From Microbispora sp. H11081 (GTDB taxonomy: Bacteria > Actinomycetota > Actinomycetes > Streptosporangiales > Streptosporangiaceae): a stretch of DNA of 64,000 nt. Shown here piece after piece: positions 1 through 64,000 of the stretch. Position 1 is the stretch's first letter. Every line of letters starts with the position of its first letter. The notes under the pieces were generated by a model. That model worked only from the letters and a program-made list of their open reading frames with translations. It was not told the DNA's origin and ran no database searches. The translations under genes and the position numbers were made by a program. The DNA is taken from positions 434,001 to 498,000 of the forward strand of contig NZ_JABBWV010000002.1 in the NCBI RefSeq assembly GCF_012999535.1, in the 5' to 3' direction.

Positions 1-318
1 GGCCGTCCAGCCGATCAGGGAGGCGGTGGTCAGCGGGCGCCCGAAACGCGCGGCCTCGCCGCGCGTGCCGGCCGCGCGCCGCGAACCCGTGGGCGCGCCT
101 TCGCCCCCACCCCCGGCACGCTGGTCCGCCGCGCCGGGGACCCCGCCCGCCTCCGCGCCCGGCCCGGTCACGGGCTGACCGGGCTGACCAGGCTGAGTCG
201 GGCCCCCGCCGGGCTGAGCTGCGTTTCCGCCAGGCTGACTGGGGCTCCCGCCCGGCCGGCTTGGGCGCCGGCCTTCGCGGGGACCTCCGGTGTCGTCAGC
301 GGGACCCCCGTCTCGCAT
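1..318 (-). CDS. N-terminal 106 residues of a possible LCP-family (LytR/CpsA/Psr) membrane protein, cut by the window edge
   Basis: The frame opens at an ATG (316-318) preceded on the minus strand by a GGAGGAGAG ribosome binding site and stays open to base 1. Residues 1-90 are a disordered Gly/Pro/Gln-rich head with repeated QPGG units. From about residue 91 the sequence becomes ordered, and it ends in a stretch of the type TTASLIGWTA that could begin a first membrane helix. Actinobacterial LytR-CpsA-Psr wall-polymer ligases often begin this way, with a low-complexity cytoplasmic head followed by a GWT-type first helix. That likeness is the only basis for the name, because no catalytic region lies in the window. 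Another membrane protein with a disordered head is equally possible. Confidence 0.45.
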   Translation of the reverse strand, partial: MRDGGPADDTGGPREGRRPSRPGGSPSQPGGNAAQPGGGPTQPGQPGQPVTGPGAEAGGVPGAADQRAGGGGEGAPTGSRRAAGTRGEAARFGRPLTTASLIGWTA

Positions 319-402
319 GGTTCACCGCTCTCTCCTCCAAGCTGTGGCTAGGGATTCTAACCCCCATATCCGGACAAGGTAGACGCAGTTCTCGGCCGCT
401 GA

Positions 403-2367
403 TCACGACACGGACGCGGACCCGACGACCCAGGTGTTGCACTGGTGGGTGGCCGGGCGGGTGTAGCCCTGGCGGAACCACGCGGCGTTGCTGCGCGTGC
501 TCCCGTGGTCGCGCGTCCCTCCCGGCGGATCGCCCAGGTGGCTGTACGCCCACAGGAGGGTGTTGCGCCGGGTGGCGTCGATCGGGTACGAGGCCGAGAC
601 CGAGCGCATGAACATGGCGCCGAAGCACGTCGCCTGCAGTTCGTGCCGCCGGGTCAGGGCGAGCCGTCCGCTGCGCGAGGTGGAGTCGAGCGTCTGCCGC
701 CACCAGGAGTCGGAGATGCCCGAGACGCTCTGGATGTGATGGCCGTACTCGTGGGCCATCATGCTGATGATGATCCCGTTCCACGACCCGAGCGGGCCGT
801 ACTCCTTGGCCATCGCCGAGGTGGAGGCGTAGATCGTGCTGTTTCTCGGGCAGTAGTACGGGACGTTGCTGCCGGGGGAGGGATAGTCGCCGCAGGCCCC
901 CCTGCCCTTGCGGGCCGCGATCATGTAATTCGGCGGGCTCCAATCGATCCCGACCCGCTGCAGGGCCGGAGCCCACGCCTTGCCCATGCACGTCCCGGTC
1001 TTGAGGATCAGCGCCTTGAGCTGGGCGTGGTTGTAGATGTTGGAGTTCGCGGCCCGGCAGTTCGGCTTCGCCAGCGCCCCGGCCCGGTAGAGGCTGTTGT
1101 TCTTCGTCGTGCGGTTGAGCACCGGAGTCGGTCGCGTCGTGGGCTGTGAGGTGGGCCGCGAGGTGGGTTCGCGGGCCGGCTCCGTTTCCCGGGTGCCGTC
1201 CCGCGACGGGAACGGCGAGAAGGTGAGGGTCGGGAGCGCGCGGGCCGAGACCGTCTCGTCACGGTCCGGCAGGTTGGCCAGCGCGCTCACGACGACGACG
1301 AGAACGAAGGCGACCGCGAGCACGCCGACGAGCGCGCCGATGACCGCTCCGGCGCCGGACTTGCGGCGGGGCGGGCGCCAGGCGGGCGGCGGGTAGGGCG
1401 CGGCCGGCCCGCGCGGGGGAGGCGGAGGCTGCGGCGCCCATCCCGGCCCCTGCGGAGGCGTCCCCGGCCCCTGCGGTGGCATCAGGGGTCCTTGCGGCAT
1501 GCCGGGTCCCTGGGGCATGCCGGGTCCCTGGGGCATGCCGGGCCCCTGCGGCGGCGCGGGCGCGAACGGCGCGCCCTGCGGCATGGGCGGTGTCCCCTGC
1601 GGGGGCGCCCCCCAGGGCGGAGCCGCCGGGGGCGGTGGGGCATGCGGTGAGGAATGCGCGGGGGACTGTGGGAGGGGCTGCGGCGGGGCCTGGGCGGCCT
1701 GGTTCCTCGGCGGGGCATGGAGCCCGCCGTCCTGCGGATACGGGTGGGCGCCCGGCCCGCCCGGCGCGTACGCCTGGCCGCCCGGATGGCCGCCCGGATG
1801 GCCCGCCGCTCCATAAGGCCCGTACGCGGGACCGGCAGGCGCGGCGGGAGGCGGCGGGTAGGCGCCGGGAGGCTGTGCCTGCCCCTGTGCCTGCCCCTGT
1901 GAGTGCCCCTGTGCGTACGGGCCTTCACCGGTCGCGCCCGGCCACCCCTGCGCCGGTGGGTACGGCTGCGTCCGCGGGTACGGCTGCGCGCCGCCCTGGG
2001 GCGGCCCCGCGGGCCGCTGCTGCGCCGGGCCCGGGGCGGGGGCGTTCCGCGGCGGAGGCGGTGGGTAGGAGGCAGCGCCGGGCTGCTCGACGGGCGGCTC
2101 GGCGGGCTGCTCGGCGGGCGGGGAAGGCCATCCTGACGGCCCGTTCCACGCTCCGGGCCCCGGCTGCGCCACGCCGCCCTCCTGGCCGCCCCAGGCGGGC
2201 GGGCCGTAGGGTCCGGGCGTCGCGCCGGGGGGCCGCCTTCCGTCGGGCGTCCCGTCCGGCGTCCTGTCCGGCGTCCTGTCCGCGGCCTCGGGCGGCGGTG
2301 GGAACGGCGGCCCGGAATAGGGATGACTCCCCCCGTGCGGATCCTCGGGAGGGTGCTGCTGCGCCAC
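403..2367 (-). CDS. Membrane-anchored neutral zinc metallopeptidase (YpfJ/PF04228-like) with a Pro-rich head
   Basis: This is a 654-residue protein. The first ~340 residues are Pro/Gly/Gln-rich and disordered, with MPQGPG repeats. One membrane helix (VIGALVGVLAVAFVLVVVVS) follows, so the C-terminal half should be outside the cell. The outer part carries the HExxH zinc motif as MMAHEYGHHIQ, followed by ELQATCFGAMF, the usual third-ligand region of the neutral zinc metallopeptidase family. The frame is open upstream to 2424, but the GTG at 2365-2367 is the better start because an AAAAGGGGG ribosome binding site lies 7 nt before it. It is divergent from the LysR gene at 2520. The substrate is unknown; family proteins are presumed envelope proteases. 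Confidence 0.85.
   Translation of the reverse strand: MAQQHPPEDPHGGSHPYSGPPFPPPPEAADRTPDRTPDGTPDGRRPPGATPGPYGPPAWGGQEGGVAQPGPGAWNGPSGWPSPPAEQPAEPPVEQPGAASYPPPPPRNAPAPGPAQQRPAGPPQGGAQPYPRTQPYPPAQGWPGATGEGPYAQGHSQGQAQGQAQPPGAYPPPPAAPAGPAYGPYGAAGHPGGHPGGQAYAPGGPGAHPYPQDGGLHAPPRNQAAQAPPQPLPQSPAHSSPHAPPPPAAPPWGAPPQGTPPMPQGAPFAPAPPQGPGMPQGPGMPQGPGMPQGPLMPPQGPGTPPQGPGWAPQPPPPPRGPAAPYPPPAWRPPRRKSGAGAVIGALVGVLAVAFVLVVVVSALANLPDRDETVSARALPTLTFSPFPSRDGTRETEPAREPTSRPTSQPTTRPTPVLNRTTKNNSLYRAGALAKPNCRAANSNIYNHAQLKALILKTGTCMGKAWAPALQRVGIDWSPPNYMIAARKGRGACGDYPSPGSNVPYYCPRNSTIYASTSAMAKEYGPLGSWNGIIISMMAHEYGHHIQSVSGISDSWWRQTLDSTSRSGRLALTRRHELQATCFGAMFMRSVSASYPIDATRRNTLLWAYSHLGDPPGGTRDHGSTRSNAAWFRQGYTRPATHQCNTWVVGSASVS
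1501..1554. repeat. 18-bp tandem repeat inside the metallopeptidase gene
   Basis: Two identical 18-base units (1501-1518 and 1519-1536) and a degenerate third encode the MPQGPG repeats of the disordered head on the minus strand. The repeat is in frame, so copy-number change would lengthen or shorten the linker without breaking the protein. Confidence 0.8.
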
Positions 2368-2519
2368 GACTTTGCCCCCTTTTATGGATTTGGGGCAGAA
2401 GGATACTGAAATCTCATCCATCACGGATGTTGCAGATGTCGGGCACGATGGGTAATCGACCGGCGTGATCTCTGCGATGTTCCGGAATCGCCGGGCTCGT
2501 CTGCCCTAGCGTTTTTCGC

Positions 2520-3389
2520 ATGAATCTGCAGCAGCTCCGTTACGTGGTCGCCACTGCGGAGCACCGCACCATGACCGATGCCGCCAGATCGCTCTATATC
2601 GCGCAGCCCGCCCTGTCCCGCGCGATACGCGACCTCGAACGCGAACTCGGGATGACGCTGTTCGCGCGCTCGGGTCGCGGGGTCGTCGTGACGGCCCAGG
2701 GACGCCGGGTCGTGAAGCTGGCCCGCGAGGCCCTCGACGCGGTGGCCGAGATCGAGGCCCTCGCGACGCAGGGCAACTCGTCCGGCGCCGAACTGCGGAT
2801 CGCCTCCACACCGAGCCTGGAGCCCGGTCTCGCCGGGCGCCTGCTGCCCGCCTACGCCGCCGAGCATCCCGGCATCCGGGTGCACATCGTGCGGTGCGAG
2901 GGCCGCGAGGGCGTGGTCAGCGCGCTCCGTGAGCAGCGCGCCGATCTCGGCCTGACCGATCTCCCCGTGCCCACCGACCTGGTGAGCCATCCGCTCGAAC
3001 GCCAGGAGATCGTGCTGATCTCTCCTCCCGGCCTGGACCTGCCCGACCCCGTCCCGGTGGCCCGGCTGAACGGCATGCGGCTGGTCCTGCCCGCCGCCGG
3101 AAGCCCGCGCCGCAGGGAGTTCGACCACATCTTCGTCACGTACGGCGTCCGCCCGATCCCCGCCATCGAGTCCGACGAGCGCCGGGGCTGGCTGCGGGCC
3201 GTACGGGAGGGGCGGGTCTCGCTGCTGTGGTACCGGAGCATGGCCGAGCAGGCGGCCAGGGCCGGTCTGGTCGTCCGATCGCTCGATCCCTCCCTCCGGA
3301 AGGTCATCGCGGTCGTGCACGCCCGGCGGCGGCTGCCCGCGATGGCGCAGGACTTCGTGGCCTTGGCTGAGGGCGGCTCCGCGGCGTAA
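2520..3389 (+). CDS. LysR-family transcriptional regulator
   Basis: This 289-residue protein has the standard LysR length. Residues 1-60 form the winged helix-turn-helix (MNLQQLRYVVATAEHRTMTD... AQPALSRAIRDLE), and residues ~90-285 the periplasmic-binding-like effector domain. No Shine-Dalgarno sequence precedes the ATG. A TAGCGT hexamer at 2507-2512 matches an actinobacterial -10 element (TANNNT) and would start transcription at or near the ATG, so the mRNA may be leaderless. The gene is divergent from the zinc peptidase, with a 152-bp shared region that contains CATCC/GGATG arms at 2415-2429, a possible binding site. LysR proteins usually control the divergent neighbour. The ligand cannot be read from the sequence. 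Confidence 0.9.
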   Translation: MNLQQLRYVVATAEHRTMTDAARSLYIAQPALSRAIRDLERELGMTLFARSGRGVVVTAQGRRVVKLAREALDAVAEIEALATQGNSSGAELRIASTPSLEPGLAGRLLPAYAAEHPGIRVHIVRCEGREGVVSALREQRADLGLTDLPVPTDLVSHPLERQEIVLISPPGLDLPDPVPVARLNGMRLVLPAAGSPRRREFDHIFVTYGVRPIPAIESDERRGWLRAVREGRVSLLWYRSMAEQAARAGLVVRSLDPSLRKVIAVVHARRRLPAMAQDFVALAEGGSAA

Positions 3390-3636
3390 TCGCATGCCCT
3401 GGAATTGGACCGTTCCACCCCACGCCCGGCGCCTCCCATGGAGCGTGTCGGCGGCGTCGCCGCGCCGCTCGCGGCCCTGTGCGCCCAGGTTGGCATGCGC
3501 CGCGTCGCCGCCGCCAGGGCGCCGGGCACGGGTCTGGACGCCGGTCCGGGCCGGAGGGGCAGCGGTGGTCACGGCGGCGGGATGACCGGACCGTTGCCCG
3601 GCCCGCCTCGACCGCGCTCTAGTACGCTGGCGGGCG

Positions 3637-4518
3637 ATGTCCACTACGCCGATGCCCGCCGAGGCGCCCGGCCCTCCGTCCGTCCTGCGCCTGCGCGGCC
3701 GTGCCTTCGGCCCCGGCGACTTCGCGGTCATGGCCGTGGTCAACCGGACCCCCGACTCCTTCTATGACCGGGGATCGACCTACGCCTTCTCCGCCGCGGT
3801 GGACGCCGCCTCCCGCCTGGTGGAGGAAGGGGCGGACATCGTGGACATCGGCGGCGTGAAGGCCGGTCCCGGCGCCGAGGTCGACCCGGCCGAGGAGATC
3901 CGCCGCGTGGCCGAGGTCGTCGCCGCGGTGCGCGAACGGCACCCCGACGTGATCATCAGTGTCGACACCTGGCGGTCGGAGGTCGCCAAGGTCGTCGCGG
4001 AGGCCGGGGCCGACCTGCTCAACGACACCTGGGGCGGCGTGGACCCCGAGCTCGCGGAGGTCGCCGCGGCGTACGGCATCGGCCTGGTGTGCGCGCACGC
4101 CGGGCGGGTGGAGCCGCGCACCCGGCCCCACCGCGTCGCGTACGCGGACGTGGTGGCCGACGTGATCGCCTACACGACGGACCTCGCGGAGCGCGCCGTC
4201 GCCGCGGGCGTCCGCCGCGACGCGATCATGATCGACCCGGCCCACGACTTCGGCAAGAACACCTGGCACTCGCTGGAGATCGGCAGGCGGCTCGGCGAGC
4301 TGACGGCCACGGGGTGGCCGGTGCTGGTGGCCGTCTCCAACAAGGACTTCGTCGGGGAGACCCTGGGCGGCCTGCCCGTGTCCGAGCGCCACGCGGGCAC
4401 GCTGGCCACGCTCACCGTCTCCGCGCTGCAGGGCGCGCGGGTGTTCCGCGTGCACGACGCGGCGAGCGCCCGTACGGCTCTCGCCGTGGTCTCCCGCCTC
4501 GGCGGCGCGCCGGTCTGA
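3637..4518 (+). CDS. folP2: FolP2-type dihydropteroate synthase homologue
   Basis: The 293 residues form a TIM-barrel pterin-binding domain. Recognisable parts are MAVVNRTPDSFYDRG near the N-terminus, DIVDIGGVKAGPG, SVDTWRSEVA, LLNDTWGG and IDPAHDFGKNT. The details follow the mycobacterial FolP2 paralogue rather than FolP1: GGVKAGPG and NDTWGG occur, with LVCAHAG where canonical synthases have a VMH motif. In mycobacteria FolP2 is reported not to replace FolP1 in folate synthesis, so a normal synthase role should not be assumed. No folate genes are adjacent. The gene converges on the KAP ATPase gene with a 29-bp gap. The TCTAGTACGCT stretch upstream may hold the promoter. Confidence 0.85.
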   Translation: MSTTPMPAEAPGPPSVLRLRGRAFGPGDFAVMAVVNRTPDSFYDRGSTYAFSAAVDAASRLVEEGADIVDIGGVKAGPGAEVDPAEEIRRVAEVVAAVRERHPDVIISVDTWRSEVAKVVAEAGADLLNDTWGGVDPELAEVAAAYGIGLVCAHAGRVEPRTRPHRVAYADVVADVIAYTTDLAERAVAAGVRRDAIMIDPAHDFGKNTWHSLEIGRRLGELTATGWPVLVAVSNKDFVGETLGGLPVSERHAGTLATLTVSALQGARVFRVHDAASARTALAVVSRLGGAPV

Positions 4519-4547
4519 GCGGTGTCCGCCGCCAGCCCTATTTATGG

Positions 4548-6965
4548 TCAGCCGGGAAGCTCCCGCACTTCGAGGTTCCACGCCCGTCGGCAGCCGGTCA
4601 CCCTGGCCCACGCGATGCGGGGGTCGATCGCGAACGCGTGCCGCGCGCTCGCGAGCGCGTCGAAGCCGCCGGGCCCCTTCCCGTCGTCGGCGCACTCGCG
4701 CATGCGGTCGGGGCCCAGAGAATCGCGGAACACGTCCTGCAGGGCCGAGCAGAAGTAGGCGTAGGCGGCGAAGCAGAGGCGAAGACGGGCCACCTGCGCG
4801 GACTCGTCCCGCCCGCCGTCGAGCACGGCGTCGACGATCTCCATCGGCGGCCTGGCGGCGCCTCCCGCGTACCCGATGTCGTAGAGGATCTCCTCCAGGT
4901 CTCCGCCCCCGCCGGGGCGGGCGTCCCTGAGCGCGTGGCCGATGGCCCTGGCCTTGCGGGTCAGTTCGTCCCGCACCAGCGCGGAGCACAGGTCGCCGAG
5001 CGAGGGCGGCGCGACGCCCGTCCCTTGACCGGCGACGTCCTCCATCGCGAGCACATACCGGTCGGCCTCCATGACGACCTCGGCCGCCTCCCCGCCGGGG
5101 CCTGCCGCCGTCAGGGAGGCGCCGGCGCGCACCAACCGGCGCGCCGACCGGATCAGGTCGCGGGCCAGTCCTCCGGACAACACGTGGCACAGAGCGACGT
5201 ACGGCTCGCTCAGCCCGATCACCCGGCGGTAGAGGAGCCTGCGGCTCTCCGCGTAGTCGAGCAGCCCCACGCGCGCGATCTCGTCGAAGGAGCTGTCGAA
5301 GGCGTCCCTCGCCGGGATGCCTCGCCGTTCGAACGCCATGAGGGCGTCGTCGGACACCGAGATCATGAAGTAGACGTGGGGGATGCCGAATATGCCCTTG
5401 ATCTCGTTGAGGAAGCGTGCGGCCTGGTCGGCGGACCCGATCTTGTCGAGTTCGTCCACGCCGACGAACACGTTCTCCCCTCGGGCGTGCGCGAACACGG
5501 CGACCCGGTCGGCGAAGCACCGGAACCGCTCCACGACCTCCGGATAGCCGAGCGGCTGTTCCGCGTGGGTGACGCTCCGGGCCATCCGGCCCTCGAACCC
5601 GGGGACGAGCGCGATCCCGCCCGACCACCCGAGGTCGCGCGACTGCAGGAACCGGACTCTGAGCAGGTTGTGTCTGGCCGCGGCCACGATGCCCGCCCGG
5701 GCCCGCCGGGCCGCGCGCCGCCGTGCGACCAGGCCGCTCCACCGCTTCACCTGGCGCGCCGGCCCGGACAGCGCGACGGCCGCCGCCGGCGCGACGATCC
5801 ACACCATCGGCACTCCCAGGACGACGGAGACCGGCTTGGCCGCCACGAGCAGGAGGCCAAGGACGACGAGAGCGCGACGGGCGGCGGCGGTCCCGGCCTG
5901 CTCGGCCACGACGCGCCTGAGCCCGCGGAGACGCGGGCCCTGCGCCGTGAGGCCCGCGCGCCGGTGATCGGCGTAACGGGCGACCACGGCCCGGCAGAAC
6001 GTGGCGAACAGGTGGAGCACGAAGTCGCGGGCCGCGTAGTCGACGGGCGCGGACACCATGCAGCGCAGGTCACCGCGCGTCGCGCCCGCAGGAACGCCCG
6101 GAGGAACGCCCGGAGGAGCGCCCGGAGGAGCGCCCGGAGGAGCGCCCGGGGAGGCCGGGGGCGGCCCGGGGGAGCAGTAGCGCCGCACGATCGTGGACTT
6201 GCCGGACCCCCGGGGACCGGCGATGCCGAGGCTGATCCCCGCGACGCTCCTGATCAGCGCGTCGACCTCGCCGATGGTCCGGGTGTCCACGTTGTACGCG
6301 CTGTCGTACACCTCGCTCAGGCCGGGGCTGCGGCTCACCGAGAAGGCGTGGTCGAAGCGGTTCTCCCGCATCGTGTTGAGGATGGTCCGCACCTGGGCGA
6401 GGAGTTCGACCCGGCTCACCGCCACGATCAGGCGGTCGCGCGCGAGCGCCAGCGCCGAGTGACGGTCGGGGACGAGTCCCGGGCGCAGGACCGTGTGCCC
6501 GGCGACGAGCCTGGTACGCGGCCCGGACAGCAGGCGGGTCGCGGCGGCCGCCGCCATCGTCGTGCCCCCCGCCCAGAACCCGATCCAGGACCAGTCCCAC
6601 CACCAGGTGACGGCGCCGAACGCGAGCATGAGGGCGCCCGCGCCGGTGAGCCCGAGGCCGAGCCGGGTCCGTGCGGCCTGCTCGGGCTGCCGATCAGGAC
6701 CGGGGAGGTCGCCGAGGCCGGGGCGGGCACGCCTGGACAGCTCGGCCAGGTAGGCGGCGTACTCGTCCGGCGCGAGGCTCAGCACCCGGTGCGCGCCGGT
6801 CAGCAGCCGCGACCGCACCTCGCTCCCGGGCAGGCGGAGGTCCGTCAGCGCGCTCCTGATCTCCGGCCGCGCCATCACCCGATCCAGCGCGGTCATGTAC
6901 ATGTCGAACAACGCCGGGTCCTCGAACAGCGGGTTCGGCTCCGGGCGGGCCACCGAGGCGCGCAT
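4548..6965 (-). CDS. KAP-family membrane P-loop NTPase
   Basis: This 805-residue protein begins at an ATG behind a GAGGAAGGGG ribosome binding site. Two hydrophobic hairpins are visible, at about residues 107-147 and 363-400. Walker A is GPRGSGKST (250-258). Walker B is NVFVGVDELDKIG (498-510), the DELDK form typical of KAP NTPases, with sensor-like YFMISVSDD after it. The second hydrophobic segment lies between Walker A and Walker B, which is the defining topology of KAP proteins. A Pro-Gly-Ala repeat sits just after Walker A (266-295). The family includes PifA of plasmid F, which excludes phage T7, so a defence or membrane-complex role is possible but unproven. The C-terminal ~270 residues are helical without a recognised domain. 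Confidence 0.75.
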   Translation of the reverse strand: MRASVARPEPNPLFEDPALFDMYMTALDRVMARPEIRSALTDLRLPGSEVRSRLLTGAHRVLSLAPDEYAAYLAELSRRARPGLGDLPGPDRQPEQAARTRLGLGLTGAGALMLAFGAVTWWWDWSWIGFWAGGTTMAAAAATRLLSGPRTRLVAGHTVLRPGLVPDRHSALALARDRLIVAVSRVELLAQVRTILNTMRENRFDHAFSVSRSPGLSEVYDSAYNVDTRTIGEVDALIRSVAGISLGIAGPRGSGKSTIVRRYCSPGPPPASPGAPPGAPPGAPPGVPPGVPAGATRGDLRCMVSAPVDYAARDFVLHLFATFCRAVVARYADHRRAGLTAQGPRLRGLRRVVAEQAGTAAARRALVVLGLLLVAAKPVSVVLGVPMVWIVAPAAAVALSGPARQVKRWSGLVARRRAARRARAGIVAAARHNLLRVRFLQSRDLGWSGGIALVPGFEGRMARSVTHAEQPLGYPEVVERFRCFADRVAVFAHARGENVFVGVDELDKIGSADQAARFLNEIKGIFGIPHVYFMISVSDDALMAFERRGIPARDAFDSSFDEIARVGLLDYAESRRLLYRRVIGLSEPYVALCHVLSGGLARDLIRSARRLVRAGASLTAAGPGGEAAEVVMEADRYVLAMEDVAGQGTGVAPPSLGDLCSALVRDELTRKARAIGHALRDARPGGGGDLEEILYDIGYAGGAARPPMEIVDAVLDGGRDESAQVARLRLCFAAYAYFCSALQDVFRDSLGPDRMRECADDGKGPGGFDALASARHAFAIDPRIAWARVTGCRRAWNLEVRELPG
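6085..6150. repeat. 12-bp in-frame tandem repeat directly after the Walker A coding region
   Basis: Units of CCCGGAGGAACG/CCCGGAGGAGCG repeat at least four times from 6097 to 6144, with degenerate copies on both sides. On the minus strand they encode the PPGA/PPGV run of the KAP ATPase. Confidence 0.85.
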
Positions 6966-7107
6966 CGCCCCTTCCTCTCGCCGGGGCCTCCAGCGTCCTG
7001 CCCGTGAGGCCGTCGCGGGCAGAGGCGGACGGGCAGGACCGCCGGCCGGAGGTCCCGGCGTGCGGAGGCCCGTCGCCCCTTCCGCGTACGGCGCGGGCGG
7101 GGCGATC

Positions 7108-8841
7108 TCAACCGGGCAGGGGGACGCTCCATTCGAGGTGGGTGCCGCCGGTCTCCGGGGAGGTGACGGTGCAGGCGCCGCCGAGTTGCTCGGCGCGTTC
7201 CGCGAGGTTGCGCAGGCCGCTGCGGCGGCCCTGGGCGGGGATGCCGACGCCGTCGTCGACGACCAGGAGTGTCAGCCGCCCGCCGGCGGCGCGGACGGTG
7301 ACGTCCGCGCGGCCGGCCTTGGCGTGCCGCACCAGGTTCGACAGCGCCTCGCGCAGCACCGCGAGCAGATGCCCGGCGATCTCGGCGGGCACGTCGTTGT
7401 CGAGCCGGCCCTCCAGGCTCAGACCCGGCATGAAGCCCAGATGACCGCGGGCGCCCTCGACCAGATCGACGACCTGGGCCCGCAGGCTGGGCGCGCTGTG
7501 CTCCCGGGGGGTCTGCAGAGCGAAGATCGTCGAGCGGATCTGGCGGATCGTGGTGTCGAGTTCGTCGATGGCGGTCTGCAGCCGCGAGGACGCCTCGGGC
7601 CGCTCGACCAGGCGCACCGCGCTCATCAACGTCATCGCCACGGCGAACAGCCGCTGGATGACCACATCGTGCAGGTCCTTGGCGATCCGGTCGCGGTCTT
7701 CCAGCAGTCCGAGCCGTTCGGCGTCGCGGCGGGCCTCGGCCAGTTCGAGCGCGATGGCCGCCTGCCCGGCGAAGGCGTGCAGCATCCGCAGCTGCGACTG
7801 GCTGAACGGCATCCGCCCCGGCCGCTTGACCAGGGCGAGCACCCCGTGCACCGCCCCCGGCGCGCCCAGCGGCACCACGGCCACCGGTCCCGCGTCAGGA
7901 CTCTCGGAACCGGCCGGCCACACCTCGCCGCCCGGGTCGTCCAGCGCCTGCGGCTCGCCGCTGAGGAACGCGCGGCCCGCCAGCGAACCCTCCACCGGCA
8001 CCTGCCCCTCGCCGGGGGCGCTCTCGCCGGGGGCGGCGCCGTCGCCGGTGGTGTCGGCGGGGGCGGTGTCCCGCAGGGCCACGCGCAGGGTTTCGCGGCC
8101 TGGGCCGGGCAGCAGGATCGCCGTGGTGTCGGCGTCTGCCATCTCCCGCGCCCGCCGCGCGATGAGCGTCAGGACGTCCTGCGGCTCGCCCCCGGACAGC
8201 AGCCGGGTCGTGATGTCGGACGAGGCCTGCAACCAGGTCTCCCGCCGCCGGCTGTCCTCGTACAACCGGGCGTTCTCGATCGCGACGCCCGCGGCGGTGG
8301 CCAGGGCCACGACGATCGCCTCGTCGTCTTCGTCGAAGTCGCCGCCGCCGCGTTTCTCGGTCAGGTACAGGTTGCCGAACACCTCGTCGCGCACCCGGAT
8401 CGGCACCCCGAGGAAGCTGCCCATGGGGGGATGCCCCGGGGGGAATCCGTAGGACTCCGGGTGGGTGGAGATGTGCGACAGCCGCAGCGTCTGCGGCTCC
8501 TTGATCAGCAGGCCGAGCAGGCCCAGCCCGTGCGGCCAGTGCTCGATCCTGGCGATCTCCTCCTCGCTGAGCCCAACGGGGACGAACTGGATGAGGGTGT
8601 TGTCCTCCCCGATCACGCCCATCGCCCCGTAGGTCGCGTCCACCAGCGTCGTCGCGGTCCCCACGATCCGGCGCAGCACGACCTCCAGGTCGAGGTCGCT
8701 GCCGATCGACACGACCGCCTCCAGCAGCGCGTGCACCCGGTCGCGCGTGGCCAGCACCGCTTCGAGACGCGACTGCAACTCGGCCAGCAGATCATCCAGC
8801 CGCATGCCGGGAAACAGCGGCCCCTGCTCGTTCTCCCTCAT
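7108..8841 (-). CDS. DevS/DosT-like two-GAF sensor histidine kinase
   Basis: The protein has 577 residues. GAF-A spans about 38-190, GAF-B about 205-370, the HisKA_3 dimerisation helix carries RIAKDLHDVVIQRLFA with the phospho-acceptor His391, and a HATPase_c domain follows (DVTVRAAGG... LLVVDDGVGIP near the end). GAF-A closely follows DevS/DosT of Mycobacterium tuberculosis, including the GHPPM stretch (His137) in the region that holds the haem-binding histidine there, followed by FLGVPIRVRDEVFGNLYLTEK. It should autophosphorylate and sense a gas or redox ligand. There is no response regulator next to it, so it is an orphan kinase. No clear Shine-Dalgarno precedes the ATG. Confidence 0.9.
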   Translation of the reverse strand: MRENEQGPLFPGMRLDDLLAELQSRLEAVLATRDRVHALLEAVVSIGSDLDLEVVLRRIVGTATTLVDATYGAMGVIGEDNTLIQFVPVGLSEEEIARIEHWPHGLGLLGLLIKEPQTLRLSHISTHPESYGFPPGHPPMGSFLGVPIRVRDEVFGNLYLTEKRGGGDFDEDDEAIVVALATAAGVAIENARLYEDSRRRETWLQASSDITTRLLSGGEPQDVLTLIARRAREMADADTTAILLPGPGRETLRVALRDTAPADTTGDGAAPGESAPGEGQVPVEGSLAGRAFLSGEPQALDDPGGEVWPAGSESPDAGPVAVVPLGAPGAVHGVLALVKRPGRMPFSQSQLRMLHAFAGQAAIALELAEARRDAERLGLLEDRDRIAKDLHDVVIQRLFAVAMTLMSAVRLVERPEASSRLQTAIDELDTTIRQIRSTIFALQTPREHSAPSLRAQVVDLVEGARGHLGFMPGLSLEGRLDNDVPAEIAGHLLAVLREALSNLVRHAKAGRADVTVRAAGGRLTLLVVDDGVGIPAQGRRSGLRNLAERAEQLGGACTVTSPETGGTHLEWSVPLPG

Positions 8842-8904
8842 GACGCGAAGTCTGGCATCGCCGGAGGGCGGGTGCCCAGTGGGCGTCCCCCCGTGAGAGG
8901 CGAC

Positions 8905-10323
8905 TCAGGCGTACAGGACGGAGAGGAACCGGACGAGGACCGCCTCGCGGGACGCGGCGGGCAGCGCGTCGAGCACGGCGTTCACGACCGCCATCCCGGA
9001 CTGGCCGGCGCCGGCGAGGTCGATCCCCACCGACGCGGCGAGCTCGGCGAACGTGGCGTCGTCCAGCGCGTCGAGGTCGAGGGACGCGATGAGCTCGGGC
9101 AGGCCGTCGGGCACCTCGGCCAGCCCTCTCTTCCGCGCCGCCTCGGACGCCTCCGCGATCACCTCCAGCATCGCGCCGACCCCCGCCAGCGTCACGCCGG
9201 TGACCGTCACGTGGATGTTGGCCGGGATCCCGGCGTACGACAGCTGCGGCTGGAGGAACCAGCCGAGCCTGCGCGCCTCGTCGGCGAGCACGAAGACGTC
9301 CACCTCGGGGGAGCCCGCGATGGCGACCAGCGCGGCCTCCGGCTCGCCCAGCACCCGCAGGCCGGGGATCTCGCGCACGCCCTCCACCAGCCGCCTGGTC
9401 GCCTCCAGCGTCCTGCGGCCGAGCTCCAGGTAGCCCTCCCGGCCGAGGGCCCGCAGGGTCGCCCAGGCGCCGCCGAGCGGGCCGGCCGACCGGGAGCTCT
9501 GCGCGGTGGCGTTGACGATCGTGTAGCCGGGCCAGGCCGCCGAGGCGAAGTAGGCCCTGCGGCGCAGTTCCGCGTCGCGGAACAGCAGCACCGACGCCCC
9601 CTTCGGCGCGTACCCGAACTTGTGCAGGTCGCAGGAGATCGAGGTGACGCCGGGCACGCTCAGGTCGAAGGGCGGGACCGTGGCGCCCGCCGCGCGCAGC
9701 CACGGCAGCAGCCAGCCGCCGACGCAGGCGTCCACGTGGCACGGCACGCCGCGGGCGGCGGCGAGCGCGGCGACCTCCTCGACCGGGTCGACGACGCCCT
9801 GCGGGTAGGACGGCGCGGAGACGACCGCCAGCGCGGTCCGCTCGTCCAGGGCGTCCTCGAACGCCGGGACGACGGCGCGGTAGGTGGCGAGGTCCACCGG
9901 GACCGGCACGATCTCCATGCCGAGGTAGTGCGCGGCCTTGTGGAACGCCGGGTGCGCGGTGACAGGGAGCACGATCCGGGTGGCGCCGGGGCGGGCGTCG
10001 CGGGCGGCCTTCACCGCCAGCATGATCGACTCGGTGCCGCCGCCGGTGAAGATGCCCGGCGCGCCGGGACGCCCGAGCAGCTCGGCGACCGCCCCGACGA
10101 CCTGCCGCTCGAGCGCGACCATGCTGGGGAAGGCCGTCGGGTCGAGCATGTTGACCTCGAGCATCTCCGCGTACGCCCGATGCGCTGCCTCGTGCACCTC
10201 CGGCAGGCCGGTGTCGTAGACGTAGGCCGTCACCTTGCCGCCGCGGACCGGAAGGTCGGCGGCCTTCAGCGCGGTCAGCTCGGCGAGCAGTTCGGCGACG
10301 GGCATGCCGTGGTCGGGAAGCAT
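8905..10323 (-). CDS. PLP-dependent sphingosine-1-phosphate lyase/group II decarboxylase-family enzyme
   Basis: This 472-residue fold-type I PLP enzyme has TGGGTESIMLAVKAARD (cofactor phosphate region), HVDACVGGWLLPW (cofactor-ring Asp) and SCDLHKFGYAPKG, where Lys235 forms the Schiff base. ASVLLFRD and YTIVNATAQSSRS are typical of the Dpl1/sphingosine-1-phosphate lyase branch rather than glutamate decarboxylase. The reaction would be cleavage or decarboxylation of a phospho-amino-alcohol or amino acid; bacterial members are rarely characterised, so the substrate is open. The ATG at 10321-10323 has GAGGAG 5 nt upstream, which favours it over a TTG four codons earlier. The gene is single, and its 241-bp upstream region shows no clear signal. 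Confidence 0.8.
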   Translation of the reverse strand: MLPDHGMPVAELLAELTALKAADLPVRGGKVTAYVYDTGLPEVHEAAHRAYAEMLEVNMLDPTAFPSMVALERQVVGAVAELLGRPGAPGIFTGGGTESIMLAVKAARDARPGATRIVLPVTAHPAFHKAAHYLGMEIVPVPVDLATYRAVVPAFEDALDERTALAVVSAPSYPQGVVDPVEEVAALAAARGVPCHVDACVGGWLLPWLRAAGATVPPFDLSVPGVTSISCDLHKFGYAPKGASVLLFRDAELRRRAYFASAAWPGYTIVNATAQSSRSAGPLGGAWATLRALGREGYLELGRRTLEATRRLVEGVREIPGLRVLGEPEAALVAIAGSPEVDVFVLADEARRLGWFLQPQLSYAGIPANIHVTVTGVTLAGVGAMLEVIAEASEAARKRGLAEVPDGLPELIASLDLDALDDATFAELAASVGIDLAGAGQSGMAVVNAVLDALPAASREAVLVRFLSVLYA

Positions 10324-10564
10324 GGAACTCCTCAACGTGCCAGGGGGATCCGGACGACGGCGCGCGGTCCGGGGGAGGCGTCCTCCAGGTGGACCGTACC
10401 GCCGGTGGCCGTGGGCCCGCGCGCCGGTGACCGGCGTGAGGGGCGGGCGGAAGCCGGGCGCGACGGCGCCGGACGATGCCGCCGATCATGTATGGCGTAA
10501 GTGCTGCTTTTTGCCGTTCTTTGTCGCTAGTGTTGCGCCGGACCTCTCACCCAAGGCGGTGTGC

Positions 10565-11041
10565 ATGCGGCACTTCTTCGGGCTGCTCGTGGGCGTTGTC
10601 GTCGCGGCGGCTCTTCTCCTCGGTGGTGGATGGGCGTCACAGGAGGCGGTCCGGGGAGCGGCCCAGAGCGTCGACCCCGCCAACGACACCCGCATGCTGA
10701 TCGCCCTCGGCGTGATGGCCGTCGCGGGGCTGCTGCTCGGGCTGGTGCTGGTCGGCAGGGTGTCCCCGCTGGCGGCGTTCGTCCCGTCGATGGCCCTGCT
10801 GGCCTGGACCGTGGTCTACGTGCTCGACGTGTCGCGCGCCGCGAGCCTCGTGCCCACCGGGCCGTCGGTGGAGGCCGAACTGCTGCAGGCCGGCCGCGGC
10901 ATGCTCACGCTGCTGTCCACCGGCGTGTACGGCCTGCTCGGCGTCGCGTTGTTCCTCCCGGTGCTCATGCCGTCTCGCTGGGCAGGTCGCGAGCGGGAAG
11001 AGGAGCAGGATGAGGAGTACGAGGAGTCCCTCGGCTTCTGA
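10565..11041 (+). CDS. Four-helix integral membrane protein of unknown function
   Basis: The 158 residues contain four hydrophobic segments (FFGLLVGVVVAAALLLGGGW, LIALGVMAVAGLLLGLVLVG, LAAFVPSMALLAWTVVYVL, GVYGLLGVALFLPVLM). A highly acidic cytoplasmic tail follows (REREEEQDEEYEESLGF). I do not recognise the family. The start is the ATG at 10565 behind AAGGCGG. The frame extends upstream without a credible start. Its last 77 bp overlap the 3' end of the convergent ABC ATPase gene. Confidence 0.7.
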   Translation: MRHFFGLLVGVVVAAALLLGGGWASQEAVRGAAQSVDPANDTRMLIALGVMAVAGLLLGLVLVGRVSPLAAFVPSMALLAWTVVYVLDVSRAASLVPTGPSVEAELLQAGRGMLTLLSTGVYGLLGVALFLPVLMPSRWAGREREEEQDEEYEESLGF

Positions 11042-11771
11042 GATACAGGTCGGCCACCACGTCCTCGATCGACGCCCGTCCCGGCGCCGTCGCGCGCAGG
11101 TCGTCCACCGTCCCGTCGAAGGCGAGCCGGCCGTGGTCGATCAGCAGCACCCGGCGGCACAGCCGCTCGACGTCGCCCAGGTCGTGGGTGGTCAGCAGCA
11201 CGGTCGTGCCGCGTTCGGCGTTGAGCCGCCGCAGGAAGTCGCGCACCTCCGCCTTGCTGACGACGTCGAGCCCGATCGTCGGCTCGTCGAGCACCAGCAC
11301 GGCGGGGTCGTGCAGCAGGGCGGCGGTGATGTCGCCCCGCATCCGCTGCCCGAGGCTGAGCTGGCGCACCGGCGTCCGCAGGAAGCCGCCCAGGTCGAGC
11401 AGGTCGGCCATCTCGTCCAGCCGCTCGCGGAACACCTTGCGATCTACTTTGTAAAGGAGCCGGACCAGTTCCAGGCTGTCCCGCAGCGGCAGGTCCCACC
11501 ACAGCGTCGTCCGCTGGCCGAAGACCACGCCGATCCTGCGGGCGAGAGCCGTACGTCGCCGTGAGGGGTCGAGACCGGCCACGGTGACCCGGCCAGACGT
11601 GGGCGTGAGGATCCCGGTCAGCATCTTGATCGTGGTGGACTTGCCCGCGCCGTTCGGGCCGAGGCAGGCGGCGAACTCCCCGGCCGCGACGCGGAAGGAC
11701 AGGTCCCGTACGGCGTGCACGACCTGGCGGCGGACCGTGAAGGTCCTGCCGACCCCGTCTGCCTCGATCAC
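10965..11771 (-). CDS. ABC-2 type exporter, ATP-binding subunit
   Basis: The 268 residues include Walker A (GPNGAGKST, 38-46), a Q-loop in VVFGQRTTLWWDLP, the signature LSLGQRMRGD, Walker B with VLVLDEPTIGLD, and the H-loop in LLTTHD. The FGQRTTLWWDLP form is characteristic of ATPases paired with PF06182 (ABC-2 family) permeases. Those permeases are the next two genes, 3 nt and 9 nt upstream on the same strand, so the three form one exporter operon whose first gene is at 13370. Relatives are annotated as viologen/drug exporters; the substrate here is unknown. The C-terminal ~26 residues are encoded in the overlap with the convergent membrane-protein gene. Confidence 0.9.
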   Translation of the reverse strand: MIEADGVGRTFTVRRQVVHAVRDLSFRVAAGEFAACLGPNGAGKSTTIKMLTGILTPTSGRVTVAGLDPSRRRTALARRIGVVFGQRTTLWWDLPLRDSLELVRLLYKVDRKVFRERLDEMADLLDLGGFLRTPVRQLSLGQRMRGDITAALLHDPAVLVLDEPTIGLDVVSKAEVRDFLRRLNAERGTTVLLTTHDLGDVERLCRRVLLIDHGRLAFDGTVDDLRATAPGRASIEDVVADLYLRSRGTPRTPHPAPLPARDLPSETA

Positions 11772-11774
11772 TGT

Positions 11775-12563
11775 TCAGCTCCCCGTCGATCGGTAGCGGC
11801 GGATCCCCGCCCGCCAGGCCAGCGCGGCGACGGCGGCCAGCGCGAGCGCGACGGCGGGGGACAGCAGGCCCGTCCAGGACGGCAGCCCGAGCGGGTCGGG
11901 CCGGCCGAGCACGTACAGGCCCGGCTGCCAGTTCACGAACGCCAGGGGCAGCACGAAGGTCAGCCCCCGGACGATGCGGGCGTCGTAGACGCTCAGCGGA
12001 TACTGGTTGAGCATCGCCCCGCCGTAGGTGAACGCGTTGGCGACCTCGGGGGCGTCGGTGAGCAGGAACTGCAGCGCGCCGCCCAGCGTGAACAGCGCCG
12101 TGAAGATCACCGCCCCCGACGCCACCATGACGGGCACCATCCAGACGCGGCCGAGGGGGATCTCCAGCCGGGCCAGGGCCACGCCCAGCACCACGGCGGC
12201 CTGGGCGGCCCTGCCGATCCGGTGCGGGCTGAAGCGGTCGGCCGCCACCTGCGCGAAGGGCGAAGCCGGCCGGATCAGCATGACGTCGAGGGTGCCCGCC
12301 CTGATGTGCTGGCTGATCCTGTCGACGTTGCCGAACAGCAGGTCGGCGAGCGCGAAGGCCAGTTGCGACGCGCCGTACAGGAGCATGACCTCGGACAGGG
12401 CGAACCCGGCCAGGGTGTCGGTGTTCGCGAAGATCACCCAGATCACCGCGATGTCGAGGCCGCCGACGACGAAGGCGCCCAGCGTGACCAGCGTGAACGA
12501 GAGCCGGTACTGCGCCGCGGCCCGCGTCCAGGTCCAGGCGAGCAGCGCGTACGTCCTGATCAC
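11775..12563 (-). CDS. ABC-2 family (PF06182-like) permease 1
   Basis: The 262-residue protein has six hydrophobic segments. It begins MIRTYALLAWTWTRAAAQYRLSF and carries the conserved HIRAGTLDVMLIRPASPFAQ loop, typical of PF06182 exporter permeases. It lies between the second permease (6-bp gap upstream) and the ATPase (3-bp gap downstream), indicating translational coupling. It should form a heterodimeric exporter channel with the upstream permease. Confidence 0.88.
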   Translation of the reverse strand: MIRTYALLAWTWTRAAAQYRLSFTLVTLGAFVVGGLDIAVIWVIFANTDTLAGFALSEVMLLYGASQLAFALADLLFGNVDRISQHIRAGTLDVMLIRPASPFAQVAADRFSPHRIGRAAQAAVVLGVALARLEIPLGRVWMVPVMVASGAVIFTALFTLGGALQFLLTDAPEVANAFTYGGAMLNQYPLSVYDARIVRGLTFVLPLAFVNWQPGLYVLGRPDPLGLPSWTGLLSPAVALALAAVAALAWRAGIRRYRSTGS

Positions 12564-12569
12564 GTCCGC

Positions 12570-13370
12570 TCACCCACCCTGGATCACGACCTTCCTGCGG
12601 GCCGCGCCGGTCATGAGCGCGCCCAGGGCGATCAGCACGGCGGCCCACCCGGCCTGGAAGGCGAGGGCTCCGCCGGGCTCGGCCGTGCCGAGGTAGACGT
12701 CGGCCGGCACCTGCGCCATCGCCGACCACGGCAGCGCGCGGGCGAGGTCGCCGAACCACCCCGGGAAGATCGCCAGAGGCAGCATGAGCCCGCTGAAGAA
12801 CGTGGTCAGCACCATCGACAGCGTCGCGAGGCCCCGGTCGTCCATGACCCAGCACGTCGCCAGCGCGACGATGTAGCGCCACCCGAAGCTCACGACCACG
12901 CCCAGGACGACGCTCGCGAGGAAGGCGGCCGGCGCGCGCGGGGCGGCGAGGCCGAACAGCAGCGCGCCCACGAGGGCCGGCGGGAGGCCGCGGACGGCGA
13001 ACAGGTACGCCGCCCGGCCCAGGTCCTCCGACAGGCACCACGCCTGCAGGGGCGCGGGGCGGACCAGGTCGAGCGCCACGTCGCCGCTGCGGATGCGCTG
13101 GGGCAGGTCGAGGCCGCCGCCGAACAGTTGCATGGGCCCGATGAACGCCTGGGTGAGGAACGTGAAGGTCACCGCCGCCGCGACGTCGTACCCGCCGAGG
13201 CCCGGCCTCGCCTGCCACAGCGCGATCAGCACGTACGCGCGCAGCACCCCGAAGACGGTGTTCGTGAACGCCCCGGCCAGCGCGGCGGTCCAGTAGGTGG
13301 CGTGCCTGCGGAAGCCGTACCACGCCAGGAGCGGGTAAAGGGAGACGGCCGCGCCGTGGCCGGGGCTCAT
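12570..13370 (-). CDS. ABC-2 family (PF06182-like) permease 2
   Basis: The 266-residue polytopic protein is the first gene of the exporter operon. RSGDVALDLVRPAPLQAW matches the conserved RxGxxDxxLxRP loop seen in its partner, showing that the two permeases are paralogues. About six membrane helices are visible. The start is taken as the ATG at 13370 (MSPGHGAAVSLY), though an internal start closer to YPLLAWYGF cannot be excluded because no strong ribosome binding site is seen. Confidence 0.85.
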   Translation of the reverse strand: MSPGHGAAVSLYPLLAWYGFRRHATYWTAALAGAFTNTVFGVLRAYVLIALWQARPGLGGYDVAAAVTFTFLTQAFIGPMQLFGGGLDLPQRIRSGDVALDLVRPAPLQAWCLSEDLGRAAYLFAVRGLPPALVGALLFGLAAPRAPAAFLASVVLGVVVSFGWRYIVALATCWVMDDRGLATLSMVLTTFFSGLMLPLAIFPGWFGDLARALPWSAMAQVPADVYLGTAEPGGALAFQAGWAAVLIALGALMTGAARRKVVIQGG

Positions 13371-13676
13371 CGGCGGGCGGGGCGGCGCACGCGGCGCGGC
13401 TCCGTCCCGGTCACCGCCCGTACGCCGGTGTCCGCAGGGCCCCCGCCGCCTTTCTTATGGTCATTTATACGGATTCTTTGCGCAGCGTTTACCGGCACCG
13501 CGCCGAAATAGGGCTTGACAGGAGACGCCCAGGGCAGCGGAGCCGCCGAATGACCTCCGGCGGTGCTCCATGACCTGCAGACGTTACCTTCTCGTAACAC
13601 GCCTGTAAGGGGAGTGAAACATCCCAGCAGGTAGAACGGTTGACCTAATGGGGAATGTCCCTTTTGGGAGGCTTGC
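13371..13676. other. 306-bp intergenic region between the divergent exporter and esterase genes
   Basis: No gene is supported here. The region should hold two divergent promoters. A TTGACC hexamer at 13640-13645 lacks a -10 element at the right distance. A GGGAGG ribosome binding site precedes the esterase ATG. No palindrome longer than a few bases was seen. Confidence 0.5.
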
Positions 13677-14657
13677 ATGGAGCATAAGCTGAATGTAGAT
13701 GTTCGTCCGGAATATCCGGTCAGCTGGCAGGCCGCCGCGATCAACGGAGTCCTGCGGGGCACCATGAAGCCGATCTCCACCATTCTCGTGCGCAACACCG
13801 CCGGGATGGCCGTGGCCAGCCGCCTCATGTGCCTCGGCGAGCGGGTCCCCGGCATGCTCCCCAAGCACGTGTCCATCGTTCCAGACGGTGTCGGCTCGTG
13901 CACGGGAGAATGGGTGCACGGCGGGCCCGGCCTGGACGAGGGCAAGGTGGTGCTCTACTTCCACGGCGGCGCCTACTTCGTCTGCTCCCCGGCCACCCAC
14001 CGGCCGATCACGTGGCGGCTGTCGGCCGCCACCCGCCGCCCCGTCTTCTCGCTCGACTACCGCCAGGGGCCGGTCCACTCCCTCGCGGAGTCGCTGACGG
14101 ACGCGCTCCAGGCGTACGAGCGGCTGCTCGGCCTCGGGTACGACTCCCGGGACATCGTGCTGGCCGGGGACTCCGCCGGAGGCCACCTCACCCTGGCCAC
14201 GCTGCTGTCCCTGCGCGACCGCGGCCTGCCACTCCCCGCCGCCGGGATCTGCCTGTCCCCGTGGGCCGACCTCAGCTCCAGCCGCCGCCGCGCCAACGTC
14301 TGGGCGGACCCCATGCTCCCCGCCGGCCGCGTCGACTGGCTCGCCCGCCGCTGGACCGACGGCCTCGACCCGCACGACCCCCTCGTGTCCCCCGTGTACG
14401 GCGACTACACCGGCATCCCCCCGCTGATGATCGTCACCGGCTCCACCGAGGTCCTGCGCGACGAGGCCCGCCACGTCGCCGTCAGCGCCAGGGAGAACGG
14501 CGTGCAGGTGACCTACGAGGAGTGGAACCGCATGCCGCACATCTTCCCCCTCCTCGCCGACGTCCTCCCCGAGGGCCGCCTCTTCTTCGAACATGTCGCG
14601 CGCTTCACCGACGCCGTCGACGTCCACCGGGCCACCCCGGGCGTCGAGGCCGCCTGA
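13677..14657 (+). CDS. Alpha/beta-hydrolase, hormone-sensitive-lipase (HSL) type esterase
   Basis: The 326-residue protein has the oxyanion-hole motif YFHGGAYFV and the nucleophile elbow GDSAGG, which together define the HSL/alpha-beta hydrolase-3 family. The Asp region is ADLSS..., and the catalytic His is in RMPHIFPLL near the C-terminus. There is no signal peptide, so the enzyme is probably cytoplasmic and acts on short-chain esters. GGGAGG lies 6 nt before the ATG. A TetR-family regulator follows after 131 bp on the same strand and may control it or the exporter further on. Confidence 0.88.
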   Translation: MEHKLNVDVRPEYPVSWQAAAINGVLRGTMKPISTILVRNTAGMAVASRLMCLGERVPGMLPKHVSIVPDGVGSCTGEWVHGGPGLDEGKVVLYFHGGAYFVCSPATHRPITWRLSAATRRPVFSLDYRQGPVHSLAESLTDALQAYERLLGLGYDSRDIVLAGDSAGGHLTLATLLSLRDRGLPLPAAGICLSPWADLSSSRRRANVWADPMLPAGRVDWLARRWTDGLDPHDPLVSPVYGDYTGIPPLMIVTGSTEVLRDEARHVAVSARENGVQVTYEEWNRMPHIFPLLADVLPEGRLFFEHVARFTDAVDVHRATPGVEAA

Positions 14658-14788
14658 CCCGATCCCCTTTCCGTCTTACCGCGTACGCCGTTAAGGGCGG
14701 GCTGTACGATGTCGACCCAGTAAAGGCCACTGCGCCCTGGCTCCCGGAAGGCCGTGAGGGCCGTTGGCGTGACCGAGGGGAGGGCTCG

Positions 14789-15436
14789 ATGCCGCATCGC
14801 GGGTTGTCGGAGCGCGGCATCGCCGAGCGGGCGCTCGCCCTCGTCGACCACGAGGGCGTGGACGCGTTCAGCATGCGCAAGCTCGCCACCGCCTGCGGTT
14901 CCTCCGCGATGGCGCTCTACCACCACTACTCCGACAAGGACGCCGTGCTGGACGCCGTCACCCAGCTGCTCCTCGCCGAGGTCACGGTGCCCGGTGAGGA
15001 CGCGAGCTGGAAGGACGCGCTGCGGATCATCATGCGCTCGATCCGCCGGGTCGGGCTGTCGCACCCCAAGGCCGCCCCGCTGATCGCCCGCTTCCCGCCG
15101 CGCACCCCCGATGCGCTGGCCGTCGCCGAGGCGGCGTTCCGCGCCTGCCGCCGTGGCGGCTTCTCCCCGGAGAAGACCGCCCGCGCCTACCGCGCCCTCG
15201 TCGCCTACTCCCTGGGCGCCTTCGACATCGAGCTCGGCGGCTACTCCATCGCCCCGCGGCTTCCGCTGGCCGCGGAGGAGCCGCAGACCCTCGGCACGGC
15301 TTCCTTCGGCCGCCACCTGCCCAACGTGGCGGAGATCTTCCCGATCCTGGGCGAGCAGGACGCCGAGGCGGAGTTCGAGTTCGGCCTGGAGCTGGTGCTC
15401 GCGGGCCTGGCGGCGGCGGAGCCGGCCGCCGGCTGA
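14789..15436 (+). CDS. TetR/AcrR-family transcriptional regulator
   Basis: The 215-residue protein has the N-terminal TetR helix-turn-helix (RGIAERALALVDHEGVDAFS, then SSAMALYHHYSDKDAVLDAV) and a C-terminal ligand domain of the TetR_C type. The ATG at 14789 has GAGGGGAGGG just upstream. The frame is open far upstream inside the esterase gene, which is a high-GC artefact. A hairpin at 15442-15464 ends the transcript, so the MacB-like exporter beyond it has its own promoter. That exporter is the likeliest target by position. Confidence 0.88.
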   Translation: MPHRGLSERGIAERALALVDHEGVDAFSMRKLATACGSSAMALYHHYSDKDAVLDAVTQLLLAEVTVPGEDASWKDALRIIMRSIRRVGLSHPKAAPLIARFPPRTPDALAVAEAAFRACRRGGFSPEKTARAYRALVAYSLGAFDIELGGYSIAPRLPLAAEEPQTLGTASFGRHLPNVAEIFPILGEQDAEAEFEFGLELVLAGLAAAEPAAG

Positions 15437-15441
15437 GCAGT

Positions 15442-15464
15442 GCCGCGGGCGGCTGGCCCGCGGC
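15442..15464. terminator. Hairpin after the TetR gene
   Basis: Nine-base perfect arms (15442-15450 and 15456-15464, GCCGCGGGC/GCCCGCGGC) surround a 5-nt loop, starting 6 nt after the stop codon. There is no U-tract, as is common in actinomycetes. Confidence 0.6.
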
Positions 15465-15678
15465 TCGCCGTCACGGGTGCCCGGCGCGCACCCGCATTCG
15501 CCCCGGGGCCCGGGCCTCCCGCACCCGCGCTCGGGTCCTTCCGTGGCTTCCACCCCCTCCCGCGTGGCACCAGGCAGAGACCGACCAGTAACATTCCGTG
15601 CGCCGTAAGGCTTCTCCTTAACGATGTACGTATGGCAGGTGTGAGGATCCCGCCTGCTCGGAAGATGGAGTTTCTCTT

Positions 15679-16428
15679 TTGTCTCCCCCCAGCACGACCC
15701 TGCTCACGACGGCCGCCCGCGCGGTGAACGCGACCAAGCTGTACGGGCAGGGCGACTCCGCCGTCCGCGCCCTCGACGGCGTCAGCGTGGAGTTCGCCCG
15801 GGGCGCCTTCACGGCCATCATGGGCCCCTCGGGGTCGGGCAAGTCGACCCTGCTGCACTGCCTCGCGGGACTGGACACGCTCACCTCGGGCGAGGTCTAC
15901 ATCGCCGACACCCCGATCTCCGGGATGTCCGACAACGACCTGACGCTGCTGCGGCGCGACCGGCTCGGATTCGTCTTCCAGACCTACAACCTGGTCCCCA
16001 CGCTGACCGCCGCGGAGAACATCGAGCTGCCGCTGCGCCTGGCGGGCCGGCGCGCGGACCCGGCGTGGTTCGAGACCGTCGTCGGCGCGGTGGGGCTCGC
16101 GCGGCGCCTCCGGCACACGCCGGCGGAGCTGTCCGGCGGGCAGCAGCAACGGGTGGCCGCGGCCAGGGCGCTGATCACCCGGCCGGAGATCCTCTTCGCG
16201 GACGAGCCCACCGGAGCGCTGGACTCGCGCTCCGGCGCCGAACTGCTGGCCTTCCTGCGGCGTGCGGCCGACGAGTTCGGCCAGACCATCGTGATGGTGA
16301 CCCACGACCCGCTCGCCGCCGCACGGGCGGACCGGGTGGTGTTCCTCGCCGACGGCCGCATCGTGGACGACATGATCCGGCCGGGCGCGGACGGCATCCT
16401 CGACGCGATGAAGAAGCTGGGTGGCTAG
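15679..16428 (+). CDS. MacB/LolD-type ABC transporter ATP-binding protein
   Basis: The 249-residue protein has Walker [10 protein letters not shown], the Q-loop FVFQTYNLVP, the signature [15 protein letters not shown], Walker B ILFADEPTGALD and the H-loop MVTHD, all typical of the MacB/LolD/FtsE branch. The start is a TTG at 15679-15681 because GGAG lies 8 nt upstream, giving the head MSPPSTTLLTTAARAVNATKLY; no ATG or GTG is available there. The stop codon is immediately followed by the ATG of the permease gene, so the two are coupled. Such pairs export lipoproteins, peptides or drugs. Confidence 0.9.
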   Translation: MSPPSTTLLTTAARAVNATKLYGQGDSAVRALDGVSVEFARGAFTAIMGPSGSGKSTLLHCLAGLDTLTSGEVYIADTPISGMSDNDLTLLRRDRLGFVFQTYNLVPTLTAAENIELPLRLAGRRADPAWFETVVGAVGLARRLRHTPAELSGGQQQRVAAARALITRPEILFADEPTGALDSRSGAELLAFLRRAADEFGQTIVMVTHDPLAAARADRVVFLADGRIVDDMIRPGADGILDAMKKLGG

Positions 16429-18969
16429 ATGCTGCGCGTCGCACTCAAGGGCCTGGCCGCACGCAAGCTGAGGCTGGTGCTCACGGCGATCTCCATCGCC
16501 CTGGGCGTCTCGTTCGTCACCGGGACGTTCGTCCTCGGCGACACGATGACCGCCACCTTCGACAAGATGTACTCCGACCTTGGGCAGGGCACGGACGTCA
16601 CCGTACGGGGCCGGCCCGCCTTCACCGACACCACGACCCTCGGGTCGGGCCGCGCCATGCCCGAGGCCGTGGTGGACACGGTCAGGAAGGTGCCCGGCGT
16701 CGCCGCGGCCGAGGGCGGCCTGACCGGCTACGCGCTCATGCTCGACAAGTCGGGCACGCCGATCCAGCCCGGTGGCGCTCCGACCCTCGGGGTCAGCTAC
16801 GCCCAGGACAGAGGGCTCGCGGGCGCCATCGCTCCACGGGCCGGACGCGGGCCGTCCGGGCCTGGGGAGACGGCCATCGACGCGGCCACCGCCCGCAAGT
16901 ACGGCTTCGCCCCGGGCGACCGCATCCGGATCGTGTTCGAGTCCGGCAAACCGGCCGAGTTCACCGTGGCCGGCGTCCTCGGGTTCGGCGACGCCGACAA
17001 CCTCGCCGGAGCGACACTCGCCGCGTTCGACCTGCGGACCGCGCAGACGGTGCTCCGCATGGAGGGCAAGGTGGACGAGATCTCGGTCCGCGCGTCCGAC
17101 GGGATCAGTCCCGACGAGCTGCGGACCAGGGTCGCGGCCGTACTGCCCGCCGACCTGGAGGCGGTGACAAGCGCGACCGTGGCCGGCGAGGCCAGCAAGG
17201 CGGTCCGCGACGGTCTCGGCTTCTTCACCACCGCTTTCCTCGGCTTCGCGGGCGTCTCGCTGCTCGTCGGCGCGTTCCTGATCTGGAACACCTTCTCGAT
17301 CCTCGTGGCGCAGCGAGGGCGGGAGCACGCGCTGCTGCGCGCCATCGGCGCCCGCAGGCGGCAGTTGCTCGGCTCCGTGCTGACCGAGGCGGTGGCGATC
17401 GGCCTGCTGGCGTCGGCGCTCGGGCTCGGCCTGGGCCTGCTCGTCGCGGGCGCGCTGCGCGGCCTGCTCGCCTCGGTCGGGATCGACGTGCCGACCACGA
17501 CGATCGAACTCCAGCCCCGCACGGTCGTCGCCGCGCTCGTGGTCGGGCTCGGCGTGACGCTGGCGGCGGCGCTCGTGCCGGCGTGGAAGGCCACGCGCAT
17601 CCCGCCCATCGCGGCGCTGCGCGAGTCGGCGGCGCCCGCCAGGACGCTGCCGAAGGGCCGGATCATCGCGGGCGGCGTCCTGCTCGTGGCCGGCCTGCCC
17701 GCGCTCGCCTGGGCGGTGGCCGGCCCGTCCCGCGGCGGCGCCGCGGCGATCGGTTCGCTGGCCACCTTCCTCGGGCTCATCCTGCTGGCTCCCGCGCTGG
17801 TCCGTCCGCTCGTCGCCGTGCTCGGCGCGCCGGTCGCACGGCTCGGCATGGCCGGGGCCCTGGCCAGGCAGAACGCGGGACGGGCGCCACGCCGCACCGC
17901 GTCCACCGCCACCGCGCTCATGATCGGGCTCGCCGTCGTGGTGGCCATGACGGTGGTCGCGACCTCGATGAAGGCCTCGGTCGCCGACGTCATGGAACGT
18001 GCCAACCGGGCCGACCTCATCCTCAAGGCGAGCAGCCAGTTGGCGGCCGGGATCCCCGCGGACGCGGCGGACGAGCTGCGCGGGCTGCCCGAGGCCGGGG
18101 TCGTCTCGCCGATGCGGTACGGCCGGATCCAGGTCGCCGGGAAGACCACCTCGGTGGCGGCGGTGGACCCGCGTACGGCGGAGCAGGTGGCCGACATCGG
18201 GGTCAGCTCCGGTTCGCTGCCGAAGCTCGCCGACGGCGAGGTCATGGTGGCGGCGGACGAGGCGAAGACGCACGGCTGGCGGCTCGGCGACGAGGTGACG
18301 CTGCGGTTCCCGCAGACCGGGGACCAGGTGATGCGGCTGGCCGGCACCTACACCGACACGACGCTCCTCGGCGCCGGCTACCTGGTCACGCTCGCCGCCC
18401 ACGAGGCGAACTTCAGCGGGCGGCTCGACGCCGTGGTCCTCGTCAGGGCGGCCGAGGGTGTCCCCGCGGACGACCTGAAGCGGTCGGTGCGCGCGGCGCT
18501 GGCCGGCTACCCGAACGTCGCGGTCCAGGACACCGACGAGTTCAACGCCGCCCAGAGCGCCACCGTCGACCAGCTGCTCGGGCTGGTCAACGTGCTGCTC
18601 GGCCTGGCCGTGCTCATCGCGCTGCTGGGCGTGGTGAACACCCTGGCGCTGTCGGTGCTCGAACGCACCAGGGAGCTCGGCCTGCTGCGCGCGGTCGGGA
18701 TGACGCGGCGGCAGGTGCGCGCCTGCGTCCGCTGGGAGGCGGTGCTGGTGGCCGCGATCGGGTCCGTGCTGGGGACAGTGCTGGGGCTCGCTCTCGGCAC
18801 GGCCGCGGCCCGGGCCCTGGCCGACGAGGGGATCACCGTGCTCCAGGTGCCGGTGGCGCTGCCGCTGGTGTACGCCGTGGCCGCCGCGGCCGCGGGCGTG
18901 CTCGCGGCCATCACCCCGGCGCGCAAGGCCGCGAAGGTGGACGTCCTGAGGGCCGTCGTCGCCGAGTGA
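16429..18969 (+). CDS. FtsX/MacB-type ABC transporter permease (two FtsX domains)
   Basis: The 846-residue permease has the usual actinobacterial 'duplicated FtsX' layout. An N-terminal helix (LVLTAISIALGVSFVTGTFVLGD) is followed by an extracellular MacB-type domain to about residue 260. Three helices (about 260-390), a further helix, a second extracellular domain and three C-terminal helices follow, with the FtsX repeat (NTLALSVLERTRELGLLRAVGM). It starts directly after the stop of its ATPase. A strong hairpin follows 21 bp after the stop codon. The substrate is unknown. Confidence 0.9.
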   Translation: MLRVALKGLAARKLRLVLTAISIALGVSFVTGTFVLGDTMTATFDKMYSDLGQGTDVTVRGRPAFTDTTTLGSGRAMPEAVVDTVRKVPGVAAAEGGLTGYALMLDKSGTPIQPGGAPTLGVSYAQDRGLAGAIAPRAGRGPSGPGETAIDAATARKYGFAPGDRIRIVFESGKPAEFTVAGVLGFGDADNLAGATLAAFDLRTAQTVLRMEGKVDEISVRASDGISPDELRTRVAAVLPADLEAVTSATVAGEASKAVRDGLGFFTTAFLGFAGVSLLVGAFLIWNTFSILVAQRGREHALLRAIGARRRQLLGSVLTEAVAIGLLASALGLGLGLLVAGALRGLLASVGIDVPTTTIELQPRTVVAALVVGLGVTLAAALVPAWKATRIPPIAALRESAAPARTLPKGRIIAGGVLLVAGLPALAWAVAGPSRGGAAAIGSLATFLGLILLAPALVRPLVAVLGAPVARLGMAGALARQNAGRAPRRTASTATALMIGLAVVVAMTVVATSMKASVADVMERANRADLILKASSQLAAGIPADAADELRGLPEAGVVSPMRYGRIQVAGKTTSVAAVDPRTAEQVADIGVSSGSLPKLADGEVMVAADEAKTHGWRLGDEVTLRFPQTGDQVMRLAGTYTDTTLLGAGYLVTLAAHEANFSGRLDAVVLVRAAEGVPADDLKRSVRAALAGYPNVAVQDTDEFNAAQSATVDQLLGLVNVLLGLAVLIALLGVVNTLALSVLERTRELGLLRAVGMTRRQVRACVRWEAVLVAAIGSVLGTVLGLALGTAAARALADEGITVLQVPVALPLVYAVAAAAAGVLAAITPARKAAKVDVLRAVVAE

Positions 18970-18990
18970 CGGCCGGGGCGTGACCCTTGG

Positions 18991-19025
18991 CTCGGGCCGG
19001 GAACCACGGTGGTTCCCGGCCCGAG
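18991..19025. terminator. Strong factor-independent-type hairpin after the FtsX permease
   Basis: Perfect 16-bp arms at 18991-19006 and 19010-19025 flank a 3-nt loop (CGG). There is no U-tract. It separates the exporter operon from the Ser/Thr kinase gene. Confidence 0.8.
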
Positions 19026-19196
19026 TTAGTGGAGTTTGGAACTATTGAGGCATATGTGACCTGCGGTATCGCGGGTGGACCTTACCTTCTGGTGCCATTG
19101 GCCTTACCTCTCATGCCGCTTGGCGCTAGTTGAACACGTGGCGCGTTCCAACCGGCCACAGTTGCTGTGCGGCACTTCGAGAGAGGTAGCGTCCGT

Positions 19197-20909
19197 ATGG
19201 CACGTGGCGGATCGGCCTTCCAGAACGGCATGCCTCCCGGTGTGCGCCCGCTGACCGTGGGCGACCCGGTCGTCGTCGGGCGCTACCTGCTGCTCGGCCG
19301 GCTGGGCAGCGGCGGCATGGGCGTGGTCTACCTGGCCGAGCATCCGGGCGGGGGATACGCCGCACTTAAGACGCCGCATCCGGTGCACCTGGGCGACCCG
19401 ACGCTGCGGGCCAGGTTCGCCGAGGAGGTCGCGCTCTCCCGCCGCGTGGTGCCGTTCTGCACGGCCGCCGTCATCGAGGACGGCTTCGACGGCGATCGGC
19501 CCTACCTCGTCACCGAGTACGTCCCCGGGCCCGCGCTCTCCCAGGTCGTCGCCGCCCGGGGGCCGCTCACACCCGACCTCGCGTACGGCGTGGCACTCGG
19601 CACCGCCGCGGCGCTGGTGGCCACGCACGAGGCGGGGCTGGTCCACCGGGACCTCAAGCCAGGCAACGTGCTGCTGTCACCGCGCGGGCCCTTCGTCATC
19701 GACTTCGGCATAGCCCGCGACCTCGACGTCGCGATGGCGCACACCCAGGCCGGGCAGATCATGGGCAGCCCCGGGTGGGTGGCGCCCGAGCGGCTGCGGG
19801 GCGGGCACGCCATCCCCGCCTCGGACGTCTTCTCCTGGGGCTGCCTGGTCGCGTTCGCGGCGACCGGGCGGCATCCGTTCGGCGCCGGCGACCTCGATGT
19901 GCTCACGCGGCGCATCCTGGTCGAGGAGCCCAGGATCGACGCCGTGCCCAAGCCGCTGTGGGACGCCGTGGCGGTGGCGCTGCGGCGCGAGCCCGCCGAG
20001 CGCCCCGACGCGGCAAGGCTGCTGGCCTTCCTGCTCGCCGAGGGCGGGGTGCACGCGACCGCGGACCCCCGGCGCGCGGTCGCCGCCGTGCTCGACGAGA
20101 TCTGGCAGCCGGTGCCCCATCCGTCGGGCGCCGCCCCCGGCCGGGCGGCCGTACGCGGGGCGCGCACCCGGGCCGCCGCGGCGCGGGCGACCGGGGCAGC
20201 CGCACCGGCGCGGGGAGCGGCTCAGGGAACGCCATCGGGTACGGCGGAGGGCGACGCGCAGGGCAGGGCGGCCCGGCGCAGGGCGGCGCGCTCGGGGGCG
20301 CAACTGTCCCACGCGGGCTTCGCGGCGCTCGCCACCGTGACGATCGCCGCGGTGACCGTGGTCGCGGCGGGCACCGGCGCGGCTCGCATGGAGAGCACGG
20401 CGGACCCGCCGCCCTCGCTGCGTGTGGTCGTCCCCGGTGAGGACGCGGCCATCCCGCCCGAGGACAAGATCGGCACCTCGCGGCCGCCGGTGGTGCCGAT
20501 CGCGGACGCCGCCAGGCCCAGGGTGACCGTGACGGCCACCCGGACCATGCCGCCGCCGGGGCCGGCGACCCCGGAGAGCGCGCGGAGCACCACCGTGCCC
20601 ACGCCGCCGTCTCCGGACGTGACCGTGCGCCCGCCGGTGGACGGGCACTGCGGCCCCGGGCGGGGGAGGGACTGCCGCCCCGGTCGGCCGGCCCCGACGG
20701 GACAGCCGGGAAAGCCCGGGAATCCGGGGAATCCCGGGCCACCGGGACAGCCAGGACATCCGGGGCAGGGCCATCCCCCCGTGCCGACGACGGGGGTTAC
20801 CGCCGAGCCGCAGTGGGGAGACGGGGAGCCGCAGCCGTCCACCCCGGCCCCGCCCACGGTGAGCGAGTCGCCCGGGGTGATCACCACCCCGGCGCCGTCC
20901 ATTCCCTGA
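19197..20909 (+). CDS. Transmembrane Ser/Thr protein kinase (PknB type) with collagen-like extracellular tail
   Basis: This 570-residue kinase has the Gly-rich loop LGSGGMGVVYLAE, catalytic Lys58 in AALK, HRDLKPGN (Asp152 base, 150-157) and DFG at 169-171. The kinase domain ends near 290. A linker rich in Arg/Ala/Gly leads to one membrane helix (about 373-396). The outside part is Pro/Thr-rich and contains Gly-X-Y triplets at about 502-525, a collagen-like run. No PASTA repeats are present. I prefer the ATG at 19197 (AGAGAGG about 10 nt upstream) over a GTG at 19167. The signal sensed is unknown. Confidence 0.9.
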   Translation: MARGGSAFQNGMPPGVRPLTVGDPVVVGRYLLLGRLGSGGMGVVYLAEHPGGGYAALKTPHPVHLGDPTLRARFAEEVALSRRVVPFCTAAVIEDGFDGDRPYLVTEYVPGPALSQVVAARGPLTPDLAYGVALGTAAALVATHEAGLVHRDLKPGNVLLSPRGPFVIDFGIARDLDVAMAHTQAGQIMGSPGWVAPERLRGGHAIPASDVFSWGCLVAFAATGRHPFGAGDLDVLTRRILVEEPRIDAVPKPLWDAVAVALRREPAERPDAARLLAFLLAEGGVHATADPRRAVAAVLDEIWQPVPHPSGAAPGRAAVRGARTRAAAARATGAAAPARGAAQGTPSGTAEGDAQGRAARRRAARSGAQLSHAGFAALATVTIAAVTVVAAGTGAARMESTADPPPSLRVVVPGEDAAIPPEDKIGTSRPPVVPIADAARPRVTVTATRTMPPPGPATPESARSTTVPTPPSPDVTVRPPVDGHCGPGRGRDCRPGRPAPTGQPGKPGNPGNPGPPGQPGHPGQGHPPVPTTGVTAEPQWGDGEPQPSTPAPPTVSESPGVITTPAPSIP

Positions 20910-20954
20910 AACGCGGTCGTGAGCGGTCGCGCCCATGGAGCATGCTGTCTGCTC

Positions 20955-21767
20955 ATGAACGCGAAGGACGCAGCTCTCGAACTGGACGACGTGACCGTCC
21001 GCGTGGTCGGCAGGACCCTGGTGAGCGGGGCCCGCTGGCGGGTGGAGCACGGGCAGCACTGGGTGATCCTCGGCCCCAACGGCGCGGGGAAGACGACGAT
21101 GCTCTCGGTCGCCGCGGCCGTACGCCATCCGAGTTCGGGGACGGCGACGGTGCTCGGGCGGCGGCTCGGCCAGGTCGACCTGCGGGAGCTGCGCAGGAGC
21201 ATCGGCCTGGTGGCGGCGAGCCAGCGGCTCGTGGACGAGTCGCTGCTGGAGGAGGAGGGCGCCACCGCGCTGACCGTCGTGCTCACCGGGCACACCGCGA
21301 CGAGCGCGCCGCTGTGGGACAGGTACGGCGACGAAGAGCGGGAACGCGCCCACCGGTTGCTGGCCGACCTCGGCTGCAAGGACCTCGCCGACCGGCGGTT
21401 CCAGGTGTGCTCGCAGGGGGAGCGGGCCCGGGTCCGGGTGGCCAGGGCGCTGATGGCGGACCCGGCGATCCTGCTGCTGGACGAGCCGTTCGCGGGTCTC
21501 GACCTGCCGGCGCGGGAGGATCTGATCGAGGCGCTTGAGGACCTGGCCCGCGCCCGCCCGGGGCTCACGACCGTGATGGTCACGCACCACCTGGAGGAGG
21601 TGCCCGCCACCACCACGCACGCGCTGCTGATGCGGGACACCCGCATCGTCACCGCGGGTCCCGTGGATGAGGTGCTCACCGGCGGGAACCTGTCGGACTG
21701 TTTCGGCCGGCGGCTGCGCATCGACTCGCTGGACGGCCGCTGGTACGCCCGCGCGCTGCGCGTCTGA
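20955..21767 (+). CDS. Stand-alone ABC ATPase (ModF-like, COG1119)
   Basis: The 270-residue ATPase has Walker A GPNGAGKTT, a signature region VCSQGERARVRVARAL (CSQGE replacing the usual LSGGQ, as in the COG1119 group), Walker B ILLLDEPFAGLD and the H-loop MVTHH. No permease gene is adjacent. COG1119 proteins are annotated as ModF/iron-type ATPases of uncertain role. The ATG at 20955 is chosen, but a GTG at 20919 is in frame and neither has a clear ribosome binding site. The gene follows the kinase gene by 45 bp and may be cotranscribed with it. Confidence 0.8.
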   Translation: MNAKDAALELDDVTVRVVGRTLVSGARWRVEHGQHWVILGPNGAGKTTMLSVAAAVRHPSSGTATVLGRRLGQVDLRELRRSIGLVAASQRLVDESLLEEEGATALTVVLTGHTATSAPLWDRYGDEERERAHRLLADLGCKDLADRRFQVCSQGERARVRVARALMADPAILLLDEPFAGLDLPAREDLIEALEDLARARPGLTTVMVTHHLEEVPATTTHALLMRDTRIVTAGPVDEVLTGGNLSDCFGRRLRIDSLDGRWYARALRV

Positions 21768-21812
21768 CCACGGCGCCGGGGGGTCGTGCCCGGCCGTACA
21801 CGGCGGCCCCGC

Positions 21813-21856
21813 CGCCGATCCGTCAGATCCCCACGGGGGTGGCCTGCGGATCGGCG
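21813..21856. terminator. Nested hairpin between convergent ABC ATPase and aceA genes
   Basis: Outer perfect arms CGCCGATCCG (21813-21822) and CGGATCGGCG (21847-21856) enclose a second CCCC/GGGG stem. Its place between two convergent genes suggests a bidirectional terminator. Confidence 0.6.
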
Positions 21857-21887
21857 ACGGGCGCCGCGGGCCCGTGCCGGGCCGCGC

Positions 21888-23180
<1,293 letters not shown>

Positions 23181-23345
23181 CTCCGGTCACTCCCTTGTTG
23201 CGTACGTTGGCGTCACCTGGGGCTTGCTTCCGAGTTTGTGTCGATATCAAGACACCCACAAGCCGACGGCTACCGAAAGAATGACAAAATTTCCTTGAGA
23301 TGCAAGACTGGGCGGTATTAGTCAGCGAAGAAACGCGAAGTTTTA

Positions 23346-23365
23346 CGATTGGACTAGACCAATCG
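23346..23365. promoter_or_regulatory. Operator-like dyad between aceA and ramB
   Basis: Perfect 7-bp arms CGATTGG and CCAATCG flank ACTAGA, whose CTAG core is itself palindromic, so 18 of 20 positions are symmetric. It lies 59 bp before the ramB start and 165 bp before the aceA start. It is not the published corynebacterial RamB box. Confidence 0.55.
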
Positions 23366-23424
23366 GGTGGCCTGGATCATGTGCCTCTGGAAGAACCACC
23401 GATTTTCCACATAGGATCGGGTTC

Positions 23425-24897
23425 ATGACCTCCGTGCTGGGCGAAGAACCGCTGTCTTTGACGCAGGAGCTCGATCTGCTGGCCTTCGGCCAGCGGCTCA
23501 AGCACCTGCGCAAGCAGCGCGGTCTCACGCTCTCCGAGCTCGGCGACCGCGTCGGGCGGGCGCCCAGCCAGCTCTCACTGCTGGAGAACGGCAAGCGCGA
23601 GCCCAAGCTCTCGCTGCTGAAGTCGCTGGCCGCCGCGCTGAACGTGCCGGTGGAGGAGCTGCTGCGCAGGCAGGCGCCGAACCGGCGGGCCCAGCTGGAG
23701 ATCGCCCTGGAGGAGGCCCAGCGCGACCCGCTCTACGCGGGGCTCGGCCTGAGCCGGCTGAAGGTCTCCGCGCGGGTGCCCAACGAGGTGCTTGAGCACA
23801 TCCTCGGCCTGTTCGAGGAGCTCAAGGCCAGGGAGGCGAAGGGCACGGCCACGCCGGAGGAGGCGCGGGCGGCCAACGCCGAGCTGCGGCGCAGGCAGCG
23901 CGAGCTGGGCAACTACTTCGAGGAGATCGAGAAGGCCGCCGCCGTGGCGCTGACCGCCGTCGGCTACCGGGCCGGCGCGCTGTCGGAGAGCACCGTCCAG
24001 GCGCTGGTGTCGCACTTCGGGTTCACCGTCCACACCGCGCCCGACCTGCCGCGGTCGGCGCGTTCGGTGACCGACCTGCGCAACCGGCGCATCTACGTCA
24101 AACGCCAGCACCTGGGCATGCACACGCCGCGTACCGTGCTGCTGCAGACGCTCGGGCACATCGCGCTCCAGCACCACAAGCCGGGCGACTTCGCCGACTT
24201 CCTGCGGCAGCGGGTGGAGGCCAACTACTTCGCCGCGGCCGTTCTCGTGCCCGAGACGGCGGCCGTGCCGTACCTGCGGGAGGCCAAGCAGGACAAGGCG
24301 CTGTCGGTGGAGGACCTGCGCGACGTGTTCGCGGTGTCCTACGAGATGGCGGCGCACCGGTTCACCAACCTGGCCACCCGCCACCTCGACCTGGTGTGCC
24401 ACTTCGTCCGCAACGACGCCGGCGGGATCATCTACAAGGCGTACGAGAACGACGGGATCGTCTTCCCCGCCGACGAGCAGGGCGCGATCGAGGGGCAGCG
24501 GCTGTGCCAGCAGTGGTCGGGCCGCCAGGTCTTCCACTCGCCGGACCGTTTCTCGCTGTACTACCAGTACTGCGACTCGCCCACCGGCACGTACTTCTGC
24601 GTCGCCCACGTGGACCCGTCGCAGGAGAAGGACTTCGCGATCACCCTGGGCGTGCCCTACCGCGAGTCGCGGTGGTTCCGGGGCCGCGAGACCACCCACC
24701 GCACCAGGTCGAACTGCCCGAACGGCGAGTGCTGCCGCCGCCCCCCGGCGGAGCTGGCGCAGCGCTGGGAGGGCTACGCCTGGCCGTCGGCGCGCACCAA
24801 CTCCCACGTGCTGGCCGCGCTGCCGCCCGGGTCGTTCCCCGGTGTCGACGAGGCCGACGTGTACGCGTTCCTGGAGCGCCACGCCGCCGGCGGCTGA
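23425..24897 (+). CDS. ramB: RamB-like XRE-family regulator of acetate/short-chain fatty acid metabolism
   Basis: The 490-residue protein has an XRE helix-turn-helix at about residues 18-75 (LKHLRKQRGLTLSELGDRVG, SQLSLLENGKREPKLSLLKS), a central IrrE/ImmA-like region and a C-terminal DUF2083 domain. This is the architecture of RamB and the 'short-chain fatty acyl transcriptional regulators'. The protease-like motif reads TLGHIALQHH, so a canonical HExxH is not present. Cysteines in SNCPNGECCRR near residue 425 may bind a metal. The divergent isocitrate lyase gene is the expected target. The ATG is well placed after the GGATCGGGTTC leader. Confidence 0.9.
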   Translation: MTSVLGEEPLSLTQELDLLAFGQRLKHLRKQRGLTLSELGDRVGRAPSQLSLLENGKREPKLSLLKSLAAALNVPVEELLRRQAPNRRAQLEIALEEAQRDPLYAGLGLSRLKVSARVPNEVLEHILGLFEELKAREAKGTATPEEARAANAELRRRQRELGNYFEEIEKAAAVALTAVGYRAGALSESTVQALVSHFGFTVHTAPDLPRSARSVTDLRNRRIYVKRQHLGMHTPRTVLLQTLGHIALQHHKPGDFADFLRQRVEANYFAAAVLVPETAAVPYLREAKQDKALSVEDLRDVFAVSYEMAAHRFTNLATRHLDLVCHFVRNDAGGIIYKAYENDGIVFPADEQGAIEGQRLCQQWSGRQVFHSPDRFSLYYQYCDSPTGTYFCVAHVDPSQEKDFAITLGVPYRESRWFRGRETTHRTRSNCPNGECCRRPPAELAQRWEGYAWPSARTNSHVLAALPPGSFPGVDEADVYAFLERHAAGG

Positions 24898-25009
24898 GCC
24901 GCTCGCGCTGGGAAGGGCTCGCACCGCTGGGAGGGGGCTCGCGCTGATCGCCTCGTCCGGCCGCCGCATAAGGTGATGCAGTGAAGCCGGCGGATGGGGG
25001 AGGACGGGC

Positions 25010-25975
25010 GTGCTGCCTGAGGTGGAGGTCTGGCTGAGGCGGCGCACCTCGTCGGCGGCCGACTGGCGGGCCCGCGCCCTGCTGTCCGCCAAGGGAGACA
25101 TGACGATCTCGGTGGTGCTGCCCGCGAGGAACGAGGAGGAGACGGTCGGGGAGATCGTCTCCGCCGTGCGCCGCGACCTCGTCGAGGCCGTGCCGCTCGT
25201 GGACGAACTGGTCGTGATCGACTCCCGGTCGTCGGACGACACGGCGGCCCGGGCCTTACGCGCCGGGGCGAAGGTCTTCGCGCAGGACGAGATCCTGCCC
25301 GAACTGCACGACCCGCGCTGCGACGGCAAGGGCGAGGCGCTGTGGAAGTCCCTGGCGGTGACGACCGGTGACCTGGTGGTGTTCGTCGACGCCGACCTGC
25401 ACGAGTTCCGGACGTCGTTCGTGACCGGCCTGCTCGGGCCGCTGCTGGCCGACCCCGCGGTCGGATACGTGAAGGCGTGCTACGACCGGCCCCTGCTCGG
25501 CGCGGCGGAGCCGAACGCCGGCGGCAGGGTCACCGAGCTGGTCGCCCGGCCGCTGCTCAACCTGCACTGGCCGCTGCTCGCCGGGTTCGTGCAGCCTCTC
25601 GCGGGTGAGTACGCCGGCCGCCGCACGGTGCTCGAACAGGTGCCGTTCGTCACCGGGTACGGCGTGGAGCTGGGGCTCCTCATCGACCTGCTGGACCTGG
25701 TGGGGCTCGACGCGTTCGCCCAGGTCGACCTGGGCCGCAGGGTCCACTCCCACCAGTCGACGGAGGCGCTCGGGGGGATGGCCGGGCAGATCATGCACAC
25801 GGCCTGGACGCGGCTGGAGCGCCAGGACAAGATCGTTTCGTTGCAGGAGCCGTCCCCCCGGCTCGTCCAGTTCGTACGCGGCCCCGACGGGCACCTCCCG
25901 CTGGCGCGGCACGTCGGAGTGGCCGAGCGCCCACCGATGGCCACGGTCCCGCAGTACGCGTCCCGGTCGCGCTGA
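25010..25975 (+). CDS. gpgS: Glucosyl-3-phosphoglycerate synthase
   Basis: The 321-residue GT81/GT2-like enzyme transfers glucose from a nucleotide sugar to 3-phosphoglycerate, the first step of glucosylglycerate and of the methylglucose lipopolysaccharide pathway. Visible family marks are ISVVLPARNEEETVG, ELVVIDSRSSDDT, GKGEALWKSL, the metal-binding DAD in VVFVDADLHEF, and VTGYGVELGLLIDLLD. The start is the GTG at 25010 behind GGGGGAGGAC. The phosphatase gene gpgP was not found beside it. An acyl-CoA dehydrogenase gene follows after 54 bp with its own operator. Confidence 0.92.
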   Translation: MLPEVEVWLRRRTSSAADWRARALLSAKGDMTISVVLPARNEEETVGEIVSAVRRDLVEAVPLVDELVVIDSRSSDDTAARALRAGAKVFAQDEILPELHDPRCDGKGEALWKSLAVTTGDLVVFVDADLHEFRTSFVTGLLGPLLADPAVGYVKACYDRPLLGAAEPNAGGRVTELVARPLLNLHWPLLAGFVQPLAGEYAGRRTVLEQVPFVTGYGVELGLLIDLLDLVGLDAFAQVDLGRRVHSHQSTEALGGMAGQIMHTAWTRLERQDKIVSLQEPSPRLVQFVRGPDGHLPLARHVGVAERPPMATVPQYASRSR

Positions 25976-25988
25976 CCGGCTTCCGTCA

Positions 25989-26011
25989 CGGTGTTACCGT
26001 TGGTAACACCG
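25989..26011. promoter_or_regulatory. Perfect operator-like palindrome in front of the acyl-CoA dehydrogenase gene
   Basis: Ten-base perfect arms CGGTGTTACC (25989-25998) and GGTAACACCG (26002-26011) flank a GTT spacer. It ends 18 bp before the ATG and just before the GAGGAGAGGAG ribosome binding site, so a bound repressor would block transcription. The GTTACC/GGTAAC form suits a TetR-family fatty-acid regulator, but none is adjacent. Confidence 0.7.
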
Positions 26012-26029
26012 AGGAGAGGAGCGGCGGAG

Positions 26030-27241
26030 ATGACCTTCTGCCCCGAATTGAACGACGACGTCCGCGAGGTGCGGGACTGGGTGCACGAGTTCGCCAACGA
26101 CGTCGTCCGCCCGGCGGGTGCGGAGTGGGACGAGCGCGAGGAGACGCCCTGGCCGGTCATCCAGGAAGCGGCCAAGATCGGGCTGTACTCGCTCGACTTC
26201 TTCGCGCAGCAGTGGTTCGACGAGTCGGGGCTCGGCCTGCCCGTGGCGTTCGAGGAGTTGTTCTGGGGGGACGCGGGCATCGGCCTGTCGATCGTGGGCA
26301 CCGGCCTCGCCGCCGCCTCCATCGCCGCGAACGGCACCCCCGAGCAGATGGGGGAGTGGCTGCCCCAGATGTTCGGCACTCCCGACGACGTCAAGCTCGG
26401 GGCGTTCTGCTCCTCGGAACCCGACGCCGGCAGCGACGTGGGCGCGATCAGGACCCGGGCCGTCTACGACGAGGCCCGGGACGAGTGGGTGCTCAACGGC
26501 GTGAAGACCTGGGTCACCAACGGCGGCATCGCCAACGTCCACGTCGTCGTGGCCACGGTCGACCCGTCCTTAGGCACCCGGGGTCAGGCGTCCTTCGTGG
26601 TCCCGCCCGGCACCCCGGGCCTGTCCCAGGGGCAGAAGTTCAAGAAACACGGCATCCGCGCCTCCCACACCGCCGAGGTCGTCCTGGAGGACGTACGGGT
26701 GCCGGGCCGGTGCCTGGTGGGCGGCAAGGAGAAACTCGACGAGCGGCTCGCGCGGGTGCGCGCCGGCGAGCGGTCGGGCGAGCAGGCCGCGATGCGGACC
26801 TTCGAGACCACCCGCCCGCTCGTCGCCGCCATGGCCGTCGGCGTCGCCCGCGCGGCCTTCGAGTACGCCCGAGGCTACGCCCGCGAGCGCGAGCAGTTCG
26901 GCCGCAAGATCGGGGAGAACCAGGCCGTCGCCTTCCTGCTGGCCGACATGGCCACCCGCGTGGACGCCGCCCGCTTCATGACGTGGCGGGCCGCGTGGAT
27001 GGCCCGCCACGGCAGGCGCTTCGAGCAGGCGGAGGGCTCGATGAGCAAGCTGGTCGCGAGCGAGACGGCCGTCTGGGTGACCGAGCAGGCGATCCAGATC
27101 CTCGGCGGGGCCGGCTACACCCGCGAGCACCCGGTCGAGCGCTTCCACCGCGATGCCAAGATCTTCACCATCTTCGAGGGCACCAGCGAGATCCAGCGTC
27201 TCATCATCGGCCGCGCCGTCACCGGCCTCCCCGTCCGCTGA
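26030..27241 (+). CDS. Acyl-CoA dehydrogenase
   Basis: The 403-residue flavoenzyme oxidises an acyl-CoA to the 2-enoyl-CoA. The family marks are CSSEPDAGSDVGAIRTRA (FAD/substrate contact), VLNGVKTWVTNGG, the Arg-rich FAD site REREQFGRKIGENQAVAF, QILGGAGYTREHPVERFHRDAK, and the catalytic-base region IFEGTSEIQRLIIGR with the Glu expected in medium/short-chain enzymes. The ATG at 26030 is chosen over an upstream in-frame start because GGAGAGGAG precedes it and the palindrome lies upstream. Its neighbours aceA/ramB suggest a shared role in fatty-acid use. The chain length cannot be told. Confidence 0.93.
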   Translation: MTFCPELNDDVREVRDWVHEFANDVVRPAGAEWDEREETPWPVIQEAAKIGLYSLDFFAQQWFDESGLGLPVAFEELFWGDAGIGLSIVGTGLAAASIAANGTPEQMGEWLPQMFGTPDDVKLGAFCSSEPDAGSDVGAIRTRAVYDEARDEWVLNGVKTWVTNGGIANVHVVVATVDPSLGTRGQASFVVPPGTPGLSQGQKFKKHGIRASHTAEVVLEDVRVPGRCLVGGKEKLDERLARVRAGERSGEQAAMRTFETTRPLVAAMAVGVARAAFEYARGYAREREQFGRKIGENQAVAFLLADMATRVDAARFMTWRAAWMARHGRRFEQAEGSMSKLVASETAVWVTEQAIQILGGAGYTREHPVERFHRDAKIFTIFEGTSEIQRLIIGRAVTGLPVR

Positions 27242-27279
27242 TCGGCCGGAAGACTTCGTTGAGGCGCATCTGGTCTTCC

Positions 27280-27307
27280 GCCGGCGGCTAGCCTTTCAGC
27301 CGCCGGC
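27280..27307. terminator. Hairpin separating the acyl-CoA dehydrogenase gene from the accessory cassette
   Basis: Perfect 10-bp arms GCCGGCGGCT (27280-27289) and AGCCGCCGGC (27298-27307) with an 8-nt loop lie between convergent genes, so it can terminate from both sides. It marks the downstream edge of the cassette. Confidence 0.7.
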
Positions 27308-27325
27308 AGAGTCGCGCCCAACTGC

Positions 27326-29308
27326 CTACGCGGAGGAACGTCCGGGGTCATCCAGGCTGGCCGCACCGCGGCGGCGATCGGGGGTCATCCACGCCTTGCC
27401 CTCCGCCGCGACACCCTCGAGGACATGCAGAGTGTGGCGGAGTCCGGCCGCGTCCAGCGATACCTCGGAGACATCTTCCAGATCCTCGGACTGCTGGTGT
27501 TCCGCAAGCTCCGGCCCGATCATCTGAGCGGTGATCTTCTGGCCGTCCATCAGGGAGAGCTCGAAGGTGTGCGAGTTGTCGTCCGACTGCCGCACATGGA
27601 CGGCCGTGACAGCCTCGAAGCGGTAGTTCAGCCGATTCCGATCATGGAATGTCCCGTCCGGGAAGTGAAGCCTGGCGTTGTACTGTCGTACCCCGTCGGC
27701 GGTGATGACGAAGATCTTCATGTCGTATTTCCGGTACCGCCAGGGTCCGCCCTGTATCCGCGCCCGGGTGGCGGAGCCACTCCGCGCCTCGATGAAGGCG
27801 TAAGCGACGACGTCGCTCATCTTGAGCCGGTAGTGCCGTAGTGCCTCGTTCAGCAGCACTTTGCGATCGCAGTCCAGCCAGGCGGCCATCTCCCCATCGT
27901 CGGGCTTGTTCGCGAGACGGCGCCTCCATCGAGCGTAGGCCGCCGCGCACTCGGCCGACAGCTTCTCGTAATCAGACCAGTCGGCGGCATACCGGCGGCG
28001 TTCGAAGGCGATCCGCAGCCAGGCGCGCCCGGCCATCCAGCCGGCCGCGATGGCCAGAACGACGAGCGTAATTCCGGTAGGCCCGCTGACCTGCACTGCG
28101 CTGCCGATCGCCCAAGCTCCTCCGGCAGAGAAAGCCATCGTGCCGAACACGGCTGTGACTATCGTGCGCGAGGGAGTGGCCAGTTCCTGACGGTAGCTCC
28201 ACAGCGTGCCATCAGCCCATCGGTGCGCCACATCACAGGCCCGATGGCGGATCAGCCAGTTGATCGCCTCGACCTTGGTACCCCTGTCGCGATAGGCGTC
28301 CGCCACCTGATCCCGCATGCGTCTGCGGACGCCGGCTGTCCACATGAGCCACACCTCGCGGTCCATCCCGGTCGGCCCATACTTGGCGAGGTAGTACGCG
28401 AACCGATGCTCGATTCTCCGCGCGTAGCGATCAGGGGGCGTGTCGGTTCTGAGGCGTGGTGTCAGCGCGTACGCCTCGTCCAACGCATGGCGACGCCCGG
28501 AACGGAAGCGCCACTCCAGGCCGGCACGGGCGGCGAAACAACCGCCGACGATGCTCAGCAGGTAGGCGAGCAGAGCGGAGGCCCTGCCGCCCTGAACCAG
28601 CAGCAGGCCGATGTGCGCGGTCGCCGGGACGGACACCAGCGTGCCCGCCACCGCCTTCAGCCACGTCGGACCGGGAACCGTTGGCAGTTCGGGCCGCCGT
28701 ACTTCGGGAGCGGCCGGTTCCGGTTCGAAGAACTTCCAGACCCGATCCTCGCGGCTGCCGGTTTTCTGCCGCGCGCAGGCGTCCCGAAGTGTGAGATGCC
28801 ACATCTGGTCCTTGATCGACCCATCGAGGAACAGCTCCATGTGGCGCAAGATCATGATCCGCTCCGCCGGACGGAGATCGTCGAGCTCCGCTATCAGATG
28901 GCGGACGTCCGCGTCGGGTTTCTCCGCGGCGTCCAGCAGCCGGCGGATGGTTCGCACACCGTCCGCCCAGGAGTCGTCACCCGTCAGTGGGAGAAAGCGG
29001 TCGGAGTCGCGGAGGCGGGCCGCCTCCTGGGCGGACAGCTCCCGGCGGGTCCTACCGCTGACCATGGCGAGCGGCCAGTAGAAGCACACCCGATTCGTGA
29101 TGTAGTCGGATGCGAGCGCCTCGTCGATGAGCCGCAGAGCTCGACCCGCCGCCCCACCCTCCAGGAAACGCACGCCGATCTCGAACTTCTTCTCTGGTGG
29201 TGAATCCGGGTCGACTGCGTAGTAGTAGACGTCGCCGTGCACGATGCCCTGCACCCCGACTTGAGCATCGTCGCTCGCGACGTTCGTGGTGTCCTGCGGC
29301 GGCGTCAT
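27326..29308 (-). CDS. Four-helix membrane protein with N-terminal RHIM-like motif; putative partner of the nucleosidase
   Basis: This is the last gene of the cassette (660 residues). Residues 7-30 hold TTNVASDDAQVGVQGIVHGD, nearly the same motif as in the preceding nucleosidase. Residues ~38-95 are helical (EIGVRFLEGGAAGRALRLID), resembling a module I recall from Streptomyces signalling proteins. Two pairs of membrane helices lie at about 216-262 and 381-430, with soluble domains between and after. The C-terminal ~200 residues include an EARSGSATRARIQGG stretch and strands of unknown fold. The start ATG overlaps the nucleosidase stop by 4 bp (ATGA), so translation is coupled. No enzyme motif is recognised. 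I infer a membrane-acting executor or receptor. Confidence 0.8.
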   Translation of the reverse strand: MTPPQDTTNVASDDAQVGVQGIVHGDVYYYAVDPDSPPEKKFEIGVRFLEGGAAGRALRLIDEALASDYITNRVCFYWPLAMVSGRTRRELSAQEAARLRDSDRFLPLTGDDSWADGVRTIRRLLDAAEKPDADVRHLIAELDDLRPAERIMILRHMELFLDGSIKDQMWHLTLRDACARQKTGSREDRVWKFFEPEPAAPEVRRPELPTVPGPTWLKAVAGTLVSVPATAHIGLLLVQGGRASALLAYLLSIVGGCFAARAGLEWRFRSGRRHALDEAYALTPRLRTDTPPDRYARRIEHRFAYYLAKYGPTGMDREVWLMWTAGVRRRMRDQVADAYRDRGTKVEAINWLIRHRACDVAHRWADGTLWSYRQELATPSRTIVTAVFGTMAFSAGGAWAIGSAVQVSGPTGITLVVLAIAAGWMAGRAWLRIAFERRRYAADWSDYEKLSAECAAAYARWRRRLANKPDDGEMAAWLDCDRKVLLNEALRHYRLKMSDVVAYAFIEARSGSATRARIQGGPWRYRKYDMKIFVITADGVRQYNARLHFPDGTFHDRNRLNYRFEAVTAVHVRQSDDNSHTFELSLMDGQKITAQMIGPELAEHQQSEDLEDVSEVSLDAAGLRHTLHVLEGVAAEGKAWMTPDRRRGAASLDDPGRSSA

Positions 29309-30468
29309 GACAAGGCCTGCGCCAGAGCAATGATGGCCGCCAGCTCCGTTGCCAGCTCACCGACATCACCCACGAGCCCGCGGAGCTTCTTGAGGGCCAG
29401 GGTCAGCCTGCTCTTGCTCTGCGGGGCCTTCGAGCGCAGAGCCTCGTTCGCCACCGTGAGCTCCGCCTCCGCCGCTGCGTAGGTGTCCTCGTCCAGGCGG
29501 CCGTCCGCATACGTCCGTTCCAGCCGGGCGCGGAGCGCGGCGAGCGCCTGCTCCAGGTCAGCCGGGTCACCCGGGTCGGGTCCGAACCGGACGCCGCCGT
29601 GCACGACGCCCGCCTGCACGCCGACCCGGGCGTTGTCGCGTGCGATGTTGTACGTCGTCCCCTGCTCCGGCATGGTGGATCCCTTCGCCGCCGTCTTCGT
29701 CAGCCAGCCGCCGTCCCGGTCCTCGGCGGCGATCTCTTCCGCCAGCGCGGCCGCGAACGCCGCGGCGTTGGCCACGGCCCGCTGCTGCCACTTATCGCGG
29801 TCGGTCACCTCCTTGGTTCCGTCGGCCCGGTCGCTGATTCCCCTGACGACGACCACGGGCAGAGCCCCGTTCAGGTGGCCCGCCTGGGCCACTCCAGCGC
29901 CTTCCATCTCGATGGCGCAGGCGTCGTGATAGTTCTGGCGAATCCACTGCGCGTGCCCGGACACCCTGGAGTTCAGGACCACCTCACCGGCCGCGATCGG
30001 GCCGAAGTGCACGTGCGGGGCATGGCCGGGATCGGTGAGCCCACGCGTCCACGCGCCTGTGCGTCCGATGTGCCGCGCGATCTGGTCAGCGGAGTGCGAA
30101 GTCTCCCAACTGCGGGGACGGCTCTTGAGCCCGTCGTCCTCGCTCGTTCCCCCGTGATAGGCGTAGATACGGGTCGCCACCACGACATCCCCGAGGGCGA
30201 TGTGGGAGTGCAGGGCACCCGCCACGCCCACGAAGAGCAGAGCAGCCGGGGCGAACTCGGCGATGGCCCGCTCGGCCAGCACGGCCGCTGACTGATTACC
30301 CGCGCCGACAAGGGTGAGTGCCAGCTGGCAGCGTCCACCACGGAGACGGCCGACCTCGAATCGAGTGCCGTGTTGATGACGACGCAGCTTCGGGTCGACC
30401 AGCATTTCCTGGACTGCCTGGTATTCCAAGTCCAGCGCAGTGAGAATCACGATCGGACGGTTGCTCAC
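29305..30468 (-). CDS. MTA/SAH-type nucleosidase (phosphorylase superfamily) fused to a RHIM-like motif and a helical domain
   Basis: The protein has 387 residues from a GTG at 30468, which has AAAGGAG 5 nt upstream and lies 2 nt after the Nudix stop. Residues 1-~248 are a PNP/UDP phosphorylase-fold nucleosidase: GVAGAL (81-86), AIEMEGAGVAQ (185-195, ribose-binding Glu) and RGISDRAD (209-216, catalytic Asp213). Residues 269-296 hold TTYNIARDNARVGVQAGVVH and the following GGVRF, then a ~90-residue all-helical domain (LEQALAALRARLERTYADG... KKLRGLVGDVGEL). The enzyme should cleave an N-glycosidic bond of a nucleoside or nucleotide. In conflict systems such domains destroy nucleotides or NAD-like signals. 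A second start may exist at 29673. Confidence 0.85.
   Translation of the reverse strand: MSNRPIVILTALDLEYQAVQEMLVDPKLRRHQHGTRFEVGRLRGGRCQLALTLVGAGNQSAAVLAERAIAEFAPAALLFVGVAGALHSHIALGDVVVATRIYAYHGGTSEDDGLKSRPRSWETSHSADQIARHIGRTGAWTRGLTDPGHAPHVHFGPIAAGEVVLNSRVSGHAQWIRQNYHDACAIEMEGAGVAQAGHLNGALPVVVVRGISDRADGTKEVTDRDKWQQRAVANAAAFAAALAEEIAAEDRDGGWLTKTAAKGSTMPEQGTTYNIARDNARVGVQAGVVHGGVRFGPDPGDPADLEQALAALRARLERTYADGRLDEDTYAAAEAELTVANEALRSKAPQSKSRLTLALKKLRGLVGDVGELATELAAIIALAQALS
29671..29685 (-). promoter_or_regulatory. Possible internal translation start within the nucleosidase gene
   Basis: An in-frame ATG at 29671-29673 (MPEQGTTYNIARDNARVGVQ) is preceded on the minus strand by AAGGGA (29680-29685) with 6-nt spacing. 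It would yield a 122-residue protein made only of the RHIM-like motif and the helical domain. The head resembles the N-terminus of the next gene product (MTPPQDTTNVA). Confidence 0.45.
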
Positions 30469-30470
30469 TC

Positions 30471-31196
30471 TTACTCCTTTGCGCTCGGTGACGCGGCGGG
30501 CCGGACCATCGGCGGATAGAGGACTGTGCATGGACCGGCTCGAAACAGCCGGGCCGGCCGGCCGGTAGTGGCTTTGCGGGCTGTACCTGCCGGGAGGATG
30601 AAACCCTCGGTCTTCTGAACCTTGCGATAGAAGTTCCTTGGGTCGAGCGAGATCCCCCAGACCGCCTCGTACACGTCTTGCAGATCGGTGATGGTGAACG
30701 TCGGTCCACAGAAGGCCGTGGCTAGGGAGGAGTGCTCAAGTTTGACGCGAGCGCGTTCTACGCCATCCGTGATGATGCGCCGGTGGTCGAAGGCGAGATC
30801 GAGGTCGCCGGAAAGCACCCGCTCGATAGGTTGCCATGCTGCGTCGGCTGCGTCCGTTCCCGCGATCGGCTCCGGAAGGCGGGGTGCGATGGCCAGGTAC
30901 GCCACCGACACCACCCGGCCACGCGGGTCACGCCCCGGGTCTCCATAGACGCCCAGTTGCTCAAGGCTGAGGCTTTCGACGTCGAGATGGGCCTCCTCCG
31001 ACAGCTCCCGATGGGCGGCGGCGATGATGTCCTCTTCGGCGTGCTGCAGGAATCCGCCGGGCAGTGCGAGGGCCCCCTTGTGCGGCTCGATACCGCGCTC
31101 GATGAGCAGCACATGCAGGCGCGACTGCCGCAAGGTCAGGATCACCAGGTCGACGGCGAGGAGAACGACAGGCGGCACCCAATGGTCCTCGGTCAT
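30471..31196 (-). CDS. NrtR-like Nudix/winged-helix regulator
   Basis: The 241-residue protein has a Nudix box at 47-71 (GGFLQHAEEDIIAAAHRELS, then EEAHL; one residue longer than the consensus between the Gly and the RELxEE core). YGDPGRDPRGRVVSVAYLA follows, as in NrtR and ADP-ribose pyrophosphatase relatives. Residues ~158-228 are the NrtR-type C-terminal winged helix (GPTFTITDLQDVYEAVWG, NFYRKVQKTEGFI, GRPARLFR). NrtR regulators sense ADP-ribose and repress NAD-related genes. No ribosome binding site is visible; TAGCCT at 31204-31209 could give a leaderless mRNA. A dyad at 31216-31228 sits above that -10. Its stop codon is 2 nt before the nucleosidase start. Whether it still hydrolyses a substrate is unclear. 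Confidence 0.85.
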   Translation of the reverse strand: MTEDHWVPPVVLLAVDLVILTLRQSRLHVLLIERGIEPHKGALALPGGFLQHAEEDIIAAAHRELSEEAHLDVESLSLEQLGVYGDPGRDPRGRVVSVAYLAIAPRLPEPIAGTDAADAAWQPIERVLSGDLDLAFDHRRIITDGVERARVKLEHSSLATAFCGPTFTITDLQDVYEAVWGISLDPRNFYRKVQKTEGFILPAGTARKATTGRPARLFRAGPCTVLYPPMVRPAASPSAKE

Positions 31197-31215
31197 GCGG
31201 CAGAGGCTAGCTTCT

Positions 31216-31228
31216 TGTCAATCTGACA
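31216..31228. promoter_or_regulatory. Dyad in the promoter of the Nudix regulator gene
   Basis: Perfect arms TGTCA and TGACA flank a 3-nt centre. It lies 20-32 bp upstream of the Nudix ATG, above a TANNNT-type -10 (31204-31209, minus strand), where a repressor would act. Weaker symmetry (TTCT/AGAA with a one-base bulge) extends outward. Confidence 0.5.
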
Positions 31229-31272
31229 GAAATAGCCGCGAGGTAAGACGTTCCAGTCCCGGGACAGGGCGG

Positions 31273-33198
31273 TCAGTGGGGTGGTTCGCCGGTGAGGAAC
31301 TCGTTCAGGGCCGTGATGACGACATCGCGGGACTCCGGGCGTGCGAGGGCGGGCGGCTGGAGCGACGGGTATTTCGCGTAGCCGGCGGATTCGAGCTGGT
31401 GCGGGAGACGGTCCGAGCCCGGGAGGACGCTGAGCCTCTCGGCGAGTCGTGCCATGCGCTCTCGTGACGCGCCGTGGTTGCGGATGGCGCCGAAGTTGAC
31501 GGCCAGGACGGACTTCACCGGGCCGGTGTAGATGCTCCACACGGAGGCGTTGTCCGAGCCGAGGTTGAACCAGGCGGTCACCGACGGATACTCGCCGTCG
31601 CCGAAGTAGTAGTCGTGGAAGGACGGATGGCTCTCCGCGTGGCGGTAGACGGCCAGCAGCGTCTCGCGCACGTCGGCGGGACAGTAGCGCTGGACGGCGT
31701 CGAGGAAGCCGGCCTCGTCCCACGTGCGCTTCACCCGGGGACCGGCCGCCTGTGCCGCATCGGCCGGCAGAGGGGCGCCTCGCGTCTCGCCCGGGCCGGC
31801 GGGGTCGGGGGCGGGAAGGGTGTCGCCGAGGGCGAGCTGGATCGCGATGGCCATCGTTTCGAGCCAGTCGATGGTCGTCTCCGCCTGGTCGGCGGTGATC
31901 GGAGTCTTCTGCCCGGGGCGCCCCGAGTCGTGGTCCGCGGTGTGGGCGATGTTGTTCCTGCGCCAGGCGATCTCTCGCAGCCTCGTACGGACGCCGTCCG
32001 CGGTGATCGGGTTGTTCGCGTCCTGATCGGTCAGGACGTCGGCGACCTTCACCCACAGGTTCACCCTGCTGACGTACGCGAACCCCTCCTTGATTTTGTC
32101 GGGGTTCTGGAAGGTCATGAAGGAGAAATGGCGCTCCAGGTGAGCGCGGAAGGTTTCCCCGAGGGATTCGTCCCCGTAGTGAATTCTCTCGAACAGCTCG
32201 ACGGGGATGCTCAGGCTGTTGAACTTGGGGGGACGAGGCACTCGCGGATTCAAGGCCAGAGACAGGGCCCGGTCGACGATCTCGCGCGTGACCCAGTGGT
32301 CGAGAGCCGCCACGGCCTGGGTCCAGGCCGCGCGATAGAGGTCGGTGACGTCGAAGGAGCCGACTCCGAGCTGCTCCAGGCTGCGGCCGCCGTTGACGAG
32401 CTGCCGGGCGTACTCGATGTTCTGCTGGAACTGCTCGAACGCGGCCGGAGCGGCGTCGGAAGGAGCGGCGTCGGGCGGGGGCGGGAGCTCGGGGCCGTCC
32501 GACGTGGGCAGGACGACGCCGTCCCGGGCGAGCATCGCGCGGAAGCGGTCGGTGGTGACGTGCCGCCGCGGGTCGGCTCGGCCGGCGTGGTCGAAGGCCA
32601 GGCCCTCCTTTTCGAGCACCTCACGCGGGTCATCGGTGCGTTCCGGGTCCGCCCACCGGAACTGGCGGGAGACGCGCCCTCCCGACTGCAGGACGCGGTG
32701 AGCGCCGCCCTGGTCGGAGCTCTCCGCCATGAAGCCTCCGACCGACTGCGCCGACATGCCCACCAGGGCCGCGAGGTCGCCGTACGTGGTCCAGCGGCCC
32801 GGCTCGAGACGCTCCAGGGCCGCCAGGACGACGTTCCAGCGGGGGTCGCTGTAGACGCGGCCCTGCGGCGGCAGTCTCCTCGCCCGGTACTGGCTCGTCA
32901 GCTCGCGGTAGAGCTCGGTGCCCTCGAAGTCGTCGAGCGCGCGGACGCCCTGTTCGGTGATCGCCCAGCCGTTCCTCTTGGTCATCCAGCCGAGCGAGGC
33001 GGCTTCCCCCGTGCGGAAGCCCAGTTGCGCCCACCAGCGCGCCTGGCCATGCGCGTTGGACCCGAGCAACTCCGGAGGGATCGTCACTCTTCTCGCGACC
33101 TCCTCGCGAACCTCCTGTGGTGGCAGCGGCCGTCCGGCCTCACGCAGGAGTTCGAGCGCGGCGCGGAGAATGGGTGAGATCTCGTCGGCATAGGCCAT
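31273..33198 (-). CDS. Mrr_N winged-helix / ATL-like / HEPN multidomain protein, putative nucleic-acid-targeting toxin
   Basis: The protein has 641 residues. Residues 1-~105 look like the Mrr_N winged helix (ILRAALELLREAGRPLPPQE, then WAQLGFRTGEAASLGWM). Residues ~118-225 resemble an alkyltransferase-like domain (WTTYGDLAALVGMSAQSVGG); the usual PCHRV reads GAHRV, with Ala166 replacing the catalytic Cys, so it can bind DNA but not transfer alkyl groups. After a Pro/Ala linker, residues ~255-460 form a HEPN-like helical domain with RNNIAH (Arg414, His419), the RxxxxH ribonuclease motif. The last ~150 residues are unrecognised. The start is the ATG at 33198 with GGCGG 10 nt upstream. The Nudix gene lies 76 bp downstream. 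I infer DNA sensing coupled to RNA cleavage. Confidence 0.8.
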   Translation of the reverse strand: MAYADEISPILRAALELLREAGRPLPPQEVREEVARRVTIPPELLGSNAHGQARWWAQLGFRTGEAASLGWMTKRNGWAITEQGVRALDDFEGTELYRELTSQYRARRLPPQGRVYSDPRWNVVLAALERLEPGRWTTYGDLAALVGMSAQSVGGFMAESSDQGGAHRVLQSGGRVSRQFRWADPERTDDPREVLEKEGLAFDHAGRADPRRHVTTDRFRAMLARDGVVLPTSDGPELPPPPDAAPSDAAPAAFEQFQQNIEYARQLVNGGRSLEQLGVGSFDVTDLYRAAWTQAVAALDHWVTREIVDRALSLALNPRVPRPPKFNSLSIPVELFERIHYGDESLGETFRAHLERHFSFMTFQNPDKIKEGFAYVSRVNLWVKVADVLTDQDANNPITADGVRTRLREIAWRRNNIAHTADHDSGRPGQKTPITADQAETTIDWLETMAIAIQLALGDTLPAPDPAGPGETRGAPLPADAAQAAGPRVKRTWDEAGFLDAVQRYCPADVRETLLAVYRHAESHPSFHDYYFGDGEYPSVTAWFNLGSDNASVWSIYTGPVKSVLAVNFGAIRNHGASRERMARLAERLSVLPGSDRLPHQLESAGYAKYPSLQPPALARPESRDVVITALNEFLTGEPPH

Positions 33199-33200
33199 GG

Positions 33201-33263
33201 GGGGATTTCCGCCTTTCGTCTGTCGCCTCCGGCAGAATAAACAAGGGATCGGTGGAAATCCCC
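33201..33263. promoter_or_regulatory. Inverted repeat in the HEPN gene leader that overlaps its ribosome binding site
   Basis: Arms 33201-33213 and 33251-33263 are complementary at 12 of 13 positions (GGGGATTTCCGCC against GGTGGAAATCCCC), 37 nt apart. On the minus-strand mRNA the second arm contains the GGCGG ribosome binding site and ends 2 nt before the ATG, so pairing would hide it. As DNA it could also be an operator. Confidence 0.55.
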
Positions 33264-33382
33264 GGCTCGGATAACCTTCACATCTCCGTTCGCCGATCAT
33301 CGGCAGAGCGGATCGCAAGGGCGTGCGAACGGGTTGTGCCGACCTGCGAACCACCTCCCGCCTGGGCAAGTACGATCGATCC

Positions 33383-33919
33383 GTGACCGAAATGACCGAA
33401 ACGACGCCAGGCTGGCTCGCTCCCGACGAGATCGAGTCGATGCGGGGCCGGATGCCGATCCTGTACGTGGACGCCGTGCCGGTGCGCGTGGACGACACGG
33501 GCACCGTGACCCGTGTCGGCCTGCTGCTGCGGATCGGCGCCGACGGCACCGTGAGCCGGGCGCTGGTGTCCGGGCGGGTGTACTACCACGAGCGCATCCG
33601 CGACGCGCTTCTGCGCCATCTGGAGAAGGATCTCGGGCCGGTGGCGCTGCCGAGCGTGCCGGTCTCGCCGACGCCGTTCACGGTGGCGGAGTACTTCCCC
33701 ACCCCGGGGGTCACGCCGTTCCACGACCCACGGCAGCACGCGGTCTCCCTGGCCTACATCGTCCCCGTACGCGGTGACTGCCGGCCTCGGCAGGACGCGC
33801 TGGACCTGGTGTGGTTCACGCCCGAGGAGGCGGCCGCCCCGATCGTGCAGCAGGAGATGACCGGCGGTCAGGGCGTGCTGCTCAAGCAGGCGCTGGCCTA
33901 CGTCGGCCGCCTGACCTGA
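33383..33919 (+). CDS. DUF4916 (Nudix-like) protein
   Basis: The 178-residue protein begins with a GTG (VTEMTETTPGWLAPDEIESM) and matches the actinobacterial DUF4916 family, a Nudix-fold family without an obvious Nudix box. Conserved stretches are MPILYVDAVPVRVDDTG, RVYYHERIRDALLRHLEKDLG, and YFPTPGVTPFHDPRQHAVSL. There is no Shine-Dalgarno; TACGAT at 33371-33376 lies 6 nt before the GTG, which fits a leaderless transcript. It is divergent from the HEPN cassette, and the shared 184-bp region makes it the cassette's upstream border. The function is unknown. Confidence 0.8.
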   Translation: MTEMTETTPGWLAPDEIESMRGRMPILYVDAVPVRVDDTGTVTRVGLLLRIGADGTVSRALVSGRVYYHERIRDALLRHLEKDLGPVALPSVPVSPTPFTVAEYFPTPGVTPFHDPRQHAVSLAYIVPVRGDCRPRQDALDLVWFTPEEAAAPIVQQEMTGGQGVLLKQALAYVGRLT

Positions 33920-33970
33920 TCCGGGGTCTGCCGCAGAGTGTCCCCACGCCGTGCCGGAGCGGGCAATCGG

Positions 33971-35329
33971 TTATCGCCGTGCACGGCGGCGGGGCTCAGG
34001 TCGTGCCGCCGCCCCGGTCTCCCGCGTCCTCGCCGCCTCCTGTCGCCGGTCATCGCCGCGCGGTGATCGGGCGCCGGCCGGGCAGGGCCGGCACATCCCC
34101 AGGAGATGACGGGCCAGGACGAGTGTGGTGAGCAGGCCGACAAGCGCGCACACGCCCGGCCAGCCGGCCGCGCTCCAGACACGCACGCCGAGCCAGGAAC
34201 CCGCGCTGCCGCCGAGGTAGGCGCAGGTCATGTAGGCGGTGTTGAGCCTGCCGCGGGCGTCGGGACGCAGGGCGTAGATCCGGGCCTGATTGGCGACCAT
34301 GCCGGACTGCATCGCGACGTCGAGCAGCAGGGTGCCGGCGACCAGCGCGGCCAGCCCCGCGGCGCCGCCGAGCGACCCGGCGGCGAGCACCGCGGCCGAC
34401 AGGAGGACCCCGAGCAGGCAGACCAGGTTCACCGGATCGGGTCCCCGGCGGTCCACCAGACGGCCGGCGAGGGGAGTGCACACCATGGTCGCCGCGCCGA
34501 CCAGGGCGAGCATCCCGACGGCTTGGGCGCCCAGGCCGTACGCCGGGCCGGTGAGGAGGAACGCCAGGCAGGTCCAGACGGCCGAGAACCCGGCGAAGAC
34601 GGCCGCCTGGTAGGCGCAGGAGCGGCGCAGATCCGGCTCGGTGCGGAGCAGGCGCAGCGCCCCGGTCAGGAGTGCGAGGTAGGGCAGGTGGGCAGCCGCT
34701 GCCGTGACCGGCACCCTCACCGGCCCCTCCGCAGGCACCGAGACATTCCCTGAGACAGGCACCGAGACAGGCACCGAGACAGGCACTGGGACAGGCACCG
34801 TGACGGCCAGGGCCGCCGCCAGGAGCAGTGCCAGGGCTGCGGCCACCAGGTACGGAGCCCGCCAGCCCAGCCATTCGCCGAGGGTTCTGCTGAAGGTCCG
34901 GGCCAGCAGCATGCCGCCGGTCGATCCGCTCAGCAACGTGCCGATCACCGCTCCCCGGCGGTCGGCCGCCACAAGACCGGCCGCCAGCGGGCCGACGACC
35001 TGCGCGGCCACGGTGGTGAGACCGACCAGGGCGCTGGCGGCGACGAGGGGCGGCAGGGCCGGCGCGCAGCCCGCGGCGAGCAGGCCCAGGCCGGTCAGGA
35101 CCAGCAGTACGACGAGGAACGGGCGGTGCGGCAGCCGGTCACCGAGCGGGACGAGCAGGACGATCCCGGCGGTGTAGCCGACCTGGGTGGCGGTGACCAC
35201 CAGGGCGCCCGCGTCGGGAGGCAGGTGCAGCCCGGCGGCGACCAGCGGCACGATCGCCTGTGGGAAATAGACGTTGCCCACGGCCACCGCACAGGTCACG
35301 GTCAGGATCGCGAGCATGCGGCGGCTCAT
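33971..35329 (-). CDS. MFS transporter (12 helices)
   Basis: The 452-residue major facilitator has the ATQVGYTAGIVLLVPLGDRL motif A region and a VGPLAAGLV stretch, with six helices on each side of a central loop. The loop is expanded by a VPVPVSVPVSVPVS repeat encoded by 12-bp units. The frame is open upstream, but the ATG at 35329 (MSRRMLAILTVTCAVAVG) starts at the first helix. The Arg-rich C-terminus is unusual. It is divergent from an ArsR-type regulator, which probably represses it; such pairs usually export a drug or metabolite. Confidence 0.85.
   Translation of the reverse strand: MSRRMLAILTVTCAVAVGNVYFPQAIVPLVAAGLHLPPDAGALVVTATQVGYTAGIVLLVPLGDRLPHRPFLVVLLVLTGLGLLAAGCAPALPPLVAASALVGLTTVAAQVVGPLAAGLVAADRRGAVIGTLLSGSTGGMLLARTFSRTLGEWLGWRAPYLVAAALALLLAAALAVTVPVPVPVSVPVSVPVSGNVSVPAEGPVRVPVTAAAAHLPYLALLTGALRLLRTEPDLRRSCAYQAAVFAGFSAVWTCLAFLLTGPAYGLGAQAVGMLALVGAATMVCTPLAGRLVDRRGPDPVNLVCLLGVLLSAAVLAAGSLGGAAGLAALVAGTLLLDVAMQSGMVANQARIYALRPDARGRLNTAYMTCAYLGGSAGSWLGVRVWSAAGWPGVCALVGLLTTLVLARHLLGMCRPCPAGARSPRGDDRRQEAARTRETGAAARPEPRRRARR
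34752..34799. repeat. 12-bp in-frame tandem repeat in the MFS transporter gene
   Basis: Four units of GAGACAGGCACC (the third ends in T, the fourth begins GGG) encode the VPVS repeats of the central cytoplasmic loop on the minus strand. Confidence 0.85.
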
Positions 35330-35594
35330 GCGCCGGCCCCCGGCCCACGACGCACCGGATCGTGCCCCGGTTCGCGCGTGCCCACCTGTCTGGACGGGAT
35401 CGGCCGTGCCGCCGGGCGCTGGAGCGGCCCTGAGCCGAGAGCGAGCCGACGTCCCCGAGCCCGGGTCGTGTCGCCCGCGATCGCGGGGGCCGCCCCGGTG
35501 CCGATCACCGTAGGTCGTTCGAGTAGTACGTGGATCATGGACAGCAGTCCACGCCGAAAGGCTCAGGCCGCCAACGGATGTAGCCTGACGCTTA

Positions 35595-36593
35595 ATGATC
35601 AGCTTTGTGCTCGACGTCGAAGACCTCGCGGACACGAGATTCGCCCTCTCGCCGTTGACCGATACGGTGCTCAGCCTGCGGGTGCTGCGCGACCCGGGGC
35701 TTTCGGCGGTGCACCTCCCGTGGCGCAGGTCCGTTCTCGGCACGCTCGGCACGCTCGACACGGATCTGCTGATGTCCCTGGTGGCGGAGAGGTTCACCGT
35801 TCCCGACTTCCTGACCCCGAGGCCCGCGACCTTCGCCCCCGGGTTCGAGGAGGAGCTGGCGGCGGTCCGCCGTACCCCTCCTGATGTGGTCCGGCGCGAC
35901 CTGGCGGCCACGCACGCGCCGGCTCCGGTGCCCGAGCCGCTGCGTGACGCCGCCGCCGACGGCGACGCGGCGGTCGTACGGCTCCGGGACGCCGTCTGCG
36001 ACCTCCTGGGCCGCTACTGGGAGATCGCCGTCCGGCCGATGTGGCCGCAGATGCGGCTGGTGCTGGAGGCCGACATGACCTACCGGGCGCGGCAACTCGC
36101 CGTCGGAGGCGCCCGCCTGCTGTTCGCGGGCATGCACCCGAACCTGCGCTGGGACGACGGCGTGCTGCACGTCGACAAGGTGATCAGCAGCTTCCGCGTC
36201 GCGGCGTCCGGTCGAGGGCTGCTGCTCGTGCCCGCCGTGTTCGCGCACAAGCCCGCGCCCCCGGTCGTTCCTGAGGAGCCTCCCACGCTGGTCTATCCCA
36301 GCCGCGGCGTGGCGACGCTCTGGACCCCGGCGCCCGTGGCGGACGAGACCGCTCTCGTGTCGCTTCTCGGCGCGCCGAGGGCGAGGCTGCTCGGCCTCCT
36401 CGGCGAGCCGCTGCCCACCGTCGAGATCGCCCGCCGTCTCAGGGTCACTCCGAGCGCCGTGTCCCAGCACCTGCGCGTGCTGCACGCCACGGGCCTGGTC
36501 GCCCGGGCCCGCGACGGGCGGCAGGTGCTCTATCGGCGTAGCGCCCTGGGCGACCGGCTCACCGGTGCGGCGAGCGCCCGTTCAGTGCCGTGA
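35595..36593 (+). CDS. ArsR-family regulator with N-terminal DUF5937-like domain
   Basis: The 332-residue protein has a large N-terminal domain (residues 1-~240, beginning MISFVLDVEDLADTRFALSP) of the type found in actinobacterial DUF5937 regulators. A C-terminal ArsR winged helix follows (SLLGAPRARLLGLLGEPLPT, VTPSAVSQHLRVLHATGLVA). The metal-binding ELCVCDL motif of true ArsR is absent, so the inducer is probably not a metal. TAGCCT at 35581-35586 may be a -10 for a near-leaderless mRNA. It is divergent from the MFS gene. Its 3' end overlaps the convergent alkaline phosphatase gene by 12 bp. Confidence 0.85.
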   Translation: MISFVLDVEDLADTRFALSPLTDTVLSLRVLRDPGLSAVHLPWRRSVLGTLGTLDTDLLMSLVAERFTVPDFLTPRPATFAPGFEEELAAVRRTPPDVVRRDLAATHAPAPVPEPLRDAAADGDAAVVRLRDAVCDLLGRYWEIAVRPMWPQMRLVLEADMTYRARQLAVGGARLLFAGMHPNLRWDDGVLHVDKVISSFRVAASGRGLLLVPAVFAHKPAPPVVPEEPPTLVYPSRGVATLWTPAPVADETALVSLLGAPRARLLGLLGEPLPTVEIARRLRVTPSAVSQHLRVLHATGLVARARDGRQVLYRRSALGDRLTGAASARSVP

Positions 36594-37847
36594 GGTCAGC
36601 ACCTGGGAGAGCACCTTGTGCACGTAGGTGTTGGGGTGCTTGCCGGTGAAGAGGGTGGACAGGGGTCCCTCGGCAGTGACCGGCACGTCCACGCCGGTGT
36701 GCCCGGTGGTGGTCCAGTCCATGACGAACTTGAGGTTGCTGCCGTGGATCGGGAACGGGCCGTCGGACTGGTCGCTGCCGCTCTCGTCGGTGTCGGAGGC
36801 GTCCTTCACGGTGAGGCCGCCGCAGTCGTGGTCACCCGTGATGACGAGAAGGGTGTCGGGGTGCGCGGCCACGTACGCCCTGGCGACCTTGACCGCCTTC
36901 TCCAGGGATGCCATGGCCTGAAGCACGCCGGCGCCGTTGTTCTCGTGCGCGGACAAGTCGACGCCCTCTTCCTCGACGAAGAGGAAGAAACCCTTCTTGT
37001 TCGTGCTGAGGGTGTCGAGGGCCTTCTTGGTCATCGTGGCCAGGTCCACGGCCGGAGCGTGGACGTCGCCCTGACCTTCGGGCCTCGGCTGGAACATCAC
37101 CTCGTTGCTGAACAGGCCCAGCAGCTTGCCTCGCTTCGCGTGGGCGAGCTCCTTGGCGTTGGAGACGTACTGGTAGCCGGCGCGCTTGGCCTTGTCGATC
37201 AGGTTGCCCTTGGTGCCCTTGCTGGCCTCGTCGGGCTTGTCGGGCCATGCGCCCGGCGTGCCCGCGGGGAGCCACCAGTCCTCGCCGCCGCCGAGGATGA
37301 CGTCCGGCTTGCTGACCTCCAGGTACTGCCGCGCGATCTCGTCCTGGGAGTCGCGGTCGGCGGTCTGGGAGAACCACGCGGCGGGGCTGGCGTCGGTCAC
37401 CTGAGCCGTGGTGACGAGGCCGGTGGACTTGCCCGCCGCCTTGGCCTGCCGGCCCAGGATCGGCAGCGGCTTGCCCTTGACGTCCACGCTGATGGCGCCG
37501 TCGTAGGTCTTCTTCCCCGTCGCCCAGGCGGTGGCCGCCGCGGCGGAGTCGGTGACGGCGGTCTTGGGGTCGTGCGGGCTGGTGCTCAGCTGCCCGGAGA
37601 CCGGAAGCTTGTCCATGGCGAGCTGTCCGCGGAGGCCGGTCAGGTACAGCCGCGCGGCTTCACGATGAGCCGCGGACATGCCGTCTCCGTTGATGAAGAT
37701 CACGCTGCGTGCCCGGCCCCCGTCGTGGTGAGAGGTGGCGGCGTTCGCGGGCAGGCCGGGACTGAGGACCGCGCTGACGAACGCCGCCGTAGCCGCAGTC
37801 GTCGTCGGCACAAGCAGCCGCAGCAGGCGCTTGCGAGAGGAACCCAT
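36582..37847 (-). CDS. Secreted alkaline phosphatase (PhoA family)
   Basis: The 421-residue enzyme has a signal peptide (MGSSRKRLLRLLVPTTTAAT... GLPANA). Family marks are INGDGMS (first metal Asp), VTDSAAAATAWATGKK with the phosphoryl-accepting Ser, TGDHDCGG, and TTTGHTGVDVPV with the last metal His. The usual EGGRIDxxxH region reads EEEGVDLSAHENN, a variant. It should release phosphate from phosphomonoesters outside the cell. A GTTCACC heptamer (minus strand, 37918-37912) recalls half of an actinomycete PHO box, with TAATAT nearby. The ATG at 37847 has GGGGG upstream. A phosphoesterase relic lies just beyond the promoter. Confidence 0.92.
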   Translation of the reverse strand: MGSSRKRLLRLLVPTTTAATAAFVSAVLSPGLPANAATSHHDGGRARSVIFINGDGMSAAHREAARLYLTGLRGQLAMDKLPVSGQLSTSPHDPKTAVTDSAAAATAWATGKKTYDGAISVDVKGKPLPILGRQAKAAGKSTGLVTTAQVTDASPAAWFSQTADRDSQDEIARQYLEVSKPDVILGGGEDWWLPAGTPGAWPDKPDEASKGTKGNLIDKAKRAGYQYVSNAKELAHAKRGKLLGLFSNEVMFQPRPEGQGDVHAPAVDLATMTKKALDTLSTNKKGFFLFVEEEGVDLSAHENNGAGVLQAMASLEKAVKVARAYVAAHPDTLLVITGDHDCGGLTVKDASDTDESGSDQSDGPFPIHGSNLKFVMDWTTTGHTGVDVPVTAEGPLSTLFTGKHPNTYVHKVLSQVLTSRH

Positions 37848-38104
37848 GTAAAACCCCCAAGTGGGTATCTGTTGACAAGACGGGGATATTACGGGCGAAA
37901 ATCCACCATCAGGTGAACGTGGCCTGGAAACATCTTTAACCACGTCAGGCCAAGTCCCCCGCCGTTCGCGATCTTTGTTTACTGTGCGTAAACCCACTGT
38001 TGTCAGGATGCACACCGTCCGGCGTCCGCAGCGGGGCTAATTTTCTCGCTGTCGTACCGATCACCGAACCCGCGATCGGTGCCGGCTGCCGAGGAAGGAC
38101 ACGA

Positions 38105-38356
38105 ATGGGAACAGCCGACGAACGCAGGAGCCCGGCAGTCCGGGCTCGTGGGATCACGAAGTCATTCGGCGACGTGGCCGCACTCGACGGGGTCGACCTC
38201 GACGTGGCGTACGGGCAGGATCGTGGACGAGGTCTCGCACAGCGAGCACTGGAAGGACTCGGCGATCTTCGTCGTCGAGGACGACTCCCAGGTCGGCACC
38301 GGCCAAGTCGACGGCCACCGGGCCCCGATCCTGATCATCAGCCCCTGGGCGCCGGA
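38105..38356 (+). pseudogene. Chimeric gene relic: ABC ATPase head joined to a phosphoesterase (PF04185-like) fragment
   Basis: From an ATG with GAGGAAGGA upstream, the first ~36 codons read like the start of an ABC ATPase (VRARGITKSFGDVAALDGVD) and stop resembling one before any Walker A. From about 38216, in another frame, 46 codons read GRIVDEVSHSEHWKDSAIFV, then VEDDSQ...VDGHRAP, then ISPWA, matching an internal piece of secreted phosphoesterases of the phospholipase C/acid phosphatase family. Both pieces are too short to work and are out of frame with each other. A large imperfect hairpin follows. I call it a decayed recombination product. Confidence 0.65.
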
Positions 38357-38381
38357 CGACGACGGCTGGCGCGGGCCGATC

Positions 38382-38432
38382 GGACGGAAGGCGCTTGACC
38401 GGCGTCATCGCGGGTCGAGCGCCTTTCCGTCC
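38382..38432. terminator. Large imperfect hairpin after the glycosyltransferase gene
   Basis: Arms 38382-38400 and 38413-38432 pair along about 19 positions with one bulge and one mismatch, around a 12-nt loop. It lies 28 bp beyond the stop of the minus-strand glycosyltransferase gene and just after the pseudogene. Confidence 0.6.
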
Positions 38433-38459
38433 CCGCGCGGGGGCGGGCGGCCGGCCGGG

Positions 38460-39635
38460 TCAGCGTGGCGCGTGCGTGCCGCTGCCCGTCTTGGCGCCGA
38501 GTAGCTCGGAGAAGAGGGCGTCCCACTGGGGCATCACGTTCTCCGGCGCGTACTCCATGGCGGTGACCGCCGCGGCGGCGCCCATGCGCAGCCGCAGGTC
38601 GCGGTCGGCGATGAGCCGGTTGAGCGCCGCGGCCAGGGCGTCCACGTCTTCGGCGGGCACCAGGACGCCGTCGGTCCCGTCGGTGAGCACGTCGCCCGGA
38701 CCGGTCGGGCAGTCGAAGGCCACGATCGGCAACGCGTGGGTCATCGCCTCGATCATGACCATGGGCAGGCCCTCGAACCGGCTGCTCAGCGCGTAGATCG
38801 AGGCCCGCGCGAGCTCGTCGTCGAGGCGGTTGGTCCTGCCCATGAGCGTCACGTGCCCGGCCAGGCCGTGCTCGCCGATCATCGCGCGCAGGGCGGCCTT
38901 CTTCGGGCCGGTGCCGAACACGCGCAGGCGCCACTCCGGATGTTCCTTCACCACCTGGGCGAACGCCGGGAGCAGCAGGTCGAAGCCCTTCTGCTTGACC
39001 AGGCGTCCCGCGGCCACCACCACGGGGTGCTCCTGCCGGGACGGTGCCTGGTTCACTGAGTGGACCGCGTTCGGGATCCGCACGATCCTCGTGCCGGGCA
39101 GCGCCCGCTCGTAGTCGCGCTGGTCGCTGGGCGTGAGCACGGTGATCGCGTCGAACGCCCCGTAGTGCTTGAGGATCTCCTCGCGCAGCGTCGCGGGATA
39201 GGTGCCGAGGTTCATGTGCTCCTGCGCGACCCGCACCACGCTCTTGGGGGTGCGGCGCGCGGAGATGAGGTTCAGCGCCGGGCGGGTGGTCACGAGGACG
39301 CCGTCGTCCATAGAGGAGACGTAGTCGATGACCGCCTTCTCCACCCGCTCGGTGAAGTAGCCCGCCGCGAACTCGCCGTAGGGCACGATCTTGCCGCGCA
39401 GCCGCCGCCACACCCGGCGGCCGAGGGAGTCGGTCAGGACCCCGGCCCGCTGGTCCACGAGCGTGCCGAGGGTCACGGCGGGATGCAGCTTGAACTGCGG
39501 CTCCTCGCGGCGGCGCACCACGCTCATGATCTCCACGTCGTGGCCGAGCGCGGCCATCGCGTTCGCCTGGTTGACCACGGTGCGGATCGTGCCGCCCATG
39601 CCGTAGGCGTGTAGGAGCATGTATCGGATCCTCAT
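38460..39635 (-). CDS. GT4-family glycosyltransferase
   Basis: The 391-residue GT-B enzyme has the acceptor-side loop YGMGGTIRTVVNQANAM, VVVAAGRLVKQKGFDLLLPA at the linker, and the donor-binding E-x7-E motif in SRFEGLPMVMIEAMTHALP. It retains the layout of retaining GT4 transferases. There is no signal peptide, so it acts on the inner membrane face or in the cytoplasm. Its start overlaps the stop of the upstream sulfotransferase gene by 4 bp (ATGA), so the two are coupled and probably modify the same glycan or glycolipid. Donor and acceptor are not deducible. Confidence 0.9.
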   Translation of the reverse strand: MRIRYMLLHAYGMGGTIRTVVNQANAMAALGHDVEIMSVVRRREEPQFKLHPAVTLGTLVDQRAGVLTDSLGRRVWRRLRGKIVPYGEFAAGYFTERVEKAVIDYVSSMDDGVLVTTRPALNLISARRTPKSVVRVAQEHMNLGTYPATLREEILKHYGAFDAITVLTPSDQRDYERALPGTRIVRIPNAVHSVNQAPSRQEHPVVVAAGRLVKQKGFDLLLPAFAQVVKEHPEWRLRVFGTGPKKAALRAMIGEHGLAGHVTLMGRTNRLDDELARASIYALSSRFEGLPMVMIEAMTHALPIVAFDCPTGPGDVLTDGTDGVLVPAEDVDALAAALNRLIADRDLRLRMGAAAAVTAMEYAPENVMPQWDALFSELLGAKTGSGTHAPR

Positions 39636-40531
39636 CCGCGCCGGCCCTCCTCACGGGGGAGGTAGCCCCAGCTACGGCAGATGGGTTTGAGCAGATCGGG
39701 TATCTCGTCCGGCCCCGGCAGGTCGCGCCCCGGCTGCACCGTGCCCGACTTGATCTTGTCGCTCCAGTCGCCGAGGCCCTTCCGCACGACCTCCTGCTCG
39801 CCGTACGCCAGCATGCCGGGCTCCCACTCGACGCCGAGGAACTCGCAGATGGCGCGGGTCGTCTTCTCCGGCTCCCCGGTCAGGTCCTCGTAGCGCACGG
39901 TCAGGCCGGTGAGGGCCTTCTTGGCCCGCTGCACGGCCTTCATGTAGCGCAGCGCGTCGGCGGCGGCCTCCTCCCGGGTGCGCTTGACGGGGTCGGCCTC
40001 GTACCAGGACGCGGCGATGGAGGCGGGGTGGCGCAGCAGGAAGACGAACCGGGCATCGGGCCAGCAGGCGGCGATCCTGGCGTACGCGAAGGCGTTGGCG
40101 GGGGTCTTGTCCACGATGGTCCGCTTGCCGCTGCGTACGAGTTCGCGGTGGAGCACCCGGTCCCACAGCATGTGCTCCAGGTCGGCCTGGTTGTGGCCGA
40201 GCGCCTCCATGGCCTTGCGGGCCAGCGGCGTGCCGAACCCGACGGTCAGCCGCCGGACGTGCAGCTCATGCGGGGCGTGCAGGTCGGGGTGGGCGTTCAG
40301 GATCGACCGCAGCAGGGTGGAGCCGGACCGCACCGGGGAGATGACGAACACCGGGGCGGTCAGGAGGCGGTCGGTGCGGGGATCGGCCGGTGGACGCACC
40401 AGTTCCTCGGGAGCGGGCGCCGGGGCGGGGGTCTGCGGCGACGGCGGCGACGACGTGGCGGGCCGGACGCGGGTGAGCTGGACTCCTGTGAACCTGACGA
40501 GTGCGCCGTTGATCCTCCGCTGCCATGTCAT
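39632..40531 (-). CDS. PAPS-dependent sulfotransferase (Sulfotransfer_3 type)
   Basis: The 299-residue protein has the 5'-phosphosulfate loop FVISPVRSGSTLLRSIL, a Pro/Ala-rich N-terminal linker, the 3'-phosphate region FVFLLRHPASIAASWYE, and YEDLTGEPEKTTRAICEFLG. These are the two PAPS-binding blocks of carbohydrate/lipid sulfotransferases. It would move sulfate from PAPS to a hydroxyl on a glycan, lipid or metabolite. It is the first gene of the pair with the glycosyltransferase. No cysDNC genes are near. Confidence 0.9.
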   Translation of the reverse strand: MTWQRRINGALVRFTGVQLTRVRPATSSPPSPQTPAPAPAPEELVRPPADPRTDRLLTAPVFVISPVRSGSTLLRSILNAHPDLHAPHELHVRRLTVGFGTPLARKAMEALGHNQADLEHMLWDRVLHRELVRSGKRTIVDKTPANAFAYARIAACWPDARFVFLLRHPASIAASWYEADPVKRTREEAAADALRYMKAVQRAKKALTGLTVRYEDLTGEPEKTTRAICEFLGVEWEPGMLAYGEQEVVRKGLGDWSDKIKSGTVQPGRDLPGPDEIPDLLKPICRSWGYLPREEGRRG

Positions 40532-40781
40532 GGCTCGCGAATGTACCGGTGCTTCCGGGGAATTCCCTGAGAATCAACCCCAAGGGTCACCTGTGACCCC
40601 ACCACCTGTCACCAGGCGATCCGCTGCCTCGGCGCGGTCAGCCACCGGCGGGCGGCGTCCAGGTGGGCGTCTCGCCGCAGGGGCCGCCCCTCCAGGCCCT
40701 CCACCCGGCGTTCGGGTCCGGAAACGCGAACCGGATCCGGCCGGACATGTCGTCCGAACCGGATCCGGTGTGGTCGCCAGG

Positions 40782-42281
<1,500 letters not shown>

Positions 42282-42454
42282 TCACGGAAAGCGGGGACAT
42301 CCGCGGGATCGGCACCACGTCCCACAGCCGGGACGCACACCACGAGGGCGTCGCGGACGGCTACCCCCTGCCGCTTCACCACCGATCTGGCAAGGGGAGA
42401 CCGCCTCTCGGGGACTCAGTCTGGAAACCTCGCCGAAATGTGTCAAGGTGGCCT

Positions 42455-42465
42455 TGAAACTTTCG
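42455..42465. promoter_or_regulatory. Xylanase-box-like palindrome 1
   Basis: TGAAACTTTCG differs by one base from CGAAACTTTCG, the palindrome I recall from Streptomyces xylanase promoters. It lies about 195 bp upstream of the xylanase start. Confidence 0.5.
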
Positions 42466-42563
42466 GAGACCAGCTCCTCCGTGCGTGCTCCGCGTCGCCT
42501 CCGGCCGATGGCAGGGCCATGGAGAACAGGGCAGGCGTCTCACAGCGTGAGACGCGCCGCCGA

Positions 42564-42574
42564 TGAAATTTTCA
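42564..42574. promoter_or_regulatory. Xylanase-box-like palindrome 2
   Basis: TGAAATTTTCA is a perfect odd-length palindrome (TGAAA-T-TTTCA), with the same GAAANTTTC core as the box 99 bp before it. Confidence 0.4.
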
Positions 42575-42733
42575 CCCCGCCGCCCGCGCCGTACGTGGCG
42601 CGGGCGTGGGAGATAGCTCCTGATAGGCGGACGTCCGGATCGCGCGGCGGCGGAACCGGGCGCGCCCGGGCTCTTGACGGAGCCTCCCGCCTCGTATTTG
42701 CTCCGGCGCACCACCACCAACCGGCCGTCGTGA

Positions 42734-45618
<2,885 letters not shown>

Positions 45619-45627
45619 GTCACTCCG

Positions 45628-45667
45628 GGAAGCCTCCGATGCGGCCCCTCCCGCACCGGAGGCTTCC
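45628..45667. terminator. Hairpin between convergent CE1 esterase and SpoIIE-type phosphatase genes
   Basis: Perfect 11-bp arms GGAAGCCTCCG (45628-45638) and CGGAGGCTTCC (45657-45667) lie in the 61-bp gap between convergent genes, so it can work in both directions. Confidence 0.75.
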
Positions 45668-45679
45668 TCCGTACGGGCC

Positions 45680-46909
45680 TCAGGGGCTGAGCTTCTCGTG
45701 CGCGTTGCCGTGCCACTCGACGAGCAGCACGGTGGCGTCGTCCTGCAGTTGGTCGCCGTGGTAATCGAGCACGGTGCGGATCAGGCGGCGCAGCGTCTCG
45801 GGCACGGGCAGCCCCGCGGCGTTCTGCCGGATCACGAACTCGACGAACCGGCCCAGGCCGAACTCGCCGCTGTCGGGGCTGCGCATCTCGGTGATGCCGT
45901 CGGTGTAGAGCAGGATCCGGTCGCCGGGTTCGAGCTGCTCGCGGCACAGCGTGACCGGCAGGCCGAGGTCGAGCCCCATCGGGTGGGCGGGCGGGCAGGT
46001 CAAGGTGGAGGTCCAGCGGCCGTGGCGGATCAGCACCGGCGCGTGGTGGCCGCGGTTGACCCAGGTGAAGGCGCCGGTCTCGAGGTCGAGGTCGCCGATG
46101 ACCGCCGTCACGAAGCGGTCGCCCCGGCCGAACTCCTCGATCAGGACCCTCTCGATCGCCTCGCTGTTGCGCACCAGGTCCATGCCCTGCCTGCGGTGGT
46201 TGCGGCAGGCGGCGACGGCGAGGTTGGCGGTCAGCCCGGCCGACACGTCGTGGCCCATCGCGTCGAAGATCGCGACGTGCGCGCGGGAACCGGAGGTGGA
46301 GTAGTCGAAGGCGTCGCCGCCGATCTCGTACGCCGGTTCCAGCACGGCGCCGATCGTCATGGCCGGCGTGGCGAACGTCAGCGGCGGCATCAGGTTCCAC
46401 AGCATCTCGGCCGCCACGTTCATCGGGCGGCTCCGCACGAGAAGGGCGTGCCGGTCGCTGAACGAACGCTTGCTCACCACGATCAGCGCGACGAGGGAGG
46501 AGATGTGCCGCATGCGGTCCTCGAGCCCGTCGTCCTCCGACATCGGGGTCATGCGCAGCAGGCCGAGGCGCTCCGTGCCGTCCAGCATGGGGACCCACCA
46601 GGAGGCCGGGCCGCCGTTCTCCGGGCCGCCGCGCAACGCCCGCACCTCCCGCAGCGCCCGCCCGGCGAGGGTGGTGTCGATCCCCAGTTCTCCAGGCCGG
46701 GCGTCCTGCTCGCCCGGGCCGGGCAACCTGCGCAGCACTCTCTCCCGGAGATCGGTCAGGTAGACGCCGATCTCCTTGAAGCCCGCCAGGCGTCCGTACC
46801 TGCCGATCAGCGAAGGGATGTCCTCGAACGCCACCAGATGGCTGTCGTCCAGCATCCCGGCCAGGGCCCGCAGCAGCCCCTGGTCCGGGGAACCGGGGAC
46901 GCGCTCCAT
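45680..46909 (-). CDS. PP2C-type SpoIIE-domain phosphatase
   Basis: The protein has about 409 residues. The N-terminal ~165 residues are GAF-like (DIPSLIGRYGRLAGFKEIGV... WVPMLDGTERLGLLRM). The C-terminal half is a SpoIIE/PP2C domain with EIGGDAFDY, AIFDAMGHDVSAG, NRGHHAPVLI, ILLYTDGITE and DDATVLL, which supply the metal-binding Asp residues. Such proteins dephosphorylate anti-sigma-factor antagonists. No partner gene lies beside it. The ATG at 46909 is used; a GTG at 46936 is also in frame, and neither has an ideal ribosome binding site. Confidence 0.9.
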   Translation of the reverse strand: MERVPGSPDQGLLRALAGMLDDSHLVAFEDIPSLIGRYGRLAGFKEIGVYLTDLRERVLRRLPGPGEQDARPGELGIDTTLAGRALREVRALRGGPENGGPASWWVPMLDGTERLGLLRMTPMSEDDGLEDRMRHISSLVALIVVSKRSFSDRHALLVRSRPMNVAAEMLWNLMPPLTFATPAMTIGAVLEPAYEIGGDAFDYSTSGSRAHVAIFDAMGHDVSAGLTANLAVAACRNHRRQGMDLVRNSEAIERVLIEEFGRGDRFVTAVIGDLDLETGAFTWVNRGHHAPVLIRHGRWTSTLTCPPAHPMGLDLGLPVTLCREQLEPGDRILLYTDGITEMRSPDSGEFGLGRFVEFVIRQNAAGLPVPETLRRLIRTVLDYHGDQLQDDATVLLVEWHGNAHEKLSP

Positions 46910-47006
46910 AGGCCCACCCCCGTCGCCTCGCTTCACCTACCCACCATGCCGCATGACGCGCAAGGCGAATGCGGGATCGGGAGAACGACTTGGGTAAGGA
47001 ATCACG

Positions 47007-47678
47007 TCACGGACGGATGAACTCGGCGACCCAGCGGCGCAGCGGTGGGGTCGCGTCGTCGTACACGTCCCGCACCCGCACCGGCCGCAGCCCGCCGCTC
47101 GCGAACGCGTCGACCTCGGCGCGGGTGAGAGGCCAGGGCATGCGGCCCACCGGCTCGTCCTCCTCCCGCGCGCGGGCGACGACCAGCAGCGTGCCGCCGG
47201 GGGCGACCAGCGAGCCGGCCGTGCGGACGGCCCGCTCGCGATGCTCGCCGCGCAGCACCTGCACCGTGTAGATCTCCACCACCAGGTCGAACGCCTGCCG
47301 CCACTCCTGCGGCGGGGCGAGGAGGTCGGCGGCGACGTAGTCGACGGAGGACTCGGGGAAGCGGCTCCTGGCGGCCCTGACGGCGGAGGGCGACACGTCG
47401 AAGGCGGTCACCGCCCATCCCAGCCCGGCCAGGTGTTCCGCGTCGTCGCCCATGCCGCACCCGACGACCAGCGCCGTGCGCCCCTCGCCGGAACGGCCGC
47501 CCGCCCATTCGACCAGGTGCGGGTTGGCCACGCGATGGGCCCAGGGCACCAGGGCCTCGCCCCGCTCCGCCGCCGAGTAGAGCGGCTCGAACCAGCCGAG
47601 CGGATCGCCCTTCTCCACGTGCGCGGCGGCCAGCCGCCGGACGTACTCGCGCTGCTCTTCCTCCGTGGCGCCGGTCAT
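47007..47678 (-). CDS. Class I SAM-dependent methyltransferase
   Basis: The 223-residue enzyme has motif I VVGCGMGDDAEHLA, motif II VTAFDVSPSAVRAAR and a VAADLL acidic-loop region. These mark a Rossmann-type methyltransferase, resembling the thiopurine-methyltransferase-like/Methyltransf_25 group. GGGGAGAG precedes the ATG. It lies 97 bp upstream of the SpoIIE gene on the same strand. The substrate is unknown; a small-molecule acceptor is most likely. Confidence 0.9.
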   Translation of the reverse strand: MTGATEEEQREYVRRLAAAHVEKGDPLGWFEPLYSAAERGEALVPWAHRVANPHLVEWAGGRSGEGRTALVVGCGMGDDAEHLAGLGWAVTAFDVSPSAVRAARSRFPESSVDYVAADLLAPPQEWRQAFDLVVEIYTVQVLRGEHRERAVRTAGSLVAPGGTLLVVARAREEDEPVGRMPWPLTRAEVDAFASGGLRPVRVRDVYDDATPPLRRWVAEFIRP

Positions 47679-47841
47679 CGCTCTCCCCGCCCGTCTCGGT
47701 TCCAGCGGAAGCCTCTCACGAATCGGGCCGCCCGCTCAGTCGAAGGCTGTGCGGGAGGCCGTGCGGGAAGGCCGGGCCGTACGCGTGACGGGCCTTTGCG
47801 AGGATGAATGAAGGCCGTACGACGGGGGCAGGTGAGCGGTC

Positions 47842-48108
47842 ATGCACGATCCGCAGGCCGGGGGGACCGGCGGACACCAGGCAGGACACGTGGGAGGAGA
47901 CGCGGACGTGGTGGCGGAGAGATCCGGAGCACAGGACGCGAGGGGCGACTCGCCCGAGCCGTTGACGCCCCAGCCGGACGACGGCGGCCTGGAGGAGATG
48001 ATCGGCGACCTTTCCGACATCGAGACGCCGGCCGCCGAGACGCCGCCCGCGACGGGCGACGAGTCGGCGATGCCCGAGCCCGAGCCCGACATCGGCCCGA
48101 CGTCGTAG
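47842..48108 (+). CDS. Small acidic hypothetical protein
   Basis: The 88-residue frame has strongly GC-biased third positions in the right phase and a GGTGAG ribosome binding site before the ATG. The product is hydrophilic: a Gly/His-rich head and an acidic Pro-rich tail (ETPAAETPPATGDESAMPEP). There are no membrane helices or known domains. It could be a disordered protein or a chance frame. An antisense frame across the same region has no supporting features. Confidence 0.5.
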   Translation: MHDPQAGGTGGHQAGHVGGDADVVAERSGAQDARGDSPEPLTPQPDDGGLEEMIGDLSDIETPAAETPPATGDESAMPEPEPDIGPTS

Positions 48109-48246
48109 TCTCCCGCCCGGCCGCGCGCTCCGGCGGGCGCCGGCGATCATCCGTTGACGGCGTCTCAGGGAGGCGTCTAGCGTCCGGACGACCGGAAGCG
48201 CGCACGGCACTTCGGGGAGGACGGGCGGCGGCCGGGGAGGGGACGG

Positions 48247-49071
48247 ATGGCGCAGGGGCGAAGCGGCCCGCGACTGCTGGGCGAGCTCTCGGCCGAGTTC
48301 GCGGGGACGGCGATCATCATCCTGCTCGGCGGTGGAGCGGTGGCCCAGGTGGTGGCGGGCGGCATCGGCGACCACGACACCATCGTGTGGGCGTGGGGCC
48401 TGGGGGTGACGCTCGGCGTCTACACGGCCGCCCGGATCAGCGGCGCCCATCTCAACCCGGCGGTCACTCTCGCCCTCGCCGTCTTCAAGGGCTTCTCGTG
48501 GCGGAAGGTCCTGCCGTACGCGCTGGCGCAGACCGCGGGCGCCTTCGTGGCGGCGCTGCTGGTCCGGTGGAACTACAACGAGGTCCTGACGATGGTGGAC
48601 CCCGGGCTCACGATCAAGACGCAGGGGGTGTTCTCCACCCTTCCCGGCAACGGGACGCTGCCTGTCACCCAATGGGGGGCGCTGCGCGACCAGGTCATCG
48701 GCACGGCCATCCTGGTGTTCCTGATCTTCGTGATCTCGGAGGAGCGCAACTCTCCGCCGCTCGCCAACCTCGCGCCGGTCGTCATCGGCCTGCTCGTGGT
48801 CGTCATCGGCATGGCGTGGGGGACCGACGCCGGCTACGCCATCAACCCCGCGCGCGACTTCGGCCCGCGCCTCGCCTCGTTCCTCACGGGCTACGGCTCG
48901 GCCTTCCGCGACCAGTACGGCGGGCTGTACTTCTGGGTGCCGATCGCCGGCCCGCTGGCCGGAGGCGTGGCCGGCGCCGGGCTCTACCGGCTGCTGGTCG
49001 CCCGTTTCCTGCCGCGCGCGGACGCGCCCGAGCCCGGCCGCACGCCGGAGCCCGCAGGGCGGACCGGCTGA
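48247..49071 (+). CDS. glpF: Glycerol facilitator (MIP/aquaporin family)
   Basis: The 274-residue channel has six helices and two NPA half-helices (GAHLNPAVTLALAV and GYAINPARDFGPR). The Asp after the second NPAR marks the glycerol-conducting GlpF branch. It lets glycerol diffuse into the cell. GGGGAGGGG precedes the ATG. glpK follows 72 bp downstream on the same strand, so the pair should act together in glycerol uptake and trapping. TAGCGT at 48178-48183 could be the -10 element. No glycerol-3-phosphate dehydrogenase is next to it. Confidence 0.93.
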   Translation: MAQGRSGPRLLGELSAEFAGTAIIILLGGGAVAQVVAGGIGDHDTIVWAWGLGVTLGVYTAARISGAHLNPAVTLALAVFKGFSWRKVLPYALAQTAGAFVAALLVRWNYNEVLTMVDPGLTIKTQGVFSTLPGNGTLPVTQWGALRDQVIGTAILVFLIFVISEERNSPPLANLAPVVIGLLVVVIGMAWGTDAGYAINPARDFGPRLASFLTGYGSAFRDQYGGLYFWVPIAGPLAGGVAGAGLYRLLVARFLPRADAPEPGRTPEPAGRTG

Positions 49072-49143
49072 TCACGCGGGTCCCGCGATCCTGCCTCGCC
49101 GAGGCACGCGCGAGGCCCGCACGAGACGAGAGGCGCAAGGAGA

Positions 49144-50661
49144 ATGGCAGAGTACGTCGGAGCGGTGGACCAGGGGACGACCAGCACCCGCTTCATGATC
49201 TTCGATCACGGGGGCAACGAGGTCGCCCGCCACCAGCTGGAACACCAGCAGATCCTGCCGCAGGCGGGCTGGGTCGAGCACAACCCCACCGAGATCTGGG
49301 AGCGCACCCGGGCGGTGATCGAGACCGCGATGCGGACCGCCGGGCTGCAGGCGTCCGACCTCGCGGCGCTCGGCGTCACCAACCAGCGCGAGACGGCCGT
49401 CGTCTGGGACCGGCGCACCGGCCGCCCCTACTACAACGCCATCGTCTGGCAGGACACCCGCACCGACCGCATCGCCTCCGCGCTGGAGCGGGACGGCAGG
49501 GGCGAGGTGATCCGGCGGAAGGCGGGACTGCCGCCCGCCACCTACTTCTCCGGCGGCAAGATCCAATGGATCCTGGAGAACGTCCCCGGCGTGCGCGAGG
49601 CCGCCGAGCGCGGCGACGCGATCTTCGGCACCACCGACACCTGGCTGCTGTGGCACCTGACGGGCGGCGCCGACGGCGGCGCGCACGTGACCGACCCCAC
49701 CAACGCCAGCCGCACCATGCTTCTGAACCTGGAGACGCTGGACTGGGACGACGAACTGCTGTCGTTCTTCGGCGTGCCCAGGAGCATGCTCCCCGAGATC
49801 CGGCCCTCCTCCAACCCCGGCCTGTACGGCGTGACCCGCGCGGGCGGCCCGCTCGGCGGCGAGGTGCCCCTGTCGGGCGACCTCGGAGACCAGCAGGCGG
49901 CGACCGTCGGCCAGGTGTGCTTCGAGCCCGGCACGGCCAAGAACACCTACGGCACAGGCAACTTCCTGCTGCTCAACACCGGCACCGAGCTCGTGCGCTC
50001 CCGGCACGGGCTGCTCACCACGATCTGCTACCAGTTCGGCTCGGCCAAGCCCGTGTACGCCCTGGAGGGGTCGATCGCGGTCACCGGCTCCGCCGTGCAG
50101 TGGCTGCGCGACCAGCTCGGCATCATCTCCGGGGCGGCGCAGAGCGAGGCGCTCGCCCGGCAGGTCGAGGACAACGGCGGCGTCTACTTCGTGCCCGCCT
50201 TCTCCGGCCTGTTCGCGCCGTACTGGCGCTCCGACGCCCGCGGCGCCATCGTCGGCCTGTCCCGCTACAACACCAACGCCCACCTGGCCCGCGCCACGCT
50301 CGAGTCGATCTGCTACCAGACCAAGGACGTGGTCGCCGCCATGGAGCAGGACTCCGGGGTGGTCCTCGACGTGCTGCGGGTGGACGGCGGCGTGACGGCC
50401 AACGAGCTGTGCATGCAGCTCCAGGCCGACATCCTCGGCGTCCCGGTGTCGCGGCCGGTCGTCGCGGAGACCACCGCGCTCGGCGCCGCGTACGCCGCCG
50501 GGCTGGCCGTGGGCTTTTGGAAGTCCACCGACGACCTCAAGCGGAACTGGCACGAGGACCGCCGCTGGGAGCCCACATGGAGCGACGAGCGGCGCGAGCG
50601 CGGCTACGCGGGCTGGCGCAAGGCCGTCCAGCGGACGCTCGACTGGGTCGACGTCGACTGA
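49144..50661 (+). CDS. glpK: Glycerol kinase
   Basis: The 505-residue FGGY-family kinase phosphorylates glycerol to sn-glycerol 3-phosphate with ATP. Marks are [15 protein letters not shown] (phosphate 1), [44 protein letters not shown], the FGGY-like stretch [10 protein letters not shown], and [20 protein letters not shown]. The length is standard. GCAAGGAG lies just before the ATG. It is cotranscribed with glpF by position. Confidence 0.97.
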
Positions 50662-50709
50662 GCCCGCCTGGATCCGGGGGCGTCCGGGGGCGTGATCTAG
50701 GATCGGGTC

Positions 50710-51654
50710 ATGCCCCTGGCCGCGCACCACGTCGACCGGTTCGAGGACTTCAGGCCGCGCCTGGAGGCCATCGCCTACCGCATGCTCGGCTCCGCGGCAG
50801 AGGCCGAGGACGCCGTGCAGGAGACGTTCCTGCGGTGGCAGGCGGCGGACGCCGACCGCGTGGAGGTGCCGGAGGCCTGGCTGACGAAGGTCCTCACCAA
50901 CCTGTGTCTCAACGAGCTCGCCTCTGCGCGGGCGCGTCGCGAGACCTACGTGGGCCAGTGGCTGCCCGAGCCGCTGCTCGCGGGGGACCCGATGCTCGGC
51001 CCTGCCGACACCACCGAGCAGCGCGAATCGGTCTCGTACGCGGTCCTCACCCTCATGGAGCGCCTGTCGCCGTACGAGCGGGCGGTGTACGTGCTCCGGG
51101 AGGCGTTCGGCTGCCCCCATCGCGAGATCGCCGACATCCTCGGCGTCACCGAGGCGGCCAGCCAGCAGTTGCTCAGCCGCGCGAAGAAGCACGTCGCGGA
51201 CGGCAGGGCCCGCACCGAGGTCGACCGCGAGGCCGCCCGGCGGATCGTCGAGGAGTTCCTGACGGCCGCGGACGGCGGCCGGATCGAGCCGCTCGTGCGC
51301 CTGCTCACCGAGGACGCCGTCGCGGTCGGCGACGGCGGCGGGAAGGTCCCCGCCAGGGCCAAGGCGTTCAAGGGCGCGGTCGCGGTGGCGAAGTTCCTGC
51401 GGGGCCTGTTCAGACCGGCCGAGGCCAAGCGGGCCCTGGTCGGCGGCTCGCCCGACGTCTACGTCTGGACCGCCAACGGCGACCCCGCGGCCGTGGTGGT
51501 CGTGGACGGCCGGGTCGTCGGCGTCATGTGCCTGGAGGTCACCGCCGGGGGCATCGCCGCGGTCCGCAGCCAGGTCAATCCCGACAAGCTGGAACGGGCG
51601 ACCGCGCGCTGGGCGGCCGCCGAGCACGGGGAGCCGCTGCTCAAGGCCCTCTGA
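50710..51654 (+). CDS. sigJ: ECF41-type RNA polymerase sigma factor (SigJ-like)
   Basis: The 314-residue protein has sigma region 2 (residues ~8-75), the ECF41 linker motif WLPEPL (84-89), region 4 (about 110-165, YVLREAFGCPHREIADILGV) and a C-terminal SnoaL-like domain with DGGGKVPA and NPDKL. These three motifs define ECF41 factors, whose C-terminal extension replaces a separate anti-sigma factor. The family usually lies beside a COE gene (carboxymuconolactone decarboxylase, oxidoreductase or epimerase); here the next gene is an FAD-dependent oxidoreductase. The stimulus is unknown. Confidence 0.95.
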   Translation: MPLAAHHVDRFEDFRPRLEAIAYRMLGSAAEAEDAVQETFLRWQAADADRVEVPEAWLTKVLTNLCLNELASARARRETYVGQWLPEPLLAGDPMLGPADTTEQRESVSYAVLTLMERLSPYERAVYVLREAFGCPHREIADILGVTEAASQQLLSRAKKHVADGRARTEVDREAARRIVEEFLTAADGGRIEPLVRLLTEDAVAVGDGGGKVPARAKAFKGAVAVAKFLRGLFRPAEAKRALVGGSPDVYVWTANGDPAAVVVVDGRVVGVMCLEVTAGGIAAVRSQVNPDKLERATARWAAAEHGEPLLKAL

Positions 51655-51745
51655 TCGCGGTGTGAGGCACGTCACACCGCGTTCCTGTCAGGAAATCGCG
51701 AGCCGTCCGGTTCAAGGGGCGACCACGGGAGACAGGAGCAGGGGT

Positions 51746-52975
51746 ATGCAGCACCGCATCGTCGTCCTCGGAGGCGGATACACCGGAGCCGTCGCCGCCG
51801 GGCGCCTGGCCAGGCGGCTCCGCCGCGAGGACGTCGCCATCACCCTCGTCAACGCCGAGCCCGACTTCGTCGAACGCGTCCGCATGCACCAGGTGGCGAC
51901 CGGCCAGGACCTCAGGCCTCGGCCGTTCGGCGAGATGTTCGCGGGCACGGGCGTCGGCCTGAGGTTCGCGACCGTCACCGGCGTCGACGTCGACCGCAGG
52001 ACCGTCACGGTCGCGGCCGGGTCCGGCGTGAGCGAGATCGGGTACGACACGCTCGTCTACGCCCTCGGCAGCGGCTGGAACGACCACGGTGTTCCCGGGG
52101 CCGCCGAGCACGCGTACGAGATGGCCGGCCGGCCGGGAGCACTCCGGCTGCGCGAGCGCCTGGCCGGCCTCGGCGCCGGGCAGACGGTGGTCGTCGTCGG
52201 TGGCGGCCTCACCGGACTGGAGGCCGCCACCGAGATCGCCGAGGCCCGCGCGGACCTCGACGTCGCCGTCGTCGCCGACGGAGCACTCGGCGACTGGCTG
52301 TCCCCCAAGGGCCGAGGGCACCTGCGGAAGGTCCTGGCCGGGCTCGGCGTCACCGTGCACGAGCACACCACCGTCACCGGCGTCGAAGCCGGCCGCGTGC
52401 TCACCGCCGGCGGCGGGGCAGTCCCCGCCGCGGTCACCGTGTGGGCCACCGGCTTCGCGGTCCATCCGATCGCCGCGGCCACGAGTCTGGAGGTCACCGG
52501 CACCGGCCAGATCGTGGTCGACGGCACCATGCGCTCGGTCTCCCACCCGGACGTGTACGCCATCGGCGACGCGGCCATGGCGCTGGGCCCGGGGAACAAG
52601 CCGCTGCGCATGTCGTGCGCCTCGGGCATCCCGGCCGCCTGGCTGGCCGCCGACGCGATCGCGGCGCGCCTGACCGGCGGGAAGCTCCCGGGCACGCGCG
52701 TCCGCTACTTCAACCAGTGCGTCTCACTGGGCAGGAAGGAGGGCCTGATCCAGTACGTCACCGCCGACGACCGCGCCGTGGGGGCGGCCCTCACCGGGCG
52801 GCTCGCCGCCGTCTACAAGGAAGTGGTCTGCAGGGGCGCCGCCTGGGGCGTCGCCCACCCGACGTTCGGGTTGCCGGTCCGGCGCCGTCCCGTCACCCTG
52901 CGGCGGGCAGAGCCCGGTGGCCGGGAGGCCGGCGTAGAGCGCGAGGCGCCTACGCCGTCACGTGGGCCGCGATGA
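51746..52975 (+). CDS. NAD(P)/FAD-dependent oxidoreductase (NDH-2-like) linked to ECF41
   Basis: The 409-residue flavoprotein has the FAD dinucleotide motif [20 protein letters not shown] at the N-terminus and a second one for NAD(P) ([20 protein letters not shown]). ATGFAVHP and [11 protein letters not shown] follow, the last marking the FAD-binding C-terminal Asp. It resembles type II NADH dehydrogenase/AIF-like enzymes. AGGAG lies before the ATG at 51746. It is the presumed target of the sigma factor immediately upstream. CGTCACA at 51670-51676 resembles part of the ECF41 -35 element, but no -10 at the right distance was found. Its 3' end overlaps the convergent CPT-like gene by 26 bp. Confidence 0.88.
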
Positions 52976-53495
52976 TCTTCGCGCAGGCCGGGGACCCGGT
53001 GTGCGTGGTGTCCACCTCCAGGTCGTAGACCACGCCCTCGTGCACCACGCCCGCCTGGGCCTCGGCCATTCCCGGGACCCGGTCTTCCCGTGCCGTCTCG
53101 CGCGCGGCGGCGACCGCGGCGTCGCACCTGACGCCCACCCACAGGACGTCCAGTCCGCGCAGGGCGCGCCGCCAGCGCCGCTGGGTCGCGCCTCCGCCGA
53201 GGAACACGTCGTCGATGATCACCGGGGCTCCGGCGCGGGCCGTCGCGGCGATCCCCTCCATCCACGCCGCCTGCAGCGCCATGAACTCGGGCCCGACGTC
53301 CACGGCGCCGTCGGGGGCGAACTCGATTCCGCCGTCCGTGTCCTGCATCGACCGGGGCATCGCCTCGATGAGCGAGTCCACCCCGAAGGTCAGCCACGGT
53401 CGCGGCAGCACGGCCTGCAGGTGCCGTGCGAGCGAGGACTTGCCCGCGCTCGATCCGCCGTTGAGCACGATCACCTGGGTCGCCACGGCCTCCAC
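52950..53495 (-). CDS. Chloramphenicol phosphotransferase-like (CPT) P-loop protein
   Basis: The 181-residue protein has a P-loop [20 protein letters not shown], then [21 protein letters not shown] (Walker B-like) and [20 protein letters not shown] with [13 protein letters not shown]. This is the pattern of PF07931, the CPT family that includes the Streptomyces venezuelae chloramphenicol 3-O-phosphotransferase. Most members have unknown substrates, so resistance should not be assumed. The GTG at 53495 is 1 nt after the HAD gene stop; a GTG at 53486 with GGAGG close by is an alternative. It is the last gene of the ROK-HAD-CPT operon. Confidence 0.85.
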
Positions 53496-53496
53496 G

Positions 53497-54216
53497 TTAG
53501 AGGCCGGGCCGCGCGGGCGCGCGGCCGTTTCCCGCCGTGCCGCCGCCTGGGCCGCCGCCTGGGCCGCCCGCGGCGGTCTGCGAGAGCACGTCGAGTAGGC
53601 GCGCGGGGGTGTCAACCATGGCGACGACGCCGGCCGCCTCCAACTCGGCCGCCTCGCCGAACCCCCACGTCACCGCGACGCACGGGACGCCGCAGGCGGC
53701 GGCGCCGGCCACGTCCTCCAGGCGGTCGCCGACCATGACGGCCGCCTCCGGCGGGGCGGCCAGCACGGCGAGCGCGTGGCGGACCACGTCCGCCTTGTGC
53801 CGCCGCGACCCGTCCAGCGTCGCCCCGCCCACGTACGTGAAGTAGCCGTCGAGGCCGAAGTGGTCGAGGATCCTCGCGGCGAAGACGGCCGGCTTCGACG
53901 TCGCCACCGCCAGGGTCCAGCCGCCGTCGACGAGAGCCTCCAGCACGGCGGGGATCCCCGGGATCACCTCGTTCTCGAACATGCCGCCCGCGGTGAAGCG
54001 CTCCCGGTACGCGTCGATCGCGTCGGCGACACGGTCCCGCGGCACGCCGAGCCGGAGCAGGCCGTCCTGGAGGGGAGGGCCGATCATGGAGCGGAGCCGT
54101 CCGTGCTCGACCTCGGCGATCCCGACCGCGGACAGGGCGTGCCGCAGCGAGGCGACGATGCCGGTCTCCGGATCGGTCAGCGTGCCGTCGAGATCGAACA
54201 GGCAGTACCGGGTCAC
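53497..54216 (-). CDS. HAD-superfamily hydrolase (phosphoglycolate phosphatase-like)
   Basis: The 239-residue protein has motif [10 protein letters not shown] (nucleophilic Asp), motif II VATSKP, a Lys (KADVV) and motif [19 protein letters not shown] cap domain lies between motifs I and II, placing it with Gph/PGMB-like phosphatases of small phosphorylated metabolites. The C-terminal [10 protein letters not shown] tail is low complexity. The start is the GTG at 54216 with AAGGGA upstream; the frame is open further upstream only by chance. It sits 20 bp after the ROK gene. Confidence 0.87.
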
Positions 54217-54236
54217 GTGCGGGGCGTCCCTTCGGT

Positions 54237-55379
54237 TCAGGCGAGCACGGCGTCGAGCAGCAGGGAACCGGCGCCGAGCAGGGCGGCGTCGGGGCCCGAC
54301 CGGGTGGTGGAGATCTCCAGGTCGCGGGTGGCCAGCGGGAGGCACCGCTCGTAGACGGCCGCGCGGATGGCGGAGATCAGCGGCTCGGCGGCGGACAGGC
54401 CGCCCCCGATCACGATCGCGTCCGGGTTCACGAAGTTGACCAGCACCGTCAGCACCTCGCCGATGAGCCGGCCGGCGTTGCGCACCAGGGCCGTGGCCTC
54501 CGGCACCCCGTCCTCGACCAGCGCGACGACGTCGGCGGGCCTGCGCACCTCGATGCCCTGCTCGGCGAGCACGCTCATCAGCGCCGCGCCGCTGGCGTAC
54601 GCCTCAAGGCAGTCGTCGTGCCCGCAGGAGCAGGTGACCGACGAGTCGCTCCTGACCCGCACGTGGCTGATGTCCCCGGCCGCGCCGCGCCCCCGGTGCA
54701 GCGCGCCGTTCACGATGACGCCGCAGCCGATGCCGCTGCCGGCCTTGAGCACCATCAGCGTCTCGCACCCGGGCCACGCCCTGGCCTCCCCGGCCGCCAT
54801 GAGGTTGGCGTCGTTCTCCACCAGCGCCGGCAGGCCGAAGTGCGCGGCGAGGCGTTCCGCCACGGGGAAGTTGTTCCAGCCGGGCATGCGCGAGGGCGCG
54901 ACCACCCGGCCGGTGGCGGGGTCGACGGGCCCGGGGACGCCGGTGCCGACGCCGCGCAGCGGGACCCCGGGCGGGGCGTGCGCGGCCAGCATGTCCTCGA
55001 ACGCGCCGGCCATCCAGTCGATGGTCGCCTCGGGTCCGTCCATGATGTCGCAGGGGCGCTCCTCGACCACCAGCGGGGTTCCGCTGAGGTCGAGGAGGCC
55101 GAGCCGCGCGTGGTGCGCGCCGAGGTCGGCGACCGCGAGCAGGCCCGCGCGGGGGCTGAGCCGCAGCCGCCGGGGTCGCCGGCCGCCGCGGGACGTGCCC
55201 GCGCCCTCCTCCACCAGCAGCCCGCTGCCGATCAGTTCCTCGACACGCAGCGAGACGCTGGAGGCCGCCAGGCCGGACAGGCGGGCGAGTTCGGCGCGCG
55301 ACTCTGCGTGGCCCGCGGCGACGAGGCGCAGGAGGTCGCCCTGCGCCCCCCGCACCGGCAACGTCTCTTTGCCTGGCAT
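54237..55379 (-). CDS. ROK-family transcriptional regulator
   Basis: The 380-residue protein has an N-terminal winged helix ([20 protein letters not shown]) and a ROK sugar-kinase-like domain. The ATP-region motif is [18 protein letters not shown], and the zinc motif is [20 protein letters not shown] followed by CLE (CxCGxxxCLE). [12 protein letters not shown] follows the ROK consensus. ROK regulators bind sugars or sugar phosphates. It is divergent from the amino-acid importer (104-bp gap) and leads the HAD-CPT operon, so either could be its target. Confidence 0.9.
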
Positions 55380-55420
55380 GGAGGAAGAGATACCACGTCT
55401 TGACTTTATGCGCCATTGCG

Positions 55421-55450
55421 TTGACTTCGCCCAGAATCATCCATTACGGT
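55421..55450 (+). promoter_or_regulatory. Likely promoter of the amino-acid importer operon
   Basis: TTGACT (55421-55426) and TACGGT (55445-55450) are separated by 18 bp, a good fit to an actinomycete housekeeping promoter. The transcript would begin ~25 bp before the gluA ATG. Another TTGACT occurs 21 bp upstream. Confidence 0.6.
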
Positions 55451-55483
55451 CCGGCTTGTCTTCGATTTCGAAGGAAGTTGGCG

Positions 55484-56212
55484 ATGATCCGGGTACGAGG
55501 CCTCAACAAGTGGTTCGGCGAGCACCACGTGCTCCACGACGTCGACCTCGACGTGGCGCGCGGGGAGGTCGTGGTGGTGATCGGGCCCTCCGGGTCCGGC
55601 AAGTCGACGCTGTGCCGGTGCCTCAACCGGCTGGAGGCGGCGGACTCGGGCGAGATCCTCGTCGACGGCGTTCCCGTGCCGGGGGAGGGCCGCGCGCTGG
55701 CCCGGCTCCGGGCCGACGTGGGCATGGTCTTCCAGAACTTCAACCTCTTCCAGCACAAGACCGTGCTGGAGAACGTGATGCTCGCGCCGACGAAGGTGCG
55801 CGGCGTGAGCCGCGCCGAGGCCGAGCGGACCGCCCGCGAACTGCTGGCCAGGGTCGGCATCGCCGAGCAGGCCGGCAAGCAGCCCGCGCGGCTGTCGGGC
55901 GGCCAGCAGCAGCGCGCCGCCATCGCCCGCGCGCTCGCCATGCGGCCCAAGGTCATGCTCTTCGACGAGCCCACCTCGGCACTCGACCCGGAGATGGTCG
56001 GCGAGGTCCTCGACGTGATGACGGGCCTGGCCGCCGACGGCATGACCATGGTCGTCGTCACCCACGAGATGGGCTTCGCGCGCCGCGCGGCCGACCGCGT
56101 GGTGTTCATGGACGGCGGCCGGATCGTCGAGACGGGAGAGCCGAACGCCTTCTTCGACTCGCCCCGCACCGACAGGGCCAGGGACTTCCTGGCCAAGGTA
56201 CTCACGCACTGA
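55484..56212 (+). CDS. gluA: Polar amino-acid ABC importer, ATP-binding subunit
   Basis: The 242-residue ATPase has Walker [10 protein letters not shown], the Q-loop [18 protein letters not shown], the signature [15 protein letters not shown], Walker [16 protein letters not shown] and the H-loop [15 protein letters not shown]. The FQNFNLFxHxTVLENV and [10 protein letters not shown] forms are diagnostic of the polar amino-acid (PAAT/GluA/GlnQ) family. AAGGAAG precedes the ATG at 55484. It heads a five-gene block with the binding protein, two permeases and asparaginase. Confidence 0.93.
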
Positions 56213-56234
56213 TCGCAAAGGATGGTGGACCCCG

Positions 56235-57164
56235 ATGGTGTCCATTAAGCGGGTGGCGGTTGTCGCCGCTGTGGCGATGGCCGGCCTGACGGCCTGTGCC
56301 GGGACGGACTCGGCGAGCTCCGCCGTGCCGGGCGCGGCCCCGGGCGAGGGCGGCGGGGGCGGCGTGCTCGCCGGCGCGCCGGTGGCCGCCGCCGCGGACA
56401 TCCTGCCGGGCTCGACGATGGAGAAGATCAAGCAGCGCGGCGAGCTGATCGTCGGCGGCTCGCTCGACGCGCCGCTGCTGTCCCAGCAGAACCCCGCCAC
56501 CGGCGAGGTGGAGGGCTTCGACGCCGACCTCGGCAAGGCGCTGGCCAAGTACATCATCGGGCAGCCGAAGGTGAAGATCGTCAACTCGGCGTCCGAGACC
56601 CGCGAGGCGCTGCTGGCCAACGGCACCGTGGACGTGGTCTTCCAGACCTACACGATCACCCCGGAGCGGGCCGAGCAGGTCGCCTTCGCCGGGCCGTACT
56701 ACTCCTCGGGCCTGTCCATCGCGGTCAAGAAGGGCACGACGGGGATCTCCACGCCGCAGGACCTGAACGGCAAGACCGTCATCGCCGGGGCCAACACCCC
56801 CGCGATCCCCGTGATCCAGAAGCTCGCGCCGCAGGCGAAGATCATCACCTTCGGCGGCGACCCCGAGTGCGTCCAGGCGCTCAAGCAGGACCGCGGCGTC
56901 GCCTACGTCCAGGACGAGACGCTGCTCGTCGCCGACGCCAAGAAGGACCCCGAACTGCAGGTCGTGGGCACGCCGTTCACCGAGGACCCGTACGGCATCG
57001 GCCTCAAGCACGGTGACGACCAGTTCAAGTCCTTCGTCAACGACTGGCTGAAGAAGATCCAGGCCAACGGGGTCTGGCAGGGCATCTGGAAGAACTCCCT
57101 CGGCAGCGTCGTGCAGGGCGAGGCCCCGACGCCGCCCGAGATCGGGTCGGTCCCGGGCTCCTGA
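56235..57164 (+). CDS. gluB: Amino-acid ABC importer substrate-binding lipoprotein
   Basis: The 309-residue protein has a lipoprotein signal (MVSIKRVAVVAAVAMAGLTA-C, lipobox LTAC at residues 18-21). A linker precedes an SBP_bac_3 domain (IKQRGELIVGGSLDAPLLSQ, EVEGFDADLGKALAKY, VDVVFQTYTITPERAEQV). It follows GluB of Corynebacterium in layout; the likely ligands are glutamate, glutamine, aspartate or asparagine. Its stop codon overlaps the next ATG (TGATG). Confidence 0.92.
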   Translation: MVSIKRVAVVAAVAMAGLTACAGTDSASSAVPGAAPGEGGGGGVLAGAPVAAAADILPGSTMEKIKQRGELIVGGSLDAPLLSQQNPATGEVEGFDADLGKALAKYIIGQPKVKIVNSASETREALLANGTVDVVFQTYTITPERAEQVAFAGPYYSSGLSIAVKKGTTGISTPQDLNGKTVIAGANTPAIPVIQKLAPQAKIITFGGDPECVQALKQDRGVAYVQDETLLVADAKKDPELQVVGTPFTEDPYGIGLKHGDDQFKSFVNDWLKKIQANGVWQGIWKNSLGSVVQGEAPTPPEIGSVPGS

Positions 57165-57808
57165 TGTCGGCGCTGCTTGATCACCTGCCCGAGTTCTGGC
57201 AGGGGCTGGTCGTCACCCTCCAGATGACCGCGGCGTCGTTCCTCGGCGCCGCGGCCGTGGGGCTCGTGATCGTGGCGATGCGGGTCGGGCCGGTCCCGGT
57301 GCTGCGCGCGGTCGCGACCGTCTACGTCGAGACCCTGCAGAACCTCCCGCTGCTCGTGCTGCTCGTGCTCGCGGTCTTCGGCCTGCCCGAGATCGGGCTC
57401 AAGGCCGGCCTGACCACCACGGCCATCGTGGTGATCGCCCTGTACGAGGGCGCCTACATCGCCGAGGCGCTCCGCTCCGGCGTCAACGCGATCTCCGCGG
57501 GCCAGGGCGAGGCCGCCCGGGCGCTCGGACTGACGTTCGGCCAGTCGCTGCGCCACGTCGTGCTGCCGCAGGCGCTGAGCACGGTCGTGCAGCCGCTCGG
57601 CAACATCTTCATCGCGCTCACCATGAACACCTCGCTCGCCGCGGCCGTCGGAGTGGTCGAGCTGACCGCCGCCGCCAACCGGGTGAACCTGCTGGAGGCC
57701 CAGCCCATCCCGATCTTCGTGGGGGCGGGCCTCGCGTACGCGGCGGTCGCCGCCTGCGCCGGGTTCGTGACCGGGCGGATCGAACGACGACTGGCGGTGG
57801 CGCGATGA
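57164..57808 (+). CDS. gluC: Amino-acid ABC importer permease 1
   Basis: The 214-residue HisM/GlnP-type permease has about five helices and the EAA loop in GQGEAARALGLTFGQSLRHV, followed by VLPQAL. It overlaps both neighbours (TGATG upstream, ATGA downstream), so all subunits are translationally coupled. It pairs with the next permease. Confidence 0.92.
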   Translation: MSALLDHLPEFWQGLVVTLQMTAASFLGAAAVGLVIVAMRVGPVPVLRAVATVYVETLQNLPLLVLLVLAVFGLPEIGLKAGLTTTAIVVIALYEGAYIAEALRSGVNAISAGQGEAARALGLTFGQSLRHVVLPQALSTVVQPLGNIFIALTMNTSLAAAVGVVELTAAANRVNLLEAQPIPIFVGAGLAYAAVAACAGFVTGRIERRLAVAR

Positions 57809-58638
57809 GCGGCCTGCTGTTCGACGAGCCGGGCCCGCGCGCCCGCCGCCGCATCCGCCTCGCCACCGTCGCGGGCGTGCTGGTGCTGCTCGCCCTGGTG
57901 GCCCTGGCCGTGCGCCAGTTCGCCGCCAACGGGCAGCTCGCCGCCGAGCGCTGGCAGCCGTACGCGACCTGGCCGATGTGGCGCTACCTGCTCGGCGGGC
58001 TGTGGTCCACCGCCCTGGCCGCCGTCGTGTCCGCCGCGCTCTCGATGGCGGGCGGGCTCGTCCTCGCGCTCGGACGGCTGTCGCGGCGCCGGGCGATCCG
58101 CCTGCCGGCCGCCGCGTACGTCGAGGCCGTGCGGACGATCCCGGCGCTGCTGCTGGTCTACCTCGTGCTGTTCGCGCTGCCGAGGTACGGCCTGGACCTG
58201 CCGCTGTTCTGGAAGCTCGTGGTGCCGCTGTCGGTGTCCAACGCGGCGCTGTTCGCCGAGGTCTTCCGGGCCGGGATCCTGTCCATCGAGCGGGGGCAGG
58301 GAGAGGCCGCCCTCGCACTCGGGCTCACCCACGGGCAGTCCATGCGGCTGGTCGTGCTGCCGCAGGCGGCCAGAAGGGTGCTGCCGTCGATCGTCAGCCA
58401 GTCGGTGGGCCTGCTGAAGGACACCTCGCTGGGCTTCGTCGTCAGCTACGCCGAGCTGCTCTACAGCGGCAAGGTCCTGGCCAACTACAACGGCCTGCTC
58501 ATCCAGACGTACATCGTCGTCGCGCTGGTCTACCTGGTGGTCAACGCGTCGCTGTCCGCGCTCGCCCGTTCCCTCGACCGCTCCGTCGCGGGCGGGGGCG
58601 GGCCGCGCAGGAGGAAGATCACTCGTGTCCCTCGCTGA
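57805..58638 (+). CDS. gluD: Amino-acid ABC importer permease 2
   Basis: The 277-residue permease of the same family has the EAA loop GQGEAALALGLTHGQSMRLV and VLPQAARRVLP. Its N-terminal head is longer than in permease 1, as in GluD. The last 14 bp overlap the start of the asparaginase gene, whose ribosome binding site (AGGAGGAAG) lies within this coding sequence. Confidence 0.92.
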   Translation: MSGLLFDEPGPRARRRIRLATVAGVLVLLALVALAVRQFAANGQLAAERWQPYATWPMWRYLLGGLWSTALAAVVSAALSMAGGLVLALGRLSRRRAIRLPAAAYVEAVRTIPALLLVYLVLFALPRYGLDLPLFWKLVVPLSVSNAALFAEVFRAGILSIERGQGEAALALGLTHGQSMRLVVLPQAARRVLPSIVSQSVGLLKDTSLGFVVSYAELLYSGKVLANYNGLLIQTYIVVALVYLVVNASLSALARSLDRSVAGGGGPRRRKITRVPR

Positions 58639-59581
58639 AGCTGAACACGCCCCGCTCGCGGAGGTCGTGCGGTCCGGTTTCGTGGAGAGCGTCCACTTCG
58701 GCAGCGCGGTCGCGCTCTCGGCCGGTGGCGAGATCGCCGTCGCGCGCGGCCCGGTGCACGCGCCGGTGCTGCCGCGCTCGTCGGCCAAGCCGTTCCAGGC
58801 GCTCGCCTGCCTGCTCGCCGGGGCCCACCTGCAGGGCCCCGCGCTCGCGATCGCCGCGGGCAGCCACACGGGGGAGGACTTCCACGTGCGGCTCGTGGCC
58901 GACATCCTCGCCGGCGCCGGGCTCGGCTTCGGCGACCTGTGCTGCCCGCCCGACTGGCCGGAGAACGAGACCGCCAGGCAGGCGCTGGTCAGGGCGGGCC
59001 TCGGGCCGGCGCGCGAGCGGATGAACTGCTCGGGCAAGCACGCCGCGATGCTCGCCGCCGCCGTGGCCGCGGGCGCGCCCACCACGGGCTATCTCGACCC
59101 CGGCCACTTCGTGCAGGAGCGGGTCAGGTCGGTGGTGGAGGACCTGTCGGGGGAGAAGGCCGCCCACGTCGCCGTCGACGGGTGCGGCGCCCCGCTGTTC
59201 GGGATCTCGCTGACGGGCCTGGCCCGCGCCGTGCGCGCCCTGGTGGTCTCCGCGCCGGGGACGCCGCCGCGCGCGGTCGCCGACGCCATGCGGGCCCACC
59301 CCGAGTACGTCGGCGGGACCGGCCACGTGAACACCCGGCTAATGCGGGCGCTGCCCGGCGCCGTGGTGAAGGGCGGCGCCGAGGGGGTGCTGGTCGTGGC
59401 GCTCGCCTCCGGGCACGCGGCGGCCGTCAAGGCCATCGACGGCGGCCCCCGCGCGACGACCGCTGTCGCGCTCGCCGCGCTGCGCGCCGCGGGCGCGGAC
59501 GTCTCGGCGGCGGCCGAGTTCACGACCGTTCCGGTCCTGGGCGGAGGCGTCCCGGTCGGTGAGATCAGCGCTGTTTTCTGA
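58625..59581 (+). CDS. L-asparaginase II (thermolabile asparaginase family)
   Basis: The 318-residue protein belongs to the Asparaginase_II family (PF06089), which hydrolyses L-asparagine to aspartate and ammonia and is unrelated to the E. coli AnsB fold. Marks are LPRSSAKPFQALACL, ASHTGE-like GSHTGEDFHV, MNCSGKHAAMLAA, VDGCGAPLFGISL and KGGAEGVLVVAL. The start is a GTG with AGGAGGAAG upstream. The overlap with gluD suggests that the importer delivers asparagine or a related amino acid to this enzyme. Confidence 0.92.
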   Translation: MSLAEAEHAPLAEVVRSGFVESVHFGSAVALSAGGEIAVARGPVHAPVLPRSSAKPFQALACLLAGAHLQGPALAIAAGSHTGEDFHVRLVADILAGAGLGFGDLCCPPDWPENETARQALVRAGLGPARERMNCSGKHAAMLAAAVAAGAPTTGYLDPGHFVQERVRSVVEDLSGEKAAHVAVDGCGAPLFGISLTGLARAVRALVVSAPGTPPRAVADAMRAHPEYVGGTGHVNTRLMRALPGAVVKGGAEGVLVVALASGHAAAVKAIDGGPRATTAVALAALRAAGADVSAAAEFTTVPVLGGGVPVGEISAVF

Positions 59582-59606
59582 TGGACGGCCTTTCAGTGGG
59601 GAAGAG

Positions 59607-60353
59607 ATGAGCCTGACGTACGAGATCTGCATCGACAGCACGGCCGGGGCGCTGGCCGCCGAGCGCGCGGGCGCGCACCGCGTCGAGTTGTGCGCCGCGT
59701 TGTTCGAGGGCGGCCTGACGCCCACCCTGGGCATGGTCGAGGCCACGCTGGCGGCGGTCTCGGCGATCCGGGTCCACGTGATCGTCCGGCCGCGCGGCGG
59801 CGACTTCGTCTACGACGAGCACGAGGTGGCGGCGATGGCCCGCGACGTGGCCGCGATGCGCGACGCCGGGGCGCAGGGGATCGTGATCGGGGCGCTCACC
59901 CCGGCGGGAGAGGTGGACACCGAGGTGTCCAAGCGCCTGATCGACGCGGCGGGAGGGCTCCCGGTCACCTTCCACCGGGCCTTCGACATGACGGCCGACC
60001 CGTTCGCCGCGCTGGAGACGCTGGCCGGCCTGGGGGTCGACCGGGTGCTCACCTCCGGCCAGGACTGCTCCGCCCTGGAGGGCGCGCCGCTGATCGCCGA
60101 GCTCGTCCGGCGGGCGGGCGACCGGATCGTCGTCATGCCCGGCGGCGGCATCACCCCGCGCAACGTGAGCCGGGTGGTGGAGGCGACCGGGGCCAGGGAG
60201 ATCCACTTCGCCGCCCTCGTGGACGAGCCGAGCCCTGCCGTGCACCGCAACCCGCACCCCTTCATGGGCGGCGAACTGCGCCAGCCCGAGTACGTCCGCA
60301 GGGTCACCTCGCCGGCCCTGGTCGCGGAGGTGATCGCCGCCACCCGCGGGTGA
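59607..60353 (+). CDS. cutC: CutC-family protein
   Basis: The 248-residue TIM-barrel protein has EICIDSTAGALAAERAGAHR, VELCAALFEGGLTPT, VIVRPRGGDFVY, VTFHRAFDMT, RVLTSGQ and GGGITPRNV, all typical of CutC. The family was linked to copper homeostasis, but the biochemical role is unsettled. GGGGAAGAG precedes the ATG 25 bp after the asparaginase stop, so it is probably the last gene of that operon. Confidence 0.9.
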   Translation: MSLTYEICIDSTAGALAAERAGAHRVELCAALFEGGLTPTLGMVEATLAAVSAIRVHVIVRPRGGDFVYDEHEVAAMARDVAAMRDAGAQGIVIGALTPAGEVDTEVSKRLIDAAGGLPVTFHRAFDMTADPFAALETLAGLGVDRVLTSGQDCSALEGAPLIAELVRRAGDRIVVMPGGGITPRNVSRVVEATGAREIHFAALVDEPSPAVHRNPHPFMGGELRQPEYVRRVTSPALVAEVIAATRG

Positions 60354-60425
60354 GGACCCCGGGCCGCGGGGATCGCGATGACCGGCCGCCAGGAGGGGTA
60401 GACCCGAGGGCGGGAGGTGAGGCCG

Positions 60426-61148
60426 ATGGCCACGCCGGAGCGGAGCCGGCCCCATCCGGGGCCCGAGGAGGGCGTGCGACACGGCCGCCTGTCCGCTCGT
60501 CCCGTCGACGTGACGCCTCAGCACGCCGTGCCGCTCGAACCGGGGCTGCACCGCCTGGGCGGACGTGCCCTGTTCCACGTGCCGGCCGCCCCGGCGGCCG
60601 GCGGGCCCTGCCCGCTCGCCGTCGTGCTGCACGGCGCGGGCGGCACGGCGGAGCAGGCCCTGGAGTGGCTGCTTCCCCAGGCGGGGGACCTCGGCGTGCT
60701 GCTGCTCGCGCCCCAGGCCGTCTCCACCACCTGGGACGTCATCGTCGGCGGCTACGGCGCGGACGTCTCCAGGATCGACGCCGCCCTTGAGGAGGCGTTC
60801 TCCATGGCGGCCGGCGGCGTCGGCGCGGTGGCCGTGGCCGGCTTCTCCGACGGCGCGTCCTACGCCCTGTCGCTTGGGCTGGCCAACGGCGATCTGTTCC
60901 AGGCCGTGCTGGCGTTCTCGCCGGGCTTCATGGCGCCGATGATCAGGCACGGCCGTCCCCGGATCTTCGTCTCGCACGGCGTCTCCGACCGGGTGCTGCC
61001 CGTCGACCGGTGCGGCAGGCGGCTCGTCCCCGAGTTGCGGGAGAGCGGCTACGAGGTGACGTACGAGGAGTTCCGCGGGGGGCACCAGGTGCCGCCGCAG
61101 ACAGTGGCCGCGGCCGTCCGCTGGTGGATCGGAGGCTCGTCGCACTGA
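60426..61148 (+). CDS. Phospholipase/carboxylesterase-like alpha/beta-hydrolase
   Basis: The 240-residue protein has VVLHGAGGTAEQAL (oxyanion side), the nucleophile elbow VAGFSDGASYAL, an Asp in SHGVSDRVLPVD and a His in GGHQVPP. These match the Abhydrolase_2/polyhydroxybutyrate-depolymerase-like esterases. There is no signal peptide. GGAGGTGAGG lies before the ATG at 60426. It may be a separate transcription unit, 72 bp after cutC. Confidence 0.85.
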   Translation: MATPERSRPHPGPEEGVRHGRLSARPVDVTPQHAVPLEPGLHRLGGRALFHVPAAPAAGGPCPLAVVLHGAGGTAEQALEWLLPQAGDLGVLLLAPQAVSTTWDVIVGGYGADVSRIDAALEEAFSMAAGGVGAVAVAGFSDGASYALSLGLANGDLFQAVLAFSPGFMAPMIRHGRPRIFVSHGVSDRVLPVDRCGRRLVPELRESGYEVTYEEFRGGHQVPPQTVAAAVRWWIGGSSH

Positions 61149-61194
61149 CCGTGCCCGTGCCCGCGCGCGCACGCGCCTTCGGGTCGCCCGGCTG

Positions 61195-61206
61195 GAGAGC
61201 GCTCTC
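61195..61206. promoter_or_regulatory. CebR-like palindrome upstream of the GH3 gene
   Basis: GAGAGCGCTCTC is a perfect 12-bp palindrome with the AGCGCT core of CebR/CelR cello-oligosaccharide operators (TGGGAGCGCTCCCA). It abuts the -35 element at 61207. Confidence 0.6.
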
Positions 61207-61235
61207 TTGACCGATGGGCCTTACGGGGTGACGAT
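61207..61235 (+). promoter_or_regulatory. Promoter of the GH3 beta-glucosidase gene
   Basis: TTGACC (61207-61212) and GACGAT (61230-61235) have 17-bp spacing. The palindrome directly before the -35 would let a LacI-family repressor block polymerase. Confidence 0.55.
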
Positions 61236-61295
61236 CTGCGCAACACGCCCGTAACACCCGAACTGGTCCTGGTGGCCCATCGAGAACGGACGTTC

Positions 61296-64000
<2,705 letters not shown>

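Follow-up and report, generated by a model that had tools for sequence, protein, structure and literature searches.

A candidate NrtR-gated nucleosidase module in Microbispora and other actinobacteria, with a RHIM-like motif common to the enzyme and a membrane partner

Three adjacent genes on the minus strand of the window, a 64,000-nucleotide stretch of the Microbispora sp. H11081 genome, encode an NrtR-type repressor, an MTAN-type nucleosidase, and a membrane protein, and this triad recurs in one fixed order in 36 fetched loci, or 37 with the window itself. Our preferred interpretation, toward which sequence comparisons tilt us modestly, is that the triad is an NrtR-gated, motif-assembled nucleosidase effector module for cell suicide or phage defense. 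The comparisons reveal a conserved unit, an operator nearly confined to it, intact catalytic residues, a motif matched between enzyme and membrane protein, and reuse of this pairing in a second module.

The original prediction had joined these genes to a fourth, which encodes a HEPN protein, in a single conflict system. Its account of four co-directional genes agrees with the coordinates (Table 1), as does the spacing it gave (76 bp between the HEPN and NrtR genes, 2 bp between the NrtR and nucleosidase genes, and a 4-bp overlap of the nucleosidase and membrane-protein genes). Moreover, its domain descriptions hold for all four products by Pfam, hydropathy, and motif strings, and the residues it numbered as catalytic (R414 and H419 in the HEPN protein and D213 in the nucleosidase) are exactly right. 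The idea of one four-gene cassette fared worse, in that the HEPN gene is separable and a conserved operator and promoter open the unit at NrtR. Likewise, three of the four genes expected to co-occur (NrtR, nucleosidase, and membrane protein) do travel together, whereas HEPN does not. The conserved unit is three genes of about 3.9 kb, with HEPN a bystander. The nucleosidase gene has a GTG start, and the site in Microbispora is bordered by a DUF4916 gene and an acyl-CoA dehydrogenase gene.

Table 1. Features of the locus, in window coordinates
Feature	Coordinates	Strand	Basis
Acyl-CoA dehydrogenase gene, convergent, lower flank	25991..27241	+	Listed ORF, start uncertain
Strong hairpin where the unit and the acyl-CoA dehydrogenase gene converge	27277..27310	.	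Folding
Membrane partner with a motif at its N terminus and a two-TM unit in duplicate (segments about 224-256 and 389-426)	27326..29308	-	Hydropathy, hhalign
RHIM-like motif of membrane partner, residues 14-27, DAQVGVQGIVHGDV	29228..29269	-	Motif search
MTAN-type nucleosidase with RHIM-like motif and C-terminal helical tail	29305..30468	-	Pfam, alignment, PADLOC
C-terminal helical tail of nucleosidase, residues 303-386 (predicted)	29311..29562	-	Structure model
RHIM-like motif of nucleosidase, residues 278-292, DNARVGVQAGVVHGG	29593..29637	-	37-locus alignment
NrtR-type repressor, Nudix domain plus NrtR winged helix, first gene of unit	30471..31196	-	Pfam, phmmer, 37-locus alignment
Candidate -10 element TAGCCT, 7 nt before the NrtR ATG	31204..31209	-	Sequence, TAnnnT conservation
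Putative conserved palindromic operator TTTCTGTCAGATTGACAAGAAGCTA	31208..31232	-	37 upstream regions, genome scan, 150-genome search
HEPN protein, alkyltransferase-like DNA-binding domain plus RX4H HEPN, neighbor outside unit	31273..33198	-	Pfam, Microbispora comparison
DUF4916 (Nudix-like) gene, divergent, upper flank	33323..33919	+	Listed ORF, start uncertain

Conservation of the triad extends to its fine structure. NrtR adjoins the nucleosidase in all 37 aligned loci, and the 4-bp overlap is kept in 34 of the 37. These sets come from 41 loci considered (L002 and L038 to L077), five of which were excluded: L045 and L074, which are truncated and hold the membrane gene only; L075, with a match to the membrane gene only; L077, with no BLAST match; and L076, whose contig starts within the nucleosidase and whose NrtR lies on another contig. 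In L054, which was retained, the start codon of the membrane protein was apparently mis-called.

Searched with the membrane protein, the genus gave matches in 5 of 15 genomes, the family in 37 of 150 (a few being fragments), and the class in 27 of 394. Each of the 14 additional loci retrieved in the class survey is an ordered triad, and 12 of them lie outside the window's family; the outside-family matches came from 15 genomes, with G382, G406, and G449 contributing only short matches and the other 12 being fetched. NrtR is more remote in sequence and placement in three of the class-survey loci (L172 to L174). The sole match among 72,556 records, a Streptomyces plasmid, also carries the triad. 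When the nucleosidase was used instead, NrtR was found adjacent in all 35 genomes with the top matches (E <= 2e-83), the pair spanning two contigs in G147; G118 has NrtR and the nucleosidase, and the membrane protein was not found in that genome. The distribution is patchy, including a copy on a plasmid and one Microbispora genome (G008) whose site lacks the triad, and by analogy it resembles that of many defense genes.

The surroundings of the triad were compared by drawing 90 of 205 eligible called proteins from 20 of the 37 loci and 90 of 187 from 20 control regions, with rough gene calls for the neighbors. At an E value of 1e-15, PADLOC reported 27 families among the neighbors and 8 among the controls; because several PADLOC models can match one protein, these figures do not translate into an exact number of proteins, and we attach no significance to the difference. 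The 25 of 27 neighbor families that were listed include mad3 and mad2 in two proteins each and methyltransferase, WYL, IetA, TRIP13, and oxidoreductase in one protein each, while the control families are mad3 in two proteins and seven DruE models in one each. PADLOC matches are thus slightly commoner near the triad in this comparison of 90 with 90 genes, and a clear defense island was not found.

The first gene of the unit encodes a protein that scores above the Pfam cut-offs for both NUDIX and NrtR_WHD and that matches 3gz5/3gz6 over residues 11 to 227 (phmmer E 4e-25). Its alignment has 36 rows, as the called start and end of L038 give an odd overlap and that locus was omitted. Inspection by eye places one inserted residue in the Nudix box. 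Against the NCBIfam model NF050029 (ADPR responsive repressor), the protein scores 122.1 bits, far below the cut-off of 400, and so its ligand may differ from ADP-ribose.

The core of the candidate operator, TGTCN5GAC, stands just before the NrtR start in 36 of the 37 upstream regions (shuffled mean 0.1, maximum 2), and L054, the exception, has a variant. In the window, the operator lies between the HEPN and NrtR genes and overlaps the NrtR promoter, so that the triad appears to have a promoter of its own. No other site in the 7.4-Mb genome matches it with zero or one mismatch. When up to two mismatches were allowed across 150 genomes, matches occurred in 35, and in 31 of these they fell at the NrtR-nucleosidase locus; the remainder lie upstream of another NrtR (G025) or elsewhere (G053, G095, and G114). 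Such a match is absent from 4 of the 35 NrtR-nucleosidase genomes (G022, G119, G135, and G147). Over the same 150 genomes the pattern gave 40 matches, compared with 3 for a reversed control pattern. Next to the operator comes a TAnnnT string in 31 of 37 loci; the closeness of the window's TAGCCT to the ATG suggests that the NrtR transcript may be leaderless.

Members of the NrtR family classically regulate NAD genes, and one of them let go of DNA with ADP-ribose at 50 mM (PMC6800001). The protein in the window has in common with this family the Nudix domain, the NrtR winged helix, and a palindrome beside its own gene, and it presumably binds that palindrome. It differs in heading a nucleosidase operon rather than NAD genes and in falling below the NCBIfam equivalog cut-off. 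Also, the operator reported for Mycobacterium smegmatis NrtR is GTTTTCGA-N7-TCGAAAAC (PMC6800001), compared with CTGTCA-N3-TGACA here. A second point of comparison comes from conflict systems, in which Nudix-HTH regulators are predicted ADP-ribose sensors (PMC9503650). The likeness to those Nudix- or WYL-regulated ADP-ribose systems is a Nudix-HTH regulator, itself a predicted ADP-ribose sensor, placed over a conflict operon; however, the systems named in the relevant passage of PMC9503650 center on a component written ARG, whereas here a nucleosidase is accompanied by a motif-matched membrane protein.

The nucleosidase carries a PNP_UDP_1 domain (Pfam E 9e-36), and residues E15, M188, E189, and D213, which we take to be MTAN-type catalytic residues, are invariant in 37 of 37 sequences; both the domain and these residues are those of the MTAN/PNP superfamily. 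Its sequence is nearest to MTA/SAH nucleosidases, and it falls below the curated cut-offs of the 18 NCBIfam models listed. This MTAN similarity could equally indicate a metabolic substrate. The PADLOC models "Effector PN-superfamily" (E 1.8e-21) and PDC-M60C both match the enzyme. Behind the motif described below, a C-terminal tail is predicted to be helical, with ten-residue mean pLDDT values of 63 to 91 in its helices; the rest of the model is weak and shallow. One locus (L068) encodes a protein that has the motif and a similar tail and in which the enzyme domain is absent. Among immune effectors, those of the PNP type (Detocs and the PADLOC "PN-superfamily") have the superfamily in common with the window's enzyme, and a Detocs effector cleaves ATP (PMC11249213). 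Unlike Detocs-type systems, the triad has neither a two-component nor a STAND gene, and its enzyme is nearest to MTAN.

The membrane protein (660 amino acids) has four hydrophobic segments arranged as two pairs, as evidenced by hydropathy across 37 members, in keeping with the four-helix protein that had been predicted. Its halves are homologous to each other (hhalign probability 96.2, E 2.6e-9, 123 columns). Scans of the 37 members gave no credible Pfam family (the commonest families had two matches each, with a best E of 5e-4) and no NTPase domain. Rescanning ten of the members likewise yielded no credible family, and sequence searches gave no convincing PDB match, the best hit being a designed protein at E 0.003. 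The AlphaFold2 model is unusable (pLDDT 37), and only this unreliable model hints at beta structure in the C-terminal region.

A short RHIM-like string is common to the enzyme and its partner, as had been claimed: GVQAGVVHG begins at residue 283 of the nucleosidase and GVQGIVHG at residue 18 of the membrane protein, both containing VGVQAG-like strings. When the nucleosidase motif was searched against the partner, 36 of 37 loci gave the best match within the partner's first 30 residues; searching the other way, from the membrane-protein motif, recovered the nucleosidase motif in 37 of 37. Co-variation of the two motifs beyond relatedness is not evident (partial Mantel r 0.10, 434 of 5,000 permutations, with L054 excluded), and some control segments do equally well or better (r 0.39, 0 of 1,000, for the membrane protein from residue 465; r 0.12, 13 of 1,000, for the nucleosidase from residue 245).

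Related RHIM-like motifs in bacteria have been named BASS3 (PMC12261475, PMC8086366, and PMC7889193). For one published BASS3 peptide, the best local match coincides with the nucleosidase motif in 29 of 37 loci and with the motif of the membrane protein in 14 of 37, its similarity to the triad motif being confined to GVQxG. Against the window's proteins, this single peptide scores no better than shuffles, and a control peptide, fungal sigma, matched the region of this motif in the nucleosidase in 35 of 37. The triad resembles BASS signalosomes in having adjacent or overlapping genes, one short motif common to an effector and its partner, and a home in filamentous actinobacteria (PMC7889193). 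Nevertheless, BASS signalosomes are pairs of effector and NLR genes, whereas the partner here is a membrane protein, no NLR or STAND gene is present, and control would lie with NrtR; furthermore, the triad motif is internal to the nucleosidase, not C-terminal. The motif may drive an amyloid-like assembly.

A second module has a comparable design. In 26 loci, an NrtR 51 to 57% identical to the window's lies beside a different membrane protein and a distant nucleosidase in the order membrane protein-nucleosidase, followed by a third gene in 14 of the 26; NrtR is divergent in 25 and codirectional in L134. The core GTCN5GAC occurs upstream of NrtR in 26 of 26 (shuffled mean 0.6, maximum 3), and the two membrane-protein families show no profile relationship. 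Here the common motif is NxGxxNxGG...SAVG, found at the C terminus of the membrane protein and the N terminus of the nucleosidase in 22 of 22 assessed loci, so that the ends are swapped relative to the triad. The motif statistics cover 22 of the 26 loci, leaving out L124, L136, L090 (in which the other nucleosidase of the locus was taken), and L140 (in which the gene order differs); in L124 and L136 the correct frames show the motif by eye. Cognate pairs score 59.8, compared with an average of 37.3 (0 of 20,000 permutations); in one direction the best-scoring partner is the cognate one in 10 of 22 cases, and in the other in 11 of 22. Relatedness explains much of this matching: co-variation is weak (r 0.19, 113 of 5,000), and at an extrapolated distance of zero, relatives would match at least as well as cognates.

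A third arrangement was seen in one genome (G079), where NrtR is followed by a 1,443-amino-acid fusion of nucleosidase, nSTAND1, and WD40 regions, with GTC...GAC palindromes visible by eye upstream. The apparent common theme is therefore an NrtR and a nucleosidase linked to a partner, either by a motif, with two unrelated membrane proteins, or by an NLR-type fusion. Because the NrtR and nucleosidase recur while the partner varies, the nucleosidase is the probable effector; the fusion also makes this assignment the likelier one and leaves the membrane protein as a candidate sensor or scaffold. The original prediction had the membrane protein execute death, which is only one option. We tentatively suggest, while judging it slightly likelier to need revision than to stand, that actinobacteria possess a class of NrtR-gated nucleosidase immune systems in which membrane proteins replace the NLR, interchangeable amyloid-like motifs (the RHIM-like motif and the second motif at swapped ends) connect the enzyme to its membrane partner, and the NLR fusion is a third form.

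In the mechanism that we favor, NrtR would sit on the palindrome over its own promoter and hold the operon low. A rise in its ligand, for which ADP-ribose or a similar breakdown product of NAD or nucleotides is the likeliest candidate, would release it and allow a probably leaderless NrtR-nucleosidase-membrane protein message to be made, with the last two cistrons translationally coupled. The common RHIM-like motif may then bring the membrane protein, as sensor or assembly platform, together with the nucleosidase, which as the effector would strip the base from an adenine nucleotide or nucleoside, so that the (infected) cell is starved or killed. The products of the nucleosidase could also feed back onto NrtR. 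Motif assembly, the substrate, and the direction of the signal are inferred parts of this scheme; sensing of ADP-ribose and a role against phage are presumed, and an immune or suicide function is, in our judgment, the best explanation of the features described above.

The polarity might be reversed, with the nucleosidase making or removing a signal derived from a nucleotide and the duplicated two-TM protein serving as a pore executioner opened by motif assembly. We regard this arrangement as unlikely but worth weighing: nucleoside phosphorylase domains have been predicted to make messengers by base release, several of them beside SLATT two-TM proteins that are predicted pores (PMC7159879), and the partner here is itself built of tandem two-TM units. 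However, among the 37 members only single ones were matched by SLATT models (E 0.022 and 0.037), and none of 10 on rescanning; the nucleosidase also occurs N-terminally in an nSTAND-WD40 protein, an arrangement that suits an effector better.

Rather improbable, in our estimation, is a purely metabolic module without an immune role, in which NrtR senses NAD breakdown and induces genes for nucleoside salvage or export. The classical regulation of NAD genes by NrtR (PMC6800001) and the proximity of the enzyme to MTA/SAH nucleosidases would fit such a module. Its patchy presence, with a triad-free site and a plasmid copy, would not, and the flanking genes, annotated for this purpose in the window alone, are not NAD genes. 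Moreover, the operator is essentially a single site per genome, the enzyme and membrane protein are matched by a motif, and a homologue of the enzyme is fused to an NLR-type protein.

An addiction-type (toxin-antitoxin-like) module, with NrtR as autorepressor and the nucleosidase/membrane protein as toxin, seems very unlikely. The operon is small and apparently autoregulated, and the plasmid copy would be in keeping with addiction, but no small antitoxin gene lies between the triad genes in the window, the NrtR family consists of ligand-sensing repressors, and the unit is about 3.9 kb long with two conserved partners.

There remains the HEPN protein, which the original prediction had made the RNase arm of a four-gene system. 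Its MGMT-type DNA-binding domain is above the Pfam cut-off, Mrr_N and HEPN_RiboL-PSP are below theirs, and its RX4H motif (R414 to H419) is intact in the window. Of 15 Microbispora genomes, 10 have HEPN at this position, and in 6 of those 10 the triad is missing there. The triad occupies the site in 4 genomes, each time with HEPN alongside; in one of them (G014, locus L073), a decayed HEPN gene adjoins a complete triad. In G006, the triad sits on a different contig, and in G008, the triad-free version of the site, about 150 bp separates the dehydrogenase from HEPN. Outside Microbispora, no HEPN gene was found adjoining the triad in the loci fetched, of which L041, L049, L050, L052, and L055 have less than 1.4 kb of contig upstream of NrtR. 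Adjacency in four Microbispora genomes and the preserved RX4H motif notwithstanding, a four-gene system is already contradicted by these comparisons, in which HEPN occurs without the triad, decays beside an intact one, is not seen beside the triads fetched beyond the genus, and is separated from them by a promoter and operator, and we consider it almost certainly wrong.

A review (PMC7889193) asks whether bacterial signaling amyloids operate outside NLR pathways. The triad is a concrete candidate, with a RHIM-like motif in an enzyme and a membrane protein, no NLR, and a repressor from a family that senses NAD breakdown; if the interpretation is right, NAD or ADP-ribose sensing would be tied to a nucleosidase effector. 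We found no published account of the triad or of the second module in the open-licence literature, subscription papers being mostly outside the scope of that search. The defined operator, the invariant residues, and a second module of like logic make each step testable.

Finally, the lower end of the unit had been described as a bidirectional terminator. A strong hairpin is indeed present, within a folded stretch (27262 to 27325) of -37.9 kcal/mol and z -3.8; however, it has no T-run and was not reported by a consensus terminator scan, so that the hairpin stands and its role as a terminator is plausible.

The NrtR-linked nucleosidase architecture recurs in a second module, at loci fetched from other genomes, in which the membrane partner of the nucleosidase is unrelated to the triad membrane protein. 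Here the shared motif differs from that of the triad and sits at swapped ends of the two proteins, and candidate operator cores of the module's own (GTCN5GAC) are present. A PADLOC scan of this module (8 proteins, 4 loci) returned strong matches from the nucleosidases only.

Features in the window and at loci of other genomes (L numbers)
Feature	Location
Second NrtR-linked nucleosidase module	L090, L093-L095, L105, L106, L123-L142
NrtR gene, then nucleosidase-nSTAND1-WD40 fusion (1443 aa)	L088:6082-11182
Triad membrane protein	window 27326-29308
Enzyme-free motif protein	L068:8001-9016
HEPN protein with alkyltransferase-like DNA-binding domain	window 31273-33198
Nucleosidase fragment (genome G010)	L201:8848-9363
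HTH + IrrE-type regulator and divergent gene	window 21888-24897

Within the triad, partial Mantel tests of the nucleosidase motif gave an r of 0.39 for the membrane-protein segment from about residue 465, which outcorrelated the membrane protein's own motif, although this value may be an alignment effect. At one locus, the stretch between the nucleosidase and membrane genes encodes a small protein that lacks the enzyme and consists of the motif and a helical tail of the nucleosidase type.

In the neighboring HEPN protein, the position expected to hold the acceptor cysteine of the alkyltransferase-like domain is occupied by alanine; the HEPN matches in genomes G001, G010, and G013 lack most of this domain. 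Adjoining HEPN in G010 is a fragment with 59% identity to residues 213-375, in the C-terminal part of the nucleosidase; it may represent a module that has decayed or a variant one.

Elsewhere in the window, the HTH + IrrE-type regulator is divergent from a gene that resembles isocitrate lyase, a pairing reminiscent of RamB-type glyoxylate control.
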